In this document: positions 1-64,000 of the stretch, piece by piece
Layout: each line of letters starts with the position of its first letter
Numbering within the stretch: position 1 is the stretch's first letter
Assembly (NCBI RefSeq): GCF_003014555.1
Contig: NZ_PYGE01000003.1
Location: 320,206-384,205, forward strand
Length of the DNA: 64,000 nucleotides
Direction: 5' to 3'
From: Haloactinopolyspora alba
GTDB taxonomy: Bacteria; Actinomycetota; Actinomycetes; Jiangellales; Jiangellaceae
Notes under the pieces: model-generated
The model's input: the letters and a program-made list of their open reading frames with translations, nothing else
What the model was told of the DNA's origin: nothing
Databases searched by the model: none
Position numbers and translations under genes: made by a program

Positions 1-1600
1 TGTGGGTCGGCTCCACGGTGTTGACCGGTCGCCCGCCGCGGGGATCCCGCGACGGCGCCGCGCTGAATGCCGCTTCGGGCATCGGCCGCGGCGTGTCGAC
101 GACGGGTTCGAAATCCATCCGCGCCAGCACATCGCGCTCGATGTCGGTACCCGGTGCGACCTCGACCAGCCTCAACCCGTCGCCGGTGAGTTCGAACACG
201 GCCCGTTCGGTGACGTAGAGCACCTGCTGGCCCAGCCGCAGCGCGCGTTCCCCGCTGAACGTGACCTGCTCGACGTCGGAGACGAACTTGCGGGTCCGCC
301 CCTCCGAACGCACCCGGATCCCGGCCGGGTCGGCCCGGACCTCGACGTCCAGTCCGCCGGCCGTGAAGGTGCCGCAGAAGACCACCCGGCGGGTGCCCTG
401 CGTGATGTTGATGAAGCCCCCGCTGCCGGACAGCACGTCCCCGTACCGGCTGACGTTGACGTTGCCGTGCCGGTCGACCTGTGCCATGCCCAGGAACGCG
501 ACGTCCAGGCCGCCGCCGTCGAAGAAGTCGAACTGCGAGGGCGCCTCGAGCGTCGCGGCCGCGTTGTGCACCGCGCCGAACTCGACGCCGCCGGCCGGCA
601 CGCCCCCGACGTGCCCCTGCTCGACGGCGAAGGCGATCTCGTCGAGCAGCCCCGTCTCGGCCGCGGTGAGGGCGACCCCGTCCGGCATGCCCACGCCGAG
701 GTTCACGACGGCGCCCGGCTCGATCTCGGCGGCGGCGCGGCGGGCCACGACCCGGCGCGGACCGGCGTCCAGCACCGGCAGCGCCCCGACGGGGACGCTG
801 AGCTCACCGGTGAACGACGGGTCGTGCTCGCGCAGGCAGGTCTGGCGCTGCTCGGGGTCGAGGACGAGAGTGTCGACGACGACGCCCGGCACCCGGACCT
901 GGTGCGGGTGCAGCGTGCCGCCGGAGGCGACATTTTTCACCTGCGCCACGACGGTTCCGCCGGTGGCCCGGGTCGCCTGCGCCAGCGCCAGCCCCTCCAG
1001 CAGCGCGGCCTCGTGCTCGAAGGTGAGGTTGCCGCACTCGTCGGCTGTCGTGGCGCGCAGGAGGGCCACGTCGATGCGCGGGGCCCGGTAGAACAGCGCC
1101 TCGCTGCCGGCGAGCTCGACGTGCTCGACGATGTCCTCGGTGGTGCGGGAGTTCAGCCGGCCGCCCTCGAGGCGGGGGTCCACGAACGTGCCGAGCCCGA
1201 TCGGCGTCACCAGTCCGGGCCGGCCGCCGGCCGTCTCACGCAGAAGCTGCGAGATCGCCCCCTGCGGGAGGTTGTACGCCTCGATCCGCGACTCCATCGC
1301 GAGCGCGGCCATCTCCGGGGACATGCCCCAGTGCGCGCCGACCACGCGGCGGACCAGCCGGTCGTCGGCCAGCAGCGACATCCCGCCGCCGGCACGGTCA
1401 CCGATGCCGCTGCAGTGCCACACCGTCAGCTCCCGCGGTGAACCGGTGGTTTCGAACCGGCGTGCCAGAGCTCGAAGCAGGGACGACGGCTCCTGCACCC
1501 CGCCGCCGGAGCCGCCCACGAACACGGTCGCGGCGTCGTCGATCAGCTCGACCGCCGCGTCGGCCGAGAGCACGGGTTTGACCGACCAGCTACTGAGCAC
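1..1600 (-). CDS. Family I CoA-transferase, fused subunits (3' end outside window)
   Basis: The visible 533 codons match the propionate/acetate CoA-transferase type of family I, with both subunit halves in one chain. These enzymes move CoA between carboxylic acids through a glutamyl-CoA intermediate. The oxyanion-loop motif GVGMPDG lies near residues 302-308, and the candidate catalytic Glu is E327 in AVEQG. The GTG start is preceded by GGAGG about 6 bases upstream and overlaps the end of the dehydrogenase gene by 11 bp, so the two are co-transcribed behind an IclR regulator. Substrate is unknown; the neighbours suggest a short or branched acid. The gene runs off the left edge of the window. 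Confidence 0.85.
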   Translation of the reverse strand, partial: MLSSWSVKPVLSADAAVELIDDAATVFVGGSGGGVQEPSSLLRALARRFETTGSPRELTVWHCSGIGDRAGGGMSLLADDRLVRRVVGAHWGMSPEMAALAMESRIEAYNLPQGAISQLLRETAGGRPGLVTPIGLGTFVDPRLEGGRLNSRTTEDIVEHVELAGSEALFYRAPRIDVALLRATTADECGNLTFEHEAALLEGLALAQATRATGGTVVAQVKNVASGGTLHPHQVRVPGVVVDTLVLDPEQRQTCLREHDPSFTGELSVPVGALPVLDAGPRRVVARRAAAEIEPGAVVNLGVGMPDGVALTAAETGLLDEIAFAVEQGHVGGVPAGGVEFGAVHNAAATLEAPSQFDFFDGGGLDVAFLGMAQVDRHGNVNVSRYGDVLSGSGGFINITQGTRRVVFCGTFTAGGLDVEVRADPAGIRVRSEGRTRKFVSDVEQVTFSGERALRLGQQVLYVTERAVFELTGDGLRLVEVAPGTDIERDVLARMDFEPVVDTPRPMPEAAFSAAPSRDPRGGRPVNTVEPTH

Positions 1601-2342
1601 TGAACCCTCCGTCGACATGGACGACCTCGCCGGTGACATAGCTCGACAGCGGCGAGAGCAGGAAGACGATCACGCGGGCCACCTCGACCGGCTCGGCCAC
1701 CCGGCGCATCGGAATACGTGCGCGGATCTGTTCGCCACGCTCGACGTCGTCGAGCAGTTCGCGGGTCATGGCGGTGCGGACGTAGCCGGGCGCCACCGCG
1801 TTGACGCGCACGCCGTCGGGGGCCAGTTCGACCGCGAGGCCCTTGCCCAGCTGCGCCACCGCGGCCTTGAGCGAGCCGTAGGGAACCAGCCCGGGCACCG
1901 CGACGGTGCCGGAGACGGACGCCACGTTGACGATCGCCGAGCCGGGCCGCATCCGCGACGCCGCGCTGCGGCACACGTTCAGCACGGCACGCAGGTTGGT
2001 CGCGTACAGCTGCGACCAGTCCTCGTCCCGCAGCTGAGTCAGCGGGCGGCGCGGTGCCTGGATTCCGGCGGCGTTGACGACGAACGACGGTGGACCGATG
2101 TCGCGCACGACCGTCTCGACCACTTCCGCGCCGGCCGCCGGCTCGGCGAGGTCACGCACGTCGGCGTCGGCGCCGAGCTCATCGGCGACGTCCAGCACGG
2201 CGTCCGAGCGGTCGACCAGGCGCAGCCGGGCACCGGCCTCGGCCATCAGCCGCGCCGTCTCCAGACCGATGCCGCCGGCCGCGCCGGTCACGATGCCGAC
2301 CTGGCCGGCCAGTCCCGGATCCCACGTCGTCGCGCCCGTCAA
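1590..2342 (-). CDS. SDR-family NAD(P)-dependent oxidoreductase
   Basis: A 250-residue classical short-chain dehydrogenase/reductase. The nucleotide-binding motif TGAAGGIG is at residues 19-26, NAAG is at 90-93, and the catalytic set is Ser142, Tyr155 and Lys159 (YGSLK). The C-terminal GGFSAQ tail is typical. It lies between an iclR gene (4-bp ATGA overlap upstream) and a CoA-transferase (11-bp overlap downstream), so it probably oxidises a hydroxyacyl or hydroxy-acid intermediate of the same catabolic route. The exact substrate cannot be read from the sequence. Confidence 0.88.
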   Translation of the reverse strand: MTGATTWDPGLAGQVGIVTGAAGGIGLETARLMAEAGARLRLVDRSDAVLDVADELGADADVRDLAEPAAGAEVVETVVRDIGPPSFVVNAAGIQAPRRPLTQLRDEDWSQLYATNLRAVLNVCRSAASRMRPGSAIVNVASVSGTVAVPGLVPYGSLKAAVAQLGKGLAVELAPDGVRVNAVAPGYVRTAMTRELLDDVERGEQIRARIPMRRVAEPVEVARVIVFLLSPLSSYVTGEVVHVDGGFSAQ

Positions 2343-3103
2343 CGGTGGCCTCCCGGCCGGTACAGAGCGATCTTGCGGCCGGTCTCGCGCAGCACCGGCA
2401 GCCAGTCGCGCAGTCGGTCGAGCGACGTGCGGTAGACGGGCGCGGTGAGGCAGACGGCGATCGTGGAGCCCAGCTGCTCGGCGGCCGTCACCGGAACCGC
2501 GATGGACCTGATCTCCGGCTCGTATTCCTGGTCGGTCACGGCGTAGCCGCGCTCGGCGGTGACGTGCAGCTCCTCGCGCAGCCGCGGCATCGTGGTGATG
2601 GTGGTGGGGGTGTAGCGGGTCAGGGTGAGCTCGTCGAGGATCCGGTCGCGTTCTCCCGCCGGCTGCACCGCGAGCAGAAGCTTGCCCAACGCGGTGCAGT
2701 GCAGCGGCCCACGGGTGCCGAGATTGCCTTTCACCCGCACCCGGTGCGGCCCCTCGACGTGCTCGAGGTAGACGAACTCGGTGCCGTCGATCGCGCCCAT
2801 CAGCGCGGACTCCCCGGTTTCCTCGGTCATCGCGGTCAGCTCCTCGCGCACCCGGGTGGAGCCCCAGGTCGCGGCGGCCTTCTGGCTGAGTTCGAAGACC
2901 CGCAGCGCGACGCGGTACAAGTGCGTGCCCGAGTCGACGGCCGCGTAGCCGTCCGCGACGAGCGTGGCCAGGAGGCGGTGCGTGGTGCTCACCGGCAGAC
3001 CGGTCTCACGCGCGAGCTCGCTGACGCTCACGCCGTCCGGATGGTCACCGAGATGGGTCAGCACATGGAGCCCTTTGCCGAGCATGTCGCGCTTGTTTTC
3101 CAC
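2339..3103 (-). CDS. IclR-family transcriptional regulator (first)
   Basis: A 254-residue IclR regulator. The N-terminal winged helix-turn-helix covers about residues 8-70 (VSVSELARETGLPVSTTHRLL), followed by the IclR effector domain. The start is GTG (MENKRD). It is the first gene of a leftward set with an SDR and a CoA-transferase and is divergent from the MaoC gene, so it probably controls both directions. An imperfect palindrome GTTTTCC-N7-GGGAAAC covers the start codon, which fits autoregulation. Effector unknown. Confidence 0.9.
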   Translation of the reverse strand: MENKRDMLGKGLHVLTHLGDHPDGVSVSELARETGLPVSTTHRLLATLVADGYAAVDSGTHLYRVALRVFELSQKAAATWGSTRVREELTAMTEETGESALMGAIDGTEFVYLEHVEGPHRVRVKGNLGTRGPLHCTALGKLLLAVQPAGERDRILDELTLTRYTPTTITTMPRLREELHVTAERGYAVTDQEYEPEIRSIAVPVTAAEQLGSTIAVCLTAPVYRTSLDRLRDWLPVLRETGRKIALYRPGGHR

Positions 3104-3115
3104 GATGTGGGAAAC
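3095..3115. promoter_or_regulatory. Candidate IclR operator over the iclR1 start
   Basis: GTTTTCC-N7-GGGAAAC forms an inverted repeat with 6 of 7 arm positions matching. It spans the GTG start of the first iclR gene and lies 91 bp before the MaoC start, as expected for an autoregulatory site. A related GTTTC-N8-GAAAC site covers the start of the second iclR gene. Binding is inferred only from position and symmetry. Confidence 0.45.
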
Positions 3116-3205
3116 CCTTCCATTTCTGTGGCGGCGACGTTAGACACGGATGAACGGCACGTCAAGAGGGATGAACCCGCGCTCGAACCGTGAGGAGACC
3201 GCCCA

Positions 3206-3607
3206 GTGATCACCACCGGGGACCGAACCAGCGTCAGCAAGACCGTCGGCGAGTCCGACGTCTACCTGTTCGCCGGCATCACCGGCGACCTCAGCCCCAA
3301 CCACGTCGACGAGACGTTCATGGCACGCACCACGTACGGACGCCGCGTCGCTCACGGCGTCCTGCTGCTGGGCTACGCCTCCGCGGCGTCCACCACGTTG
3401 CTGTCCCGCACGGCCACCGAGGCGGTGAGCTACGGCTACGACCGGCTGCGCTTCACCGCACCCGTGTTCATCGGCGACACCGTCACCGTCGACTACGTCG
3501 TCACCAGCGTGGACGACACGACCGGCCGGGTCGAGGCGGACGTCACCGTGCGCAATCAGGACGGCGACGTGTGCCTCGTCGCCGCCCACACGATGAAGCT
3601 CCTGTGA
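3206..3607 (+). CDS. MaoC-like (R)-specific enoyl-CoA hydratase
   Basis: A 133-residue single hot-dog protein with the hydratase motif GDLSPNHVD, which gives the candidate catalytic pair Asp28 and His33. Such proteins hydrate 2-enoyl-CoA esters to (R)-3-hydroxyacyl-CoA. The GTG start has a GAGGAG ribosome-binding site about 8 bases upstream. It is divergent from iclR1 and ends 3 bp before the stop of the convergent acyl-CoA dehydrogenase gene. With the neighbouring dehydrogenases and CoA-transferase it forms a beta-oxidation-like set. Confidence 0.85.
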   Translation: MITTGDRTSVSKTVGESDVYLFAGITGDLSPNHVDETFMARTTYGRRVAHGVLLLGYASAASTTLLSRTATEAVSYGYDRLRFTAPVFIGDTVTVDYVVTSVDDTTGRVEADVTVRNQDGDVCLVAAHTMKLL

Positions 3608-3610
3608 CCC

Positions 3611-4804
3611 TCACGACGGCGGCCGGGCAGGCACCGAGCGGGACCAGTCGAGGCCGGCGGCGGCACGCCCCAGCATCAGCGTCTGGATCCCGCTGGTGCC
3701 GTCGATGATCTGCGTGATCTTCGCGTCCCGGAAGAATCGCTGGACCGCGTAGTCGAGATGCACGCCGCTGCCGCCCAGGAGGTCGACGGCCTTGGAGGTG
3801 CAGCGCATCGCCGCCTCGGTCGCGGTCAGCTTGGCCGCGGAGATGAGCGTCGCGTCACCGCCCTGGCCGGCGGAGAAGCCGCGCACCGCCGAGAGGGTCA
3901 GCTCCCGCGCCGCCAGATAGTCCGCGAACATCTCGCCCAGGGCGCCCTGGACGAGCTGATGCCGGTCCAGCGGCTTGCCGAAGCTCTCGCGTTCACGCAG
4001 GTACTCTGTGCACTCACGCAGGGCTCCGCGGATGAATCCGAGGGCGTAGGCGGCCGCGTCCAGGCGGGCCAGGTTCACCCCTTCGAACATCCCCGCGAAC
4101 CCGTCCACGGCCAGTGCGTTCGCGGCCGGCACCCGGGCGCCGTCGAAGACCACCGAGGCCATCGGCACGCCGCGGAAGCCGAGCATCGGCTCGGGTCCGC
4201 CCACCTGGACACCCTGCTGGTCGAAGTCCACGACGAACGCGCGCATGTCCGCGTCGCGTTCGGTGTGCTCGAGCTTGGCCAGGACGATGCCGAACCGGGC
4301 GACCGGGGCCTGCGTGATGAAGGCCTTCTCGCCCGACAGCACGTAGTCGTCACCGTCGGCCGCCGCCGTCGTCCGCATGCCGCGCACGTCCGAGCCGGCG
4401 TGCGGCTCGGTGATGCAGAAGCACCCGAACCCGGTGCCGTCCAGCAGCCCGGGCAGCCAGCGCTCGCGCGCCTCCGGTCCGGCGAAGCGGTTCAGCAGGT
4501 GCGCGTGCAGCCGGGCGACCCCGACGGCCAGGGCGGCGGCGCCGCTGTACGAGGCGAGCAGTTCGGTCGTCTCGTGCGCCAGGACGTAGCCCTCCGGGTC
4601 GAGGGCGCCGTCGTCGTCGAACACCATGCCCTGCAGCCCGAGCTGGGCCGCCTTCGACACCAGGCCGGGGTCGAACGTGTCGTCGGCGTCGATCCGGCGC
4701 GCTCTGGGCGCGACCTCGTTCCGGGCGAACGCGTGCACGGCGTCCAGGAAAGCTCGCTGGTCGGAGTCCAGCTCCAACAACGCGTGCTCGGTCTCGGCCA
4801 TCAC
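3611..4804 (-). CDS. Acyl-CoA dehydrogenase family protein
   Basis: A 397-residue FAD-dependent acyl-CoA dehydrogenase. It has the usual N-terminal helical, middle beta (CITEPHAGSD, residues 130-139) and C-terminal helical domains. The position of the usual catalytic Glu (YEGT motif) is occupied by Asp368 in IIDGT. The alternative Glu position used by isovaleryl-CoA dehydrogenase is Ala in NLARL (about residue 246). The start is either GTG at 4804 or ATG at 4801, both at the stop of the upstream SDR gene. It is the last gene of the iclR2-SDR-dehydrogenase operon. Confidence 0.88.
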   Translation of the reverse strand: MMAETEHALLELDSDQRAFLDAVHAFARNEVAPRARRIDADDTFDPGLVSKAAQLGLQGMVFDDDGALDPEGYVLAHETTELLASYSGAAALAVGVARLHAHLLNRFAGPEARERWLPGLLDGTGFGCFCITEPHAGSDVRGMRTTAAADGDDYVLSGEKAFITQAPVARFGIVLAKLEHTERDADMRAFVVDFDQQGVQVGGPEPMLGFRGVPMASVVFDGARVPAANALAVDGFAGMFEGVNLARLDAAAYALGFIRGALRECTEYLRERESFGKPLDRHQLVQGALGEMFADYLAARELTLSAVRGFSAGQGGDATLISAAKLTATEAAMRCTSKAVDLLGGSGVHLDYAVQRFFRDAKITQIIDGTSGIQTLMLGRAAAGLDWSRSVPARPPS

Positions 4805-5556
4805 GGCATCACCCCGCCACCATTCGGAGACAACGTCTGTCCGGTGAAGTAGGAGGACTCGTCGCCGATCAGGAACCGGACCGCCGACGCGACCTCGTGC
4901 GGCTCACCGAAGCGCTTCATGACCTGGCGTGACGTCTTCTGCTCCACCCACTCGGGGGTGGCGTGCGGATCGGTCATCGGGGTGCGGATCGGTCCCGGCG
5001 CCACCGCGTTGACCCGAATCCCCGGCCCGAGCTCGTGCGCCAGTGCGCGGGTGAGCCCGAGCAGCCCGGCCTTCGACGCGCTGTAGGCGACCGCGCGGGC
5101 GGCGCCGGCATAGCCCAGCTGGGAGGCGACGTTGACGACCACGGGAGCCGCGCTGCGGCGAAGCCACGGCAGCGCGGCGCGCACGCACAGGTACGCCCCG
5201 GTCAGGTTGACGGTGATGATCTCGTTCCACAGAGCGGGGTCGAGGTCCTCGAAGTCGACCTGCTCCATCACACCGGCGCTGTTCACCAGAGCGTCGATAC
5301 CGCCGAAGCGCTCGCCGGCGAACGCCATCAGCTCGTCGACCTGCTCCGGGTCACGTACGTCCACGCGATGGACCGCCGTGCTGGTGCCGGCGCCGTCCGG
5401 GAGCTGCTCCGGCCAGGCGTCGTCGCCGGAGCAGCCCATGACCACCGCGGCGCCGTCGCGGCTCACCAGGTCGGTGATCGCCCGGCCGATACCGCCCGAC
5501 GCGCCCGTCACCACGACGACCCGCCCGGCCAGGCTCGCGTCCACGTCACCGGACAT
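4801..5556 (-). CDS. SDR-family oxidoreductase (second)
   Basis: A 251-residue classical SDR. The cofactor motif TGASGGIG is at residues 17-24, NSAG is at 92-95, and the catalytic residues are Ser145, Tyr158 and Lys162 (YSASK). The chosen start (MSGDVDASLAG) overlaps the end of iclR2 by 11 bp; longer upstream readings have low-complexity arginine-rich N-termini unlike SDRs. It sits between iclR2 and the acyl-CoA dehydrogenase, so it probably acts on a hydroxyacyl intermediate. Confidence 0.88.
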   Translation of the reverse strand: MSGDVDASLAGRVVVVTGASGGIGRAITDLVSRDGAAVVMGCSGDDAWPEQLPDGAGTSTAVHRVDVRDPEQVDELMAFAGERFGGIDALVNSAGVMEQVDFEDLDPALWNEIITVNLTGAYLCVRAALPWLRRSAAPVVVNVASQLGYAGAARAVAYSASKAGLLGLTRALAHELGPGIRVNAVAPGPIRTPMTDPHATPEWVEQKTSRQVMKRFGEPHEVASAVRFLIGDESSYFTGQTLSPNGGGVMP

Positions 5557-6367
5557 CCACGGCCTCCTGCGGCACTGGTTCGGCCGCCGCCGTCGCACCC
5601 GCCAGCGGGAACAGCAGCGCGGTGATCCGCGCGGCGGCACGACGGACCGGCTCGGCGACCTCGGCCTCGAGGCTCTCTGGGTCCCAGCGGAACCGCGGGC
5701 ACCCCACGCACACGGCGCCGACGGCTCGCCCTTCCGGGTCGAGCACGGCGGCGGCGATGCTGATCACGCCCGCCTCGTGCTCCTCGACGCTCAACGCGTG
5801 CCCGCGGGCGTGCACGGCGTCGAGCGCGGCGCGGAACTCCTGCGCCGAGGTGATCGTGTGCGCGGTGAACGCCGGAAAACGCAGCTGCTCGATGACCTGG
5901 GTGACCAGCGACGACGGCAGGTGCGCCAGGATCGCCTTGCCCTGCGCGGTGGCATGGACCGGCACCCGGTCGCCAGGTCGGCCGTACATCTGGACCGGAT
6001 GAACCGCCGGCACCGACTCGACGTAGATCACCTCGCTGCCCTCGCGCACGGAGAGGAAGACCGTCTCCGTCGTCGCGTCGCGCAGCTCGGTGAGCACCGG
6101 CGCGGCGACGTCGCGCAACGACCGGACGTCGATCTGCGCGCTCTCGAACCGCCAGAGCTGCGGGCCGGGGCCGTAGCACCGCGACACCGGGTCCTGCACG
6201 GCGAACTGGCGTTCACAGAGGATGCGCAGCAGCCGGCGCACCGTGCTCGGCGGAAGGGTCAGCGCGTCGGCGATCTCCCCGAGACGCGCGCCCTCGCGGT
6301 GCCGGCCCAGATGAGCGACCACGTCCAGGGCGCGGTAGACGGCCTGCCCGCCAGTTGTTTCCACCAT
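5546..6367 (-). CDS. IclR-family transcriptional regulator (second)
   Basis: A 273-residue IclR regulator with an N-terminal winged helix (LGEIADALTLPPSTVRRLLRIL) and a C-terminal effector domain. It begins at ATG and heads a three-gene leftward operon with the second SDR and the acyl-CoA dehydrogenase. A palindrome (6357-6374) covers its start codon and a second perfect palindrome lies about 110 bp upstream (6480-6494), both consistent with autorepression. The effector is unknown; a CoA ester or free acid of the pathway is likely. Confidence 0.9.
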   Translation of the reverse strand: MVETTGGQAVYRALDVVAHLGRHREGARLGEIADALTLPPSTVRRLLRILCERQFAVQDPVSRCYGPGPQLWRFESAQIDVRSLRDVAAPVLTELRDATTETVFLSVREGSEVIYVESVPAVHPVQMYGRPGDRVPVHATAQGKAILAHLPSSLVTQVIEQLRFPAFTAHTITSAQEFRAALDAVHARGHALSVEEHEAGVISIAAAVLDPEGRAVGAVCVGCPRFRWDPESLEAEVAEPVRRAAARITALLFPLAGATAAAEPVPQEAVDVR

Positions 6368-6374
6368 ATGAAAC
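6357..6374. promoter_or_regulatory. Candidate IclR operator over the iclR2 start
   Basis: GTTTC-N8-GAAAC is an inverted repeat that covers the ATG of the second iclR gene. It resembles the site over the first iclR gene (GTTTTCC-N7-GGGAAAC), so the two regulators may recognise related sequences. Confidence 0.4.
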
Positions 6375-6479
6375 CCTCCGGTGTGGGCTCCCGGCAGTCA
6401 ACCCGACACGATCGACGCATGTCAACCACCAGTAGCCACCACACCACAAGGGTGCGTACGGATCCGCCACACCGCACCT

Positions 6480-6494
6480 TTCCATCAGATGGAA
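6480..6494. promoter_or_regulatory. Perfect palindrome upstream of iclR2
   Basis: TTCCATCAGATGGAA has two exact 7-bp arms around one central base. It lies between the end of glgP and the start of iclR2. The TTCCA/TGGAA arms are typical of IclR-type operators, so this is probably the upstream site of the iclR2 promoter. Confidence 0.45.
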
Positions 6495-6503
6495 CGAGTG
6501 GCG

Positions 6504-9053
6504 TCAGCCCGCCAGCGCCGCCAAGCCCATCTCGGCGCCGTCGGCGAGCAACGCGTGCCGCGGCACGATCCGCACCGTGTACCCGAACGCGCCGGGGCGG
6601 TCGAGATGGACCTCGCCCTCGAACCGGTAGGTGCCGCCGTCGAGCTCCTCGGCCGCCCGCATCGCCGCCACCTCCGGATCACGCAGCGCGTCGGACTCGT
6701 CCACCCGACCGTGCACGACCTGTACGTCGACGTCATCGGGCGTCAGCGCGCCGAGGGCGACGAAAGCGCGCAGCCGCAGCGTCTGGCCGCGCTCGACCGC
6801 GTCCGCCGTCGCGCTCTCGACGTGCTGGACCGTCACGTCCGGCCATGCGGCGCGGACCCGTTCCTTCCAGCCGGCCAACGACACCGCGCCGGCGTAGTCG
6901 GCGTTCAGCCGTCGCCCCGCCGCGGCAGCGGGCGTGTAGAGGTCGTCGACGTACTCCCGCAACATCCTCGTGGCCTGCACCTTCGGCCCCAACGAGGTCA
7001 GCGTGTGCCGCAGCAGCTCGACCCAGCGCCGTGGAATCCCCTCGGCGTCCACGTCGTAGAACCGGGGCGCCACCTCGTTCTCGATCAGGTCGTACAGCGC
7101 CGCCGCCTCGAGGTCGTCACGATGGTCGGTGTCGGTGACGCCCTCGGCCGACGGGATCGCCCACCCGTTGGAGCCGTCGTACCACTCGTCCCACCAGCCG
7201 TCCCGCACCGACAGGTTGAGCGCACCGTTCAACGCGGCCTTCATCCCGGACGTGCCGCAGGCCTCGTACGGCCGCAGCGGATTGTTCAGCCACACGTCGC
7301 AGCCCGGATACAGCGCCTGCGCCATGCCGATGCCGTAATCGGGCAGGAAGACGATGCGGCGGCGCACCTCCGGGTCGTCGGCGAACCGCACCATCTGCTG
7401 GATCAGCTGCTTGCCGCCGTCGTCGGCCGGATGCGCCTTGCCCGCAATGACGATCTGCACCGGGCGTTCCGGGTCGAGCAGCAGCGCCTTCAACCGGCCG
7501 GGGTCGCGCAGCATCAGGGTGAGGCGCTTGTACGACGGAACGCGGCGCGCGAACCCGATGGTCAGCACGCCGGGGTCGAGGACGTCGTCGATCCAGCCGA
7601 GCTCGGCGTCGCTGGCGCCACGGGTGCGCCAGGACACTCGCAGCCGGCGCCGCGCCTCGGTGACCAGACGCTCGCGCAGCGTGTGCTTGACCGCCCAGAT
7701 GTCGCCGTCGGAGACGGTGGTCGTGGCGGACTTCCACCCGCCGCCGGAGATCGCCTTCTCCTCGAGGTGCAGGACCTCCGGCGCTACCCATGTTGGCGCG
7801 TGCACGCCGTTCGTGATGGACCCGATGGGCAGCTCGTGCTCGTCGAACGACGGCCACAGCCCGGCGAACATCGACCGGCTGACGTCGCCGTGCAGCCGGC
7901 TGACGCCGTTGGACCGCTGCGCCAGCCGCAGCCCCATGACGGCCATGTTGAACACGTCCGGGTCGCCGCCCTCGTAGTCCTCCGAGCCCAGTGCGAGCAC
8001 CTGCTCGACCGGCAACCCGGGCCCGGTGGCGTCCGGGCCGAAGTACTGGCGCATCAGCTCGACGGGGAACCGGTCGATGCCGGCGGGGACGGGGGTGTGC
8101 GTGGTGAACACGGTGCCGGCCCGCGCACACTCCAGCGCCGCCTCGTAGCCGAGGCCGTGGTCGTCGATCAGCTCGCGGATGCGTTCCAGCCCGAGGAAAC
8201 CGGCGTGCCCCTCGTTGGTGTGGAACACGTCCGGCGGCGGCGTGCCGGTGATGTCGCAGTACACCCGGACCGCCCGGACACCACCGATGCCGAGCAGCAG
8301 CTCCTGGCGCAGCCGGTGCTCGCCCGTCCCGCCGTACAGCCGGTCGGTGACGTCACGCTCGATCGGCCCGTTCTCCTCGATCGAGGAGTCGAGCAGCAAC
8401 AGCGGCACCCTGCCGACCTGCGCGACCCAGACCGCCGCACCCAGTGTCCGGCCCTCCGGCATGCCGACCTCGACGCGCACCGGCTCGCCGTCGTGGTGCC
8501 GCAGCCGGGTCAGCGGCAGGTTGTCCGGGTCGACGACGGGGTAGCGCTCCTGTTGCCACCCCTCACGCGACAGCGACTGCACGAAGTACCCGTGCCGGTA
8601 CAGCAGCCCCACGCCGATCATCGGCACGCCCAGGTCGCTCGCGGCCTTCAGGTGGTCACCCGCGAGGATGCCGAGGCCGCCGGAGTACTGCGGCAGCACG
8701 TGGGTGATGCCGAACTCCGGCGAGAAGTACGCCACGGCAGCGGGAGCCTCGTGGTCGGCGTCCTGGTACCAGCGGGGTTCGGACAGGTAGTGCCGCAGAT
8801 CGTCGTGCGCCGCCCGGACCCGGCCGAGGAAGGCCTGGTCGGCGGCGAGCTCGGCGAGCCGGTCGGGCGAGATCTCCCCGAGCAGGCGCACCGGGTCGTG
8901 CCCGACGCGTTCCCACAGCTCGTGGTCGACCGCCTCGAACAGCTCCTGCGTCGGCTGATGCCACGACCAGCGCAGATTGGTGACCAACTCGCCGAGCGGC
9001 TCCAGCTGCTCGGGCAGGACGGTCCGGACCATGAGGCGTCGGATGGCTCGCAC
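6504..9053 (-). CDS. glgP: Alpha-glucan phosphorylase
   Basis: An 849-residue GT35 glycogen/maltodextrin phosphorylase, which releases glucose 1-phosphate from alpha-1,4-glucans with pyridoxal phosphate. The N-terminal DUF3417-type region (VRTVLPEQLEPLGELVTNLRWSWH) and the PLP motif EACGTSGMKAALNG with Lys605 are both visible. The GTG start was chosen because family members begin MKAIRR and this reading begins VRAIRR; an upstream ATG at 9083 is possible but lacks a ribosome-binding site. It is divergent from treS-mak-glgB, so alpha-glucan breakdown and synthesis genes share one intergenic control region. Confidence 0.93.
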   Translation of the reverse strand: MRAIRRLMVRTVLPEQLEPLGELVTNLRWSWHQPTQELFEAVDHELWERVGHDPVRLLGEISPDRLAELAADQAFLGRVRAAHDDLRHYLSEPRWYQDADHEAPAAVAYFSPEFGITHVLPQYSGGLGILAGDHLKAASDLGVPMIGVGLLYRHGYFVQSLSREGWQQERYPVVDPDNLPLTRLRHHDGEPVRVEVGMPEGRTLGAAVWVAQVGRVPLLLLDSSIEENGPIERDVTDRLYGGTGEHRLRQELLLGIGGVRAVRVYCDITGTPPPDVFHTNEGHAGFLGLERIRELIDDHGLGYEAALECARAGTVFTTHTPVPAGIDRFPVELMRQYFGPDATGPGLPVEQVLALGSEDYEGGDPDVFNMAVMGLRLAQRSNGVSRLHGDVSRSMFAGLWPSFDEHELPIGSITNGVHAPTWVAPEVLHLEEKAISGGGWKSATTTVSDGDIWAVKHTLRERLVTEARRRLRVSWRTRGASDAELGWIDDVLDPGVLTIGFARRVPSYKRLTLMLRDPGRLKALLLDPERPVQIVIAGKAHPADDGGKQLIQQMVRFADDPEVRRRIVFLPDYGIGMAQALYPGCDVWLNNPLRPYEACGTSGMKAALNGALNLSVRDGWWDEWYDGSNGWAIPSAEGVTDTDHRDDLEAAALYDLIENEVAPRFYDVDAEGIPRRWVELLRHTLTSLGPKVQATRMLREYVDDLYTPAAAAGRRLNADYAGAVSLAGWKERVRAAWPDVTVQHVESATADAVERGQTLRLRAFVALGALTPDDVDVQVVHGRVDESDALRDPEVAAMRAAEELDGGTYRFEGEVHLDRPGAFGYTVRIVPRHALLADGAEMGLAALAG

Positions 9054-9605
9054 CCGCTCACGGTATCCGGTCCGACGTGACATGGCGCTGAACGTTGCGC
9101 GACCAGCGCGAGGACCGCCGATCTCGCCTCCGGAGCGCCGGGTGTGACGCATCTCGCATCGAGGTCTCGGCGTCGTCACCACACGTACTCGGCCGGCACC
9201 GGCAACGGGACGAATCCGCCCAGGTCACCTTCACAATGATGCGTTTCAGCAGGACGCGCACGACCGCGGCGTCACACACCGTGACGGGCGGCGGCGCGAA
9301 CACCTGCGAACACGATCATGAACCTCGCCGAAGTGGTTGGCGTGACAGCCATCTCGCGTGAATACTGTTCGCCGGGCACACCCCGCCCGGAAACGTCTGC
9401 GTCACCGTCGCGTTCTCGAATACAGCGCAAACCAGATGATCTCTCCCCTGCCGCATCCGCTGCTGCCTGCCTGCGTGACCGACCACGGGCCGGCAGCCGC
9501 CGTACGTCCCAGTCCGTCACGAGAGGCGACAGTGCACATCGACTCGCCCGCGCCGCATTCGAGGCATCGGCCCGCCGCGGCGCCTACCATCGAATGGTGT
9601 CGGTC
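9054..9605. other. Divergent intergenic region between glgP and treS
   Basis: About 550 bp with no convincing gene. It must hold the promoters of glgP (left) and treS (right). A short inverted repeat (CCGGGC-N7-GCCCGG, 9372-9390) lies just after a candidate treS promoter. In many actinobacteria glgE lies next to treS, but the space here is far too short for it and no GlgE-like translation was found. Confidence 0.5.
9337..9366 (+). promoter_or_regulatory. Candidate treS promoter
   Basis: TTGGCG and AATACT are separated by 18 bp, a plausible sigma-70-type -35/-10 pair oriented toward treS. The predicted leader would be about 230 nt. This is weak, sequence-only evidence. Confidence 0.25.
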
Positions 9606-11330
9606 ATGACCGAGGCCCGGCCGCAGACTTCGAGCGGTACCGACGCGGCGTCGGGCGTCCCCGCGCGCGGCACCGACCCGGAATGGTTCAAGCGCGCCGT
9701 CTTCTACGAGGTGCTCGTCCGGTCGTTCAACGACTCCGACGGCAACGGCATCGGCACGCTCCGCGGCCTGACCCAGAAGCTGGACTACCTGCAGTGGCTC
9801 GGGGTCGACTGCCTGTGGCTGCCGCCGTTCTTCCCGTCGCCGCTCCGTGACGGTGGCTACGACGTCGCGCACTACAAGGAGGTCGCCCCCGAGTTCGGGA
9901 CGCTGGCCGACTTCTCGGAGTTCGTGACGGCCGCGCACGAGCGGGGCATGCGCATCATGACCGACCTGGTGATGAACCACACCAGCGACCAGCACCCGTG
10001 GTTCCAGGCTTCCCGCAACGACCCCGACGGCGAGTACGGCGACTTCTACGTCTGGGCCGACGACGACACCGGCTACTCCGACGTTCGCATCATCTTCAAC
10101 GACACCGAGTCGTCGAACTGGACCTTCGACCCGGTGCGCAAGCAGTACTTCTGGCACCGTTTCTTCAGCCACCAGCCGGATCTCAACTACGAGAACCCGG
10201 CGGTGCACGAGGCGATGCTCGACGTCGTGCGGTTCTGGCTGGGCCTCGGCGTCGACGGGTTCCGCCTGGACGCCGTGACCTACCTGTACGAGAAGGAGGG
10301 CACCAACGGCGAGAGCCTGCCCGAGACGCACGCCTTCCTGAAGAAGGTGCGCAAGGTCATGGACGACGAGTTCCCCGACACGGTGCTGCTGTGCGAGGCG
10401 AACCAGTGGCCGAGCGAGGTCGTCGAGTACTTCGGCGAGCCGGACGTCGGCGGCGACGAGTGCCACATGGCCTTCCACTTCCCGGTGATGCCGCGCATCT
10501 TCATGGCGGTGCGCCGTGAGTCGCGCTACCCCGTCAGCGAGATCATGGCGCAGACGCCGCGCATCCCGGCCGGCTGCCAGTGGGGCGTGTTCCTGCGCAA
10601 CCACGACGAGCTCACGCTCGAGATGGTCACCGACGAGGAACGCGACTACATGTGGTCCGAGTACGCCAAGGACCCGCGGATGAAGGCGAACCTCGGCATC
10701 CGCCGCCGTCTCGCGCCGCTGCTCGACAACGACGTCAACCAGATCAAGCTGTTCAACGCGTTGTTACTGTCGATGCCCGGGTCGCCGGTGCTGTACTACG
10801 GTGACGAGATCGGCATGGGCGACAACATCTGGCTGGGCGACCGCGACGCGGTGCGCACGCCGATGCAGTGGACGCCGGACCGCAACGCCGGATTCTCGAC
10901 GGCCGACCCGGGCCGGCTCAACCTCCCGGTCATCATGGACGCCGTCTACGGCTACCAGGTCACCAACGTCGAGGGGCAGCTGGAGAACAAGTCGTCGCTG
11001 CTGCACTGGACGCAGCGGATGATCGAGGTCCGCAAACAGAACCCGGCGTTCGGGCTCGGCGAGTTCGTCGACCTCGGCGGGTCGAACCCCACCGTGCTCA
11101 GCTACCTGCGCACGTTCGGCGACGACATCGTGCTGTGCGTACACAACCTGTCCCGGTTCCCGCAGCCGGTCGAGCTGGACCTGCGCCGGTACGAGGGCAT
11201 GCAGCCGATCGAGCTGCTGGGCAGTGTCCGGTTCCCGCCCATTGGTGAGCTGCCGTACCTGTTGACGGTGGGTTCACACGGCTTCTACTGGTTCCGACTG
11301 GCGCAACTGCCCGAGGAGGCGATGCCGTGA
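9606..11330 (+). CDS. treS: Maltose alpha-D-glucosyltransferase / trehalose synthase
   Basis: A 574-residue GH13 enzyme interconverting maltose and trehalose. The family signature DPEWFKRAVFYEVLVRSF follows a short linker. The catalytic residues are visible as Asp222 (GFRLDAV), Glu264 (LCEAN) and Asp334 (NHDE). The ATG at 9606 gives the usual family length; ATG at 9594 is an alternative and neither has a clear ribosome-binding site. The stop overlaps the maltokinase start by 4 bp, giving a treS-mak unit like that used to feed maltose 1-phosphate into alpha-glucan synthesis. Confidence 0.93.
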   Translation: MTEARPQTSSGTDAASGVPARGTDPEWFKRAVFYEVLVRSFNDSDGNGIGTLRGLTQKLDYLQWLGVDCLWLPPFFPSPLRDGGYDVAHYKEVAPEFGTLADFSEFVTAAHERGMRIMTDLVMNHTSDQHPWFQASRNDPDGEYGDFYVWADDDTGYSDVRIIFNDTESSNWTFDPVRKQYFWHRFFSHQPDLNYENPAVHEAMLDVVRFWLGLGVDGFRLDAVTYLYEKEGTNGESLPETHAFLKKVRKVMDDEFPDTVLLCEANQWPSEVVEYFGEPDVGGDECHMAFHFPVMPRIFMAVRRESRYPVSEIMAQTPRIPAGCQWGVFLRNHDELTLEMVTDEERDYMWSEYAKDPRMKANLGIRRRLAPLLDNDVNQIKLFNALLLSMPGSPVLYYGDEIGMGDNIWLGDRDAVRTPMQWTPDRNAGFSTADPGRLNLPVIMDAVYGYQVTNVEGQLENKSSLLHWTQRMIEVRKQNPAFGLGEFVDLGGSNPTVLSYLRTFGDDIVLCVHNLSRFPQPVELDLRRYEGMQPIELLGSVRFPPIGELPYLLTVGSHGFYWFRLAQLPEEAMP

Positions 11331-12736
11331 CGGGCGATGCCGTGACCGGTGACGCCGGGTTGGACGAAGCTGTCGCGCTGTTGGGGCCGTGGCTGCCGCA
11401 GCAGCACTGGTTCACCGGCGCGCGCACGGGTCAGGTCGGCGTCCGGGTGGTGTCGGCGTCGCTGCTGTCCGACGCGGAACCACGGCTGTGGCACCTGATC
11501 GTCGAGGCGACCCACGACGACGGCACCGGCCTCGTCCAGGTGCCGCTGTCCGTCCGGCCCGAGCGCGCCGACCGGCTCGACCACGTCCACCTCGGGCTGA
11601 CCAGCGACGGGCACGTGTACGACGCATTGCACGACAAGGACGCCACCACGGCCCTGCTCAGCTACTTCGACACCGGCACGCAGGCGCCTGAGGGCCTGAC
11701 GTTCCACGTCGAGCCCGGAGCGAAGATCCCGTTCGGTGAACGCTCGCTGGTGCTGCCCGGTGAACACCAGAACACCAACCTGGCCTACGGTGACGTGGCC
11801 CGGCTCAAGGTGTTCCGCATGATCGAGCCGGGCCTGAACCCGGACGTGGAGCTGCACGAAGCGCTGACGGCCGCGGGTTGCGACCTGATCGCACCACTGT
11901 TCGGACGCATCGACGGCCAGTGGCGCGACGGCTCAGGGACAACGCACACCGCCAGCCTGGCGATGCTGCAGGAGTACCTGACCACGGCCTCCGACGGCTG
12001 GGCGGTGGCGACCGCGAGCGTGCGGGACCTCTACGCCGAGGGCGACCTGCACGCCAACGAGGTCGGCGGCGATTTCGCCGGCGAGTCCTACCGGCTGGGT
12101 ATGGCGACGGCCCGGGTGCACGAGACGTTGGCCGAGATAAAGGAGACCTCCACGCTGACGCCCGCGGAGGTGGCGGGTCTCATCGGTGCCATGCACGAGC
12201 GGCTCGACACCGCGGTGGGTGTCGTCCCGGAGCTCGAGCCGATGGCCGCGCAGTTACGCGTGCACTACGACACGCTGCACGACCGTCAGCGCGCGATCCC
12301 CGCCCAGCGCATCCACGGCAGCTACCACCTCGGCCAGGTGCTGCGCACGGTGCACGGCTGGAAACTGATCGACTTCGAGGGCCAGCGCGAGCTCCCTCTG
12401 GCCCAGCGGGGTCTCCCGCGCTCCCCGATGCGCGACATCGCGGGAATGCTCCGGTCTTTCGACTACGCCGCGCAGCACCTGCTGGTCACCGATCATCCGC
12501 CGGAGGATCCGGCGCACGATCAGATCGTCTACCGGGCACGCGAGTGGGCGCAGCGCAACAGCGACTCCTTCTGCGCCGGCTACCGTGCGGCGTCGCAGAC
12601 CGACCCGGACGACGAGGTCGAACTCATCCGTGCGCTCGAGGTGGATATCGCCGTCGTCGAGGCGGTCTTCGAGGCGCGGCACCGCCCCAGCTGGCTGCCG
12701 ATCCCGCTCTCCGCGCTGGAGCGCTTCGCCGGCTGA
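11327..12736 (+). CDS. mak: Maltokinase-like protein with altered catalytic loop
   Basis: A 469-residue Mak/Pep2 homologue. Family members phosphorylate maltose to maltose 1-phosphate with ATP. The N-terminal QQHWFTGAR-type segment, the catalytic-loop region and the LIDFEG metal-binding motif are present. The loop normally reads HGDxHLGQ, but here it is HGSYHLGQ, so the expected catalytic Asp is Ser332. The following acidic EGEP segment is also changed, to EGQR. The GTG start overlaps the treS stop (GTGA). Either this lineage uses another base or the protein is a weak kinase or pseudokinase. Confidence 0.85.
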   Translation: MTGDAVTGDAGLDEAVALLGPWLPQQHWFTGARTGQVGVRVVSASLLSDAEPRLWHLIVEATHDDGTGLVQVPLSVRPERADRLDHVHLGLTSDGHVYDALHDKDATTALLSYFDTGTQAPEGLTFHVEPGAKIPFGERSLVLPGEHQNTNLAYGDVARLKVFRMIEPGLNPDVELHEALTAAGCDLIAPLFGRIDGQWRDGSGTTHTASLAMLQEYLTTASDGWAVATASVRDLYAEGDLHANEVGGDFAGESYRLGMATARVHETLAEIKETSTLTPAEVAGLIGAMHERLDTAVGVVPELEPMAAQLRVHYDTLHDRQRAIPAQRIHGSYHLGQVLRTVHGWKLIDFEGQRELPLAQRGLPRSPMRDIAGMLRSFDYAAQHLLVTDHPPEDPAHDQIVYRAREWAQRNSDSFCAGYRAASQTDPDDEVELIRALEVDIAVVEAVFEARHRPSWLPIPLSALERFAG

Positions 12737-12905
12737 GCAGGCCGGATCCCAGGTAGCTGGTCCTCATGGCCAGCCGTACGCGCCGTCCACCACCGCCGCG
12801 CCAGGACGAGCGGCCCGCGCCCTACGCACGCGCATCAACGCTACTTGATCGAACTCACCGCCCGGATCCGGGACGTGACGGCGGCACCACGGATAAGCTC
12901 GCCGG

Positions 12906-14795
12906 ATGATCGATGCACGGCAACTCCTGGGCGAGGTCGACCTGCACCTCATCGGTGAGGGCCGGCACGAACGGCTGTGGGACGTGCTCGGCGCGCGGAC
13001 CACGACGGTGGACGGCAGGCACGGCACGATCTTCACCGTGTGGGCGCCCAGCGCCCGCGAGGTGGAGGTGGCCGGCGACTTCAACGGCTGGCATGGCGGC
13101 AACGACCCGATGATCCAGCTCGGCGGCGGTGTGTGGGGCACGTTCGTCGAGCACGTCGGCGACGGCGCACCGTACACGTTCAAGATCCACGGCGCGGACG
13201 GGGTGTGGCGGGACAAGGCCGACCCGATGGCCGCCCGGACGCAGGTGCCTCCCGCACGGGCGTCGGTGGTGCACCGCTCGTCGTACGTGTGGGGTGACGC
13301 CGGGTGGTTACGGCAGCGAGCCGGCTGGACGGCGCACGACTCGCCGATGTCGATCTACGAGGTGCACCTCGGATCGTGGCGGCGCGGGCGCACCTATCGC
13401 GAGCTGGCGGTCGACATGGCCGACTACGTCTCGCGGATGGGGTTCACGCACGTCGAGCTGATGCCGGTGGCCGAGCACCCGTACGGCGGGTCGTGGGGCT
13501 ACCAGGTGACCTCGTACTACGCGCCCACCGCGCGGTACGGCACCCCGGACGACTTCCGGTTCTTCGTCGACACGATGCACCAGGCCGGGCTGGGCGTCAT
13601 CGTCGACTGGGTCCCGGCGCACTTCCCGCGCGACGACTGGGCCCTGGCGCGTTTCGACGGGACGCCGCTGTACGAGCACCCCGACCCGCGGCGCGGCGAG
13701 CACCCGGACTGGGGCACCTACGTCTTCGACTACGGCCGTCCCGAGGTCCGCAACTTCCTGGTCGCCAACGCGCTGTTCTGGCTCGACGAGTACCACGTCG
13801 ACGGGCTGCGGGTCGACGCCGTCGCCTCCATGCTCTACCTCGACTACTCCCGCAGCGGCGACGACTGGTTGCCCAACGTGCACGGCGGCCGCGAGAACCT
13901 CGACGCCATCGCGCTGCTGCAGGAGACGAACGCGAGCGCGTACCGCACCGTGCCCGGCATCGTCACCATCGCCGAGGAGTCCACCGCGTGGCCGGGCGTC
14001 ACCAGGCCGACACACCTCGGCGGCCTCGGCTTCGGGCTGAAGTGGAACATGGGCTGGATGCACGACTCGCTGTCGTATCTCGCCCACGACCCGATCCACC
14101 GGCAGTATCACCATCACCAGATGACGTTCTCGACGATGTACTCGTTCAGCGAGAACTTCGTGCTGCCGCTCTCGCACGACGAGGTCGTGCACGGCAAGGG
14201 GTCGCTGCTGTCGAAGATGCCCGGCGACGAGTGGCAGCGGACGGCGACGCTGCGGGCGTACTTCGCGTTCATGTGGGCGCATCCGGGCAAGCAGCTGCTG
14301 TTCATGGGCGACGAGTTCGGCCAGGACGCCGAATGGGCCGAGTCGCGCGAGCTGGACTGGCAGCTGCTCGACAACCCGGGCCGGGCCGGTCTGCAGCGGC
14401 TGGTGGGCGATCTGAACCGGGTCTACCGCGACACGGCGGCGTTGTGGCGCCTGGACACCGAGGAGTCGGGGTTCCAGTGGATCGACGCCAGCGACGCCAC
14501 CGGCAACGTCTTCTCGTTCCTGCGTTTCGACGACGACGGCGGCGTGCTGGCGTGCGTGGCGAACTTCAGTCCCGTCCCGCACGAGAACTACCGGCTGGGG
14601 CTTCCGTCCGCGGGATCGTGGGACGAGGTGCTCAACACTGACGCCGACGTGTACGGCGGTTCCGGCGTCGGGAATCTGGGCCGGGTCACCGCCGGGACCG
14701 ACGCGTGGCACGGTCGCCCCGCGTCGGCCACCCTGCGGCTCCCGCCGCTCGGCACTCTCTGGCTGCGCCCGCCTACCCCTCCCGGTCCACCGTGA
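12906..14795 (+). CDS. glgB: 1,4-alpha-glucan branching enzyme
   Basis: A 629-residue GlgB. An N-terminal CBM48 domain ([20 protein letters not shown]) precedes a GH13_9 barrel. The nucleophile is Asp304 (LRVDAVASM), the acid Glu357 (AEES) and the third acid Asp425 (SHDE). It introduces alpha-1,6 branches into glycogen-like polymer. The 170-bp gap after mak holds a 12-bp palindrome CCCGGATCCGGG (12861-12872), so glgB may have its own promoter. Its 3' end overlaps the convergent subtilase gene by 23 bp. Confidence 0.94.
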
Positions 14796-17541
14796 TGACC
14801 GGGGAGACCCAGGTCTCCACATGCTCCGGATTGTGCGGGTCGCCCAGCGACTTGGTCACGGTCATCCGCAGCACGTAGCGACCGTCAGGGACGGGAACGG
14901 TCCGGTCGGTGCCGTGTCCGCGCGGTCGGGTGCCGTCCCAGACGTAGGCGTTGAACGCCGTGGGCGTGCCGCTGCGCCCGACCTCGTCGACCGACAGCAC
15001 CGTGTTGAACGGCCCGACCACCGGCACGCCGGGCGTCCCGTCGTGCCGCGCCCGGAACAGCTCGAACGACACGTTCTCCGCCGGGTGCTCCAGGTGCGCC
15101 AGCACCACTGGACGGTCGCCCTCGGTCATGGTGTACGTCGCGCCGTCGGGCAGCAGGTCGTAGACGCCGCCCATGGTGCAGTTCAGCTCGACGTAGCGCT
15201 CGCACTCGGCCACCCGGCCGAGCTCCGGCAGGCCGGCTCCGGCCTCGGTCAGCACCGGCAGGTCCTGGTAGTCGCCGACGAACCCGGCGAACGGCACCCG
15301 CAGCGGGTCGCCGTCCTCAGGCGTCAGCACGACGTAGCCGCCGTACTGACCCAGCTCCGGTCCGTCCGGCGCGGTCACCGTGACGTCGAGTTCGGCGGTC
15401 TCGCCGGCGGGGACGGTGAGCGTGTCGGTCCCGAACTCGACACCGGCCTCGCCCAGGTAGAAGCCGGGATCGTTCGGGGCGTCGCCGGTGCTGATCGCGT
15501 TGACATGGGACGGCTCGTACGTGACGGCGGTGTCGCCGTCGTTGCGCACGGTCAGCGTCCGCGTCGACGGCCCTGTCTCGGACTCGCCCAGCGACAGCTT
15601 GCCGGGTGTCACCGACGTCTCCGCGAGCGCGGCGTCGTCGATGTCGAGCATGCCGGCGCCCTGCCGGTGCGTCGGCTCGATGTAGCCGGAGTCCGGGACC
15701 AGTGACCAGTCCGCCGGGTCCGCGTGGTTCTGCAGCACGTCGCGGACCTCACCCGCCTCGAGATCCGGCCGGGCCTGCAGCAGCAGCGCGACAGCGCCCG
15801 CGACGTGTGGCGCGGCCATCGACGTGCCGGACAGCACGCCGTAACCGTCCTTCTCCAGCGGGTAGGTCGAGCGGATCAGCCCGCCGGGAGCGCCCAGGTC
15901 CGGCTTCAGCGTCAGGTCGGAGCTCATGCCGTAGGAGCTGTACGACGAGATCAGCCCGGCGGTGGCGTTCTCGACCGTCGTGGTCTCGTCGGTCCAGGTC
16001 AGCGTCGTTTCGCCGGCGGCGATGCGGCTGTTCAGCTCCAGCCCGTCCTGCTGCGAGATGGCCACCACGGGAACGGTCACCGGCGGGTCGTCGGGCGTGG
16101 GCGGCGCCACCGTCGGCGCGAAGCTGCCGGGCACGTTGTTGTACAGGATCACGGCCTCGGCGCCGGCGTTCTGCGCGTTGATGGCCTTGTCGTAGAAGTA
16201 GCACTCACCCCGCTGGACCAGCGCGACCGTGCCGCTGAGGTCCGGCAGCTCGCCGGCGGAGTCACAGCCGTCGTCCGGCGTGTCCGGGGTGCCGGTGCGC
16301 GCCATCGGCAGGCTCCCCTCGACCGGCGGTTCCGGCGAGCCGCTGGCGTGGCCGTAGCCGACCTCGCGGCCGTCCGGCGACACCGTGAACATCCGCGCGT
16401 CGTACTCGGTGTTGTCGAACGACGCGACACCGATGACGTCGTCGCCGACGCCGGGAGCGCCGGCCGACCAGGTGCCGGCGGTGCCGTTGTTGCCGATCGA
16501 GGCCACCACGGTGACGCCCTGTTCGACCAGCGCGTCACTGGCCACTGCCGTCGGGTAGTCCGGCGACGACACGAAACCCGCGCCGAGGCTCATGTTGACG
16601 ACGTCCATGTCGTCGACCAGGGCCTGCTCCAGGGCGGCCAGGATGATGTCCGACGTCGTGGAGCCGCCGCAGCCGAACACCCGGTAGGCGCCGAACTCGA
16701 CCGCCGGCGCCACGCCGCGCACGCCACCACTCGCGGTGTCGCCGTCGGCTCCCACGATTCCGGCCACGTGCGTGCCGTGCCCCTGGCAGTCGTCCGGGTT
16801 CGGGTCGGGCTGCGGATCCGGCTCGTACGCCGGTGACGACGGGTCGGCGTTGTAGTCGTCGCCGACGAAGTCGTGGCCGGCGACCACACGGCGCGTCGGG
16901 AACTCGGTGGCGTCGTCGGCGCCCGAACCGCCGAGGTCCGGGTGGTCGATGTCGATGCCGGTGTCGATGATGCCGACGCGCAGCCCGTCACCGTCCAGGC
17001 CGAGCTCGCTCTGCGCGATGTCGGCGCCGGTCATGCCCAGTGCGGAGTCCATGGCCGGTTCGGTGTCGGTGGGCTCCAGCGCGTCGACGGTGGCGACCGG
17101 GAAGACCGCCTCGACGCGCGCGGAGTCCTCGATGGCCGCGATGTCGGCCTTCGACGCGCGTACCGACATCCCGTGCCACAGGCGGTCGTAGGAGTAGCGC
17201 ACCTTCAGGTCGGTGCCCAGCGCGGCCGCCTCGTCGAGGAAACGGTGCCGCTGACGGCGCAGCTCGGCCGCGTCACCGCCCTCGGCGGACGGCGTGCCGG
17301 CAAGCTGGACGAACCAGGCGCCGGACGGTTCGTGGACGAGTTCGTCCGATGCCGGCGGCGCGCCGGTGAGCTCGGACGCCGAGCCGAGATAGCCGGCGTC
17401 GTCGGGGTGGGCGCCCGGTCCGGCCGACGCCGCGCTCAGTGGCGTGATCGCCGCCACCGTCAGCGCGACCGAGGCCGCGACACCGAGACCGGCCCGCCGG
17501 GTGCCGGCGGCTCTGCCCGGTGCATGCGATGGTCGTGTCAT
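14773..17541 (-). CDS. Secreted subtilisin-like serine protease (S8) with PA domain
   Basis: A 922-residue S8 peptidase. An N-terminal signal peptide (basic [10 protein letters not shown] start, then a hydrophobic [15 protein letters not shown] segment) is followed by an I9-like propeptide. The catalytic triad is Asp193 (IIDTG), His255 (GHGTHVAG) and Ser574 (SGTSMAAPH). A protease-associated insert lies between His and Ser, and a beta-rich Fn3-like tail follows. The ATG at 17541 was chosen because GGGAG lies 6 bases upstream; a longer reading to 17592 adds an unlikely N-terminus. It is divergent from a secreted carboxypeptidase, so the two may be co-regulated. Confidence 0.92.
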
Positions 17542-17679
17542 CGACATCTCCCGTGGTCGAAATCGTGCTCGAAGGGCATGACAGCACCCCACCGGTCCGG
17601 CGGGGTCTCCCGTAACTTATGGGGACTTCGCCGTCGTTTGGAAGAGATCGTGGCACGCTACCGGGAATCCCACGAACCG

Positions 17680-17721
17680 AACCGCAGGGGGTGGAACCGG
17701 GACGGCACACCCCGTGCGGTT
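17680..17721. repeat. Inverted repeat in the divergent protease promoter region
   Basis: Two 14-nt arms (17680-17693 and 17708-17721) pair at 13 of 14 positions around a 14-nt loop; the core reads ACCGCAGGGGGTG against CACCCCGTGCGGT. It lies between the divergent starts of the subtilase and the M14 carboxypeptidase, so it could be an operator for both or a 5' leader hairpin. Confidence 0.5.
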
Positions 17722-17832
17722 GTGAACCATGCCGAATCACTCAGATCACCCACCGGTGACCTCTTGTCATGTCCCGGCATCGGCGACAGGATGGCGCTCA
17801 TCTCGAACCGGCACCGGCGAAGGGACGGGTCC

Positions 17833-20379
17833 ATGCGGATCGGACGCTCGACTGCGGTGTTCACCGGAATCGCGGTCGCACTATCACTCGCACCCGTTTC
17901 CGCGGCCGATCCGACGTCCGGGTCACCGGACGCCGTCGGCGTCCCCGAACCGTCGGTGCGCACGCCGGACGAGCGGGTTCCCGCTCCCGACTCGCCCGGC
18001 CGGCAGCCGTCACACGCGCGTCAGCCCCGTGCGACCGACCCCGCCCCAGCGGGTGATCTGCCCGGCCAGCCGGACAACGACGTCATCGAGGACGTGCCGG
18101 TCAACCCGGACGACGCGTCCATCCCGCTGAACCTCACGCCGTACCACGACATCCCCCCGGCGCTGCGTGCGCTGCAGCAGAGCGACCGGATCTCGGTGGA
18201 GATCATCGGCGAGTCCACCCAGGGCCGCGACCTGCACCTCGTCGTCGCCACCTCGCCGATGACCGACGCCGAGTGGGACGAGTGGCAGCGCCTGTCCGAC
18301 CTGCGCACCGAGGACCCCCAGGCCGCGCTCGCCGCGTTCGAGGCCGGCGAGTACGACGACTGGAAGTCGCCGCTGCTGGTGAACAACAACATCCACGGCA
18401 ACGAGTGGGAAGGCACCGACGCGTCGCTGCAGGTGCTCGACCGGCTGGCCTTCTCCTCCGACCAGGAGGTCGTCGAACTGCTCGACCAGCACGTCGTCGC
18501 GTTCGTCGTCACCAACAACCCGGACGGCCGCGTCGCCGGCACCCGGCGCAACGGCAACGGCTTCGACATCAACCGCGACTACATCACCCAGTCGCAGCCC
18601 GAGTCGCGCGCCGTGCACGACCAGATCATCCGGTACGACCCGCTGACCATGCTGGACATGCACGGCTACACCGGAACGACGCTGATCGAGCCGACGACCG
18701 GTCCGCACGGCGAGAACTACGAGTACGACCTCTACATCCGCAACGCCCTGCGCAACGGACTCGCCATGGAGGAGGCGGTGCTCGCGTTGGACGAGCCGCG
18801 TGTCGACGCCGTCAACATCCCGTACCGCAACCAGACCAGCGGCTGGGACGACTGGCCGCCGATCTTCACCCCGATGTACGCCATGTACCACGGCGTCGTC
18901 GGGCACACCGTGGAGATCCCGCTGAACCCGCGGGGCATCGAGGACGAGGCCGAACGCCACGAGCGCACGCGCATCAACACCGCCGTCGCGCGGGCGGCCA
19001 TCGAGGCCAACTTCGCCTGGGCACACCGCAACCGGATGAGCCTGCTCGCCGACCAGCTGGAGATGTTCCGGCGCGGCGAGGCCGGCGAGTCGTCGCGTCC
19101 CATCGACGACGAGCTGGCGCTCGACCTGGCCGCCGGCGACAACGCGAAGACGTTCCAGCAGGACTACCCGCGCGCCTACGTCATCCCCGGCGGCACCGGC
19201 CGGCGCGGCGACCCGCAGTCCGCGCGGCTGGTGCGGTTCCTCCTCGACAACGACGTCGAGGTGCACCAGGCACGGCGGCCGTTCCGCGCGGGCGGTGAGC
19301 GCTACCCCGCGGGCGCCTACGTCGTCGACATGCACCAGGCCAAGCGCGGCCTGGCGAACACGATCCTGGACGTCGGCCGCGACGTCACCACGAACTTCCC
19401 CACCATGTACGACATCTCGGCGTGGAGCCACGGCGAGCTGTGGGGCGCGGACGTGCAGCGGGTCTCCGACGGCGCGCTGGAGACCCGGGCGCTCGACCTG
19501 GTGACGCAGGCCGCACCGACCGGCTGGGTGGCGCCGGGACAGCCCCCGTTCTACGCGTTCGACACCGGCTCGCTCGCCGGGGTCCAGGCCGCCAACCATC
19601 TGCTCGACGCGGACGTGCGCACCGTTCGCCTCGACGACGGCCGGTTCGCCGTGCCGGGGTCGGCGCGCGAACACGTCACCGAGGCTGCCGACACCTTCGG
19701 CGTGGCGTTCTCCGCGTTGGGGCGCGGAGAGGCACGGGACGCGGAACGCGTCGACGACGTCCGTCTCGGCGCCGCCGCCGGAGCGGACGAGACGTTCACC
19801 CTCGACCGGATGGGGTTCGACCCGGCCACTGTCACCGACGCCGGGTTCAACACCGGCGAGCACGCGTTCGACGACTTCGACGCGCTGTACGTGTCATCGG
19901 GGACGTTCGACGTCGACGACCTGAACGAGACGCAGCGAGCGGCGTTCGACGCGTGGCTGGCCGATGGCGGCGTGGTGGTCGGACGCGGCGGCGCCGGCAC
20001 GGCGCTCAACGGCGACGCCGGGCTGCTGGACGTCGCGGTCGAGGAGGCCCGGCGCGACGCCAACGGCATCGTCGCCGTCGAGAACGACCCGGACTCCCCC
20101 GTCACCGGCGACGACACGCTGCCGACGTCGTTCGTCAGCTCCCCCCTGTACTTCACCTCGGTCGGCGACGACGTCCGCGTGGATCAGCGGCTGCGTGACG
20201 AGGACTTCTTCCTGGCCGGGCACTGGGTCGGGCAGGACCAGGCCGCCGGGGCGCCGGTGGTGGTCAGCGGCGAGGCGCGCGGCGCGGACGTGACGCTGTT
20301 CGGCACCGAGCCGCTGTACCGCTCGCACCCGGAGGGCCTGTTCAGCCAGGTCGCGAACGCCCTGTGGTGGAACGGCTAG
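17833..20379 (+). CDS. Secreted M14-family zinc carboxypeptidase
   Basis: An 848-residue protein with a signal peptide (MRIGRSTAVFTGIAVALSLAPVSAA) and a Pro-rich linker. The M14 catalytic domain has zinc ligands His188 and Glu191 (NIHGNEWEG) and His277 (LDMHGY), substrate-binding RRNGNGFDINRDY, and the catalytic Glu361 (GHTVEIP). A C-terminal region of about 350 residues has no clear family. The ATG has an AAGGGA ribosome-binding site about 8 bases upstream. With the divergent subtilase it would digest extracellular protein. Confidence 0.9.
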   Translation: MRIGRSTAVFTGIAVALSLAPVSAADPTSGSPDAVGVPEPSVRTPDERVPAPDSPGRQPSHARQPRATDPAPAGDLPGQPDNDVIEDVPVNPDDASIPLNLTPYHDIPPALRALQQSDRISVEIIGESTQGRDLHLVVATSPMTDAEWDEWQRLSDLRTEDPQAALAAFEAGEYDDWKSPLLVNNNIHGNEWEGTDASLQVLDRLAFSSDQEVVELLDQHVVAFVVTNNPDGRVAGTRRNGNGFDINRDYITQSQPESRAVHDQIIRYDPLTMLDMHGYTGTTLIEPTTGPHGENYEYDLYIRNALRNGLAMEEAVLALDEPRVDAVNIPYRNQTSGWDDWPPIFTPMYAMYHGVVGHTVEIPLNPRGIEDEAERHERTRINTAVARAAIEANFAWAHRNRMSLLADQLEMFRRGEAGESSRPIDDELALDLAAGDNAKTFQQDYPRAYVIPGGTGRRGDPQSARLVRFLLDNDVEVHQARRPFRAGGERYPAGAYVVDMHQAKRGLANTILDVGRDVTTNFPTMYDISAWSHGELWGADVQRVSDGALETRALDLVTQAAPTGWVAPGQPPFYAFDTGSLAGVQAANHLLDADVRTVRLDDGRFAVPGSAREHVTEAADTFGVAFSALGRGEARDAERVDDVRLGAAAGADETFTLDRMGFDPATVTDAGFNTGEHAFDDFDALYVSSGTFDVDDLNETQRAAFDAWLADGGVVVGRGGAGTALNGDAGLLDVAVEEARRDANGIVAVENDPDSPVTGDDTLPTSFVSSPLYFTSVGDDVRVDQRLRDEDFFLAGHWVGQDQAAGAPVVVSGEARGADVTLFGTEPLYRSHPEGLFSQVANALWWNG

Positions 20380-20408
20380 CCGACCGCGCCTCGCGGAGAC
20401 AGCGTGGT

Positions 20409-20435
20409 GGGTGAACGGGCCGCGCCCGTTCACCC
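20409..20435. terminator. Bidirectional hairpin between convergent genes
   Basis: A perfect 12-bp stem (GGGTGAACGGGC / GCCCGTTCACCC) with a 3-nt loop lies 30 bp after the carboxypeptidase stop and 24 bp after the end of the convergent LVIVD gene. It has no T-run, as is common for GC-rich actinobacterial terminators. Confidence 0.75.
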
Positions 20436-20459
20436 GGGCGCGGCCCTTGGTCTCGCTGA

Positions 20460-21851
20460 CTACGGCAGACTGAACTCCTGAGTCTGCGGGTTGAGGTGGT
20501 CGAGCTTGATCGACTTCGCGGTGACCTTGTCACTGAGCCGGAAGACGTTCAGGCCCCTGGTGATATCGCTCTCGAAGATGAGCTTGTTGTACCAGTAGCT
20601 CGACCATGCGCCACCGAGCTGGCAGCCCGGAGGCGAGGTCTGGCTGCAGAACGGCCCCGGCCCCAGCGATGCGGGATCGGACCAGGCGACGGCCACGGCG
20701 TTCGCCGGGTCGGTGAAGTCGACGGCCCACGTGCCGGCCTGGTAGTTGCCGGCCACGACCACGTCACGTCCGTCGCGCAACGGCACAGCGTTGTAGTTGT
20801 GGATCGTGCAGTTCTCGTCCGGCCCTTGCGCCCGGGGCAGCACCCACTGACCGAGCTTGGCGCCGTCGTCGGCGTCATAGAAGAACATCGACTTCTTGAT
20901 GTCCGGGTCGTCGGCTTCGCACTCGGCCTGGCCACCACCGCCGGGCTCCCAGCCGAGCACGATCACGTCGCCGTCCCAGGAGAACCCGGCCGAGTGCCAG
21001 CGCCCCCCGACGCCGACCTGGTTGCCGAACTCGTCGGTCTCCTCGATCGTGTAGCGGAACAGTGGCTCCTCCAGCGTGCCGCCATGCGGTGGACCCACGC
21101 TGAACACATTGGCCGCGTGGCCGCTGGCGCAGGCCAGGAGGTTGACGTCGCCTTCGATCAGCCCGGCGTCGTGGCAGCCGTTGTTGCTACCCAGGGTGCC
21201 GCCCATCAGCGGTACCTGGTTGACGACTTGGGCGTTCTCCGGTGCCTCGAGCGGCACCTCGACGACGTCGATCGCGTCACCGAGTTCGACACCGTCCTTG
21301 GTGCATCCGCTGGACACGTTGCTGTAGATGATCAGCCGGTCGTTCTCGTCGTCCAGCGTGCCGGTCTGGGTGTGTGAACCGCAGTCCAGCTCGACCGATC
21401 CGATCAGCTCCGGGTCGGCGAAGTCGCTGATGTCGAAAACGTGCAACCCCTCGAAACCGACGGGCACTGGCTGACCGTCACAGAACCGGCCCGCGGGCGC
21501 AGGCGAGTTCCACGACCTGACCAGGATGTCCTCCCAGACGAAGATGTCGCCTTGATCGCCGGTACAGCGCTGGTGGTTGATCAGTTTGGGGTTTCCGGGC
21601 GCGGAGACGTCCACGATCCGGAAGCCGTCGTAGTTGCCGTGGAACGCGATGTCCCCCCAGAACGCGATGTCGGAATTGACCTCGCGCTCGGCGCTGGGTA
21701 CGTCGAAGCTGGCGGGATGTGGGCTGTGCCCCATGGCATGCAGGTTCTGGGTGCTCTCCCGGGACCCGTGGTCCGCGCCTGCCGACAGGGCACCGACGGA
21801 CAGCGCCACGACAGCGATCGGGGCGATCACCCACGAGAAACGTTTGCGCAT
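20460..21851 (-). CDS. Secreted LVIVD-repeat beta-propeller-like protein
   Basis: A 463-residue exported protein. The ATG at 21851 (MRKRFSWVIAP) has GGAGGAGAG about 8 bases upstream and starts a clear signal peptide ending near ALSAGA. Repeats of the LVIVD type follow (GFRIVDVSAPGNPKLI, GLHVFDISDFADPELI, TWAVDFTDPANAV, GLNVFRLSD), suggesting a beta-propeller. Several Cys residues (CTGDQGD, FCDG, CGSHTQ, NNGCHD) may form disulfides. Function is unknown. It converges on the carboxypeptidase gene across a shared terminator. Confidence 0.82.
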   Translation of the reverse strand: MRKRFSWVIAPIAVVALSVGALSAGADHGSRESTQNLHAMGHSPHPASFDVPSAEREVNSDIAFWGDIAFHGNYDGFRIVDVSAPGNPKLINHQRCTGDQGDIFVWEDILVRSWNSPAPAGRFCDGQPVPVGFEGLHVFDISDFADPELIGSVELDCGSHTQTGTLDDENDRLIIYSNVSSGCTKDGVELGDAIDVVEVPLEAPENAQVVNQVPLMGGTLGSNNGCHDAGLIEGDVNLLACASGHAANVFSVGPPHGGTLEEPLFRYTIEETDEFGNQVGVGGRWHSAGFSWDGDVIVLGWEPGGGGQAECEADDPDIKKSMFFYDADDGAKLGQWVLPRAQGPDENCTIHNYNAVPLRDGRDVVVAGNYQAGTWAVDFTDPANAVAVAWSDPASLGPGPFCSQTSPPGCQLGGAWSSYWYNKLIFESDITRGLNVFRLSDKVTAKSIKLDHLNPQTQEFSLP

Positions 21852-22060
21852 AGCGTGCTCTCCTCCTTCCGATGCGACTGGCACCTATGCGGCCTGTCGG
21901 CTGGTACCGGAGGAGAGCGGCAGCGCGGCCCCTGACGCGGGACACACGACCCGAGAACCTGCCCCCCGCGCGCCGGAACGTGCTCCCGACCACGCACCAC
22001 GCCCGGATTATCAGTCCATGTCCGGTGTTTGGCAAGACGGTGGTACCGACCGGCCGGCAC

Positions 22061-22134
22061 ACCACGAGGCGTTCACATGCGTCACGAGGCTTGCAGTGGT
22101 GGTGACGCAGGGAATTCCATGGTGAACGTGGTCA
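22061..22134 (+). repeat. 74-bp dispersed intergenic repeat, copy A
   Basis: This 74-nt segment matches 42088-42161 at 66 of 74 positions without gaps and in the same orientation. It holds two GAGGC-ended boxes (CCACGAGGC and TCACGAGGC) 20 bp apart and ends GGAATTCCATGGTGAACG followed by TGGTCA. Its last three bases are the reverse complement of the CitE-like gene's stop codon. No gene explains it. The rest of the 21852-22060 gap shows no other clear feature. Confidence 0.85.
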
Positions 22135-22959
22135 TTCCCGAGCGCGGGCGGCGAGGGTGAGGATGCGGCGGGCCTGGTCGACCATCGCGACGTCGAGGAA
22201 GGCGCCGTCGGGCAGCACCGCGGTGCCGTCGCCGACGGCCTGCGCCTCCTCCACCGCGGCGATCACCTCGCGGGCACGCGCCACCTCGCCGTCGTCCGGG
22301 GCGAACGCGGCCTCGATCACCGGCAGCTGCTTGGGGTGGATCGCCGCCCGCCCGACGAAACCGAGGCGACGGCCCCGCCGGCTCGACTCCGCCAGGCCCT
22401 CCAGGTCGTTCAGGTCGGTGTACACCGCCATCGCCGGTGCCGGCAGTCCGACGGCTCGCGCGGCGACGACGACGCGCTGGCGGCACCATGCGAGTCCCTC
22501 GTCCGCGCTGATCCCCAGGTCCGACCGCAGGTCCGCCTCACCGAGCGCGATCGAGGCCACCCCGGGCGTCCGGGCGAGCTCCCCCGCGTTCTCGACGCCG
22601 GCAGCCGTCTCGATCAGGCCATGCACGTCTCGCCCGCCGACGGCGTCGCGTACCCGGTTCACGTCGGCGGCGACGGCGACCTTCGGCACCCGCACCCCGA
22701 CCGTGGCCGGCAGCGTCGCCACCATCGCCAGGTCCGCCGCGCCCCACGGCGACGAGGCGGCGTTCACCCGGACCTGCACCGGCCGGCCCGGGAAGGCCGC
22801 CACGATCTCCGGAACGGCGTCGCGGGCGGGGACCTTCGCGGCCGGCGCCACCGCGTCCTCCAGGTCGAGGATCACCACGTCCGCCGACGACGCCATCGCC
22901 TTGTGCGCCCGGTCGGCACGGTCGGCCGGCACGTAGAGCTGGGTCAGCGTGACGGTCAT
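22132..22959 (-). CDS. CitE-like HpcH/HpaI-family CoA-ester lyase
   Basis: A 275-residue TIM-barrel protein of the citrate lyase beta-subunit type. Residues expected at the Mg/CoA-ester site are visible: Arg64 (VQVRVN), Glu117 (LIETAAG) and acidic GEADLRSD (140-147). Relatives cleave malyl-, citramalyl- or related 3-hydroxyacyl-CoA to acetyl-CoA (or homologue) plus an oxoacid. It overlaps the class III CoA-transferase gene by 4 bp (ATGA) and is the last gene of the large leftward operon, so it probably cleaves the CoA ester made by that enzyme. Confidence 0.86.
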   Translation of the reverse strand: MTVTLTQLYVPADRADRAHKAMASSADVVILDLEDAVAPAAKVPARDAVPEIVAAFPGRPVQVRVNAASSPWGAADLAMVATLPATVGVRVPKVAVAADVNRVRDAVGGRDVHGLIETAAGVENAGELARTPGVASIALGEADLRSDLGISADEGLAWCRQRVVVAARAVGLPAPAMAVYTDLNDLEGLAESSRRGRRLGFVGRAAIHPKQLPVIEAAFAPDDGEVARAREVIAAVEEAQAVGDGTAVLPDGAFLDVAMVDQARRILTLAARARE

Positions 22960-24167
22960 ACCGCACCGTCGCGCCGCAACTCGGCGATCCGGTCGCTGTC
23001 GAAGCCCAGCTCCCCCAATACCTCGTCGGTGTCGGCGCCGTGCCCGCGCCCGGTCCAGCGGACCTCGCCCGGTGTGCCGGACAGGCGGAACAACACGTTC
23101 TGCATCGCCATCGGGCCGAGATCGTCGTCGTCCACCGTCAGCACGGTTCCGAGCGCGTCCAGCTGCGGGTCGGCGGCGAGGTCGGACGCGTCGTAGACGG
23201 GCGCCACGGCCGCCTGCGCCTGTTCGAACGCCTCGACCACCTCGTCCCGGCTGCGCGCCGCCACCCAGGCGCCGACCGCCTCGTCCAGCTCGGCGACGTG
23301 CTCGGCGCGGCCGGCGCCGGTCGCGAACCACGGCTCGTCCACCAGGTCCGCACGGCCCACCAGCCGCATCACCCGCTCGGCGATGCTCTGCGAGCTGGTC
23401 GACACCGCCACCCAGCGCCCGTCGGCGGTGCGGTAGGTGTTGCGCGGCGCGTTGTTCACCGAGCGGTTGCCGGTGCGCGGCTGCACCGTGCCGAGCTGGT
23501 CCCAGCGGGTGATCTGCGGGCCCAGTACCGACAGCATCGGCTCGATGATCGCCATGTCGATCACCTGGCCGGTCCCGGTGCGTTCGCGCGCATGCAGCGC
23601 GGACGTCACCGCGAACGCGGTCGCCAGCGCCGTCACCCCGTCGGCCAGGCCGAACGGCGGCAACGTCGGCGGGCCGTCCGACTCGCCGGTCATCGCGGCG
23701 AAGCCGCTCATCGCCTCGGCCAGGGTGCCGAAGCCGGGACGGCGCCGGTACGGGCCCGTCTGGCCGAACCCGGTCACCCGCGCCAGCACCAGCCCCGGGT
23801 TCGCCTCCGCCAGCACGTCGTAGCCCAGGTCCCAGCGCTCCAGCGTGTCCGGGCGGAAGTTCTCGATCACCACGTCCGCGTCCCGGGCCAGCCGCAGGAA
23901 CACCTCGCGCCCACCCGGGCTCGACAGGTCGGCGGTCACCGTCCGCTTGTTCCGGCCGAGCGTCTTCCACCACAGGTTGTGCCCGTCGCGGGCCACGCCG
24001 TGCCCGCGGGACGGGTCGGGGCGGTCCGGATGCTCCACCTTCACCACGTCGGCGCCCATGTCGCCGAGGTGCACCGCCGCGATCGGCCCCGCGAACAGCG
24101 TCGCGGCGTCGATCACCCGCACACCGGCCAACGGCCCGCTCACCGGCTCGTTCCCTGGCGCGTTCAA
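22956..24167 (-). CDS. CaiB/BaiF class III CoA-transferase
   Basis: A 403-residue class III CoA-transferase, beginning GPLAGVRVIDAATLFAGP and carrying the catalytic Asp in GTGQVIDMAI. It activates a carboxylic acid by CoA transfer. The start is TTG: it forms a TTGA overlap with the upstream stop and has a strong GGAGGAGGGG just before it. A GTG a few codons further in is the alternative. The paired CitE-like lyase suggests an activate-then-cleave route for a hydroxy-dicarboxylic or similar acid. Confidence 0.88.
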   Translation of the reverse strand: MNAPGNEPVSGPLAGVRVIDAATLFAGPIAAVHLGDMGADVVKVEHPDRPDPSRGHGVARDGHNLWWKTLGRNKRTVTADLSSPGGREVFLRLARDADVVIENFRPDTLERWDLGYDVLAEANPGLVLARVTGFGQTGPYRRRPGFGTLAEAMSGFAAMTGESDGPPTLPPFGLADGVTALATAFAVTSALHARERTGTGQVIDMAIIEPMLSVLGPQITRWDQLGTVQPRTGNRSVNNAPRNTYRTADGRWVAVSTSSQSIAERVMRLVGRADLVDEPWFATGAGRAEHVAELDEAVGAWVAARSRDEVVEAFEQAQAAVAPVYDASDLAADPQLDALGTVLTVDDDDLGPMAMQNVLFRLSGTPGEVRWTGRGHGADTDEVLGELGFDSDRIAELRRDGAV

Positions 24168-26131
24168 CGCCCCTCCTCCACCAGGTCGACCACACACCGG
24201 AATCCGATCGACGACGAGCGCCCCAGCCCGGCGCCGAGCAGCAGGAACTTCGCGGAGAACGACGGCTCGCGGACACCGCCGTCGAAGTACCACGCCGACG
24301 AGGTGTCCTCCCAGTCGCTGCCGCCCTTGAGGATGACGAACCGGGTCCGCCCGTCGCTGTGCTCGCTCTCGGTGAGGTTCCACACCGCCGGTGATCCGCG
24401 GCTCAACAGCCCGGCCTCGCCGGCCACCTGCCACTCGTCCTCCGTGGGCAGCCGTGCGCCGGCCCATGCGGCGTAGGCGCGGGCGTCGGCGAGCTCGACG
24501 TGCGTCACCGGCCGCTCGCCCTGCCCGGGCGGCGGTGCGCCGTCCACCCAGTGCGCCAGGAAGCGCTCCGGTCGCCGCGGCCGGTAACCGGTGGCCGCGA
24601 GGAACGCCGCGAAGTCGTCGTTGGTCACCTCGGTCCGCTCGACGGCGAACGGGCCCAGGTGGACGCGGCGGTGCGCGGTCCCCGGCTGGTGCAGCCTGGG
24701 CGGGAGCGGTTTCCACTCGTCCACGTACGGCGCCTCGCCGTACAGCCCGGTCTCCCGGACCCGGTAGGTCACCGTCAGGTCGTGGCGCCCGCCGTCGACC
24801 CGCACCGATCCGGCGGGCACGCCCGGCGACGGCGCCGCCGCGACCGGTACCCGTTCGGCGATGCGGCGCGGGAACGTGGGGTCGGCCGCGGCGAGCTCGC
24901 CGGCGCGCGCACCGTCCGCGGCAGGCTCCGCCGGTCCCGCCAGCACCGCGGCCACCCCGCCCGCGGGCAGCCGGCCGCCGACGACGGTGCGCCCGGCCGC
25001 GTCGGCCGACACGTCCAGAGCAGCACCGGTGGTCAGCTCGGTGAACACGGCGCCGCCGTCCTCGACGACCAGCCACGGCCCGTCGTGGTCGTCGCCGCGG
25101 TTCACCACCGTCCACAGCGCCACCCCGTCGTGCTCCCAGCGCGACGCGTACACCGGCACGCCGCCGCCCGGATGATCGGCCAGCGGGGTCCAGTTCTCGC
25201 TCTGCAACCAGGGCCGGTAGTCGCGCTGCACCCGGCGCATCGACCGCAGCGTCGCGCGGTCGTGCTCGTTCCAGCCGACCCACACCCCGAACACGTTCTC
25301 CCAGACCAGCACGCCCGAGCCGTTCAACCACGCCGACTGCAGCTCGTGGCGGTGGCCGTGGTTCCAGCGGCGGGTGTGGTGCAGCACGTGCCGGCGCTCG
25401 AACCAGGTCGTGCGCAGCACGCCGGGCACGTCGGAGTCGGCGAACCACTGCGCCCACGACATGGTGTGGTCGTGGATGCGCGCCAGCGGCAGCCGAGACT
25501 CGCCCTCCATACTCAGACCCGGCCGCAGCCGGTCCAGCCCGGCGCGGATCGCGGCGCTGCCCTCCTTCGAGCTGTCCAGGAAGACGCCGTCGGCGCCGAG
25601 CCGGTCGACCAGCTGCAGCAGATCGCCCGCCGCGTCGGGAGAGCTCGCCTCCCACGGGTAGTACGACACGAACACGCGCACCCCGTGCGAGTGGAAACCG
25701 CGGACGACTTCCGGCAGCTCCGGCACCTCGAAGAACGCGAACTGGTCGCGCCCGTCCACGCCCTCGTCCGGATAGGCGTGCCACAGCACGACACCGTCGA
25801 AACCGCCGAAGTCGCGCTCGGCGGCGCGCACGTAGCCGTCGACGTCGAACACGCCGGCGTCGTGGTCGTACAGCAGCTCGTCCCACAGCCAGACCAGGCT
25901 GACCACGAACGTGTCGGTCGGCTCGGTGTCGTAGCGGGAGCCGTCGTAGCCGGCGCGCTCCGCGGCCTCGCGGCGCCAGCGGCCGAGCTGGGCGCGCCAC
26001 GCCGGCCAGTCGGCGGGATCGTCCGGCGCGGCCAGGATCTTCGCCTCGTCCAGGACCGACAGGTCGGCCTCCGGATCGAGGGGGACGTCGGTGGGCCGGT
26101 CGATGGGCCGGGGAACGTAGGGGTTCAGCAC
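24164..26131 (-). CDS. Glycosidase-like barrel fused to a SUMF1/FGE-type domain
   Basis: A 655-residue two-part protein. Residues about 75-340 look like a glycosidase-type TIM barrel (FDGVVLWHAYPDEG, GVRVFVSYYPWEAS, DGVFLDSSKEGS) followed by a beta domain (ALWTVVNRG). Residues about 490-655 form a SUMF1 / formylglycine-generating-enzyme-like domain (VERTEVTNDDFAAFL, RLPTEDEWQ, KGGSDW, IGFRC). The paired catalytic Cys of true FGE are absent, so sulfatase activation is unlikely. The GTG start follows GGAGG, 7 bp after the kinase stop. Activity is unknown; I place it with the conjugate-degradation operon. Confidence 0.75.
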   Translation of the reverse strand: MLNPYVPRPIDRPTDVPLDPEADLSVLDEAKILAAPDDPADWPAWRAQLGRWRREAAERAGYDGSRYDTEPTDTFVVSLVWLWDELLYDHDAGVFDVDGYVRAAERDFGGFDGVVLWHAYPDEGVDGRDQFAFFEVPELPEVVRGFHSHGVRVFVSYYPWEASSPDAAGDLLQLVDRLGADGVFLDSSKEGSAAIRAGLDRLRPGLSMEGESRLPLARIHDHTMSWAQWFADSDVPGVLRTTWFERRHVLHHTRRWNHGHRHELQSAWLNGSGVLVWENVFGVWVGWNEHDRATLRSMRRVQRDYRPWLQSENWTPLADHPGGGVPVYASRWEHDGVALWTVVNRGDDHDGPWLVVEDGGAVFTELTTGAALDVSADAAGRTVVGGRLPAGGVAAVLAGPAEPAADGARAGELAAADPTFPRRIAERVPVAAAPSPGVPAGSVRVDGGRHDLTVTYRVRETGLYGEAPYVDEWKPLPPRLHQPGTAHRRVHLGPFAVERTEVTNDDFAAFLAATGYRPRRPERFLAHWVDGAPPPGQGERPVTHVELADARAYAAWAGARLPTEDEWQVAGEAGLLSRGSPAVWNLTESEHSDGRTRFVILKGGSDWEDTSSAWYFDGGVREPSFSAKFLLLGAGLGRSSSIGFRCVVDLVEEGR

Positions 26132-26138
26132 GGTGAGG

Positions 26139-27041
26139 TCATCCTCCGGTGGCCAGGAACGCGTCGATCTCGCCGCGGGCGGGCATCGACGACGACGCGC
26201 CGAAACGCTGCACCGACAGTGCCGCCGCCGCGCCGGCGCGGCGCATCGCGGCCTCCCACGGCAGCTGCTCGGCCAGGCTCGCGGCGAGCACGCCCACGAA
26301 CGTGTCCCCCGCGGCCGTGGTGTCCACCGCGGGGACGGCGAATGCGGGCACCCGCCGCTCGTCGCCGCCGCGGATGTGCACCGCCCCCTGCGAACCGAGC
26401 GTGACGACGACGTCGCCGCACTCGGCCGCGAGCCGGTGCCCGGCGGCGACCGGATCGCCGGTGTGCGCCAGCAGGGCCGCCTCGTGCTCGTTCGGAACCA
26501 GCACGTCGACGTCACCGAGCAGGCCGGACGGCAACGGCACCGCGGGCGCCGGCGTCAGCACCGTGCGCACCCCGGCGGCGCGGGCGTGCGCGGCCGCCTC
26601 GGCCACCAGCGGCAGCGGCAGCTCGAGCTGCAGCAACAGCAGGTCGGCGGCCTCGATACCGGCCCGGTGCTCCGGGGTCAGAGCGGCCAGGGATCCGTTC
26701 GCCCCGGGCACGACGACGATGGAGTTGTCGCCGTCGCCGTCGACGGTGATGTGCGCCGTCCCGGTCGGCTCGGCGCTGGTCACCAGGCCGGAGACGTCGA
26801 TGCCGTCGGCGCGCAGGATGGTCGAGACGGTCCGGCCGAAGTCGTCGTCGCCGACCGCCCCGAGGAACCGCACGGCGGCGCCGGCACGCGCGGCCGCGAG
26901 CGCCTGGTTGGCGCCCTTGCCACCCGGCACGGTGGTGAACGTGCGGCCGGTGACGGTCTCGCCGCGGCCGGGGGCCCGGTCGACGGTGACGACGAGGTCC
27001 ATGTTCGCGCTGCCGAGAACGGCGATGCCGCCGGTGCTCAT
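26139..27041 (-). CDS. Ribokinase-like PfkB-family sugar kinase
   Basis: A 300-residue PfkB kinase closest in layout to ribokinase. It starts with the substrate-binding segment GSANMDLVV, has GGKGANQALAAARAG near residue 40, and ends with the anion-hole motif DTTAAGDTFVG where Asp246 is the catalytic base. Ribokinases make ribose 5-phosphate with ATP. It overlaps the first ADP-ribosylglycohydrolase-like gene by 4 bp, so the sugar released by those enzymes is its likely substrate. Another pentose or nucleoside remains possible. Confidence 0.88.
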   Translation of the reverse strand: MSTGGIAVLGSANMDLVVTVDRAPGRGETVTGRTFTTVPGGKGANQALAAARAGAAVRFLGAVGDDDFGRTVSTILRADGIDVSGLVTSAEPTGTAHITVDGDGDNSIVVVPGANGSLAALTPEHRAGIEAADLLLLQLELPLPLVAEAAAHARAAGVRTVLTPAPAVPLPSGLLGDVDVLVPNEHEAALLAHTGDPVAAGHRLAAECGDVVVTLGSQGAVHIRGGDERRVPAFAVPAVDTTAAGDTFVGVLAASLAEQLPWEAAMRRAGAAAALSVQRFGASSSMPARGEIDAFLATGG

Positions 27042-28429
27042 GCTGCCTCCCGGATCCGGCCGGCGACGGCGATTGTCCGCGTCGCCAGCGTGTCGAAGCC
27101 GATGCCGTCGAATCCCGACAACGTCGTGGACACCCGGTTGCGCAGCGGCTCGGTCCAGCGCGGCGGCAACGCCGACGCGCCCGCGAGCGCGCCGGTGATC
27201 GCCCCGGCGGTCGCGCCGTTGGAGTCGGTGTCCCAGCCGCCCGCGACCACGTTCGTGATCGAGCGTTCGAAGCCACCCTCGCCGTACACCAGGGCCGCCA
27301 CCGTCAGCGCGGTGTTGTTCAGCACGTGCACCCAGTGCAACTGCCCGTAGTGGTCCTCGACGGCGTCGACCGCGGACTCCATGTCCGGGGACCGCCGCGG
27401 CAGCGCACGGGCGAAGCGGACCGCCTCGGCGTAACGGGAGTCCGGCGGCACCACCGCGAGCGCCGCGTCGAGCACCTCGTCGACGTCCGTCGCGACGACC
27501 GCGCTCGCGGCGGCCGCCGCGACGAACATCGCACCGTACACGCCGTTGCGGGTGTGGCTGAGCACGGCGTCACGCCAGGCCAGCTCGCTCGCGCGGACCG
27601 GGTCGCCCGGGCAGGCCCAGCCGTACACGTCACCGCGGATCTGCGCGCCGATCCAGTCGCCGAACGGGTTGCGCACCCGCGCCGTCTCCGGCGGCGGATG
27701 CCCCAGCAGCAGGTTGCGGTACGCGACCCGCTCGGCGGTGAACACCCGCCCGGCCGGCAGCTCGGCCAGCCACGCCTGCGCGACGTCGTCGGTGGTGAAC
27801 GCGGCGCCGTGGCGTTCGAGCACGGCCAGGTTGAGCATCGGGAAGTTCAGGTCGTCGTCCTCGGGCATGCCGTCGATGTTCTCGGCGAGGCTGTTCACCG
27901 CACTGCGGCGGTTCCACGGCCAGCGCGCGGCGACGTCGTCGGGCAGCCCGCGGGCGGTGAACCAGTCGTTCAGCGGCCACCGCCCGGTCGCCTCAAGGAT
28001 CTCGCGGATGCCACGGCGCGGGATCTTCTCGACCGGCTTGCCGAGCAGGCAGCCCGCCGCCCGGCCCAGCCACGCCCCGTGCACCCGGTCGGCGTCCGCG
28101 GTGACCGGCGCACCGGCGGTGGCGACGACGGACGCGCCGGCGGCGGTGAGCGCGCGGATGTCGTTCAGATCAGTGGGCTCGCGACCGTCCAGCGGGCTCG
28201 GCCGGGCGTCGACCTCGTCCAGGATCCGGTGCGCCAGCTCGCGCCGGGACGGATCGGCCGGTGCCTGGGACGCGCCGCTGTGCTGCGGCGTCGGGTCGCC
28301 GCCCGCCTGCACCCAGCGGGTGCGCAGGTCCGCCACGTCGACGCCGTCGTCCTCGGCTTGGCGCAGCGCGTGCCCGACCAGATCCTCCGGCTGTACCCAG
28401 GTCAGACACATGGTCCGCAATCCGCTCAC
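27038..28429 (-). CDS. ADP-ribosylglycohydrolase-fold protein A
   Basis: A 463-residue member of the DraG/ARH (ADP-ribosylglycohydrolase) superfamily with an N-terminal extension of about 110 residues. The metal-site motifs are PEDDDLNF near the start of the fold and AGGWDTDSNGATAGAITGAL near its end, so both acidic clusters are kept. The GTG start overlaps the preceding stop (GTGA); an ATG at 28411 is possible. Superfamily members hydrolyse N- or O-glycosidic bonds to ribose. It is one of four consecutive paralogues. Confidence 0.87.
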   Translation of the reverse strand: MSGLRTMCLTWVQPEDLVGHALRQAEDDGVDVADLRTRWVQAGGDPTPQHSGASQAPADPSRRELAHRILDEVDARPSPLDGREPTDLNDIRALTAAGASVVATAGAPVTADADRVHGAWLGRAAGCLLGKPVEKIPRRGIREILEATGRWPLNDWFTARGLPDDVAARWPWNRRSAVNSLAENIDGMPEDDDLNFPMLNLAVLERHGAAFTTDDVAQAWLAELPAGRVFTAERVAYRNLLLGHPPPETARVRNPFGDWIGAQIRGDVYGWACPGDPVRASELAWRDAVLSHTRNGVYGAMFVAAAAASAVVATDVDEVLDAALAVVPPDSRYAEAVRFARALPRRSPDMESAVDAVEDHYGQLHWVHVLNNTALTVAALVYGEGGFERSITNVVAGGWDTDSNGATAGAITGALAGASALPPRWTEPLRNRVSTTLSGFDGIGFDTLATRTIAVAGRIREAA

Positions 28430-29574
28430 GTCGTCAGCTCCCCGAATGCGTCGTCCGCCGCCGTCCGCCGCCGCCGGTCGGCCACCCGGATCTCGGTGGC
28501 GACCGCCGCCAGCCGTTCCCCCGGCCGCACCAGGTCGGTCCGGCTCGCGGTGGCCACCGCCGAGGCCAGATCGGCCGGCACGGCCTCGCGCCCGTGCATC
28601 GCACCGGCGACCGCGCCGGCCATCGACGCGATCGAGTCGGAGTCGCGGCCGTAGTTCACGCCGCCCAGCACCGCGTCGTGCCACCGCCCGCCGGAGATGA
28701 TCAGCATGCCCAGCGCCACCGGCAGCTCCTCGATGGTGTGCAGGCGGCTCGGTCGCCGGGCGCCGAGCCCCTGGTCGCGGTAGTCCTCGCCGACGGTGTC
28801 GTGCGGCGCGACCGCCGCGCGCAGCTTCCCGGACTCCACCGCCTCGGTCCAGTGCCCGATCGACGACGCGGTCTCGGCCACCGCCTCGATGCCGGCCTTC
28901 GTTCCGTCCTTCGCCAGCCGGACGGCGACGTCGAGCACGTCGTCGACGCCCGCCCCGGGACGCGCGGCCTCGGCCACGCACGCCGCCAGCACGCCGGCGG
29001 CCTCGCGACCGTAGGACGACTGGTGCGCCCCGGCGACGTCCAGCGCCTCGGCGTAGGCACCGTCCGGGTCGGCGGCGTTGACGATGCCGACCGGCGCCAT
29101 GTACATCGCCGCACCGCAGTTCACGGCGTTGCCGACGCCCGCCTCGCGCGGATCCGCGTGCCCCCAGTGCAGCCGCAGCGCCAGGTACTTCTCCGCGAGG
29201 AAGACCCGCTGCAACGGCAGCGCCTCGGCCTCCAGCTCCGGAATCCACACCTGCCGGCCGAGCATCAGCGGGACCAGCCGCTCGGCCACGTCGTAGGCGC
29301 TCAGGTGCGAGCGCGCCTGCTCGTAGACCTCGACCAGCAGGTGCGTCATCAACGTGTCGTCGGTGATGTGCCCGTCACCCTTGTGGTACGGCGCGATGGG
29401 GCGCGCGGTGGACCAGTCCTCGAAGTACGGCCCGACGATGCCCTCGACCCAGCCGCCCCAGCGGTCCCGGATCTGCCGTGGCGACCATCCCTCGGTCGCG
29501 CCTCCGAGTGCGTCGCCGACGGCGGCGCCGACGAGACACCCTACGGCGCGGTCGACGAGCCCATGCCTGGTCAC
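28426..29574 (-). CDS. ADP-ribosylglycohydrolase-fold protein B
   Basis: A 382-residue DraG/ARH-fold protein. It begins MTRHGLVDRAVGCLVGAAVGDALGG, the typical N-terminus, then GHITDDTLM (first metal cluster) and NYGRDSDSIASMAGAVAGA (second metal cluster), so it should be active. The GTG start makes a 4-bp GTGA overlap with gene C. The sequence differs clearly from A, C and D, which suggests different substrate parts or leaving groups rather than recent tandem duplication. Confidence 0.9.
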   Translation of the reverse strand: MTRHGLVDRAVGCLVGAAVGDALGGATEGWSPRQIRDRWGGWVEGIVGPYFEDWSTARPIAPYHKGDGHITDDTLMTHLLVEVYEQARSHLSAYDVAERLVPLMLGRQVWIPELEAEALPLQRVFLAEKYLALRLHWGHADPREAGVGNAVNCGAAMYMAPVGIVNAADPDGAYAEALDVAGAHQSSYGREAAGVLAACVAEAARPGAGVDDVLDVAVRLAKDGTKAGIEAVAETASSIGHWTEAVESGKLRAAVAPHDTVGEDYRDQGLGARRPSRLHTIEELPVALGMLIISGGRWHDAVLGGVNYGRDSDSIASMAGAVAGAMHGREAVPADLASAVATASRTDLVRPGERLAAVATEIRVADRRRRTAADDAFGELTT

Positions 29575-30641
29575 GAATGATCCTTTCGGGTCGAGGCCGC
29601 GTCGAGACGTGCGGCGATGTCGAACAGATCGGTGCCGGCCAACTCGGCCGAGCAGCAGCCGGCGACATACCGGCACCGCTGCGTCCATGCGGACGGAAGC
29701 GACGACGCGCCGGAGGCCGCGCCCACGAGCGCTCCGGTGAGCGCGGGCGCGCTGTCCGCCAGCGCCGGCAGGCACACGGCGGCGGTGATCGCCTCGATCG
29801 GGGCTGCGCCGCCGCGGTGCGCCGCCTCCGCCAGCGTCACGGCGACCGCCAGCGTCTGCGCGGCGGCGACCCCGTAGCTGTAGACGTGGTCCACGACGCT
29901 GTCCAGCTCGGCGACCGCGTCGGCCGGGCGGGACGCCGTCGCACCGGCCTGGCGGGCCCGCTGCACCGTGCGGGCCGCGAGCCCGTCCGGGGGCAGCTGC
30001 GCCGCCCCGTCCGTCCAGGCCTTCGTCATGTCGTCGCCGCCGATCAGGCGGGCCAGTGTCACGGCGACGGCCCGGGCCGCGGCGACCCCGTCGTCGGCGT
30101 TCGTGACCTCCGCGTCCCACCCGGCCAGGCGCACCGCCTCGTCGGGGGTGGCGCTGCCGGCCGCCAGCGCCACCGCGCGGACCGCCGCCGCGTCGTCGAA
30201 ATGGTGCGGATTGTCGTGCCCGGTGTGCGGCGGATCGATCCCCCGGGTGAGGTTGCCGACGGCCGTGGCGACGCTGATCCGACCCCGCGGCACCGTCGCG
30301 GCCGTGGCGGCCGAGCGCCACCATCCGTGCACGTCGGCGCGGCGCACCCGGTCGACACCTCCGGCCGATTCTGCCGCGTCGAGCAGCCGGGAAGCCGTCC
30401 ACGCGGCCCACTCGGCGTCGTCACCGGGCCCCAGCCGTAGCGGCTCCGTGGGCTGGTTCAGCGAGAACGGCACCGGCAGCGTGGTGACCTGCTCGGTCTC
30501 GGCGAAGGCGTCCAGGTCGCGGTGCAGCCGCCGGGTCCAGGCCGGCAGCAAGTGCGCGCGATGGCGCACCGCCGGCCATCCGGCGGCGTCACCGGCGGCC
30601 AGGCCCAGCAGCGCGCCCACGCGCCTGTCGGTCGCGCTCAT
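29571..30641 (-). CDS. ADP-ribosylglycohydrolase-fold protein C, degenerate metal site
   Basis: A 356-residue DraG/ARH-fold protein starting MSATDRRVGALLGLAAGDAAG, with GGAGGT before the ATG. The first metal motif, usually TDDT, reads GDDA (GPGDDAEWAAW). The second, usually GRDADT or GGDTDT, reads PALADSAPALTGALVGA, so one of two Asp is missing. It may be a catalytically weak or non-catalytic partner of its three neighbours, or use a different metal arrangement. It overlaps gene D by 4 bp (ATGA). Confidence 0.82.
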   Translation of the reverse strand: MSATDRRVGALLGLAAGDAAGWPAVRHRAHLLPAWTRRLHRDLDAFAETEQVTTLPVPFSLNQPTEPLRLGPGDDAEWAAWTASRLLDAAESAGGVDRVRRADVHGWWRSAATAATVPRGRISVATAVGNLTRGIDPPHTGHDNPHHFDDAAAVRAVALAAGSATPDEAVRLAGWDAEVTNADDGVAAARAVAVTLARLIGGDDMTKAWTDGAAQLPPDGLAARTVQRARQAGATASRPADAVAELDSVVDHVYSYGVAAAQTLAVAVTLAEAAHRGGAAPIEAITAAVCLPALADSAPALTGALVGAASGASSLPSAWTQRCRYVAGCCSAELAGTDLFDIAARLDAASTRKDHS

Positions 30642-31591
30642 CCGCGCACCTCCCGTCGTTCGGACAGCCGGTCGGCCAGCTCGACCGGGTGCAGGCCGGC
30701 GACGACCTCGCCGAGGCAGCGCCCGGTGACGACGCCGATGGTCTCGCGCCACTCGAGCGGGATCTCGTCGGCGCCGCGGGACGCTCCGGCGAGGGCGCCG
30801 GCGATCGCGGCGGTCGTGTCCGCGTCGCGTCCCATCGAGACCGCGCCGGTCACCGCCCGGACGGGGTCGCCGTCGGCCGCCAGGAACGACGCGAACGCGA
30901 GAGCAACCGCCTCCGGGCCGAGGTCGGTCCACGGGTAGCCGCGGACCACGACCGCGTCGAGCAGGCGCGCGACGTCACCCGCGTGCGCGGTGGCCGTGTC
31001 CAGGGCACGGGCCGTCCACGAGTCGTCCGGCACCGCGGCGCGGGCCTCCCGGACGACTGCCGCCGGTTCGGCGCCGGCCATCGCCGTCGCTGCCGCCGCG
31101 GCGACCGCAACGCCGGCGTGCACGCCCTCCCCGTGGTGGCTGACGGCGCCGTCGACGCGGGCCAGCCGCGCCGCCGCGACCGCGTCCCCGGCCGCGTACA
31201 CGCCGTGCACGGCGGCACGCATCGCCAGCCCATCACTCCACGAGTGCAGGTGCTGTCCGCTGGCGGGAGGGCGCAGGCCGGCGCGGAGGTTCTCGATCGT
31301 GCCGAGCTCGCTGAACCCGGCGCCCGGGAACCCGCCGCTGCGTCCGGCCAGGTGCTCCAGCCAGGCATCGGCGACGTCGTCACTGGTCAGGTCGTGACCG
31401 TGGTCGAGGAGCAACAGGGCGCTGAAGGCCGCGTACTCGGTGTCGTCGGTACCCGCGGGATCGTCGGTGAGGAAGCCCTCGACCGGTCCCCACCGGGCCG
31501 CGATGGCTTCGGCGGTCATGTTCTCCGCCGGAGCCCCCATCGCGTCCCCGATGGCCAGGCCGAGCAGGCACCCCCGTGCGCGGTCCCTCAT
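30638..31591 (-). CDS. ADP-ribosylglycohydrolase-fold protein D
   Basis: A 317-residue DraG/ARH-fold protein of near-minimal family size. MRDRARGCLLGLAIGDAMG is the N-terminal signature, GTDDTEYA the first and SMGRDADTTAAIAGAL the second metal-binding motif, all intact. It is the first of the four tandem genes and follows the solute-binding protein gene after a 119-bp gap. GAAGAGG precedes the ATG. I expect a binuclear-Mg glycohydrolase acting on a ribosyl bond of the imported compound. Confidence 0.9.
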   Translation of the reverse strand: MRDRARGCLLGLAIGDAMGAPAENMTAEAIAARWGPVEGFLTDDPAGTDDTEYAAFSALLLLDHGHDLTSDDVADAWLEHLAGRSGGFPGAGFSELGTIENLRAGLRPPASGQHLHSWSDGLAMRAAVHGVYAAGDAVAAARLARVDGAVSHHGEGVHAGVAVAAAAATAMAGAEPAAVVREARAAVPDDSWTARALDTATAHAGDVARLLDAVVVRGYPWTDLGPEAVALAFASFLAADGDPVRAVTGAVSMGRDADTTAAIAGALAGASRGADEIPLEWRETIGVVTGRCLGEVVAGLHPVELADRLSERREVRG

Positions 31592-31710
31592 CCGCTCGCC
31601 TCTTCCCTACGTCGTCGTCGAGTCTGGGGTCTCGTGGCCGGCGCTCGATGCCCCGGGCCGATGATCAGGTGACGAAATCGCGATCAGGTGACACGGGAGC
31701 GGGCGACGCA
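31592..31710. repeat. Intergenic gap with an 11-bp direct repeat
   Basis: GATCAGGTGAC occurs at 31663-31673 and again at 31682-31692, spaced 19 bp, in the only sizeable gap inside the operon (between the binding-protein and glycohydrolase genes). It could be a protein site or mark an RNA-processing boundary that sets different expression levels for importer and enzymes. Confidence 0.4.
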
Positions 31711-33006
31711 TCAGCGCTGGTAACGCTCGAGGATCTCGTTGCCGTCCTCGGTGAGCTTCGTGCCCAGCTCCTCGATGCTGATCTCGTCGCTGAAGTACTC
31801 CTGCAACGCCGGGTTCGCGATCTTGCTCTTCCACTCCTCAAACCCCTTGACCTGCTGGAACGGCGCCATCTCCAGATTGTCGGCGGTCGCGGTGGCGACG
31901 TCCCAGCCGGTGGCCTCGTCGTTGAGCCTGGGGCTCTTCGCCGCCTCCTGGCTGGTCGGCAGCAGCCAGTCGCCCGCCGCCAGCTTGACCTGGTTCTCCG
32001 CGTTCAGGAAGTACTCGATGAACTGCACCGCCTCCTCCGGGTGCTCGGTGCTCGCCGAGACCGAGAGGGTCTGCGCGACGGCGCCCTGCTGCTGGCTGTC
32101 GCCCTCCAGCGCCGGCAGCGTGATCCACTCGAACCCGTCCGGGGCCTGCTCCGTCAGCTGCTGACGCAGCCAGATCGCCCCCGGCAGCAGCGCGTACTGA
32201 CCGTCGAAGAACGCCGGCAGCGCATCCGAGGAGGACATGCCGACGCCGTCCGGTGACGCCGTCTCGTCGGTGTAGATCATCTCGTGGATGCGCTGCGGCA
32301 CCTCCGCCTCGGCGTCGCCGAACACGGCCTTCGCGTCGCCGGACGGGTCGCTGAAGTAGTCCGCGCCGAAGTTCCGCCCCAGGTTCAGCACCCGGTTGGC
32401 GGGCGACTTGAGCGGGAACACCGCGCCGTACCGGTTCTCGGTGGTCAGCTTCTGCGCCGCGGCGGCGAACTCGTCCCAGGTCCACGGGTCTTCGATGGTC
32501 GGCAGCTCGATGCCGGCCTTGTCGACGACCGCCTTGTTCGCGAACACCACCTGGGACTCCTGCAGGAACGGCACGCCGTAGACGCCGTCGTCGTAGGTCA
32601 CCGTGTCCCAGGCACCCTGCCGGATGTCCTCACGGATGCCGTCGGAGAGGTACTCGGACAGGTCGAGCACGTTGCCGCGGTCGGAGAAGTCCAGCAGCGT
32701 GGTCGACTCGTAGTGGAACACGTCCGGGGCGGTGCCGCCCTCGAACGACGTCACCAGCTGGTCGTGCACGTTGTTCCAGTCACCCTGGAGCAGCTCGACC
32801 TGGATGTCCGGGTTCTCCTCGTTCCAGGTCTTCACGATCTGCTCGTTCGCCTTGATCGAGGCCGTCTGCCAGGCCAGGGTCTGGAAGGTCAGCTCGACCG
32901 GCTCGTCGGCCGATCCCGACCCGCCGTCGCCGCCGTCGTCACTGCCGCACGCCGCGAGCACCAGGCCCGCCGCCGTCACGGCCGCCGCCGCCTTGAACAC
33001 ACGCAT
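31711..33006 (-). CDS. ABC sugar transporter solute-binding lipoprotein
   Basis: A 431-residue family 1 extracellular solute-binding protein. The signal peptide ends in a lipobox (LVLAACG), and a Gly/Asp/Ser-rich linker follows. It should be tethered to the membrane's outer face and deliver ligand to the two permeases encoded just upstream. AAGGAGG lies 8 bases before the ATG. The ligand is unknown; the enzymes downstream suggest a ribosyl or other glycosyl conjugate. No ATPase gene is in the operon, so a shared MsiK-type ATPase is likely. Confidence 0.92.
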   Translation of the reverse strand: MRVFKAAAAVTAAGLVLAACGSDDGGDGGSGSADEPVELTFQTLAWQTASIKANEQIVKTWNEENPDIQVELLQGDWNNVHDQLVTSFEGGTAPDVFHYESTTLLDFSDRGNVLDLSEYLSDGIREDIRQGAWDTVTYDDGVYGVPFLQESQVVFANKAVVDKAGIELPTIEDPWTWDEFAAAAQKLTTENRYGAVFPLKSPANRVLNLGRNFGADYFSDPSGDAKAVFGDAEAEVPQRIHEMIYTDETASPDGVGMSSSDALPAFFDGQYALLPGAIWLRQQLTEQAPDGFEWITLPALEGDSQQQGAVAQTLSVSASTEHPEEAVQFIEYFLNAENQVKLAAGDWLLPTSQEAAKSPRLNDEATGWDVATATADNLEMAPFQQVKGFEEWKSKIANPALQEYFSDEISIEELGTKLTEDGNEILERYQR

Positions 33007-33033
33007 GGGTGGTCCTCCTTCTCGAGATGATGA

Positions 33034-33870
33034 TCACGACTTGACGGCTCCGCCCAGCAGCCCTCCGGTGAGCCGGCGCTGCATGATGGCGAAGAAGATC
33101 AGGCTGGGAACCGTCGCCACCAGGGACGCGGCCGCCAGCGGGCCCAGCCGGGCCACCCCCTCGGCGCCGATGAACTTCACCAGCGTCAGCGACAGGGTCT
33201 GCTGCTCCGGACTGCGGATCAGCACGAGGGCGAACATGAACTCGTTCCACGCCGAGACGAACGCGAACAGGCCCGCCGCGACGACACCGGGCGCCAGCAG
33301 CGGCGCGACGATGTCCTTGATCGTCCTGGCCTTCGACGCCCCGTCCATCGACGCGGCCTCCTCCAGCTCGTACGGGATGGTCGCGACGTAGCTGCGCAGC
33401 ATCCACAGCGCGAACGGCATGCTCCAGACCACGTACACGGTGATCAGCCCGATGTAGGTGTCGTAGAGGCCGAAGTCGCGCAGCAGCAGGAACAGCGGGA
33501 TGATCACCAGGATGAACGGGAAGATCTGGCTGAGCAGGACCCACACCAGCGTCGCGCGGCTCAGCGTGGAGCGGTAGCGCGCCATCACGTACGCGGCCGG
33601 GATCGACAGCAGCACGGTCAGCACGCACGATGCTCCGGCGACCAGCGTCGTGTTCAGGATGGAACGGACGATCGGCTGTTCGCTGAACGCGGTGGTGAAG
33701 TTGTCGAAGGTGATCTCGCGCGGGATCATCGTCGGGTCGATCAGCGCGATCTCCTGCGGCGTCTTCAGCGACGTGGAGATCAGCCAGAACAGCGGGAACG
33801 CCAGGAAGATCAGGTAGGTCACCAGCGCGAGATACTTCAGCGAGGTGACGGCAGGGCGCCGGCGGTTCAT
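33034..33870 (-). CDS. ABC sugar transporter permease (MalG type)
   Basis: A 278-residue inner-membrane protein with six predicted membrane helices and the EAA loop (EEAASMDGASKARTIKDIV) that docks the ATPase. The chosen ATG (MNRRRPAVTSLKYLALVTYL) overlaps the first permease gene by 4 bp. A longer upstream reading is only shadow sequence of that gene. Confidence 0.93.
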   Translation of the reverse strand: MNRRRPAVTSLKYLALVTYLIFLAFPLFWLISTSLKTPQEIALIDPTMIPREITFDNFTTAFSEQPIVRSILNTTLVAGASCVLTVLLSIPAAYVMARYRSTLSRATLVWVLLSQIFPFILVIIPLFLLLRDFGLYDTYIGLITVYVVWSMPFALWMLRSYVATIPYELEEAASMDGASKARTIKDIVAPLLAPGVVAAGLFAFVSAWNEFMFALVLIRSPEQQTLSLTLVKFIGAEGVARLGPLAAASLVATVPSLIFFAIMQRRLTGGLLGGAVKS

Positions 33871-34814
33871 CGCTCGTCCGCCTCCTTCATCCGTTGCCGC
33901 AGGTAGAAGACGACGAACAGGGCGATCACCACGACCATCGCGTTGCCCAGGGCCGCGGCGTAGCCGTAGTTGCCGTACCGGAAGGCCTCCTCGTAGGCGA
34001 ACAGCAGCGGCAGCCGCGTCGCGCCTCCGGGTCCGCCCTCGGTCAGCACGTAGACCAGCCCGAACGAGTTGAAGTTCCAGATGAAGTCGAGCGTCGTGAT
34101 CGCCAGCACGACGGGTTTGATCGCCGGCCAGGTGACGTTGCGGAAGCGCTGCCACACGCCCGCGCCGTCCATCGCCGCCGCCTCGTGCAGCTCCTTCGAC
34201 ACGCTCTGCAGCCCGGCCAGCAGCACGACGGTGGTCTGCGGCATGCCCGCCCAGATGCCGACGACGATCACCGCCGGCAGCGCCACCTCGAACGACGAGA
34301 GCCAGTCGACGTTCCCGTCGATCACCCCGAGGTCCATCAGGACGCTGTTCAGGATGCCGGCGTTCGGGTGATAGACGAGCCGCCACATGATGCCGACCAC
34401 GACCTGGGGCATCGCCCAGGGCACCAGCGCCAGCGTCCGGGCCAGCCAGCGCATCCGGATCTTCTGGTTCAGCAGCGACGCCAGGCCCAGAGCGAAGACG
34501 AACTGCAGGATCGTCACCGAGAACGCCCAGACCAGCCCGATCCGGAACGACTCCCAGAAGTAGGAGTCGTCGAGCAGGCTCGCGTAGTTCTCGAATCCGG
34601 TGAACGAGGTCTCGTTCGCCCGGCCCGCCCTCGCGTCGGTGAAGCCCAGGTAGATCCCGCGCAGCAGCGGGTACACGCTGAACACCACGACCGGGATCAG
34701 CGCCGGGATCGCCAGGATCAGCCCGTCGCGATCGAGGCCGAGCCAGGTGCGCCGTGGCCGGCGCGGCGACGGCGTGGAGGCCGGTGGTCGCTCGACGGTC
34801 GGTGCCGCGCTCAT
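33867..34814 (-). CDS. ABC sugar transporter permease (MalF type)
   Basis: A 315-residue permease with an N-terminal cytoplasmic Pro/Arg stretch, six predicted membrane helices and the coupling loop KELHEAAAMDGAGVWQRFRNVTWP. It pairs with the MalG-type permease to form the membrane channel of the importer. It overlaps lacI upstream and the second permease downstream by 4 bp each, so regulator and transporter are translated from one message. Confidence 0.93.
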   Translation of the reverse strand: MSAAPTVERPPASTPSPRRPRRTWLGLDRDGLILAIPALIPVVVFSVYPLLRGIYLGFTDARAGRANETSFTGFENYASLLDDSYFWESFRIGLVWAFSVTILQFVFALGLASLLNQKIRMRWLARTLALVPWAMPQVVVGIMWRLVYHPNAGILNSVLMDLGVIDGNVDWLSSFEVALPAVIVVGIWAGMPQTTVVLLAGLQSVSKELHEAAAMDGAGVWQRFRNVTWPAIKPVVLAITTLDFIWNFNSFGLVYVLTEGGPGGATRLPLLFAYEEAFRYGNYGYAAALGNAMVVVIALFVVFYLRQRMKEADER

Positions 34815-35812
34815 AGAGTGCTCTCCCTGATCGTCAGTGACGGCGGCACCGTCACCCGCTCGGGCGGGGACGTGTCGCCGTCGAGTCGCCGTAGCAGCAG
34901 CTGCGCCGCGATGCGGCCACGGTCGGCCGAGCCGAGTGACACGCTGGACATCGGCGGGAAGCCGGTGGCCGCCACGGTGGTGTCGTCCATGCCGATGACC
35001 CGGACGTCGTCCGGCACCGACCGGCCGAGCTCACGCAGGACGTGCAGCGCTCCGACCGCGATCAGGTCGTTCGCGCCGAGGATCGCGTCGACGTCCGTCC
35101 GCGCCAGCAGGCTGCGCGCCCCGTGCCGGCCGCCCTCGAACTGGAAGTCGGCGAACTCGACGAGCTCCTCGTCGAACGGAAGTCCGCATGCGTCAAGGCC
35201 GCGGCGGTAGCCCTCGTATCGGGCATGCCCGGGCACGGTGTCGACCGGCCCGTCGATGAACCCGATCCGGCGCGCGCCCGCCTCGTACAGGTGCTCCACG
35301 GCCATGCCGGCGCCCACACGCGAGTCGGCGCGGACGTTGTCGACGGGCACGTCGTCCGGCAGCAGCCCGATGACCACCACCGGAACGGGGGTGTCCCGCA
35401 GCGCCGCCACGTGCCGCTCGGTGACCCGCAGCGGGCACAGGACGAGCCCGTCGACGTAGTTCTGGCTCAGGCTGTCCAGCACGCCCAGCTCGTCCTCGAC
35501 GTCGGCGCCGGTGCTGTGCAACAGCAGCCGGTAGCCCACGTCGCGAAGCGTCGGCTGGATCTCGCGCACCATGGCGAGGTATGCGGCGTTGCCGATGTCC
35601 TCCATCGCGAACGCGATCTGCCCGGTGTGCCGGGTCTTCAGCGACTGGGCGACCACGCTCGGCACGTAGCCCACCTGGCGGACGGCGTCGTTCACCCGCT
35701 CGACCATCTCGGTGTTCGACGTGTTGCCGTTGAGCGCCCGCGACACCGACGAGATCGACACACCTGCCACCTTGGCCACCTCGTGGATGGTCGGACGGTG
35801 GTTCTGGCTCAC
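34811..35812 (-). CDS. LacI-family regulator heading the glycohydrolase operon
   Basis: A 333-residue LacI repressor. The N-terminal helix-turn-helix and hinge (TIHEVAKVAGVSISSVSRALNG) are followed by a periplasmic-binding-like sensor domain. The GTG start has GAGGAGGT upstream. It is the first gene of the 12-gene operon, so inducer binding would switch on its own gene, the importer and the enzymes together. Two GGAA..CGTTTCC palindromes just upstream are the likely operators. Confidence 0.92.
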   Translation of the reverse strand: MSQNHRPTIHEVAKVAGVSISSVSRALNGNTSNTEMVERVNDAVRQVGYVPSVVAQSLKTRHTGQIAFAMEDIGNAAYLAMVREIQPTLRDVGYRLLLHSTGADVEDELGVLDSLSQNYVDGLVLCPLRVTERHVAALRDTPVPVVVIGLLPDDVPVDNVRADSRVGAGMAVEHLYEAGARRIGFIDGPVDTVPGHARYEGYRRGLDACGLPFDEELVEFADFQFEGGRHGARSLLARTDVDAILGANDLIAVGALHVLRELGRSVPDDVRVIGMDDTTVAATGFPPMSSVSLGSADRGRIAAQLLLRRLDGDTSPPERVTVPPSLTIRESTL

Positions 35813-35828
35813 CGGGGCGCACCTCCTC

Positions 35829-35840
35829 GGAATCGTTTCC
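35829..35840. promoter_or_regulatory. LacI operator, proximal
   Basis: GGAATCGTTTCC, a near-palindrome with a central CG typical of LacI-family sites, lies 17 bp upstream of the lacI start and 35 bp (centre to centre) from a perfect copy. Autoregulation is inferred. Confidence 0.6.
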
Positions 35841-35863
35841 GCCCTTGGCCGACGATCCCGGCA

Positions 35864-35875
35864 GGAAACGTTTCC
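35864..35875. promoter_or_regulatory. LacI operator, distal (perfect palindrome)
   Basis: GGAAACGTTTCC is a perfect 12-bp palindrome with the central CG of LacI-family operators, upstream of the operon's first gene. Together with the proximal site it should control the whole 22.1-35.8 kb operon. Confidence 0.65.
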
Positions 35876-35967
35876 GGGATGTGCCCGCTATTGAAATCGC
35901 ACCGACACGGCGCCGTCAAGTCGTCGCAACGTATCCGTAATCCGCGGAGCGGAGCGCGAACAGCTGC

Positions 35968-36021
35968 GCGGCTGGCGCCTCATGATCTCGCCCGCATGGG
36001 CGATCATGAGGCACCAGCCGC
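35968..36021. terminator. Long hairpin downstream of the GH92 gene
   Basis: Two 20-nt arms (35968-35987 and 36002-36021) pair with one mismatch; the arms contain GCCTCATGATC and GATCATGAGGC. The 14-nt loop contains a further GCCC-GCAT-GGGC stem. It starts 31 nt after the GH92 stop in the direction of transcription, so it is probably that gene's terminator and separates it from the lacI promoter. The unusual length also fits a REP-type element. Confidence 0.65.
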
Positions 36022-36051
36022 GTCACCAGTACTGACGAGGCGCGCCTCAGG

Positions 36052-39000
36052 TCAGACGGTCGACAGGCGCACCCGGGCGATCCATGCGCCCCAGCCGTTC
36101 TCGGGCATGCTGTCCTGCACCCGGACGTACAGCTGCTGACCCTCCGGGTCCAGCCCGCTCAGGTCGACGGCGTACTCACGCCGGTTGCTCTGGTCGCGGA
36201 CGTCCTCGGTCTCCTCGAGCACCGGCTGCCAGTTCTCGCCGTCCGTCGACACGCTCACCAGGTACTGGTTGGCCAGTTCCATGGTCAGCTCGTGCGCGCC
36301 GACGCCGTCGGGGGTCGGGAACCGGTAGACCACGTGGCTGTCGCCGTCGGTGAACCGGCCGAACCCGTCGTACGCGGCGTAGCTGCGCTGCGAACCGTTG
36401 TCCTCGAACAGCCACGGCTCCTCCGCCGCGGTGAACGGCGAGAACTCGATGGTGTCGCCGATGACCTGCAGGTTCGCGGTGGCCGTCGCGGTGCCGGTGT
36501 TGGCCTGCGCGGTGACCTCGATGCTGTAGCCGTCCGGTTCCGCGTCCTCCGGGATGGCGATGTTCAGCTGGACCGTCGTCGACTCGCCGCGGTTCAGCCG
36601 TCCGAACCGCACCTCGCCGGGCTCCGGCCAGCCGTCCGGGACGTCCGCGGTGACCGTCCCGCGTGCCGGCCGGTTGCCGTTGTTCGACACGGTCACGTCG
36701 AGCGTCGCCGTCTCACCGGGCGAGCCGACGCCGGACGTCGTCTCGGCGGCCAGCGGCGCCGCCGACACCTGCTGCGACGTCAGCAGCTCGACCTCGGACA
36801 GGTCGACGGGAGCGCCGCCGGTGTCGGTGAACACCACCCGCACGTACCGGTACGTGGCCGGGTTCTCCAGCTTGAACGGCCGGGTCTGCTGGCCCCAGCG
36901 GAACGTCTGGTCCGTGCGTTCGTCCAGGACGGTCCATCGTTCGCCGTCGTTCGAGCCCTGCACCTTCCAGCTCAGCGGCTCGCCGCCGGTTCCGTCGGCG
37001 CCCGACGTCAAGGTGTAGAACCTGGTCAGCGGCTTACGGACGTTGTCGAAGTCGTACTGCACCCACGCGTCGCCGGCGGGCAGCGACACCGTGGCACCGG
37101 ACGTGTCGTCGAACAACGCCGCGGCGTCCGCGTCGCCGCCGACGCTCGGCTGCCCGCGCCCGGCGCCGGTCGAGTCCTGCAGCGGCCGCGGCACGTCCGT
37201 GTCGTCGGTGATCGACGGCAGCACGTCGTCCGCGTCGGTGGCCCAGTCGGACGGTTCCGGACCCATGTCGAACTCGAGCACCCCGCCGTCGGCGATCTCC
37301 TCGTGCGGCAGGTAGGTCTTGTCGTGCTCCTCGCCGTCCACGGTCAGTCCCTGCACGTAGACGTTCTCTTCGCTGTTCTCCGGCGCCTTGATGACGAGGT
37401 CCTCGCCGTTCTCCAGGTGCACCGTCGCCTTCGTGAACAGCGGCGAGCCGATGGCGTAGTTCTCGCTGCCGACCTGCAGCGGGTACATGCCCAGCGCCGC
37501 GAAGATGTACCAGGCCGACGTCTCGCCGTTGTCCTCGTCACCGGCGTAGCCCTGGCCGATCTCGCTGCCGACGTACATCCGCGAGAGCACCTCGCGGGTG
37601 ATCTCCTGGGTCTTCCACGGCTGCTGGGTGTACAGGTACATCCACGGGATGTGGTGCGACACCTGGTTGCTGAAGCCCCACTGCCCCATCCGGATGTCCC
37701 GCGCCTCGCGGATCTCGTGGATGATGCCGCCGTACGAGCCGGGGAACGTGCCGGTCTCCGGGGTGGAGAAGAACTCGTCCAGCTTGCCGGCCAGGGCGTC
37801 CCGCCCGCCGTACAGGTTGGCCAGGCCCTGCCCGTCGTGCGGAACGTGGAAGGCGAAGTTCCACCCGTTGGTCTCGGTGTAGTCATGGTCGTGGCCCCAC
37901 TCCCGGGGGTCGTACTCCTCCGGCGTGGACTTCCACGTCCCGTCGGCAGCGCGTCCCTGGAAGAAGCCGGTCCGCTCGTCGAACATGTGCACGTAGTTCT
38001 GCGCACGGGCCAGGAAGTACTCGTGCTCCTCGAGGTAGCGCTCGCGTTCGGCCGGAGTGGTGTCCGGGTCCTCGGCCAGCGCCTTCGCCTGGTTCGCGAT
38101 GCCGAAGTCGTTGATGTAGCCCTCCAGGCCCCACGACACGCCCTCGGACACCGCCGACGGGGTGTAGCCGAGGAACTGCGAGGTCTGCAGGCCCTTGCGG
38201 CCCACGTTCGTGTTGTTCGGGTCGTCTCCCGGAGGCGCGACGGTGGCGTTCTTGAGCGCCGCAGCGTAGGTGTCCTCGCCGTCGATGCCCGGGACACCCT
38301 TGACGTAGGCGTCGGCGAACGACACGTCCGAGCTGGTGCCGGTCATCAGGTTCGCGTAGCCGGGAGAGGACCAGCGCGAGACCCACCCGCCGTCGCGGTA
38401 CTGCTGCACGAACCCGTCGACCATCTCGCCGGCCTGCTCGGGAGCCAGGAGCGAGTACGCCGACCAGGTGGTCCGGTAGGTGTCCCAGAACCCGTTGTTG
38501 ACGTAGACCTTGCCGTCGACGACCTCGGCGCCGGTCTCCTCGGGCCCGCTGGGCGGCGTGCCGGTCGAGGACTGCACCGCGTGGCGGTACTCCGGCTGCT
38601 CGGCGGTGCCGACGTTCTCGTGCGCGGAGTTCGGGTAGAGGAACAGCCGGTACAGGTTCGAGTAGAGCGTCGTCAGCTGGTCGGGGCTGGCTCCCTCGAC
38701 CTCGATGACGTCCAGCCTGTCGTCCCACTGCTGCTGCGCCCGGCCGCGGACGTCGCTGAACGTGTCGTCCGCGGCGATCTCCAGCTCGAGGTTCTTCCGC
38801 GCCTGCTCGATACTGATCAGCGAGGTCGCGATCCGCATCGTGACCTGCTTGTCGTCGCTGGTGTCGAGGCGCAGGTGACCGAACACGTCACTGCGGGCGC
38901 CGTCCGACGGCTTCTCGGCGGCCGCGACCGGCTGGTCGACCGTCGCGTACACGTACATCCGGGTGGCGCCGTTGGACAGTCCGCTGCGCACGTCGGAGTA

Positions 39001-40878
39001 GCCGGTGACGACGCCGTTCTCGGCGTCCAGCGTGAGCCCGCCGGCGTTGTCGACGTTGTCGAACATCAGGTACGACTCGTCGCCGGTGAAGGTGAACCGG
39101 AACATCGCCGCATGGTCCGTCGGGGCGATCTCGGTCTGCATGCCGTTCTCGAAGGTGACGCCGTAGTAGTGCGGCTTGGCGACCTCGTTCTCGTGCCGGA
39201 ACGCCAGCGCACGGGCGTCGCGGTCGGTCGTCGGCGTGCCGGCGGACGGCATGACCTGGAACGTCTGCCGGTCACCCATCCACGGGCTCGGCTCGTGGCT
39301 GGCCGTGAACGCCTCGAGCTCGGGGAGGTTGTCGGCGTTGTTCTCGCGCTGGTACTCGTACAGCCAGCCGGTCGAGCCGGCGTCGGTCATCGGGACCCAG
39401 AAGTTGAACCCGTGCGGCACGGCCGTCGCCGGGATCGTGTTGCCGCGGGAGAACCCGCCGCTGGAGTTCGTACCGCGGGTGGTGATGACGTGGTCGGTCG
39501 GCTGCCCGGTGTAGCTGTCCGGAACGTCGCCGGTCGGCGGGCCCACGCGGATGTCGTCGAACCAGCCGTTGAACAGCGACGGACCGTTCGAGGCGTCGTA
39601 TCCGACCAGGATCCGGTCGATCGTCTTGCCCTCGGCGACGGCGCCGACGACGGACTTCTTGTGGTTCCACTGGTCCGGCCAGAGCGACTCCGACGAGCCC
39701 TGCGCCTGCGGCGTCAGGTCGAAACCGTGGTGGTCCTGCGCGTCGAGCTCGCTGAGGTAGGTCCCGTCGGTGAACGCGAGATCGACCGCGGCGTGTGTGC
39801 TCGGGTAGTTCAGGTCGTTGTCGGTCAGCTCCGGGAAGACCATGTACGACAGCTCGGTGTCGGCCTCCACCGGGATGTCCACGTCGAACACCTTGTTGTA
39901 CGCGTACCCGCGTCCCTCGGCGGTCTGACCACCGGAGTACTGCAGGGCACGCGTCCCGGTCCAGCCGACCTCCGGGCGCATCGTCCACCCGTTCACCGGC
40001 CCGCCGGAGGTCGCCGCGCGCATGTCGGTGGGCGGCGGAGGGGTCGTGTCGCCGTCGGAGAGTTGGAACTCCGCCAGCTGCAGCAGATCGGCACCATTGT
40101 TGGCGCTGATGTCCAGGCGGTACCAGGTGTACGCGGTGTCGTTCTCGATGCGGTACTCGTTCGTCCGGAACCGGTCCGCGAACTCCTGGCCGGAACGGGT
40201 GTCCAGCGTCGTCCAGGTCTCTCCGTCCTGCGAGCCCTGCAGCGTCCAGTCCCGCGGGTCACGCTCCGGCGCGTCGTTGGCCGACGTCAGCGCGTAGTGC
40301 ACGACGGCGACGGGTTCGTCGAGCCGGACCTCCAGCCAGCCCGTGGACTGGAAGATGAGCCACTTCGAGTTGACGTTGCCGTCGACGACCCGCTCCTTGT
40401 TCTCGTTGGGCGGGTTCTCCGCGTTGGCACGGACCTCGACGATCTGGTCCATGAGGTTGCCCGGGATGCCCGTCGCCGGGGTCCCGGTGACCCCGGACAT
40501 CCGCTTCTCACCGTCGGCACCGACCTCGGCGGTGTTCTCCCAGTCCGGCTGCGGGTCACCGGGTTCGAAGGAGGAGAAGAAGTCCGCCGTCGCCTCCCGC
40601 TCGCTGGGCGCGTCCGGTTCCGCCGACAACACGGACGGCGGTTCGGAACCGGTGTCCTCCTGGTCGGTCTCGTCCGGGTCCGGCGTGGCCGGGGCCGTCG
40701 GTTCCGGGGTCGCCGCAGCGGTGGGCGCCTCTCCCGGGGTGGCCGCCGTCTCCTCGGTGGCCGCGGTCTCCTCGGTGGCCGGCGTGGCCGGCGCGGCCGG
40801 CGCCGTCACCAGCGCGCTGACCAGGACGGCCGCAGCCGTCAGCAGGCCCGCCGGTGCGCGTCGAAACGAACGTTGCAT
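36052..40878 (-). CDS. Secreted GH92 alpha-mannosidase-like enzyme, multidomain
   Basis: A 1608-residue exported glycosidase. A signal peptide (RRAPAGLLTAAAVLVSALV) and a Thr/Pro/Glu-rich linker precede an F5/8-type C domain (about 135-275). The GH92 region spans about 455-1215, with GGFSRGNTIPATAVPHG near its start and the family motif GDEDNGETSAWYIFAALGMYP near residue 1113. A second F5/8 type C domain (about 1230-1365), a NEW3 domain and a C-terminal NPCBM-like domain follow. GH92 enzymes are Ca-dependent exo-alpha-mannosidases. The ATG at 40878 has GGAGGCGG upstream. A LacI gene and matching operator precede it. Confidence 0.93.
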   Translation of the reverse strand: MQRSFRRAPAGLLTAAAVLVSALVTAPAAPATPATEETAATEETAATPGEAPTAAATPEPTAPATPDPDETDQEDTGSEPPSVLSAEPDAPSEREATADFFSSFEPGDPQPDWENTAEVGADGEKRMSGVTGTPATGIPGNLMDQIVEVRANAENPPNENKERVVDGNVNSKWLIFQSTGWLEVRLDEPVAVVHYALTSANDAPERDPRDWTLQGSQDGETWTTLDTRSGQEFADRFRTNEYRIENDTAYTWYRLDISANNGADLLQLAEFQLSDGDTTPPPPTDMRAATSGGPVNGWTMRPEVGWTGTRALQYSGGQTAEGRGYAYNKVFDVDIPVEADTELSYMVFPELTDNDLNYPSTHAAVDLAFTDGTYLSELDAQDHHGFDLTPQAQGSSESLWPDQWNHKKSVVGAVAEGKTIDRILVGYDASNGPSLFNGWFDDIRVGPPTGDVPDSYTGQPTDHVITTRGTNSSGGFSRGNTIPATAVPHGFNFWVPMTDAGSTGWLYEYQRENNADNLPELEAFTASHEPSPWMGDRQTFQVMPSAGTPTTDRDARALAFRHENEVAKPHYYGVTFENGMQTEIAPTDHAAMFRFTFTGDESYLMFDNVDNAGGLTLDAENGVVTGYSDVRSGLSNGATRMYVYATVDQPVAAAEKPSDGARSDVFGHLRLDTSDDKQVTMRIATSLISIEQARKNLELEIAADDTFSDVRGRAQQQWDDRLDVIEVEGASPDQLTTLYSNLYRLFLYPNSAHENVGTAEQPEYRHAVQSSTGTPPSGPEETGAEVVDGKVYVNNGFWDTYRTTWSAYSLLAPEQAGEMVDGFVQQYRDGGWVSRWSSPGYANLMTGTSSDVSFADAYVKGVPGIDGEDTYAAALKNATVAPPGDDPNNTNVGRKGLQTSQFLGYTPSAVSEGVSWGLEGYINDFGIANQAKALAEDPDTTPAERERYLEEHEYFLARAQNYVHMFDERTGFFQGRAADGTWKSTPEEYDPREWGHDHDYTETNGWNFAFHVPHDGQGLANLYGGRDALAGKLDEFFSTPETGTFPGSYGGIIHEIREARDIRMGQWGFSNQVSHHIPWMYLYTQQPWKTQEITREVLSRMYVGSEIGQGYAGDEDNGETSAWYIFAALGMYPLQVGSENYAIGSPLFTKATVHLENGEDLVIKAPENSEENVYVQGLTVDGEEHDKTYLPHEEIADGGVLEFDMGPEPSDWATDADDVLPSITDDTDVPRPLQDSTGAGRGQPSVGGDADAAALFDDTSGATVSLPAGDAWVQYDFDNVRKPLTRFYTLTSGADGTGGEPLSWKVQGSNDGERWTVLDERTDQTFRWGQQTRPFKLENPATYRYVRVVFTDTGGAPVDLSEVELLTSQQVSAAPLAAETTSGVGSPGETATLDVTVSNNGNRPARGTVTADVPDGWPEPGEVRFGRLNRGESTTVQLNIAIPEDAEPDGYSIEVTAQANTGTATATANLQVIGDTIEFSPFTAAEEPWLFEDNGSQRSYAAYDGFGRFTDGDSHVVYRFPTPDGVGAHELTMELANQYLVSVSTDGENWQPVLEETEDVRDQSNRREYAVDLSGLDPEGQQLYVRVQDSMPENGWGAWIARVRLSTV

Positions 40879-40911
40879 CACAAACCGCCTCCGCCGATGT
40901 GCCGTCGCTCG

Positions 40912-40925
40912 TGGCAACGTTGTCA
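40912..40925. promoter_or_regulatory. LacI-type operator upstream of the GH92 gene
   Basis: TGGCAACGTTGTCA, a 14-bp palindrome with 12 matching positions and central ACGT, lies 34 bp before the GH92 start. A close relative (AGACAACGTTATCA) lies just upstream of the neighbouring lacI gene, which ties that regulator to both genes. Confidence 0.6.
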
Positions 40926-41027
40926 CCACGCTCCGCACGTGTCTATCGGGCCACCAGCCGGGACGTCAAGGGATCACCGTCGTGGTGTCACGCGTTCGTG
41001 ACATTTCAGCCGGATCACCGACGGCGC

Positions 41028-42038
41028 TCACGCGGGAATCTCGCCCGACCCCCGCGGAATCAGGCGGGTCTGCAGCTCGATGGTCCGGGCTGAGCTCACG
41101 TCGCCACCCAGCCGCTGGAACAGCACCTGCGCCGCGGTGCGCCCCAACACGGCGGCGTCCTGCGCGACCACCGTCACCGCCGGCGACAACATGTCGGCCA
41201 GCTCGAAGTCGTCGAACCCGACCAGAGCCGGGCGGCGCTCCCGCGTCGCCAGATCCCTGATCACCGCGACCGTCGCGCGGTTGTTCCCGGTGAACACCGC
41301 CGTCACGGGTTCGGGGCCGGCAAGCATCCGGTCCAGGGCATGCCGGATGAACTCCTGCTCCACCGGCCCTCTGGCCACCAGCGACGGGTCGTACGGCACC
41401 TCGGCGGCCTCGAGCGCCTCGCGGTAGCCGCGCTGCCGCTCCCCGGCGGTGAAGATGCCTTCGGCGTCGCCGATGTGCCCGATGCGGCGGTGACCCTGCT
41501 CGAGCAGGTGCCCCACCCCGAGCCGGGCTCCGCCGGTGTTGTCGACGAGGACCGCGTCCGCCTCGATCCGGCCCGCCGGACGGTCGGCGAACACGGCGGC
41601 GACGCCCGCCTCGATCTCCGGCGCCAGGTAGCGATGGTCGTCACCGGCCGGCACCACGACCACGCCGTCCACCCGCCCGGCGCAGAAGGCGAGCGTGAGC
41701 TCACGCTCCTGGACCGCGTCCTCACCGGACGAGCCGGTCAGCAGCAGGAAACCGTTCGCCCAGGCCTCCGATTCGACCGCCCGGGTCAGCGCCGACGAGA
41801 ACGGGTCGGCGACGTCCTCGAGGACGAGACCGACGCAGGCGGTGCGGCCGCGTCGAAGCAGACGCGCGCCCTCGTGCCGACGGAAACCGAGGTCCTCGAT
41901 GGCCTGCCGGACCCGCTGCACCATGGCCGAACTGACCCTCGGCTCACCGTTGACGACGCGCGAGACCGTCTTGAGCCCGACACCCGCGTGACGGGCGACG
42001 TCGTTCATTGTCGGCCGGCCGCCGCTTCCGGTGGTCAC
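41028..42038 (-). CDS. LacI-family regulator of the GH92 gene
   Basis: A 336-residue LacI repressor with the DNA-binding segment PTMNDVARHAGVGLKTVSRVVNGEP and a sugar-sensing domain. The GTG at 42038 (VTTGSGGRPTMNDVA) gives the standard N-terminus; ATG at 42008 would remove part of it, and an upstream extension would run into the 74-bp repeat. It lies 150 bp upstream of the GH92 gene in the same direction. Matching palindromes precede both genes. The likely inducer is a mannose-containing sugar. Confidence 0.9.
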   Translation of the reverse strand: MTTGSGGRPTMNDVARHAGVGLKTVSRVVNGEPRVSSAMVQRVRQAIEDLGFRRHEGARLLRRGRTACVGLVLEDVADPFSSALTRAVESEAWANGFLLLTGSSGEDAVQERELTLAFCAGRVDGVVVVPAGDDHRYLAPEIEAGVAAVFADRPAGRIEADAVLVDNTGGARLGVGHLLEQGHRRIGHIGDAEGIFTAGERQRGYREALEAAEVPYDPSLVARGPVEQEFIRHALDRMLAGPEPVTAVFTGNNRATVAVIRDLATRERRPALVGFDDFELADMLSPAVTVVAQDAAVLGRTAAQVLFQRLGGDVSSARTIELQTRLIPRGSGEIPA

Positions 42039-42040
42039 GG

Positions 42041-42054
42041 AGACAACGTTATCA
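42041..42054. promoter_or_regulatory. LacI-type operator upstream of the GH92-linked lacI
   Basis: AGACAACGTTATCA shares the CAACGTT core and TCA end with the operator of the GH92 gene (TGGCAACGTTGTCA). It lies 2 bp upstream of the GTG start, which fits autorepression. Confidence 0.5.
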
Positions 42055-42087
42055 CCCACACCTGGCCGAACGCCGCCACTCCCGGGC

Positions 42088-42161
42088 ATCACGAGGCTTT
42101 CACGCACGTCACGAGGCATGCAGGGGTGGTGACGCATGGAATTCCATGGTGAACGTGGTCA
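42088..42161 (+). repeat. 74-bp dispersed intergenic repeat, copy B
   Basis: The second copy (66 of 74 identical to 22061-22134). It has two TCACGAGGC boxes 20 bp apart and the perfect 14-bp palindrome CATGGAATTCCATG at its centre-right. It lies in the divergent gap between lacI and the thioredoxin-like lipoprotein gene, outside both reading frames. Remaining bases of the gap (42162-42258) hold the lipoprotein promoter and its GGAGGT ribosome-binding site. Confidence 0.85.
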
Positions 42162-42258
42162 ATCTTTCGAGAGTTCATGAATCGGTAAGGGGCGCAGGGG
42201 GTGTGCCGGGGAGACGATGGTGCGGCACCGCCATCGTGTCACCCGGAGGTCCTCTGTC

Positions 42259-42870
42259 ATGCGGCGATCGGTCACCCCTGCCGCGATCCTCGCGTTCCTG
42301 CTCGTGTGCACCGCGTGCGGCGCCGACGACTCCGAGGGTGGTACGGCCGCCCCGACCGGGACGCCGCCGCCGAGCGTGTCGACCGACCCGCCCCCGTCCG
42401 ATGCGGCCACCGAGGCCGCCGAAGAGACGAGCCCGCCCGCCGAGACCGCACCGCCGGTCCCGGACGAGCTGGACTTCACCGCGCCGACGGTCGGCGGCGG
42501 CACGTTCGAGGGCGCGAGTCTGGCCGGACAGCCGGCGGTGCTGTGGTTCTGGGCACCCTGGTGCCCGGTGTGCCAGGGCGAGGCGCCGACCATCGCCGAC
42601 CTCGCCGCCGAGTACGAGGGCGAGGTGACGTTCGTCGGGGTTGCCGGGCTCTCCGGTGACCTCGCCGCGATGGAGGGGTTCATCGCCGACGGCGGTGTCG
42701 GCGGCATCACGCACATCGACGACCGCGACGGCGAGGTCTACACCCACTTCGGCGTGACGCAGCAGTACGACATCGGCTTCGTGTCCCCCGAGGGGACCGT
42801 CGACATCGTCTCGGGCCCATTGGACGAGGCCGAGATCGCCGACCGGGTCGAGGAACTGGCGGCGGGGTGA
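42259..42870 (+). CDS. TlpA-like thioredoxin-fold lipoprotein
   Basis: A 203-residue exported thiol-disulfide protein. A signal peptide with lipobox (LLVCTACG) and a Thr/Pro/Ala-rich linker precede a TlpA/ResA-type thioredoxin domain with the active site WCPVC. It should reduce or exchange disulfides outside the membrane. The ATG at 42259 is preceded by GGAGGT. The next gene, a CcdA-like membrane protein, overlaps it by 4 bp and probably supplies electrons from the cytoplasm. Confidence 0.9.
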   Translation: MRRSVTPAAILAFLLVCTACGADDSEGGTAAPTGTPPPSVSTDPPPSDAATEAAEETSPPAETAPPVPDELDFTAPTVGGGTFEGASLAGQPAVLWFWAPWCPVCQGEAPTIADLAAEYEGEVTFVGVAGLSGDLAAMEGFIADGGVGGITHIDDRDGEVYTHFGVTQQYDIGFVSPEGTVDIVSGPLDEAEIADRVEELAAG

Positions 42871-43721
42871 GCGCACCGGACGCGCCGTACCAGTTCGCGC
42901 TGGTGCTGGGCATGCTCGCGGCACTGAACCCGTGCGGTTTCGCCCTGTTGCCCACCTACCTGACGTTGCTGGTGGCCGGCGGCTCGACACGCTCGACGAC
43001 CGCGGCGCTGCGCCGGGCGGTGACCATGACGGCCGCGATGACCGCGGGGTTCATCGCCGTCTTCGGGGCGTTCGGCCTGGTCGTCGTGCCGGCGGCGTGG
43101 TCGGTCGAACGCTTCCTGCCGTGGGCGACGGTGATCGTCGGCGCCGCGCTCGTCACGCTCGGCGGATGGCTGGTGTCGGGTCGTGAGCTGGTGCTGCGCG
43201 TCCCGCGGCTGTCCGGCGGCGCGCCGTCGCACTCGCCGTGGTCGATGCTCGTCTACGGCGTCGCGTACGCGGTGGCCAGCCTGTCGTGCACCGTGGCGCC
43301 GTTCCTGGCTCTGGCCACGTCGACGTTCTCGTCGGGTGTGCCGAGCGGGCTGGCGGCGTTCGTCACCTACGGCGCCGGCATGGGCCTCGTGGTCGGCGTC
43401 CTCGCCGTGGCGGTCGCCCTGGGCAGTGACGCGCTCGTGCGGCGTGCGCGCCGGCTGCTGCCGTACGTGTCGCGCGGCAGTGGCGTCCTGCTGCTCGTCG
43501 CCGGCGCGTACGTCGCCTACTACGGCGTGTACGAGCTGCGGGTGAACGCCGGCTCCGGCACCGACGACCCCGTCATCGATGCGGCGCTGTCGGTGCAGGG
43601 CACGCTCACCGACTGGGCGTCGGCCGTCGGGCCGGGCCGGATGGCGCTGGCGTTGGCAGCCGTGGTGGTCGTGGTGGTGACGCTCAGAACAGTGCGCTGG
43701 CGAGGGCACCCCGGGCCTTGA
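42867..43721 (+). CDS. CcdA/DsbD-type transmembrane thiol-electron carrier
   Basis: A 284-residue membrane protein of the CcdA/DsbD family with several predicted membrane helices. The two conserved redox Cys appear in LNPCGFALLP and SLSCTVAPFL. It should carry reducing equivalents from cytoplasmic thioredoxin to the TlpA-like lipoprotein encoded just upstream (4-bp GTGA overlap). Its 3' end overlaps the convergent YbbN-like gene by 38 bp. Confidence 0.9.
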   Translation: MSAPDAPYQFALVLGMLAALNPCGFALLPTYLTLLVAGGSTRSTTAALRRAVTMTAAMTAGFIAVFGAFGLVVVPAAWSVERFLPWATVIVGAALVTLGGWLVSGRELVLRVPRLSGGAPSHSPWSMLVYGVAYAVASLSCTVAPFLALATSTFSSGVPSGLAAFVTYGAGMGLVVGVLAVAVALGSDALVRRARRLLPYVSRGSGVLLLVAGAYVAYYGVYELRVNAGSGTDDPVIDAALSVQGTLTDWASAVGPGRMALALAAVVVVVVTLRTVRWRGHPGP

Positions 43722-44616
43722 CGACCCGCGGGTCGGTCGATCCGACGACCTCGAACAGCTCGAGGAGCCGGCCGCGGACACGCTCGCGCTCGTCGCCACT
43801 GACCGCCCGCACGGTCGCGATGAGCCGGTCGAACGCCGCCTCCGCCTGGCTTGCGGCGACCTCGAGGTCGGCGACCTGCAGCTGGGCGTCGACGTCGGTG
43901 GGGCTCGCGTCGGCGGCCGAGCGCGCGGCCGCCTGGTCGACGCCGGACGTGCGGCGCAGCAGCTCGACCTGCGCCAGCCCGGCCTTGGCCTCCGCGTCGG
44001 CCGGCGTCTCGGCGAGGACCGTGCGGTAGGCCTCGGCCGCCCGGTCGAAGTCGCCCGCGTTGATGGCCTCGTAGGCGGCCTCGAACCGCGGATCGACGGG
44101 CTCCTCTTCGGCCTGCTCAGCCTGCTCGTCCTCGGCGCCGGCGACGGGCTCGGCCCGCCCGGTGACGCCGTTGGCCACGGCCGCCTGCAGCAGCTGATCG
44201 ATGACCTGTCGCGCCTGCTGCTCGGTGACAGCGCCCTGGAACAGCGGCACCAGCTGCCCCTGCAGCACGGCGACCACCGTGGGGATGCTCTGCACCTGCG
44301 CGGCCTGCGCGATCGACTGGTTGGCGTCGACGTCGACCTTCGCCAGGAAGAACCGGCCCTCGTACTCGGCCGCCAGCTTCTCGAGGATGGGCGACAGCGT
44401 CTTGCACGGCTCGCACCACGTCGCCCAGAAGTCGATGACGACGGGGACCGACGCGGAGCGGTTGATGACTTCGGCCTGGAACGTCGCCTCGGTGACGTCG
44501 ACGACGTACCCTCCCCCGCCCGCACCGGAGGTGCCGGTTGCGGGGCGGCCGGGCCCACCGGTGTTCAGGGAGGACAGGTCGACGGCGCCGGGGCGGCTGA
44601 AACTCTGCGAGCTCAT
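43684..44616 (-). CDS. YbbN/CnoX-like thioredoxin with TPR-like tail
   Basis: A 310-residue cytoplasmic protein. A thioredoxin domain (about 35-150) carries WCEPC, and the C-terminal half is made of helical repeats rich in Ala/Glu. This is the layout of the YbbN (CnoX) co-chaperone family. Its position next to the TlpA/CcdA pair puts it among thiol-redox functions. It converges on the CcdA-like gene with 38 bp of overlap. Confidence 0.88.
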   Translation of the reverse strand: MSSQSFSRPGAVDLSSLNTGGPGRPATGTSGAGGGGYVVDVTEATFQAEVINRSASVPVVIDFWATWCEPCKTLSPILEKLAAEYEGRFFLAKVDVDANQSIAQAAQVQSIPTVVAVLQGQLVPLFQGAVTEQQARQVIDQLLQAAVANGVTGRAEPVAGAEDEQAEQAEEEPVDPRFEAAYEAINAGDFDRAAEAYRTVLAETPADAEAKAGLAQVELLRRTSGVDQAAARSAADASPTDVDAQLQVADLEVAASQAEAAFDRLIATVRAVSGDERERVRGRLLELFEVVGSTDPRVVKARGALASALF

Positions 44617-44658
44617 GCCCCCATCCTCCCCCGCCGGGCACCCGCGGTGCCACGCGGG

Positions 44659-46368
44659 TCAGAACCTGGCCGGCTCGGTGTAGTCGCCCCACTCGTCGCG
44701 CAGCGCCGAGCAGATCTCGCCGAGCGTCGCCTCGGCCCGGACGGCGTCCAGCATCGCCGGGATCAGGTTGCCGCTGCCCCGCGCGACCTCGGTCATCGCG
44801 GCCAGCGCCGCGTGCACGGACTCGTCGTCGCGGGCGGCGCGCCGTTCGGTGAGGTCACGGCGCTGTTCCTGCTCGACCTCGTGCGACACGCGCAGGATGT
44901 CGAGCTCACCGGAGACGGTGTCGGTGTGGACGTTGACGCCGACGACGCGCTTGTCGCCCTTCTCGAGCCGCTGCTGGTACTGGAACGCGGACTCGGCGAT
45001 GGCTCCGGTGAACCAGCCGTCCTCGACGCCCTGCAGGATGCCGGCGGTCATCGGGCCGTAGGCGTCCTGCCACCGCTGGTGCGGCTCGCCCATCCGGCGG
45101 ATCCGGTCGAAGATCTCTTCGGCCTCGGCCTCGATCCGGTCGGTCAGCGCCTCCACGTACCAGGAGCCGCCGAGCGGGTCGGCGACGTTGGCCACCCCGG
45201 TCTCCTCCATCAGGACCTGCTGGGTGCGCAGCGCGATCTCGGCGGCGTTCTCGGTGGGCAGCGCCAGGACCTCGTCGAGCGCGTTGGTGTGCAGCGAGTT
45301 CGTCCCGCCCAGCACGGCCGACAGCGCCTCGACGGCGGTGCGCACGACGTTGTTGTACGGCTGCTGCCCGGTCAGCGAGACGCCGGCGGTCTGGGTGTGG
45401 AACCGCAGCCACTGCGCTCGCTCGGTGGTGGCGCCGTAGACGTCGCGCATCCAGCGGGCCCAGATCCGGCGGGCGGCGCGGAACTTGGCGACCTCCTCGA
45501 AGAAGTCGACGTGCGCGTCGAAGAAGAACGAGAGGCCCGGCGCGAAAGTGTCGACGTCGAGGCCGCGGGAGCGCCCCAGCTCGACGTAGCCGAAACCGTC
45601 GGCGAGCGTGAACGCCAGCTCCTGCGCGGCCGTCGCCCCGGCCTCACGGATGTGGTAGCCGGACACCGACAGCGGCTTGTAGTCCGGCACGGCGTCGGTG
45701 ACGTACTCCATGAGGTCGCCGATCAGCCGCAGGTGGGGCTCCGGGCCGAACAGCCACTCCTTCTGCGCGATGTACTCCTTGAAGATGTCGGTCTGCAGCG
45801 TGCCGTTCAACACCGACGGGTCGGCGCCCTGGCGTTCGGCCGCGACGACGTACATGCAGAAGATCGGCACGGCCGGCCCGCTGATCGTCATCGACGTCGT
45901 CACGTCGCCGAGCGGGATCTCCGAGAACAGCAGCTCCATGTCGGCGGCCGAGTCGACGGCCACGCCGCAGTGCCCGACCTCGCCGAGCGAGTGCTCGTCG
46001 TCGGAGTCGCGGCCCATCAGCGTCGGCATGTCGAACGCGACCGACAGCCCGCCGCCGCCGGAGCGCAGGATCAGCTTGTAGCGCTCGTTGGTCTGCCGCG
46101 CGTTGCCGAACCCCGCGAACTGCCGGATGGTCCAGGTGCGCCCGCGGTATCCGGTCGAGTACAGCCCGCGGGTGAACGGGAACTCGCCGGGCCAGCCGAT
46201 CCGTTCGAAACGCGGGTCGTCGGCGCCTTCCGGCGGGCCGTAGACGGGATCGACGTCGACACCGGACAGGGTGGTGAAGTCGGCGTCGCGGACCTGTCCC
46301 GCAGCCACCGCCCGGTCCAGCCGGGCGCGCCAGCGCCGCCGGCCCTCCTCGATCTGCTGCGCGTCCAT
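44659..46368 (-). CDS. Acyl-CoA (methylmalonyl/isobutyryl-type) mutase large subunit
   Basis: A 569-residue B12-dependent mutase catalytic subunit (TIM barrel), with [16 protein letters not shown] and [19 protein letters not shown]. The segment [10 protein letters not shown] has Gln where methylmalonyl-CoA mutase has Arg, which fits an isobutyryl-CoA or related mutase rather than a strict methylmalonyl-CoA mutase. There is no C-terminal B12-binding domain, so a separate small subunit is needed, and none is present in the window. A perfect 20-bp palindrome lies 31 bp upstream. MeaB, the G-protein chaperone of such mutases, is encoded 4 kb away. Confidence 0.9.
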
Positions 46369-46399
46369 GCCTCTCCCTCGTGGCCGGCGACGGATGAAT

Positions 46400-46419
46400 T
46401 TACTTGGACGTCCAAGTAA
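46400..46419. promoter_or_regulatory. Perfect 20-bp palindrome, operator of the mutase / Rrf2 gap
   Basis: TTACTTGGACGTCCAAGTAA is a perfect 20-bp palindrome in the gap between the mutase start (46368) and the Rrf2 gene. It is AT-rich relative to its surroundings and is a strong operator candidate. The architecture suits a TetR-type dimer more than Rrf2. The regulator is not obvious in the window. Confidence 0.75.
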
Positions 46420-46457
46420 CTGTTCCCATGGTACGCCCCGTGGCAGGATCGGATCTC

Positions 46458-46913
46458 GTGCACGTCACCGCTCGCGCCGACTACGCCATCCGCGCCGTCG
46501 TCCAGCTCGCCTCGATCGAGCCGGACACCGCGACCCGTCACCAGCTCGCCGAGGCCCAGGACATCCCGGGCAAGTTCCTCGAGACCATCCTGAGCGACCT
46601 GCGCCGCGCGGGGATCCTCGAGGCGCACCGCGGCGCCACCGGCGGGTACCGGCTGACCAGCCCGCCGGAGCGGATCGTCCTGGCCGACGTGGTCCGCGCG
46701 ACCGAGGGGCCGTTGGCCGCGGTGCGGGGAATGCCGCCGGAGGACATCGAGTACCCGGGACCGGCGCGCCCGCTCACCCAGATCTGGGTGGCCGTGCGCG
46801 CCAGCCTGCGCGAGGTTCTCGAGGCGGTGACCGTGGCGGACATACTCAGCGGCTCGCTGCCGGATCACGTGACGGGTCTGCTGGCGCGGCCGGACTCGTG
46901 GGAACGTCGCTGA
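46458..46913 (+). CDS. Rrf2-family regulator without iron-sulfur cysteines
   Basis: A 151-residue Rrf2 regulator with the winged helix motif ARADYAIRAVVQLA followed by HQLAEAQDIPGKFLETILSDLRRAGI and the GGYRL wing. There is no Cys, so it cannot hold the Fe-S cluster of IscR or NsrR-type members. The GTG start gives the usual N-terminus (VHVTARADYAIRA); ATG at 46428 is an alternative. It is divergent from the mutase gene across the 20-bp palindrome. Its 3' end overlaps the next convergent gene by 68 bp. Confidence 0.85.
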   Translation: MHVTARADYAIRAVVQLASIEPDTATRHQLAEAQDIPGKFLETILSDLRRAGILEAHRGATGGYRLTSPPERIVLADVVRATEGPLAAVRGMPPEDIEYPGPARPLTQIWVAVRASLREVLEAVTVADILSGSLPDHVTGLLARPDSWERR

Positions 46914-47862
46914 CCGACCGCCGCGAGACCGCGGCGCCGAGCGCCGCCAGCAGCAACCCGCCGGCGATCCACGCCGTCAGCACCAGCAGCGGCCCGCCCG
47001 CGGCGGCACCGTCGAAGTACGACGTGGACCGCAGCAGCGTCCCGCCGGCACCGGGGGGCAGCGCCTGGCCCAGCGCACCCCACCCGCTCGGCAACATCTC
47101 GGGCGCGGAGGTGACACCCGACAGCGGGTTGCCCAGGACGACCATGATCAGCGCGCCGAGGCCGACGCCCGGCACCCCGATGAGCGAGTGCAGCCCGATG
47201 ATGGTGGTCGACACCGCGCCGATGGTCAGCGCGAACACGCCCGCGTTGGCCCACCAGTCGCCGCCCAGCACACCCAGCCACGCCTGCATGACCAGCACCG
47301 CGCTGAGCCCTCCGAGGACGGAGGCCGAGGCCGCGCCGACGAGCCGCCGCCCCACTCCGGAGACGGTCAGCACGAGCGCCGCCCCCGCCGCCGTCCCGGC
47401 GATCACCATCGGGAACGCGCCGCCGTTGAAGCCGACGCCCCGCGCGTCGTCGTCCGGCAGCGTGACGACGTCCTCCACCGCCGGTGCCGGGCCCGTGTCC
47501 GGCTGCTCCGCGGCCGCCAACTGGGCGGCGACCCCGTCCAGCAGCCGCGCGACCGCGGGTGAGGCAGCCGAAGCGGTCAGCATGGTGGGTGTCCCGGCAG
47601 GGTCCATGACGATCGCTCCGTAGACGTCGCGATCCTCGATCGCTGCACGCGCCGCCGCCTCGTCAGCCACGGCCTCGACCTCGAACGCTCCCGGAGCCGC
47701 CTCGGCCAGCCGCCCCTCCACCTGCTCGGCCGCCTCCGGCGGACCGGCCACGGCCAGCGGCACGTCCCGGGGCTCGATCTGCGAGTTCGGCCACACGAAC
47801 GCGGTCATCAGCACTCCGATCAGCACCGCGAGCCCGAACGACAGCGCAATGACCCGTTTCAT
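46846..47862 (-). CDS. YhgE/ABC-2-like multi-pass membrane protein
   Basis: A 338-residue membrane protein. The first helix (VIALSFGLAVLIGVLMTAF) is followed by an external domain of about 120 residues and then about five helices. This is the layout of YhgE/Pip and ABC-2 transporter permease-type proteins. The ATG at 47862 has GGAGGTACC upstream. It is divergent from a TetR gene with two matching operators between them, so the TetR protein probably controls it, as for many efflux-like proteins. Function unknown. Confidence 0.8.
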   Translation of the reverse strand: MKRVIALSFGLAVLIGVLMTAFVWPNSQIEPRDVPLAVAGPPEAAEQVEGRLAEAAPGAFEVEAVADEAAARAAIEDRDVYGAIVMDPAGTPTMLTASAASPAVARLLDGVAAQLAAAEQPDTGPAPAVEDVVTLPDDDARGVGFNGGAFPMVIAGTAAGAALVLTVSGVGRRLVGAASASVLGGLSAVLVMQAWLGVLGGDWWANAGVFALTIGAVSTTIIGLHSLIGVPGVGLGALIMVVLGNPLSGVTSAPEMLPSGWGALGQALPPGAGGTLLRSTSYFDGAAAGGPLLVLTAWIAGGLLLAALGAAVSRRSVSDVPTSPAAPADPSRDPAASR

Positions 47863-47880
47863 GGCGGTACCTCCAAAAAT

Positions 47881-47896
47881 AAATCGAACGGTCATT
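47881..47896. promoter_or_regulatory. TetR operator, copy 1
   Basis: Read on the minus strand, this site is AATGACCGTTCGATTT. It matches the second copy at 47932-47947 (AACGACCGTCCGTTTT) at 13 of 16 positions. It sits upstream of the membrane protein gene. Confidence 0.6.
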
Positions 47897-47931
47897 CTTT
47901 TATGATTCCGTGGCCACGTCGGACTGTCAAG

Positions 47932-47947
47932 AACGACCGTCCGTTTT
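47932..47947. promoter_or_regulatory. TetR operator, copy 2
   Basis: AACGACCGTCCGTTTT lies 11 bp upstream of the tetR start, in opposite orientation to copy 1. Two related sites in a 96-bp divergent gap suggest that TetR represses both itself and the membrane protein gene. Confidence 0.6.
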
Positions 47948-47958
47948 ATAGTGGGGGG

Positions 47959-48588
47959 ATGCCTCGAGTCTCAGACGAACACCTCGCCGCCCGTCGCCAG
48001 CAGATCCTCGACGCGGCCTGGGCCTGCTTCGCCCGGCAGGGGTTCCACGCCACCTCGATGCAGGACGTCTTCGCCGAGGCGGGGTTGTCGGCCGGCGCCG
48101 TGTACCGGTACTTCCCCAGCAAGACGGAGCTCGTCCGCAGCACCGCCGAGGGCATCCTCGGCAACCTCACCCAGGTCATCGACGAGATGCTGGACCGGGA
48201 ACAGACGCCGGACCCGGCGGAAGCCGTGCGGACGATAGTGAACTTCGTCACGACCATGGCGACCTCCCGCAGCTACGACCCCACCCGCATCGCTCTGCAC
48301 GTCTGGGCCGAGTCGCTGCACGACGCCGAGATCCGGGGCATCGTGCACACGGTCGCGCACACACTGCGCGACCGATTGACCCAGCTCGCCGAACGCTGGG
48401 TGGCCAGCGGAGCCATCGCCCCGGACAGCTCCCCACCGCAGGTCGCCGTCACGCTCTACGGGCTGATGATCGGCTTCGTCGGACAGCTGCACCTGATCGG
48501 CGACGTCACCGCCGACGACTACGCCGACGGCATGGTCGCGTTGATCCGCTCACGCGTCGCTGCGGAAGTCCCCCGCGGCGACACGTAA
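47959..48588 (+). CDS. TetR-family transcriptional regulator
   Basis: A 209-residue TetR regulator: N-terminal helix-turn-helix (QILDAAWACFARQGFHATSMQDVFAEAGLSAGAVYRYF, cited here in part as residues about 15-50) and a ligand-binding helical domain. The ATG (MPRVSDEH) lies next to two operator copies. Its divergent neighbour is a YhgE-like membrane protein, the probable target. Its 3' end overlaps the convergent MarR gene by 39 bp. Confidence 0.9.
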   Translation: MPRVSDEHLAARRQQILDAAWACFARQGFHATSMQDVFAEAGLSAGAVYRYFPSKTELVRSTAEGILGNLTQVIDEMLDREQTPDPAEAVRTIVNFVTTMATSRSYDPTRIALHVWAESLHDAEIRGIVHTVAHTLRDRLTQLAERWVASGAIAPDSSPPQVAVTLYGLMIGFVGQLHLIGDVTADDYADGMVALIRSRVAAEVPRGDT

Positions 48589-49062
48589 CCCGCGCAGCAA
48601 CTCGAACACCTGCGCGCGCTGGTCCTCGCCGAGCGCACGCAACCCGAAGTCGGCGTCCATGAGCTCGGCGGTCACCCGCTTCACCGCGTCCCGCCCGGAG
48701 TCGGTGATCCGCGCCAGCGTTCCTCGGCCGTCGCGGGGGTTCGGCTCCCGCGTGACGAAGCCCGCTGTCTCGAGCCGCTGGATCGTGTTCGTCACGCTGG
48801 TCGGGTGGACCATCAGCCGCTCGCCGATCTTCGCCATCGGCAACGCCCCGGTCCGGCTGAAGCTGAGCAGCACCAGGGCCTCGTACCGGGCGAACGTCAG
48901 CCCGTACGGGCGGCAGATCCGGTCGAACTCGCTGATCAGCAGCTGCTGAACCCGCATGATCGAGGTCGCGGCCGCCATCGCGCCGGCGTCGCCGAAACGG
49001 TCCCGCCAGATCGACGCGGCGCGTTCGATCGGGTCGAAGTCGAGATCGAGGGGCTCAGCCAC
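48550..49062 (-). CDS. MarR-family transcriptional regulator
   Basis: A 170-residue MarR regulator with a winged helix at about residues 60-125 (LPMAKIGERLMVHPTSVTNTIQRLETAGFV, wing NPRDGRGTLARIT). The start is GTG. It lies 11 bp downstream of the PH-domain membrane protein gene, in the same direction. No target site is evident. Confidence 0.88.
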   Translation of the reverse strand: MAEPLDLDFDPIERAASIWRDRFGDAGAMAAATSIMRVQQLLISEFDRICRPYGLTFARYEALVLLSFSRTGALPMAKIGERLMVHPTSVTNTIQRLETAGFVTREPNPRDGRGTLARITDSGRDAVKRVTAELMDADFGLRALGEDQRAQVFELLRGLRVAAGDFRSDA

Positions 49063-49073
49063 ACCGACAGACC

Positions 49074-49775
49074 CTAATGGACGCCCTGCCGGCGCCGGGC
49101 GGTCACCGGACCGGGCGAGCGCGGATGGTCGGGTCGCCGCGGGTTCTTCTTCGGCGGCGCCTCCTCTTCACCGGACGAGGCGCCTCCGGTGGTCTCGCGG
49201 CGCAGCGCGTGGATGACGCGGGCCACGTCGGCCGGGTGCGGGATGTAGTGGATCTCGCGAAGCCCCTGCTCCTGGGCGGCGTTCTCGAGCACCATGTGCC
49301 CGGAACGGAACGGGCGCAGCCACCACGGGCGCACGACCGTGACGTCCAGCAGCCGGACGATCTCCATCTCGGCCTCGTTCAGCGAGAACAGGCCCCACAC
49401 GCGGAACACCCTGGAGTCGGTGACCACGAACCGGTCCCGGGCGATGTACAGCGACCGGATCAGCGCGTATCCGAGCAGCCCGAGCGCCGTCAGCAGCGGC
49501 AGCCAAGCCAGCCTGGCCGGGGTGAACGGGGTGATCGCCAGCAGCAGCACCGCACCGAGCGTCGCGAGCGCCGGCAGCACGTACAGCACCATGCTGTGCT
49601 TGCACTCGGCCACGATCTCTTCGCCGGCCACCAGCTTGCGCCGGACCAGCCGGTGGCCGAACCACGACGTGAAGTGCCGCCAGAAGACCTTGAACGGACC
49701 GTCCTCGCCCACCCGGTCCAGCCACCGGACCAGGCCGTCCCAAAGATTGTCCAGGGATCGCAGCGGCGACGGCAT
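49074..49775 (-). CDS. PH-domain (bPH2-like) membrane protein
   Basis: A 233-residue protein with two adjacent membrane helices (about 65-110: VLYVLPALATLGAVLLLAI and LAWLPLLTALGLLGYALI), followed by a bacterial PH-like domain (RDRFVVTDSRVFRVWGLFSL). The tail is Pro/Arg-rich. Proteins of this layout are common in actinobacteria and have no assigned biochemical role. It is followed by a MarR gene and preceded by a 50-codon membrane peptide gene, 9 bp apart. Confidence 0.82.
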   Translation of the reverse strand: MPSPLRSLDNLWDGLVRWLDRVGEDGPFKVFWRHFTSWFGHRLVRRKLVAGEEIVAECKHSMVLYVLPALATLGAVLLLAITPFTPARLAWLPLLTALGLLGYALIRSLYIARDRFVVTDSRVFRVWGLFSLNEAEMEIVRLLDVTVVRPWWLRPFRSGHMVLENAAQEQGLREIHYIPHPADVARVIHALRRETTGGASSGEEEAPPKKNPRRPDHPRSPGPVTARRRQGVH

Positions 49776-49784
49776 GGCTGCGCC

Positions 49785-49937
49785 TCAGAACAGCTCGGTG
49801 AAGAAGGTGATGACCGCCTCGAAGAAGTCGGCGAAGGCGTCACCGAAGCTGCCGAGCAGGTCGGCCAGCCCCTCGGGCTCGGTGAGCACGAAATACACGA
49901 GGAACGCGATACCCAGGATGATGAGTGCCTTCTTCAC
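49785..49937 (-). CDS. Small single-pass membrane protein (50 aa)
   Basis: A 50-residue protein beginning VKKALIILGIAFLVYFVLTEPEG. It has one hydrophobic helix followed by an amphipathic Phe-rich tail (FADFFEAVITFFTELF). The GTG start follows a GAGAGGATG stretch. It lies 9 bp before the PH-domain gene, so the two are probably co-transcribed. Many actinobacteria carry short proteins with this KKALIIxGIAFLxYF start; function unknown. Confidence 0.7.
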   Translation of the reverse strand: MKKALIILGIAFLVYFVLTEPEGLADLLGSFGDAFADFFEAVITFFTELF

Positions 49938-50062
49938 TGCATCATCCTCTCTCACGACGTCCGGTCCGCAGGCGCACAACGCGCGCACCTGATGACTTTG
50001 TACCGCAGATCGCGGTGCGGGCCGTAGCGCCACGCCGGATCTTGACACGGTGATCGAAAAGG

Positions 50063-51013
50063 CTACCGCATGGACGCGGTGACGGTGTCGGCCGCCGCGT
50101 ACGGGTCGTACTCGCCGGCCAGCACGGCCGCGGCCAGCTCGTCGAGGCGGTCGTCGCCGTGCAGATCCGCGAACGTGCGACGCAGGTCGGCCATCGCGAT
50201 GGCCTCGATCTCGTCCCGGACGCGGCGGATGCGGCGGCGGTGCGTGTCGCCGCTGCCGGCGGCCCACTCCCGGTGCTGGTCCAGGGCCTCGACCACCTCG
50301 TCCACACCGTCGCCACGCGCGGCGACGGTGGACAGCACCGGCTGCCGCCACGCACCGGGCGCACGCTCGGTCATCCGCACCACCGAGCGCAGGTCGTGCA
50401 CCACCTGCTCGGCGCCGTCGCGGTCGGCCTTGTTCACCACGAACACGTCGCCGACCTCGAGGATGCCGGCCTTCGCCGCCTGGACGCCGTCGCCCATGCC
50501 CGGCGCCAGCAGCACGAGCGTGGTGTCGGCGAGCGCGGCCACCTCGACCTCGGACTGGCCCACGCCGACCGTCTCGACCAGCACCACGTCGCAGCCCGCC
50601 GCGTCGAGGACCCGCACGGCCTGCGGGGTGGCCCAGGCCAGCCCGCCCAGCCGGCCGCGGGTGGCCATGGACCGGATGAACACGCCGGAGTCGGTGGCGT
50701 GGTCCTGCATCCGCACCCGGTCGCCCAGCAGCGCGCCGCCGGTGAACGGCGACGTCGGGTCGACAGCCAGCACGCCGACCTGCTGCCCGCGCGCCCGGAA
50801 GGCGCTCACCAGAGCCGACGTCGTCGTGGACTTGCCGACACCGGGCGCCCCGGTCACGCCGACGATGGCCGCCTCGCCCGCGTGCGGCGTGAGCGCCGCC
50901 ATCACCTCACGCAACTGCGGCGAGGCGTTCTCGACCATGGACACGAGCCTGGCGACGGCGCGGCGCTCGCCCTTCGTCGCCCGGGCGACGAGATCGGTGA
51001 CCGGAGCCGTCAC
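50063..51013 (-). CDS. meaB: MeaB/ArgK-family G-protein chaperone of B12 mutases
   Basis: A 316-residue SIMIBI-class GTPase. The P-loop is GAPGVGKST, followed by the switch-like [28 protein letters not shown] and the base-specific NKAD motif. MeaB proteins load and protect the adenosylcobalamin of acyl-CoA mutases. The GTG start overlaps the thiolase stop by 4 bp. With epimerase, thiolase and the mutase at 44.7 kb it serves propionate and branched-chain acyl-CoA metabolism. Confidence 0.93.
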
Positions 51014-52191
51014 GCGCCGGCACCCGGCACCCGCAGCACCAGGGCGTCGCCCTGACCCCCGCCGCCGCACAGTGCCGCCGCACCCGTGCCGCCTCCGCGG
51101 CGGCGCAGTTCGAGCGCCAGGTGCAGTACGAGCCGCGCACCGGACATGCCGATGGGGTGGCCGACGGCGATGGCGCCGCCGTTGACGTTGACCCGCTCGG
51201 GGTCGGCGCCGAGCTCGCGGGTCGCGGTGATGCCGACCGCCGCGAACGCCTCGTTGATCTCCAGCAGGTCGAGCCGGTCCAGAGCGAGGCCGTCCTTGGC
51301 GCAGGCCGCGCGCACCGCGGCGGCGGGCTGGCTCTGCAGGCTGGAGTCCGGCCCGGCGACGACGCCGTGCGCGCCGATACTCGCCAGCGGCCGGACGCCG
51401 AGCTCGTCGGCCTTCGCCTCGCTCATGACCACCACCGCGCAGGCGCCGTCGGAGATCGGCGAGGACGAGCCGGCGGTGATGGTGCCGTCGGAGTCGAACG
51501 TGGGCCGCAGCTTGGCCAGCGACTCGGCGGTGGTGTCCGGGCGGATGCCCTCGTCCTGGTCGAACCGGACCGGCTCGCCGCGTCGCTGCGGCACGTCGAC
51601 GGCGACGACCTCGTCGGCGAAGAGCCCGTTCTTCCAGGCAGCGGCGGCGCGCTGGTGCGAACGTGCCGCGAACTCGTCCTGCTCGGCGCGGGTCAGGTCG
51701 TGGTTCACGGCCTCGGTGAGCGCGCCCATCGGCTGGTCGGTGAACACGTCGTACAGGCCGTCGTAGGCCATGTGGTCGAGCATGGTGATGTTGCCGGCCT
51801 TGTGTCCCTGCCGCGCGCCCGGCAACAGGTGCGGCGCGTTGGTCATGGACTCCATGCCGCCGGCGACGACGACGTCGAACTCGCCGGCGTTCACCAGCTG
51901 GCTCGCCAGCGCGATGGCGTCGATGCCGGACAGGCACACCTTGTTCACGGTCAGCGCGGGCACCGACATGCCGATGCCGGCGTTCACGGCGGCCTGCCGG
52001 GCGGGCATCTGCCCGCAGCCGGCCTGCAGCACCTGCCCCATGATGACGTAGTCGACCGACGCGGCGGGGACGCCGGAGCGGTCGAGGGCGGCACGGATGG
52101 CCAGGCCACCGAGGTCGGTGGCGGAGTATCCGGACAGCGAGCCGAGCAGCTTCCCGATCGGGGTACGCGCTCCGGCGGCGATGACGGGCAT
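51010..52191 (-). CDS. Acetyl-CoA C-acetyltransferase (thiolase)
   Basis: A 393-residue degradative-type thiolase. The acyl-accepting Cys is in [10 protein letters not shown] (residue 86), the His in GHPIGMSGA (about 345) and the second Cys in [12 protein letters not shown] (about 375). GGAGGACGCC precedes the ATG. It lies between the epimerase (62-bp gap) and meaB (4-bp overlap). It interconverts two acetyl-CoA and acetoacetyl-CoA, or the branched equivalents. Confidence 0.93.
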
Positions 52192-52253
52192 GGCGTCCTC
52201 CTGAGTGTCGTCCTCCCACGGTAGCCCGCGGGCGCGCCGCCGTCGGGGGCGCG

Positions 52254-52670
52254 TCAGTGTGGCCCGGACACCAGCTCGACCAGCACTCCCCCGGCGTCCT
52301 TCGGATGCACGAAGTTCACCAGCGTCCCGGCGGTGCCGCGGCGCGCCCGCGCGTACAGCATGCGCATCCCGCGCTCGCGCAGGGTGGCCGCGGCCGCCTC
52401 CACGTCGTCGACGCGGTAGGCGAGCTGCTGCAGCCCCGGGCCCTTGCGGTCGAGGAACGCCGCGATCGGCGAGTCGGGTCCCAGCGGCGCCAGCAGCTGT
52501 ACGCACGGCCCGGTGTCGTCCGGCGAGACGCGCAGCATCGCCTCGCGCACGCCCTGCTCGTCGTTGGTCTCCTCGTGCACCACCTCCATGCCGAAGTGGT
52601 CGCGATACCAGGCGACGGCCTCGTCCAGATCGGCGACCGCGACGCCGACGTGGTCGATCGTGGTGAACAC
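52254..52670 (-). CDS. mce: Methylmalonyl-CoA epimerase
   Basis: A 138-residue vicinal-oxygen-chelate (glyoxalase-fold) protein. It begins with the metal-binding TIDHVGVAV, has [29 protein letters not shown] split by the second metal ligand, and ends with [13 protein letters not shown]. It converts (S)- to (R)-methylmalonyl-CoA for the mutase. The GTG start has no strong ribosome-binding site. It is the first gene of epimerase-thiolase-meaB and is divergent from the coiled-coil gene. Confidence 0.9.
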
Positions 52671-52959
52671 GCCGATAAAGATATCTACTGATGTGTCCCA
52701 AGCGGGTGGTGGGTTCGCATTTCGCCAACTACCGTGATCCTGGGAGAGCCCCGTTGATCTCCGAAAGGCACGCCACACTCGACTTCCCACCGCCCGCACC
52801 CCCTCGACCGAGCCCGGTCAGGCGGTATCCTGCCTTCCCAACCTGATGAGGGCTCGGCGTCCGTGACGGGGAAGACCCGGGAAGCACCTCGAAGGGATCA
52901 ATGGGTACGACAGACGTGTGACGGCCCCGCCGGGGGTCGCACCCCCGATGAGGGAGAAC

Positions 52960-54240
52960 ATGAGCGAGGTACGAGAAGTAGCGGTTCGAGAGACGGGCGC
53001 GGACGGCCTGTCCATCTTCGACGGCTCGCCGACGGGCGGGTTCACCATCGCCATGCGTGGCTACGACCGCGTCCAGGTCGAACAGCACGTGCGGCAGCTC
53101 GAGGCGACGCTGGCCCAGGTGCGAAACCGCGCCAACGACCTCGACAAGCAGGTCGTGCGGCTGCGTCAGGAGCTGGCCGAGGCGAGCACGGAGCTCCGGG
53201 AGGTCGAGCGGCCCTCGTATTCCGGGCTGGGTGCACGTATCGAGCAGCTCCTGCGCCTCGCCGAGGAGCAGGCCAGCGAGCTCATCGCACAGGCCGACAG
53301 CGAGGCCAGCGAGACCAGGGCCGAGGCGCAGGTGGACGCCACCGAGCTGCGCACCGCGGCCGAGAACGAGGTCGAGGAGCTGCGCGCCGAGGCCAAGCGC
53401 ACCGCCGACGAGGTCATCGACGAGGCACGTGTCGAGGCCGAGGAGGTCCGCTCCTCCGCCAACCGCGAGGCCAGCAACCTGGTCGACAGCGCCAAGCGCG
53501 AGGCCGCCAAGGTGCGCTCGTCGATAGAGCACGAGACCAGCGAGCGGCGTGCCCAGGCCGAGCGCGAGATCAGCCGGCTGCGCGCCGTCGCCGAGCGTGA
53601 GGTTGCCGAGCTGCGCGCGACCACCAAGCGTGAGGTCGAGGAACAGCGCACCACCGCCAAGCGCGAGGCCGAGTCCATGCGCGCGAAGGCACAGGCGGTG
53701 CTCGACGAGGCGCAGGTCAAGGCGGAGAAAGAGAACACCGAGCACGAGCTGCAGCTGGTCGCCAAGCGCGAGGAGCTCGAGCGCGAGATCAACGAGCGCT
53801 ACGAGGCGTCGGTCAACGAGACCCAGAAGCTCGTCAGCGACGCCGAGGACCGTGCCACCGACGCCGAGGCCAGGGCCACGGCCGCCCACGAGCGTGCCGA
53901 GAAGGTGCGCCGCGAGGCGGACGAACAGGCCAAGGCGCTCGTTGCCGGCGCCAAGCGCAACGCCGAGCAGCTGGTCAACGAGGCGAAGGCGCACGCCGAG
54001 ACCACGGTGAACGAGGCCAAGGCCGAGGCCTCGTCCACGTTGACCGCGGCCAAGCGCGAGGTCGCCGAGCTGAACCGGCAGCGTGACAGCATCACGGCGC
54101 ACCTCAGCCAGCTGCGTAGCCTGCTGGGCGGTGTGGCTCCGGGCGAGCCGGGCCCCGCGGTCGAGTCGGGCAAGTCCGACGACGTGGTGGATGCCGAGCT
54201 GGTCGACGACCCGTCGGCGTCACAGCAGCAGGAGAAGTGA
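52960..54240 (+). CDS. DivIVA/Scy-FilP-like coiled-coil polarity protein
   Basis: A 426-residue, largely coiled-coil protein. A short DivIVA-like N-terminal segment (GFTIAMRGYDRVQVEQHVRQLEATLAQV) is followed by long Ala/Glu/Arg heptads up to about residue 385 and an acidic tail. Such proteins mark cell poles or form filaments in actinobacterial hyphae. The ATG at 52960 has GGGAG upstream; ATG at 52948 is an alternative. The 290-bp gap to the epimerase gene holds GC-rich sequence with no clear RNA element. Confidence 0.85.
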   Translation: MSEVREVAVRETGADGLSIFDGSPTGGFTIAMRGYDRVQVEQHVRQLEATLAQVRNRANDLDKQVVRLRQELAEASTELREVERPSYSGLGARIEQLLRLAEEQASELIAQADSEASETRAEAQVDATELRTAAENEVEELRAEAKRTADEVIDEARVEAEEVRSSANREASNLVDSAKREAAKVRSSIEHETSERRAQAEREISRLRAVAEREVAELRATTKREVEEQRTTAKREAESMRAKAQAVLDEAQVKAEKENTEHELQLVAKREELEREINERYEASVNETQKLVSDAEDRATDAEARATAAHERAEKVRREADEQAKALVAGAKRNAEQLVNEAKAHAETTVNEAKAEASSTLTAAKREVAELNRQRDSITAHLSQLRSLLGGVAPGEPGPAVESGKSDDVVDAELVDDPSASQQQEK

Positions 54241-54250
54241 CCTGACGACG

Positions 54251-55039
54251 CTACGGCGTCGACGACACCACCTCGTGTAGAGCGCCGGCCACCGCACCGG
54301 GGTCTTCGACCGGTGCGAGGTGGCCGGCGCCTGCGATGACGCGCACCGGGGCCGGCGGCACGAACGCCTCGGCCATCGCCTGCGCGTCGTCTCGGCCGGT
54401 CAGCGTGTCCTCCTCGCCCACCAGCACGGCGCCGGGCACGCCCACGGCTGCCAGCGTGTCGAACGACGACGCCCGCGCGGCCATGGCGCGCTGCGCCCAT
54501 GCGACGCCGTCGGGGCGCGCCTCGTCGAGCCACCGGGTCACCCGCGCCACCACGTCCGGGCGTTCACGGCGGGTGGTGGCGCCGAGCAACGTCTCGAGCA
54601 TCGGCCGCAGCGCCCGGTTGCCGTTCTCGAGCACGGCGGCGGCGACGCGTTCGCGGTTCGCCCGGGCCTCGTCGGTGTCGGCGGCCGCCTTCGTGTCCAT
54701 CAGCACCGCCGTCGCCACCCGTCCGGGGTGCCGGCGCAGCAGCGCCATGGTCACGTACCCGCCCATGGACAGCCCGCCGACGACGGCGCGGTCGATGCCG
54801 AGCCGGTCCAGCAACGCCGCGACGTCGTCGGCGTAGTGGTCCAACGACGGCTCGTCGTCTCCGGGGTCCGGCGATCCGCCGAATCCGCGCAGATCGGGGA
54901 CGACGACGCGGTGCCGGTCGGCCAGCTGTGACGCGACGGGGTCGAGCACGGCTCCGGGCACCGGGAACGCGTGCAGCAGCACCAGCGGCGTTCCGCCGTC
55001 GCCGGCTCCGTGCTCGACGTGGGCGAGCTCGACGGTCAT
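54251..55039 (-). CDS. Alpha/beta-fold hydrolase
   Basis: A 262-residue alpha/beta hydrolase with nucleophile elbow GGLSMGGYV, oxyanion region LLHAFPVPG, acid in VLVGEEDTL and catalytic His in GAGHLAPVEDP. The overall layout resembles 3-oxoadipate enol-lactonase/epoxide-hydrolase-like esterases. Substrate unknown. It converges on the coiled-coil gene 10 bp away. Confidence 0.85.
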   Translation of the reverse strand: MTVELAHVEHGAGDGGTPLVLLHAFPVPGAVLDPVASQLADRHRVVVPDLRGFGGSPDPGDDEPSLDHYADDVAALLDRLGIDRAVVGGLSMGGYVTMALLRRHPGRVATAVLMDTKAAADTDEARANRERVAAAVLENGNRALRPMLETLLGATTRRERPDVVARVTRWLDEARPDGVAWAQRAMAARASSFDTLAAVGVPGAVLVGEEDTLTGRDDAQAMAEAFVPPAPVRVIAGAGHLAPVEDPGAVAGALHEVVSSTP

Positions 55040-55069
55040 GTCCGGCAGCCTAACGGCTCCCGCCAGGTG

Positions 55070-55306
55070 TCACAGCGGCCGACGGCGCCCGCGCGCGTTC
55101 CAGCAGCCGGTGTGCCAGTGCCGTCGCTCGTCGACACCGTCACCGACGAACGAGGTGGCCTCCACCGGCCACGCCACAACGTGCGGCGTCGCGGGCCGGA
55201 TCAGCTGGTCGCAGCCGGGGCACCGGTACGGCTTCGTCGAGGAGCTGCCGGTGATCCGCCGGACCACCCAGTCGCCGTCGGGCCACGTCTCGACCGATTC
55301 ATGCAT
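55070..55306 (-). CDS. Small zinc-ribbon-like protein
   Basis: A 78-residue protein, MHESVETWPDGDWVVRRITG onward. It contains CPGC near residue 29 and HWHTGC near residue 63, a CxxC...HxHxxC arrangement likely to bind zinc, followed by an Arg-rich tail. Short proteins with this CPGCDQ...HVVAWP pattern occur widely in actinobacteria, with no known function. Its ATG is only 18 bp from that of the divergent MMPL gene, so translation may be leaderless. Confidence 0.72.
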   Translation of the reverse strand: MHESVETWPDGDWVVRRITGSSSTKPYRCPGCDQLIRPATPHVVAWPVEATSFVGDGVDERRHWHTGCWNARGRRRPL

Positions 55307-55324
55307 GGTCCTATCGTCGCCCAC

Positions 55325-57436
55325 ATGTTCGCTCGCTGGGGCACCGCCGTGACTCACCGCCGTGTACCGGTCCTGGTGGCGGTCATCGTCGTCGCGCTCG
55401 CGCTCGGCGGCTACGGGCTCGGCGTGTTCGGTTCGCTGAGCCAGGGCGGCTACGACGACCCGGGCAGCGAGGCGGCCCAGGCCGTGCGGCTGAGCCAGCA
55501 GAACCCGGCGGCCGCGTCGCCGGACGTCGTCGCCGTCTACACCGCTCCCGAAGGGACCACCGTGGACTCGCCCGGGGTCCGCCGCCCGGTCACCGCCGCG
55601 CTCGGCGACCTGCCCGCCGACTCCGTCGCCGCGGTCCGGTCGTACTGGAACAGCGACGACCCGTCGCTGCGCGGCGACGGTGGGCGCTCTGGGCTGGCGC
55701 TGATCACGCTGGCCGGCGACAGCTCCGACGAGAAGCACGACGCCTTCGACCGGATCGAGGAGTCGCTGCACGTCGAAGGGGTGCGGACCGAACTGGCCGG
55801 GCAGATCCCGCTGGAGGCCGGGACGTCCGAGCAGATCGAGCAGGATCTGGTCCTCGCCGAGGCGGTCTCGTTGCCGGTGGTGCTGGTGCTGCTGGTGCTG
55901 ATCTTCGGCGGTGTCGTGGCGGCGGCACTACCGGTGCTGGTGGGCGCGCTGTCGGTGCTGTCCGCGCTCGGAGTGTTGCACGTCATCGCAGGCATGACCA
56001 CGGTGAGCGAGTTCGCGGTCAACGTGGCCAGCCTGCTGGGTCTGGGCATGGCGATCGACTACGGGCTGTTCGTGGTCAGCCGGTTCCGCGAGGAGCTCGA
56101 CGACGGTGTCGACGCGCACGAAGCGGTGCGCCGGACCGTCGCCACCGCCGGTCGTACCGTGGCGTTCTCGGCGACGCTGCTGATCATCGCGCTGTCCACG
56201 CTGCTGCTGTTCCCGCAGAACTTCCTGAACTCGCTCGCCTACGGCGGCATGGCGGCCGTCGCTCTCGCGGCGCTGATCTCGCTGACCGTGCTTCCGGCCG
56301 TCCTGTCGCTGCTGGGCCGGCGGGTCGACGCGCTGGCCATCCGGCGACGTGGCGGCCCGGCACGGCCCGGGCGGTTCTGGCCACGGCTGGCCGACGGGGT
56401 GATGCGCCGTCCGCTGCTCGTGGCGCTGCCGATCCTGGCCGTGCTGATGCTGCTCATCTCGCCGTTCCTGGACGCCCGGTTCGGCCAGCCGGACGAGCGG
56501 ATCCTGCCGGAGGACGACCCGGCGCGAGCGGCCGTCGAGTACCTGGAGGCGCAGTTCCCGGACGTGTCGGCCGACACCGTCCGGGTGGTGCTGGACACCC
56601 GCGGCACGGCCGCGTCGCCGTCGGAGCTGGAGTCGTTCGCCGCCGAGATCCGCGAGGTCGGCGGCGTCACGCAGGTCGCTCCCGCCGGCGCGCTCGACGC
56701 CGGCGTCGTCGTGCTGGACGTCTGGTACGAGGGCGCGACGTTCGGCGACCGGGCACGCGACGTCGTCGGCGACATCCGTGCGATGGACCCTCCCGCGGAG
56801 GCCGGAATGCTGGTCGGCGGGCTCACCGCGACCAGTGTCGACAGCCTCGACGCGATCACCGACCGGCTGCCGGTGATGATCGCCGTCCTGGTCGGCGCGA
56901 CACTGGTGCTGCTGTTCCTCGCGTTCGGCTCCGTCGTGCTGCCGCTCAAGGCGGCGATCATGGCCGCGGTCAGCCTTACCGCCACGTTCGGCGTTCTGAC
57001 CTGGATCTTCGTCGACGGCCACGGCGCCGGCCTGCTGCACGTGACACCACAGCCGATGGAGGTCGGCACCGTCGTGCTGATGGCGGCCGTCGTGTTCGGG
57101 CTGTCGACGGACTACGAGGTCTTCCTGCTGTCGCGGGTCGTCGAGGCGCACGACGACGGCGCCACCACGGCCGAGGCCGTGCGCACCGGCCTGACTCGAT
57201 CCGGACGCGTCATCACCGCGGCCGCGCTGCTGCTGATCGTCGTGGTCGGCGCGTTCTCGCTGTCGGGGATCCAGATGATGCGCTTCATCGGCGTCGGGAT
57301 GATCATCGCCCTCGCCCTGGATGCGACCGTGATCCGGATGCTGCTGGTTCCGGCGCTGCTGAAGCTGCTCGGCCCCGCCAACTGGTGGGCGCCCGGGCCG
57401 CTGCGCCGGCTCCGCCCGCACTCCGACCCGCCGTGA
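55325..57436 (+). CDS. MMPL/RND-family transporter
   Basis: A 703-residue RND-type exporter. Two repeats each hold about six membrane helices and a large external loop. The conserved proton-relay-type motifs GLGMAIDYGLFVVSRFREE and FGLSTDYEVFLLSRVVEA are both present. It begins MFARWGTAVTHRRVP, the usual start of this group. Relatives export lipids, antibiotics or siderophores. It has no upstream ribosome-binding site and may be translated from a leaderless message. Confidence 0.92.
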   Translation: MFARWGTAVTHRRVPVLVAVIVVALALGGYGLGVFGSLSQGGYDDPGSEAAQAVRLSQQNPAAASPDVVAVYTAPEGTTVDSPGVRRPVTAALGDLPADSVAAVRSYWNSDDPSLRGDGGRSGLALITLAGDSSDEKHDAFDRIEESLHVEGVRTELAGQIPLEAGTSEQIEQDLVLAEAVSLPVVLVLLVLIFGGVVAAALPVLVGALSVLSALGVLHVIAGMTTVSEFAVNVASLLGLGMAIDYGLFVVSRFREELDDGVDAHEAVRRTVATAGRTVAFSATLLIIALSTLLLFPQNFLNSLAYGGMAAVALAALISLTVLPAVLSLLGRRVDALAIRRRGGPARPGRFWPRLADGVMRRPLLVALPILAVLMLLISPFLDARFGQPDERILPEDDPARAAVEYLEAQFPDVSADTVRVVLDTRGTAASPSELESFAAEIREVGGVTQVAPAGALDAGVVVLDVWYEGATFGDRARDVVGDIRAMDPPAEAGMLVGGLTATSVDSLDAITDRLPVMIAVLVGATLVLLFLAFGSVVLPLKAAIMAAVSLTATFGVLTWIFVDGHGAGLLHVTPQPMEVGTVVLMAAVVFGLSTDYEVFLLSRVVEAHDDGATTAEAVRTGLTRSGRVITAAALLLIVVVGAFSLSGIQMMRFIGVGMIIALALDATVIRMLLVPALLKLLGPANWWAPGPLRRLRPHSDPP

Positions 57437-57463
57437 TCAGCATGACGATCCAGCGGATGGACC

Positions 57464-58351
57464 TCAGCCCGTGAGCGAGAGTGCCTCGGAAACGTGGCGG
57501 ACGACGTCCGAGACGATCGGCGGAGGCGGATCGGCACGCGTCGGTAGCAGCGCGTAGAGGCCGCGGGTGGGCGCGTCGGCGAGCCGCACCGCGACCACGT
57601 CCCGCGGCAGCGACCCCGCCAGCAGGCCGGGCACGAGCGCGACGGCGTGCCCGGCCGCCACCATCGCGATCTTGCCCAGCAGGTCGACGGCGTCGACGTC
57701 CAGCCGCGGCTCGAAGTCCGCCCGGGCGGCATGGCGGCGCAGCAGCGCTGCCGAGCCGGCGTCGTCCTCGACCCACGTGTCCGCGGCGAAGGCGGCGAGC
57801 GAGGCCCGGTCGCGGCCGGCCGCGGAATGCCCGGCGGGCACGATCACGCACATCTCGTCGACGCCGAGCACCTCGCGTCGCAGCTGAGAGTCGGCCTGCA
57901 GGCCCGGCGGCGCGTCGGTGACGACGGCGACGTCCAGTTCGCCGCTCGCGACCAGCACCTCCAGCTCCGCGGTGAGCGCTGGACGCACCGACCATCGCAC
58001 GCCGTGGTCGTCGACGAGGCGCCGCAGTGCCGCCGGCACGATGCTGGCGGCGGCCGAGGGCGTCGCGCCGACCGCCAGCCGCTCGGGGACGACGGCGTCC
58101 GCCGCGTGGGCGGCGCGGACCGCCCGGTCCGCCTCGGCGACCACGATCCGGGCGTGGTGGCCGAACGCCTCGCCCGCCGGGGTCGGCTCCACGCCGCGGG
58201 CGTGCCGATGTAGCAGCCGCGCCCCGGTCTCGCGTTCGAGGCCGGCGACCTGCCTGGAGACGGCGGACTGGCTGAAGCCGAGCTCTTCGGCCGCCGCGGA
58301 GAACGAGCCCGTCCGGCAGACCTCGAGGAACGAGCGCCACGATTCCAGCAC
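57464..58351 (-). CDS. LysR-family transcriptional regulator
   Basis: A 295-residue LysR regulator with the N-terminal helix-turn-helix (TGSFSAAAEELGFSQSAVSRQVAGLE) and a substrate-binding domain. The GTG at 58351 (VLESWRSFLEV) gives the normal family N-terminus; an ATG at 58378 lies inside a palindromic site, which I read as its operator. It is divergent from the SnoaL-like gene, its likely target, and converges on the MMPL gene 27 bp away. Confidence 0.88.
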   Translation of the reverse strand: MLESWRSFLEVCRTGSFSAAAEELGFSQSAVSRQVAGLERETGARLLHRHARGVEPTPAGEAFGHHARIVVAEADRAVRAAHAADAVVPERLAVGATPSAAASIVPAALRRLVDDHGVRWSVRPALTAELEVLVASGELDVAVVTDAPPGLQADSQLRREVLGVDEMCVIVPAGHSAAGRDRASLAAFAADTWVEDDAGSAALLRRHAARADFEPRLDVDAVDLLGKIAMVAAGHAVALVPGLLAGSLPRDVVAVRLADAPTRGLYALLPTRADPPPPIVSDVVRHVSEALSLTG

Positions 58352-58373
58352 ACTCGCCAGGCTATGCGTTTGT

Positions 58374-58390
58374 TGCATCCCACCTATGCA
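58374..58390. promoter_or_regulatory. Candidate LysR operator
   Basis: TGCAT-N7-ATGCA, a perfect 5-bp-arm inverted repeat of the T-N11-A type used by LysR proteins, lies between the LysR gene and the divergent SnoaL-like gene. Confidence 0.5.
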
Positions 58391-58436
58391 GGATTCTCGC
58401 TTGTCGCATGGCTCGACCGCGGACACGATCGTGACC

Positions 58437-58919
58437 ATGAGCAACCACGACACCGACGACCATCCGAGTTCGACACGGAACGGGCCGGTGAGCGAACCGG
58501 AGCACGGACTCGGCGTCGCCGCGGGGGTCGACGTGCCGGACGCCGTCCTGGCGCCGCTGGTCGCCTACGCGGCCGGGCACGCCACCGGCGATCCCGCGCA
58601 CTTCCACGAGGCGTTCCTGCCGACGGCTCACGTCGAGGGCCTGCGCGACGGAAGGTTCGTGTCCTGGGATCTCGCGGCCTACTGCGCGAACTTCACCGGC
58701 AGCCCCGCCGCGGACGAGTCGTCACGCCGGCGGCGCATCGAGCACGTCGCCGTGACCGGCACCGTCGGCACCGCGACGATGACGCTGCAGCACGGCCCGC
58801 ACACCTTCACCGACGTGTTCCTGCTGGTGTGCGACGACGGCGCATGGCGGATCGCGAACAAGGTCTACCACCGCGACCGTCGCGGCGTAACGTCAGCGCC
58901 CAGCGTGACCGTCACGTAG
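58437..58919 (+). CDS. SnoaL/NTF2-like protein
   Basis: A 160-residue protein. After a variable N-terminal 40 residues it has an NTF2/SnoaL-type cone fold (VAYAAGHATGDPAHFHEAF, then HVEGLRDGRFVSWDLAAYCANFTG, and DGAWRIANKVYHRD). Such proteins bind small molecules or act as isomerases or cyclases; no catalytic set is evident. It is divergent from the LysR gene, which probably regulates it. Confidence 0.8.
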   Translation: MSNHDTDDHPSSTRNGPVSEPEHGLGVAAGVDVPDAVLAPLVAYAAGHATGDPAHFHEAFLPTAHVEGLRDGRFVSWDLAAYCANFTGSPAADESSRRRRIEHVAVTGTVGTATMTLQHGPHTFTDVFLLVCDDGAWRIANKVYHRDRRGVTSAPSVTVT

Positions 58920-59014
58920 GTCGATCCGGACCGGCAGCAGCGTGGCCCGGGCAGGCACACGTTCGGTGACATATTCGGTGGCGGCCGGAGCCGGGCGTGG
59001 GCAAGCATGGCGTC

Positions 59015-59620
59015 ATGACTGCCCCTGATTCCGGCGAGCCCGCACCACGACGGTGGACCGAGTCGACCGTGTACACCGACATGTGGATCGACCCAGACGA
59101 CGACCCGCGCGAAACCGACGCCGGGGGCACCGACGAACGCGGCATCCTGCTCGACTACCTGCGCCACTACCGCCTCACGGTGGAGATGAAGTGCGCGGGC
59201 CTGGATGCCGAGCAACTCGCCCGGCGATCCGTGCCACCGTCCACGATGTCGCTGCTCGGGCTGGTGCGGCACATGGTCGAGGAAGAGCGGCACCTTCGCC
59301 GGGTCATGGCCGGCGAGGACGCGCCGCCGCTGTACCGCACGGACGACGACCGCGACGGCGACTGGAACGGCGCGACCGCCGACCCCGCCGTCGTGGAGGA
59401 CGCCTGGCGACAGTGGCGGGCCGAGACAGCGCTCACCGACCGGTTCGTGGCCGGTGTGGACGACCTCGGCGCCTGGAACGCCGGTGCGTCCGACCTCGGT
59501 GCCGACGGCGCGGACCTGCAACTGCGCGACGCTCTGGTGGCGCAGATCGCGGAGTACGCGCGGCACTGCGGCCACGCGGACCTCCTGCGCGAGCGCATCG
59601 ACGGCCGCGTCGGCCAGTGA
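59015..59620 (+). CDS. DinB-like (DUF664) putative metalloenzyme
   Basis: A 201-residue protein with the DinB/DUF664 four-helix layout. Candidate metal ligands are His in VRHMVEEERHL and the HxxxH pair in EYARHCGHADLL. A conserved GILLDYLRHYRLTVEMK region begins the fold. Members include mycothiol- or bacillithiol-dependent enzymes, but many are uncharacterised. It is convergent with the HNH nuclease gene. Confidence 0.82.
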   Translation: MTAPDSGEPAPRRWTESTVYTDMWIDPDDDPRETDAGGTDERGILLDYLRHYRLTVEMKCAGLDAEQLARRSVPPSTMSLLGLVRHMVEEERHLRRVMAGEDAPPLYRTDDDRDGDWNGATADPAVVEDAWRQWRAETALTDRFVAGVDDLGAWNAGASDLGADGADLQLRDALVAQIAEYARHCGHADLLRERIDGRVGQ

Positions 59621-59638
59621 CCGGGCCGGCCTGCACCG

Positions 59639-60271
59639 TCAGCAGGTGTCGAGCATCCGGTCCAGCGCGGACTTCTCCGCGGCGTCGGCGGTCAGACCCC
59701 AGTCGTGCTTCACGTCGATCCAGTGCCGACCGTAGTAACACCACCAGTTGGTGTTCTCCGGCCGCCACTCGGCCGGATCCTGGTCGCTCTTGGACATGTT
59801 GCTCGACCCGGACACCGCGATCAGCTGCCCGCGGCTGAGGTCGTTCGCGAAGTCCGCGCGCCGCTGCTGCGACCAGGAGTCCGCGCCGGAGCGCCACGCC
59901 TCGGCCAGCGGGACCATGTGATCGATGTGCACGTCGGACGGGTCGCTGAGCCAGTCCCGGTCGTAGACGCTGTACCAGCTGCCGCTGTCCGGGTAGCAGT
60001 CGGCGCCGGTCTGCACGCCAGAGCCGTCGCGGCGGAGCACGACCTCGCGGGTGTTGCAGTTGCCCTCCTGGCCGAGCCAGTGCGGGAAAAGCTCGCGCGA
60101 GTAGCCGTCGTCCGAGCCGGGCGCGGCGACGGTGATCGCGTCGAGCTGGGCACGTGATTCGGCCACCGATGGCGGGTCGGGCGGGTAGGCGGCGGCCGGG
60201 CCGGTGACCGCGGCGGCGACGCCGACAGCGACGAGGACGGCGAACAGGGTACGGAGCAGCCGAGAACGCAT
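59639..60271 (-). CDS. Secreted HNH-type nuclease (DUF1524-like)
   Basis: A 210-residue exported protein. A signal peptide (MRSRLLRTLFAVLVAVGVAAAVTG) is followed by a domain with HIDHMVPLAEAWRSGADSW, the DHxVPL motif of GmrSD/DUF1524 HNH nucleases, and WWCYYGRHWIDVK. ATG at 60271 has GGAAGG 7 bases upstream; the ATG two codons earlier is too close to it. It probably degrades external DNA for nutrition. Confidence 0.87.
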   Translation of the reverse strand: MRSRLLRTLFAVLVAVGVAAAVTGPAAAYPPDPPSVAESRAQLDAITVAAPGSDDGYSRELFPHWLGQEGNCNTREVVLRRDGSGVQTGADCYPDSGSWYSVYDRDWLSDPSDVHIDHMVPLAEAWRSGADSWSQQRRADFANDLSRGQLIAVSGSSNMSKSDQDPAEWRPENTNWWCYYGRHWIDVKHDWGLTADAAEKSALDRMLDTC

Positions 60272-60384
60272 GACCATGACCTTCCGATTGGCTCGGATTG
60301 ACCGTCATCGTCAACGATGCCGGATACGCCCGCTCGGCGTCAGTGCCGTACGCAAGATTCAGCCGGTGTTCACGCCGGCGGTGA

Positions 60385-61224
60385 TCAGCGCTTCGCCAGC
60401 AGCCATCGCAGCGCCTCGTCGGTGGCGTCGAAGTGCCCGGCATGACCGGCATCGGCGCTGCGAGTGAGCGTGGCACCCGGGATGCGCCGACGCAGCCAGT
60501 CGGCGTGGCCGACTGGGACCAAGGTGTCCTGTTCGCCGTGCCACAGCAGGACCGGGACGGTGATGTCGGCCGGATCGAAGCCCCAGGGCAGCCCGTACAG
60601 CGCGAGCTCGTCGTCGGTCCAGCCGGCCAGCCCGGGCCGCAGCGCCTCGGTGAAGGCCGCCGACAGCATCTCCTGAACCTCGGGCCGCGCCAGCATCCGC
60701 TGCTCGGCAGCCGGCAGTAACGAGGCGAGGTCGTCGGACTCGGCACTCGCCAGGTGCTGCTCGAGAGCGGCCCGGCCCTGGCTCGCGGCCTCGGCGCTCG
60801 CGACGTTCCCATCCGCCATGCCCGCCGTCCAGTCGAGGCCGGCGGCGTCGATCGGCGCGGTGGAGGCCAGCGTCGCGACCCTGCGGACGCGTCCGGGATG
60901 AGCGGCGGCGAAGGCCAGCGCGTGCGGTCCGCCGCCGGAGACGCCGAACGTCACGACGTCCTCGAGGCCCAGGGCGTCGGCGATGGCGGCCAGATCGGCG
61001 GCAGCATCGACGACCCGTCGCCCCTGGTGTGGCGTCGAGCGCCCGTAGCCGGGCCGGTCGTAGGTGATCAGCCGGACGTTCAGGTCGCGGAACATGTCCT
61101 CGTCCGGATGCCGCGCCAGCCGGCTCATCGGCGTTCCGTGGGCATAGAGCACCGGCGTCCCGCCGGGCACGCCCCACTCCTCGACCGCCAGCGTCCGGCC
61201 GTCGCAGGCTTCGATCTCTCGCAT
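60385..61224 (-). CDS. Alpha/beta-fold hydrolase
   Basis: A 279-residue alpha/beta hydrolase with HGTP oxyanion region (YAHGTPMSRL), nucleophile elbow GVSGGGPH, acid in GEQDTLVP and His in AGHAGHF. It resembles proline-iminopeptidase or haloalkane-type esterases at fold level only; substrate unknown. Confidence 0.84.
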   Translation of the reverse strand: MREIEACDGRTLAVEEWGVPGGTPVLYAHGTPMSRLARHPDEDMFRDLNVRLITYDRPGYGRSTPHQGRRVVDAAADLAAIADALGLEDVVTFGVSGGGPHALAFAAAHPGRVRRVATLASTAPIDAAGLDWTAGMADGNVASAEAASQGRAALEQHLASAESDDLASLLPAAEQRMLARPEVQEMLSAAFTEALRPGLAGWTDDELALYGLPWGFDPADITVPVLLWHGEQDTLVPVGHADWLRRRIPGATLTRSADAGHAGHFDATDEALRWLLAKR

Positions 61225-61345
61225 GCGCTCAACCTAGAGACGGCGCCGACCCCGGGGCAATGAACTTAGCGGTCAGCAGAGCGACACCGTCGACGCGCGT
61301 GAAACCCGATTGCCCGGTCGCCGGGCCGGCCGTACGTTGCCGGGC

Positions 61346-61726
61346 GTGACGGAGCCGGCCGCGCTCATGGTGTTCCAGGAAGGCCGGCGGTCGTTCAACG
61401 ACCGCTACGTCACCTTTCTCCTGGATCAAATCATTCCCCGGGTCACGGAGCGGTACTCGATCACCGAGAACCCGGACCACTAGGGCATCTGCGGCGGCAG
61501 CAGCGGCGGCAACTGTGCCTTCACCGCGGCATGGCTGCGGCCGGACAGCCACCACGACCTGCGCTGGAACGAACCGGAGCGGAACTGGCTCGCGAACAAT
61601 CTCCGCGTCGCCGCCGCGCTCGCCGAAGCGGGTTACGACTTTCGCCTGGTCCTCGGCAACGGCGGCCACAGCGCCAACCACGGTGGTGTCCTGCTGCCCG
61701 ACGCCCTGCGCTGGCTCTGGCGGTGA
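61346..61726 (+). pseudogene. Decayed enterochelin-esterase-like (Fes) gene
   Basis: One continuous frame from GTG at 61346 to TGA at 61724 gives a recognisable but broken esterase: EPAALMVFQEG, RYVTFLLDQIIPRVTERYSIT, GICGGSSGGNCAFTAAWLRPD and GGHSANHGGVLLPDALRWLWR. There is an in-frame TAG at 61481-61483, just before the nucleophile segment. Two pieces of the normal fold are missing, after MVFQEG and after the LRPD segment. The rest of the surrounding gap (61225-61345) has no other feature. Confidence 0.8.
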
Positions 61727-61734
61727 TCGCGCAT

Positions 61735-62568
61735 CTACTGTCCGGGCGCCCCGTCGTGCTCTTTCCTTTCGGCGAACCGCTGTGCCTGCCATTCATACAC
61801 GCCGGGCAGCCAGTCCGCGCCGAACGTGGCCGACGGGCCGATGCGCGGGTCGTCGGGAACGTTGCCGTCACGCAAGGCATGCACGTACGCGCGATCCTGG
61901 CTGATCCGTGCGCGCACCTGATCGGCGCCGCAAACAGACCCATGACCCGGGATGAGGACATCAACGTCGTCCGCCACCTCCTCGAGTCGCCGCAGCCCGA
62001 CGAGGTAGTCGTCGACCGGGTTCGCGGCGTCCTGGTCGGGGAACGGCATCAGGATGTCAGAGAGCATGTCGCCGGCGACGAGAACACCGCGCTCCTCGAT
62101 CAACAGCGCCGCGTGGCCCTGCGCATGCGCCGGATGCTCGATGATCCGGACGTCAGGGCCGTCCCACGGAATCTGCGCGGCTCCAACTGGCAGACCGGTG
62201 ATGAGGCCGAACAGGTCCAGCGGTACCTCCGCGGCGATCTCCGGCGGTAACCCCTCGACGACGCGCGTCTTCCAGTCCGCGTTCGACAGCAGATCTCGCA
62301 TGTACGCCGCACAGCGCGCTGTGCCGTACCGAGGCGCTTCGCCGAACCCGGAGTGCCAGAGCACGTGATCCCAATCAGGATGCGTCGCGAAGCCCGCCAC
62401 AACAGGCTGCCCCGACTCGCGAAGGTCGTTCGCGAGGCAGGCCATTTCGGAGCCTTGTATCCCCGGGTCGATGAGCAACACGCCAGCGCGGCCCTGAACG
62501 ACGACGGCGTTGTTCTGGAGTAACTCGCTCTGGTGAACCTGCACGCCATCTGCGACCTGTCTCAGCAT
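61735..62568 (-). CDS. Metallo-beta-lactamase-fold hydrolase
   Basis: A 277-residue MBL-fold protein. The metal motif is THPDWDH (normally HxHxDH, so its first His is Thr), followed by HAQGHAALLI, AGDMLSD and PGHGSVCG. It could hydrolyse esters or lactones. The ATG (MLRQVADGVQ) is near a lipoprotein gene in the same direction. Function unknown. Confidence 0.82.
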   Translation of the reverse strand: MLRQVADGVQVHQSELLQNNAVVVQGRAGVLLIDPGIQGSEMACLANDLRESGQPVVAGFATHPDWDHVLWHSGFGEAPRYGTARCAAYMRDLLSNADWKTRVVEGLPPEIAAEVPLDLFGLITGLPVGAAQIPWDGPDVRIIEHPAHAQGHAALLIEERGVLVAGDMLSDILMPFPDQDAANPVDDYLVGLRRLEEVADDVDVLIPGHGSVCGADQVRARISQDRAYVHALRDGNVPDDPRIGPSATFGADWLPGVYEWQAQRFAERKEHDGAPGQ

Positions 62569-62583
62569 CCACGTATCGTAGGC

Positions 62584-63519
62584 TCAGCCGTCGGCGGCGC
62601 TGTAGGCATCCTCGATGAACTGGACCAACGAGCTTTCCAGGTCGGCACCGTCGGAGGACTCCCGCATCATGTCGGTGCCGTGATTCTCGCCGTCGCGGAT
62701 CACGAGCTCCTTGTCAGGTGACGCGGAAGCGGAGTACAACTCTCTGACTTCCGCCTCGACCGCACCCTGCATGTCGCCCGTGGACGCCACGAACAACGAC
62801 GGCGCACGGATCCGCTCCACGGCGCTCGCCGCGTCGACCGAATCACACTCCACCGGGGAAGAGAGGATCATCAGGCCGACGAGCTGCTGCGCGTCCGCAC
62901 CGGCCCCCGCAGCGACCGTCCCGCCACAGGACGCACCTGCCATGAACATGCGCTCGGCGCCCAGCCTGCGCAGTTCCGCCACAGCCGCGGCCATGTCCCG
63001 GTCCATGCCACGGGAAACGGGCTCGTTCTCGGGCACCTCGACGAGCTCGGACGCACCGTGGGAACGGAATTCCGGGATCATGACGTGGAACCCGAGGCTC
63101 GCGAGCTCGATACCCATCGGGATGAACGAGCAGATGTTGTAGCCCGTTTCATGAGCGAGGACGACGCCGTCGGGGCCGTCGCCGAGCTCGAGTGCGGACA
63201 AGTGCGTCCCGTCGCTCGCGGTGAGGGTCCGCACGCGGTCGTGCAGTGACTCCGGTACACACTTGTTGACCATGTAGCCGGCGCCGGTTTCGACGGTCCA
63301 GTCCGGCCAGCCGGGCTCGTAGCTCACCGGCGGGGTCAGACTCGGGCGCGGCTCCTGCGGTGTGGTGTGCTCGTTCGTCGGTGTGGCAGGCCTCGTCGAC
63401 GTCTCAGAAGGAGGCGTCGAGGATCCGGCTGCGGGGTCGGAACCGGCGGACTCCGCAGTCGAGCACCCGACGAGCGTGACGAGGGCCAGCGCCAGCGCGG
63501 CCGTCGACGATCGGGTCAT
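62584..63519 (-). CDS. Secreted alpha/beta-hydrolase lipoprotein
   Basis: A 311-residue exported lipoprotein. The signal peptide ends in the lipobox LVTLVGCS; a Ser/Thr/Pro linker precedes an alpha/beta hydrolase domain with elbow GASCGG, and catalytic His in [13 protein letters not shown] overlaps the lpdA stop by 4 bp, which suggests translation from the same message. Substrate unknown. Confidence 0.82.
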
Positions 63520-64000
63520 AAATTGATCATGTGCCCGGCGATGCCGTCGATAGCCTCCTTGACCGCCTCGGACAGGGTCGGATGCGCATGGATGTTGCGT
63601 CCGACCTCGTCCGCCGTGAGGTCCCACATCTGCGCCAGCGTCAGCTCGGGCAGCAGCTCGGTGACGTCCGGGCCGATCAGGTGCGCGCCCAGCAGCTCGT
63701 TGCGCTCGGCGTCGGCGACGATCTTCACGAACCCGGCCGTCTCGCCGAGGCCGTGCGCCTTGCCGTTGGCCATGAACGGGAACTTGGACACCTTGACCTG
63801 GTGGCCGAGCTTCTCGGCCTGCTCCTGGGTGTAGCCGAACGCGGCGATCTGCGGCTGGCAATAGGTCGCGCGCGGGATCATCGCGTAGTCGACCGGCATG
63901 GTGTCCGCGCCGGCGATCGTCTCGGCGGCGACGACGGCCTGCGCCTCGGCGGTGTGCGCCAGCATCAGTTTGTTGGTGACGTCACCGATGGCCAGGATGC
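63516..64000 (-). CDS. lpdA: Dihydrolipoyl dehydrogenase, C-terminal part (5' end outside window)
   Basis: The visible 160 residues are the C-terminal dimerisation region of dihydrolipoamide dehydrogenase. [15 protein letters not shown] is the end of the FAD domain, [17 protein letters not shown] starts the interface domain, and [10 protein letters not shown] carries the catalytic His-Glu pair. It serves 2-oxoacid dehydrogenase complexes. The gene begins beyond the right edge. Confidence 0.93.

Follow-up and report, generated by a model that had tools for sequence, protein, structure and literature searches.

A perfect 20-bp palindrome upstream of an acyl-CoA mutase gene in Haloactinopolyspora alba raises the question of which regulator recognizes it and which genes that regulator controls. 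The initial annotation had called the element a clear operator and, doubting the adjacent Rrf2 protein, had left the cognate regulator open, with Rrf2 and TetR proteins named as the classes to test. We analysed the surrounding 64-kb stretch of DNA (hereafter the window) together with the genomes of related actinobacteria. It is very probable, judging from this comparison, that the palindrome is the operator of a homodimeric MarR-family regulator encoded at 48550–49062, which would repress the mutase gene icmA and would be released by a metabolite of branched-chain breakdown.

Results

An exact palindrome between the mutase and Rrf2 genes

Direct reading of positions 46400–46419 bears out the earlier description: the palindrome, TTACTTGGACGTCCAAGTAA, is exactly symmetric over 20 bp and lies in an 89-bp divergent gap (46369–46457) between the mutase gene, which starts at 46368 on the minus strand, and the Rrf2 gene, which has a GTG start at 46458 on the plus strand. 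It is the sole exact palindrome of at least 20 bp in the window. As a control we generated 60 first-order Markov sequences matched in composition, which contained a mean of 0.4 such palindromes each, and none of at least 20 bp with an AT content of at least 55%. Since 0.4 are expected by chance in the 71% GC DNA around the site, the symmetry is not significant by itself and could not exclude a chance palindrome; that explanation is rejected because the site is conserved across species, as described below. It is likewise through conservation that the designation as an operator gains strong support.

The mutase and its candidate promoter

The minus-strand gene at 44659–46368 encodes a 569-residue acyl-CoA mutase large subunit, for which MM_CoA_mutase was the only Pfam family matched (E 7e-204, residues 33–561); TIGR00641 was also matched, and no B12-binding domain was found with Pfam. 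Comparison with solved mutases placed a phenylalanine in the sequence TIRQFAG and a glutamine in KEYIAQKEW at positions that are occupied by tyrosine and arginine in the methylmalonyl-CoA mutases 6oxc and human 2xij, and by isoleucine and glutamine in the 2-hydroxyisobutyryl-CoA mutase 4r3u. A phenylalanine at the position of Tyr89 of methylmalonyl-CoA mutase, together with a glutamine at that of Arg207, is the signature of isobutyryl-CoA mutases. The product is most likely the large subunit, IcmA, of a B12-dependent isobutyryl-CoA mutase.

A candidate −10 box for this gene, TAAATT (46397–46402, minus strand), overlaps one arm of the palindrome, and comparison of loci places the candidate −35 element at 46421–46426 on the same strand, leaving a spacer of 18 bp with the operator inside it. 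Among the matches listed, 66 named loci carry the exact motif; TAAATT is found at the same place in 60 of them, TCGACA occupies the −35 position in 60, and both hexamers occur with the site filling the 18-bp spacer in 57. The arrangement TCGACA–18 bp–TAAATT could plausibly serve as a promoter; most Streptomyces have the start codon 6–7 bp beyond TAAATT. In the window itself the boxes match poorly, a point against our preferred explanation: the −35 hexamer is GGAACA, a poor match to the usual TTGACA. An alternative −10-like box, TACCAT (46428–46433, minus strand), lies just upstream of the operator, and Jiangella-type loci have a similar hexamer at this position (TACGAT, TAGGAT or TAAGAT). A dimer bound in the promoter spacer would exclude polymerase, so that repression is the natural reading of this arrangement.

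Conservation of the site upstream of the mutase

With up to two mismatches to TASTWGGACGTCCWASTA allowed, 21 of 22 Jiangellales genomes carry the predicted operator before the orthologous mutase gene, the exception (G004) being a genome that is 81% complete. In a search from −150 to +60 relative to the mutase start, 71 of the 80 named loci among the matches listed carried the site and nine did not; two of these 80 loci also belong to the 22 Jiangellales genomes. The closest named loci among the matches listed, judged by mutase identity, were those of Jiangella (86%) and Phytoactinopolyspora (84%). After identical-context rows had been dropped, 110 distinct sites gave the consensus TTA(C/g)T(A/t)GGACGTCC(T/a)A(G/c)TAA, whose column counts are biased to the motif by the selection of sites within two mismatches. 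The commonest Streptomyces form is TTACTAGGACGTCCTAGTAA.

Two variations on this arrangement were observed. Five loci (L019, L021, L023, L025 and L028), from genomes of two genera in the family of H. alba, have two overlapping copies of the operator before the mutase, with cores 15 bp apart. Eight Micromonosporaceae loci lacking the operator (L059, L069, L082, L084, L092, L107, L114 and L115) have in common a different element, approximately CTTA(G/T)CGATCGTTCAGG, which occupies a comparable position some 60 bp before the mutase and may point to a substitute regulator.

Distribution of the neighbouring regulators

Three regulators were compared for their distribution: the Rrf2 protein that diverges from the mutase gene, the TetR protein encoded at 47902–48588 and the MarR protein. 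In a set of 118 genomes, MarR was present in all 54 that bear the site versus 25 of the 64 that lack it. The corresponding figures at E ≤ 1e-20 were 47 of 54 versus 35 of 64 for Rrf2, and 19 of 54 versus 4 of 64 for TetR. Outside the family of H. alba, where 44 genomes bear the site, MarR was missing from none.

The Rrf2 gene (46458–46913, plus strand) encodes a protein of 151 residues matched by PF02082 and TIGR00738. The initial annotation was right that it lacks iron–sulphur cysteines; it has no cysteine at all, in contrast to an Fe–S sensor of the IscR or NsrR type. It is highly improbable that this protein is the cognate regulator and the palindrome an autoregulatory operator shared with the divergent mutase gene. 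Such an assignment would suit the 2.1-kb distance of the MarR gene, and Rrf2 is directly adjacent and divergent here, as in the majority of other Jiangellales loci (L124 is one in which it does not adjoin the site). However, the same site precedes the mutase in Streptomyces and other genera that have no such Rrf2 gene adjoining, and among the matches listed an Rrf2 protein of at least 45% identity was found in only two of 80 loci, both from Jiangellales. Moreover, at E ≤ 1e-20 Rrf2 is absent from 7 of the 44 site-bearing genomes outside the family, which vindicates the doubt expressed about it, and is present in the 35 site-less genomes counted above. In Jiangellales the operator may also cover or affect the divergent Rrf2 promoter.

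The TetR gene (plus strand; PF00440) starts 1.5 kb from the palindrome, so the earlier statement that no TetR gene flanks the site is correct for the immediate neighbours. TetR regulators are common for acyl-CoA genes and often bind perfect palindromes of about this length, and the proximity of the gene speaks for it; we nevertheless give scarcely any credence to this protein, or to an unlinked TetR regulator, as the partner of the palindrome. At E ≤ 1e-20 an orthologue of the linked protein is absent from 35 of the 44 site-bearing genomes outside the family, and its likelier target would be the divergent membrane-protein gene at 46846–47895 (minus strand). The longest reading frames of these two genes are separated by a 6-bp gap, and the TetR protein probably starts further inside its frame. 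Both candidates were thus rejected on distribution and position. Of the earlier interpretation, the operator stands, on the strength of its conservation, whereas the proposal of Rrf2 and TetR as the classes to test is left unsupported by their distribution.

A MarR-family regulator accompanies the site

The minus-strand gene at 48550–49062 encodes a protein with a MarR domain (PF01047, 9.1e-13; PF12802, 3.3e-12; both above the gathering score). Its closest solved structure by far is 4b8x (E 6.4e-56, residues 28–169; next best 9.8e-13), presumably SCO5413 of Streptomyces coelicolor. AbsC had been suspected as the identity of this protein from gene order and was dropped, 4b8x being much closer. 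In the vicinity, at 50063–52799, lie genes judged by eye to encode a MeaB-like GTPase and a thiolase, and probably a methylmalonyl-CoA epimerase, an order that resembles SCO5398–SCO5400 of S. coelicolor.

In the window 2.1 kb separate the MarR gene from the operator, to which two other regulator genes are closer. Elsewhere the linkage is close: in 68 of the 80 named loci among the matches listed, including those of Streptomyces, the mutase has a MarR gene ahead of it and the site in the intervening DNA. The other 12 comprise two Jiangellales loci with no MarR gene within 3.5 kb, one locus with a short flank and the nine that lack the site. No MarR gene was found near the mutase in these nine, and their genomes (eight Micromonosporaceae and one 1.9-Mb metagenome-assembled genome) gave no MarR match at E ≤ 1e-15; that search included no positive genome as a reference, but the query it used matched 273 of the 393 genomes of the class.

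We then tabulated the site (up to one mismatch anywhere in the genome) against MarR (E ≤ 1e-25) in these 393 genomes, which include the 118 described above. Both were present in 184 genomes, the site alone in none, MarR alone in 89 and neither in 120. With a stricter threshold for MarR (E ≤ 1e-50) the numbers were 132, 52, 7 and 202, respectively. The reversed control pattern matched eight of the 393 genomes. These counts are not independent, the genomes being related, and MarR matches between 1e-25 and 1e-40 may include paralogues; Fisher values, which take no account of this relatedness, were set aside. The protein itself is also conserved in the relevant region: over 29 representatives the recognition-helix sequence HPTSVTN is 96% conserved, as a fixed operator would demand, compared with 89% for the preceding segment and 60–74% for other segments.

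Several observations weigh against assigning the operator to MarR. As noted, 89 genomes bear MarR and lack the site at up to one mismatch. The distance of 2.1 kb in the window is a further point, together with the region upstream of the MarR gene itself, where no site was found (the best match has eight mismatches). Eight of the MarR-bearing, site-less genomes were examined. Three (G050, G129 and G300) have a candidate site beside MarR with two, two and three mismatches, respectively; no site was found beside MarR in the other five (G033, G125, G130, G188 and G410), although MarR diverges from icmF in G033 and adjoins acyl-CoA dehydrogenase and mutase genes in G130.

These exceptions bear on the possibility that the site is bound by some other, unlinked regulator that is widespread in actinobacteria, with MarR merely travelling alongside the mutase, since conserved gene order alone could give the linkage and some MarR-bearing genomes lack the site. 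We consider this very unlikely, because MarR accompanies the site in several contexts (icmA, icmF and the mmsA operon), and because MarR and the site are absent together from the nine genomes that keep the mutase. Where the site precedes icmF or mmsA-acd-mmsB, MarR adjoins these genes in G047, G116, G129 (a site with two mismatches) and G024. In the last of these, a Mycobacterium-like genome (L230, 1–1245), the MarR relative is convergent and next to mmsB, and the site, with the centre GGACATCC, precedes mmsA.

Further sites and the predicted regulon

The 20-mer occurs once in the 5.54-Mb genome of H. alba at up to three mismatches. The cross-species consensus identified a second and weaker site, with two mismatches, 43 bp upstream of the ilvE ATG; its degeneracy is a further point against the MarR reading. 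A relaxed search gave just the icmA and ilvE sites and five other matches. One of the five has the GGACGTCC core and falls within a predicted reading frame (L251); the remaining four have no such core. The reversed control pattern was more frequent in this genome (25 and 32 matches) than the motif (4 and 6), and a large regulon in H. alba was rejected on these grounds. The second site also precedes ilvE in all six other Jiangellales examined (G002, G003, G007, G010, G012 and G018), where ilvE was identified through NCBIfam for one protein and by sequence likeness for the others.

In other families, sites with up to one mismatch precede icmF, mmsA-acd-mmsB, acyl-CoA dehydrogenase genes and leuB-ilvE; the further copies near acyl-CoA genes for which the initial annotation had suggested a genome search, such as those before acyl-CoA dehydrogenases and icmF, are therefore present. 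Ten named loci were traced to whole genomes, in each of which the mutase site is accompanied by one or more additional matches. The further site precedes leuB-ilvE in S. lavendulae, S. abyssomicinicus and Streptantibioticus, and five more of the ten genomes share TACTCGGACTTCCTACTA or its complement. In Streptosporangium, mmsA-acd-mmsB and an acyl-CoA dehydrogenase gene are each preceded by a site; one site in S. lavendulae lies near an mmsA-like gene and one in Murinocardiopsis before an acyl-CoA dehydrogenase gene. The leuB-ilvE site is about 425–430 bp (L166, L245 and L246) or 675 bp (L173) upstream of leuB, a distance suggesting that the leader is long or that a small gene intervenes.

When ten target proteins were searched against NCBIfam, IlvE, LeuB and MMSDH scored above the curated cut-off, and for the dehydrogenases the support extended no further than membership of the acyl-CoA dehydrogenase family. 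IcmF fell below the cut-off because only protein fragments were available. Three sites were taken as chance matches: one with a single mismatch and no adjoining branched-chain gene (G012:C1, L139), and two with two mismatches before an unrelated or unclear gene (G004, L125; G205, L154). The common theme of the sites appears to be valine and isobutyryl-CoA metabolism, pointing to a valine/isobutyryl-CoA regulon; this reading covers the sites examined, a minority of those behind the 184 site-bearing genomes. Further two-mismatch sites lie in G010:C11, G006:C15, G207:C88 and G203:C18, among others.

Discussion

The assignment of the palindrome to MarR is based on the site's conservation, on the identity of the genes that follow the examined sites, and on the co-occurrence and adjacency of MarR. 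From these we infer the binding of MarR, the sign of regulation (repression) and the ligand. In the model that we favour, a homodimer of the 48550–49062 product would bind the single symmetric site in or just beside the icmA promoter and block RNA polymerase, so that isobutyryl-CoA mutase is kept low. Release would come from a metabolite formed when branched-chain amino acids are broken down; an acyl-CoA, for instance isobutyryl-CoA, is the most plausible candidate. The same protein would also act at the weaker ilvE site in the H. alba genome, and its orthologues in other actinobacteria would control icmF, mmsA-acd-mmsB, acyl-CoA dehydrogenase genes and leuB-ilvE.

Regulators of the same family provide useful comparisons. 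AbsC (SCO5405) is only a weak match to the MarR protein of the window (3zmd, E 1.8e-9) and is implicated in zinc-dependent antibiotic production, unlike the role proposed here. For the S. coelicolor MarR protein SCO3205, operators were predicted, as here, by comparing the regions upstream of orthologues, and the consensus, TTnAAnnnTCAA, is unlike this site (PMC3737563). CouR of Rhodococcus jostii is a MarR repressor released by p-coumaroyl-CoA, and so provides a precedent for control of an acyl-CoA pathway by a MarR repressor that responds to a CoA thioester (PMC4737184). It differs in serving an aromatic acid pathway, and its solved chain, 6c28, is only weakly similar to the window protein (E 7.4e-4). 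Literature on SACE_5754 and on sigma-E had no bearing on the operator.

The structural study of SCO5413 reportedly presented it as a MarR regulator "of unknown function". In the accessible portions of the open-licence literature, where the motif was looked for as fragments, neither the palindrome described here nor any operator or regulon for SCO5413 was found. One such source terms SCO5415 a methylmalonyl-CoA mutase (PMC6629963), and the numbering puts the regulator two genes from the mutase, like MarR in the Streptomyces loci. A ChIP-seq study of NdgR, the IclR-type regulator of branched-chain amino acid synthesis in S. coelicolor, lists both SCO5413 and the leuB-ilvE unit as targets, which provides an independent link of SCO5413 to the pathway (PMC4340878). 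NdgR differs in family and in motif (of the GTCCAC...GGAC type) and, on the same evidence, acts on SCO5413 rather than at the palindrome.

Overall, the palindrome is a genuine operator that most likely serves a regulator of a known family; the novelty lies in its assignment to a pathway, the operator being ordinary in kind. Isobutyryl-CoA mutase ties valine breakdown to butyryl-CoA and hence to polyketide precursors in antibiotic producers. We see about even chances that the SCO5413 family is a class-wide repressor of the isobutyryl-CoA branch point, responding to a CoA thioester from valine breakdown and setting how much reaches butyryl-CoA by way of the mutase and propionyl-CoA by way of mmsA, its targets having been swapped between lineages and its operator having stayed fixed. 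If so, two polyketide precursor pools, butyryl-CoA and propionyl-CoA, would be under the control of this family. A widespread MarR protein with a solved structure but no function thereby gains a predicted operator, regulon and pathway and, if these are confirmed, would constitute a switch of practical use in antibiotic producers.
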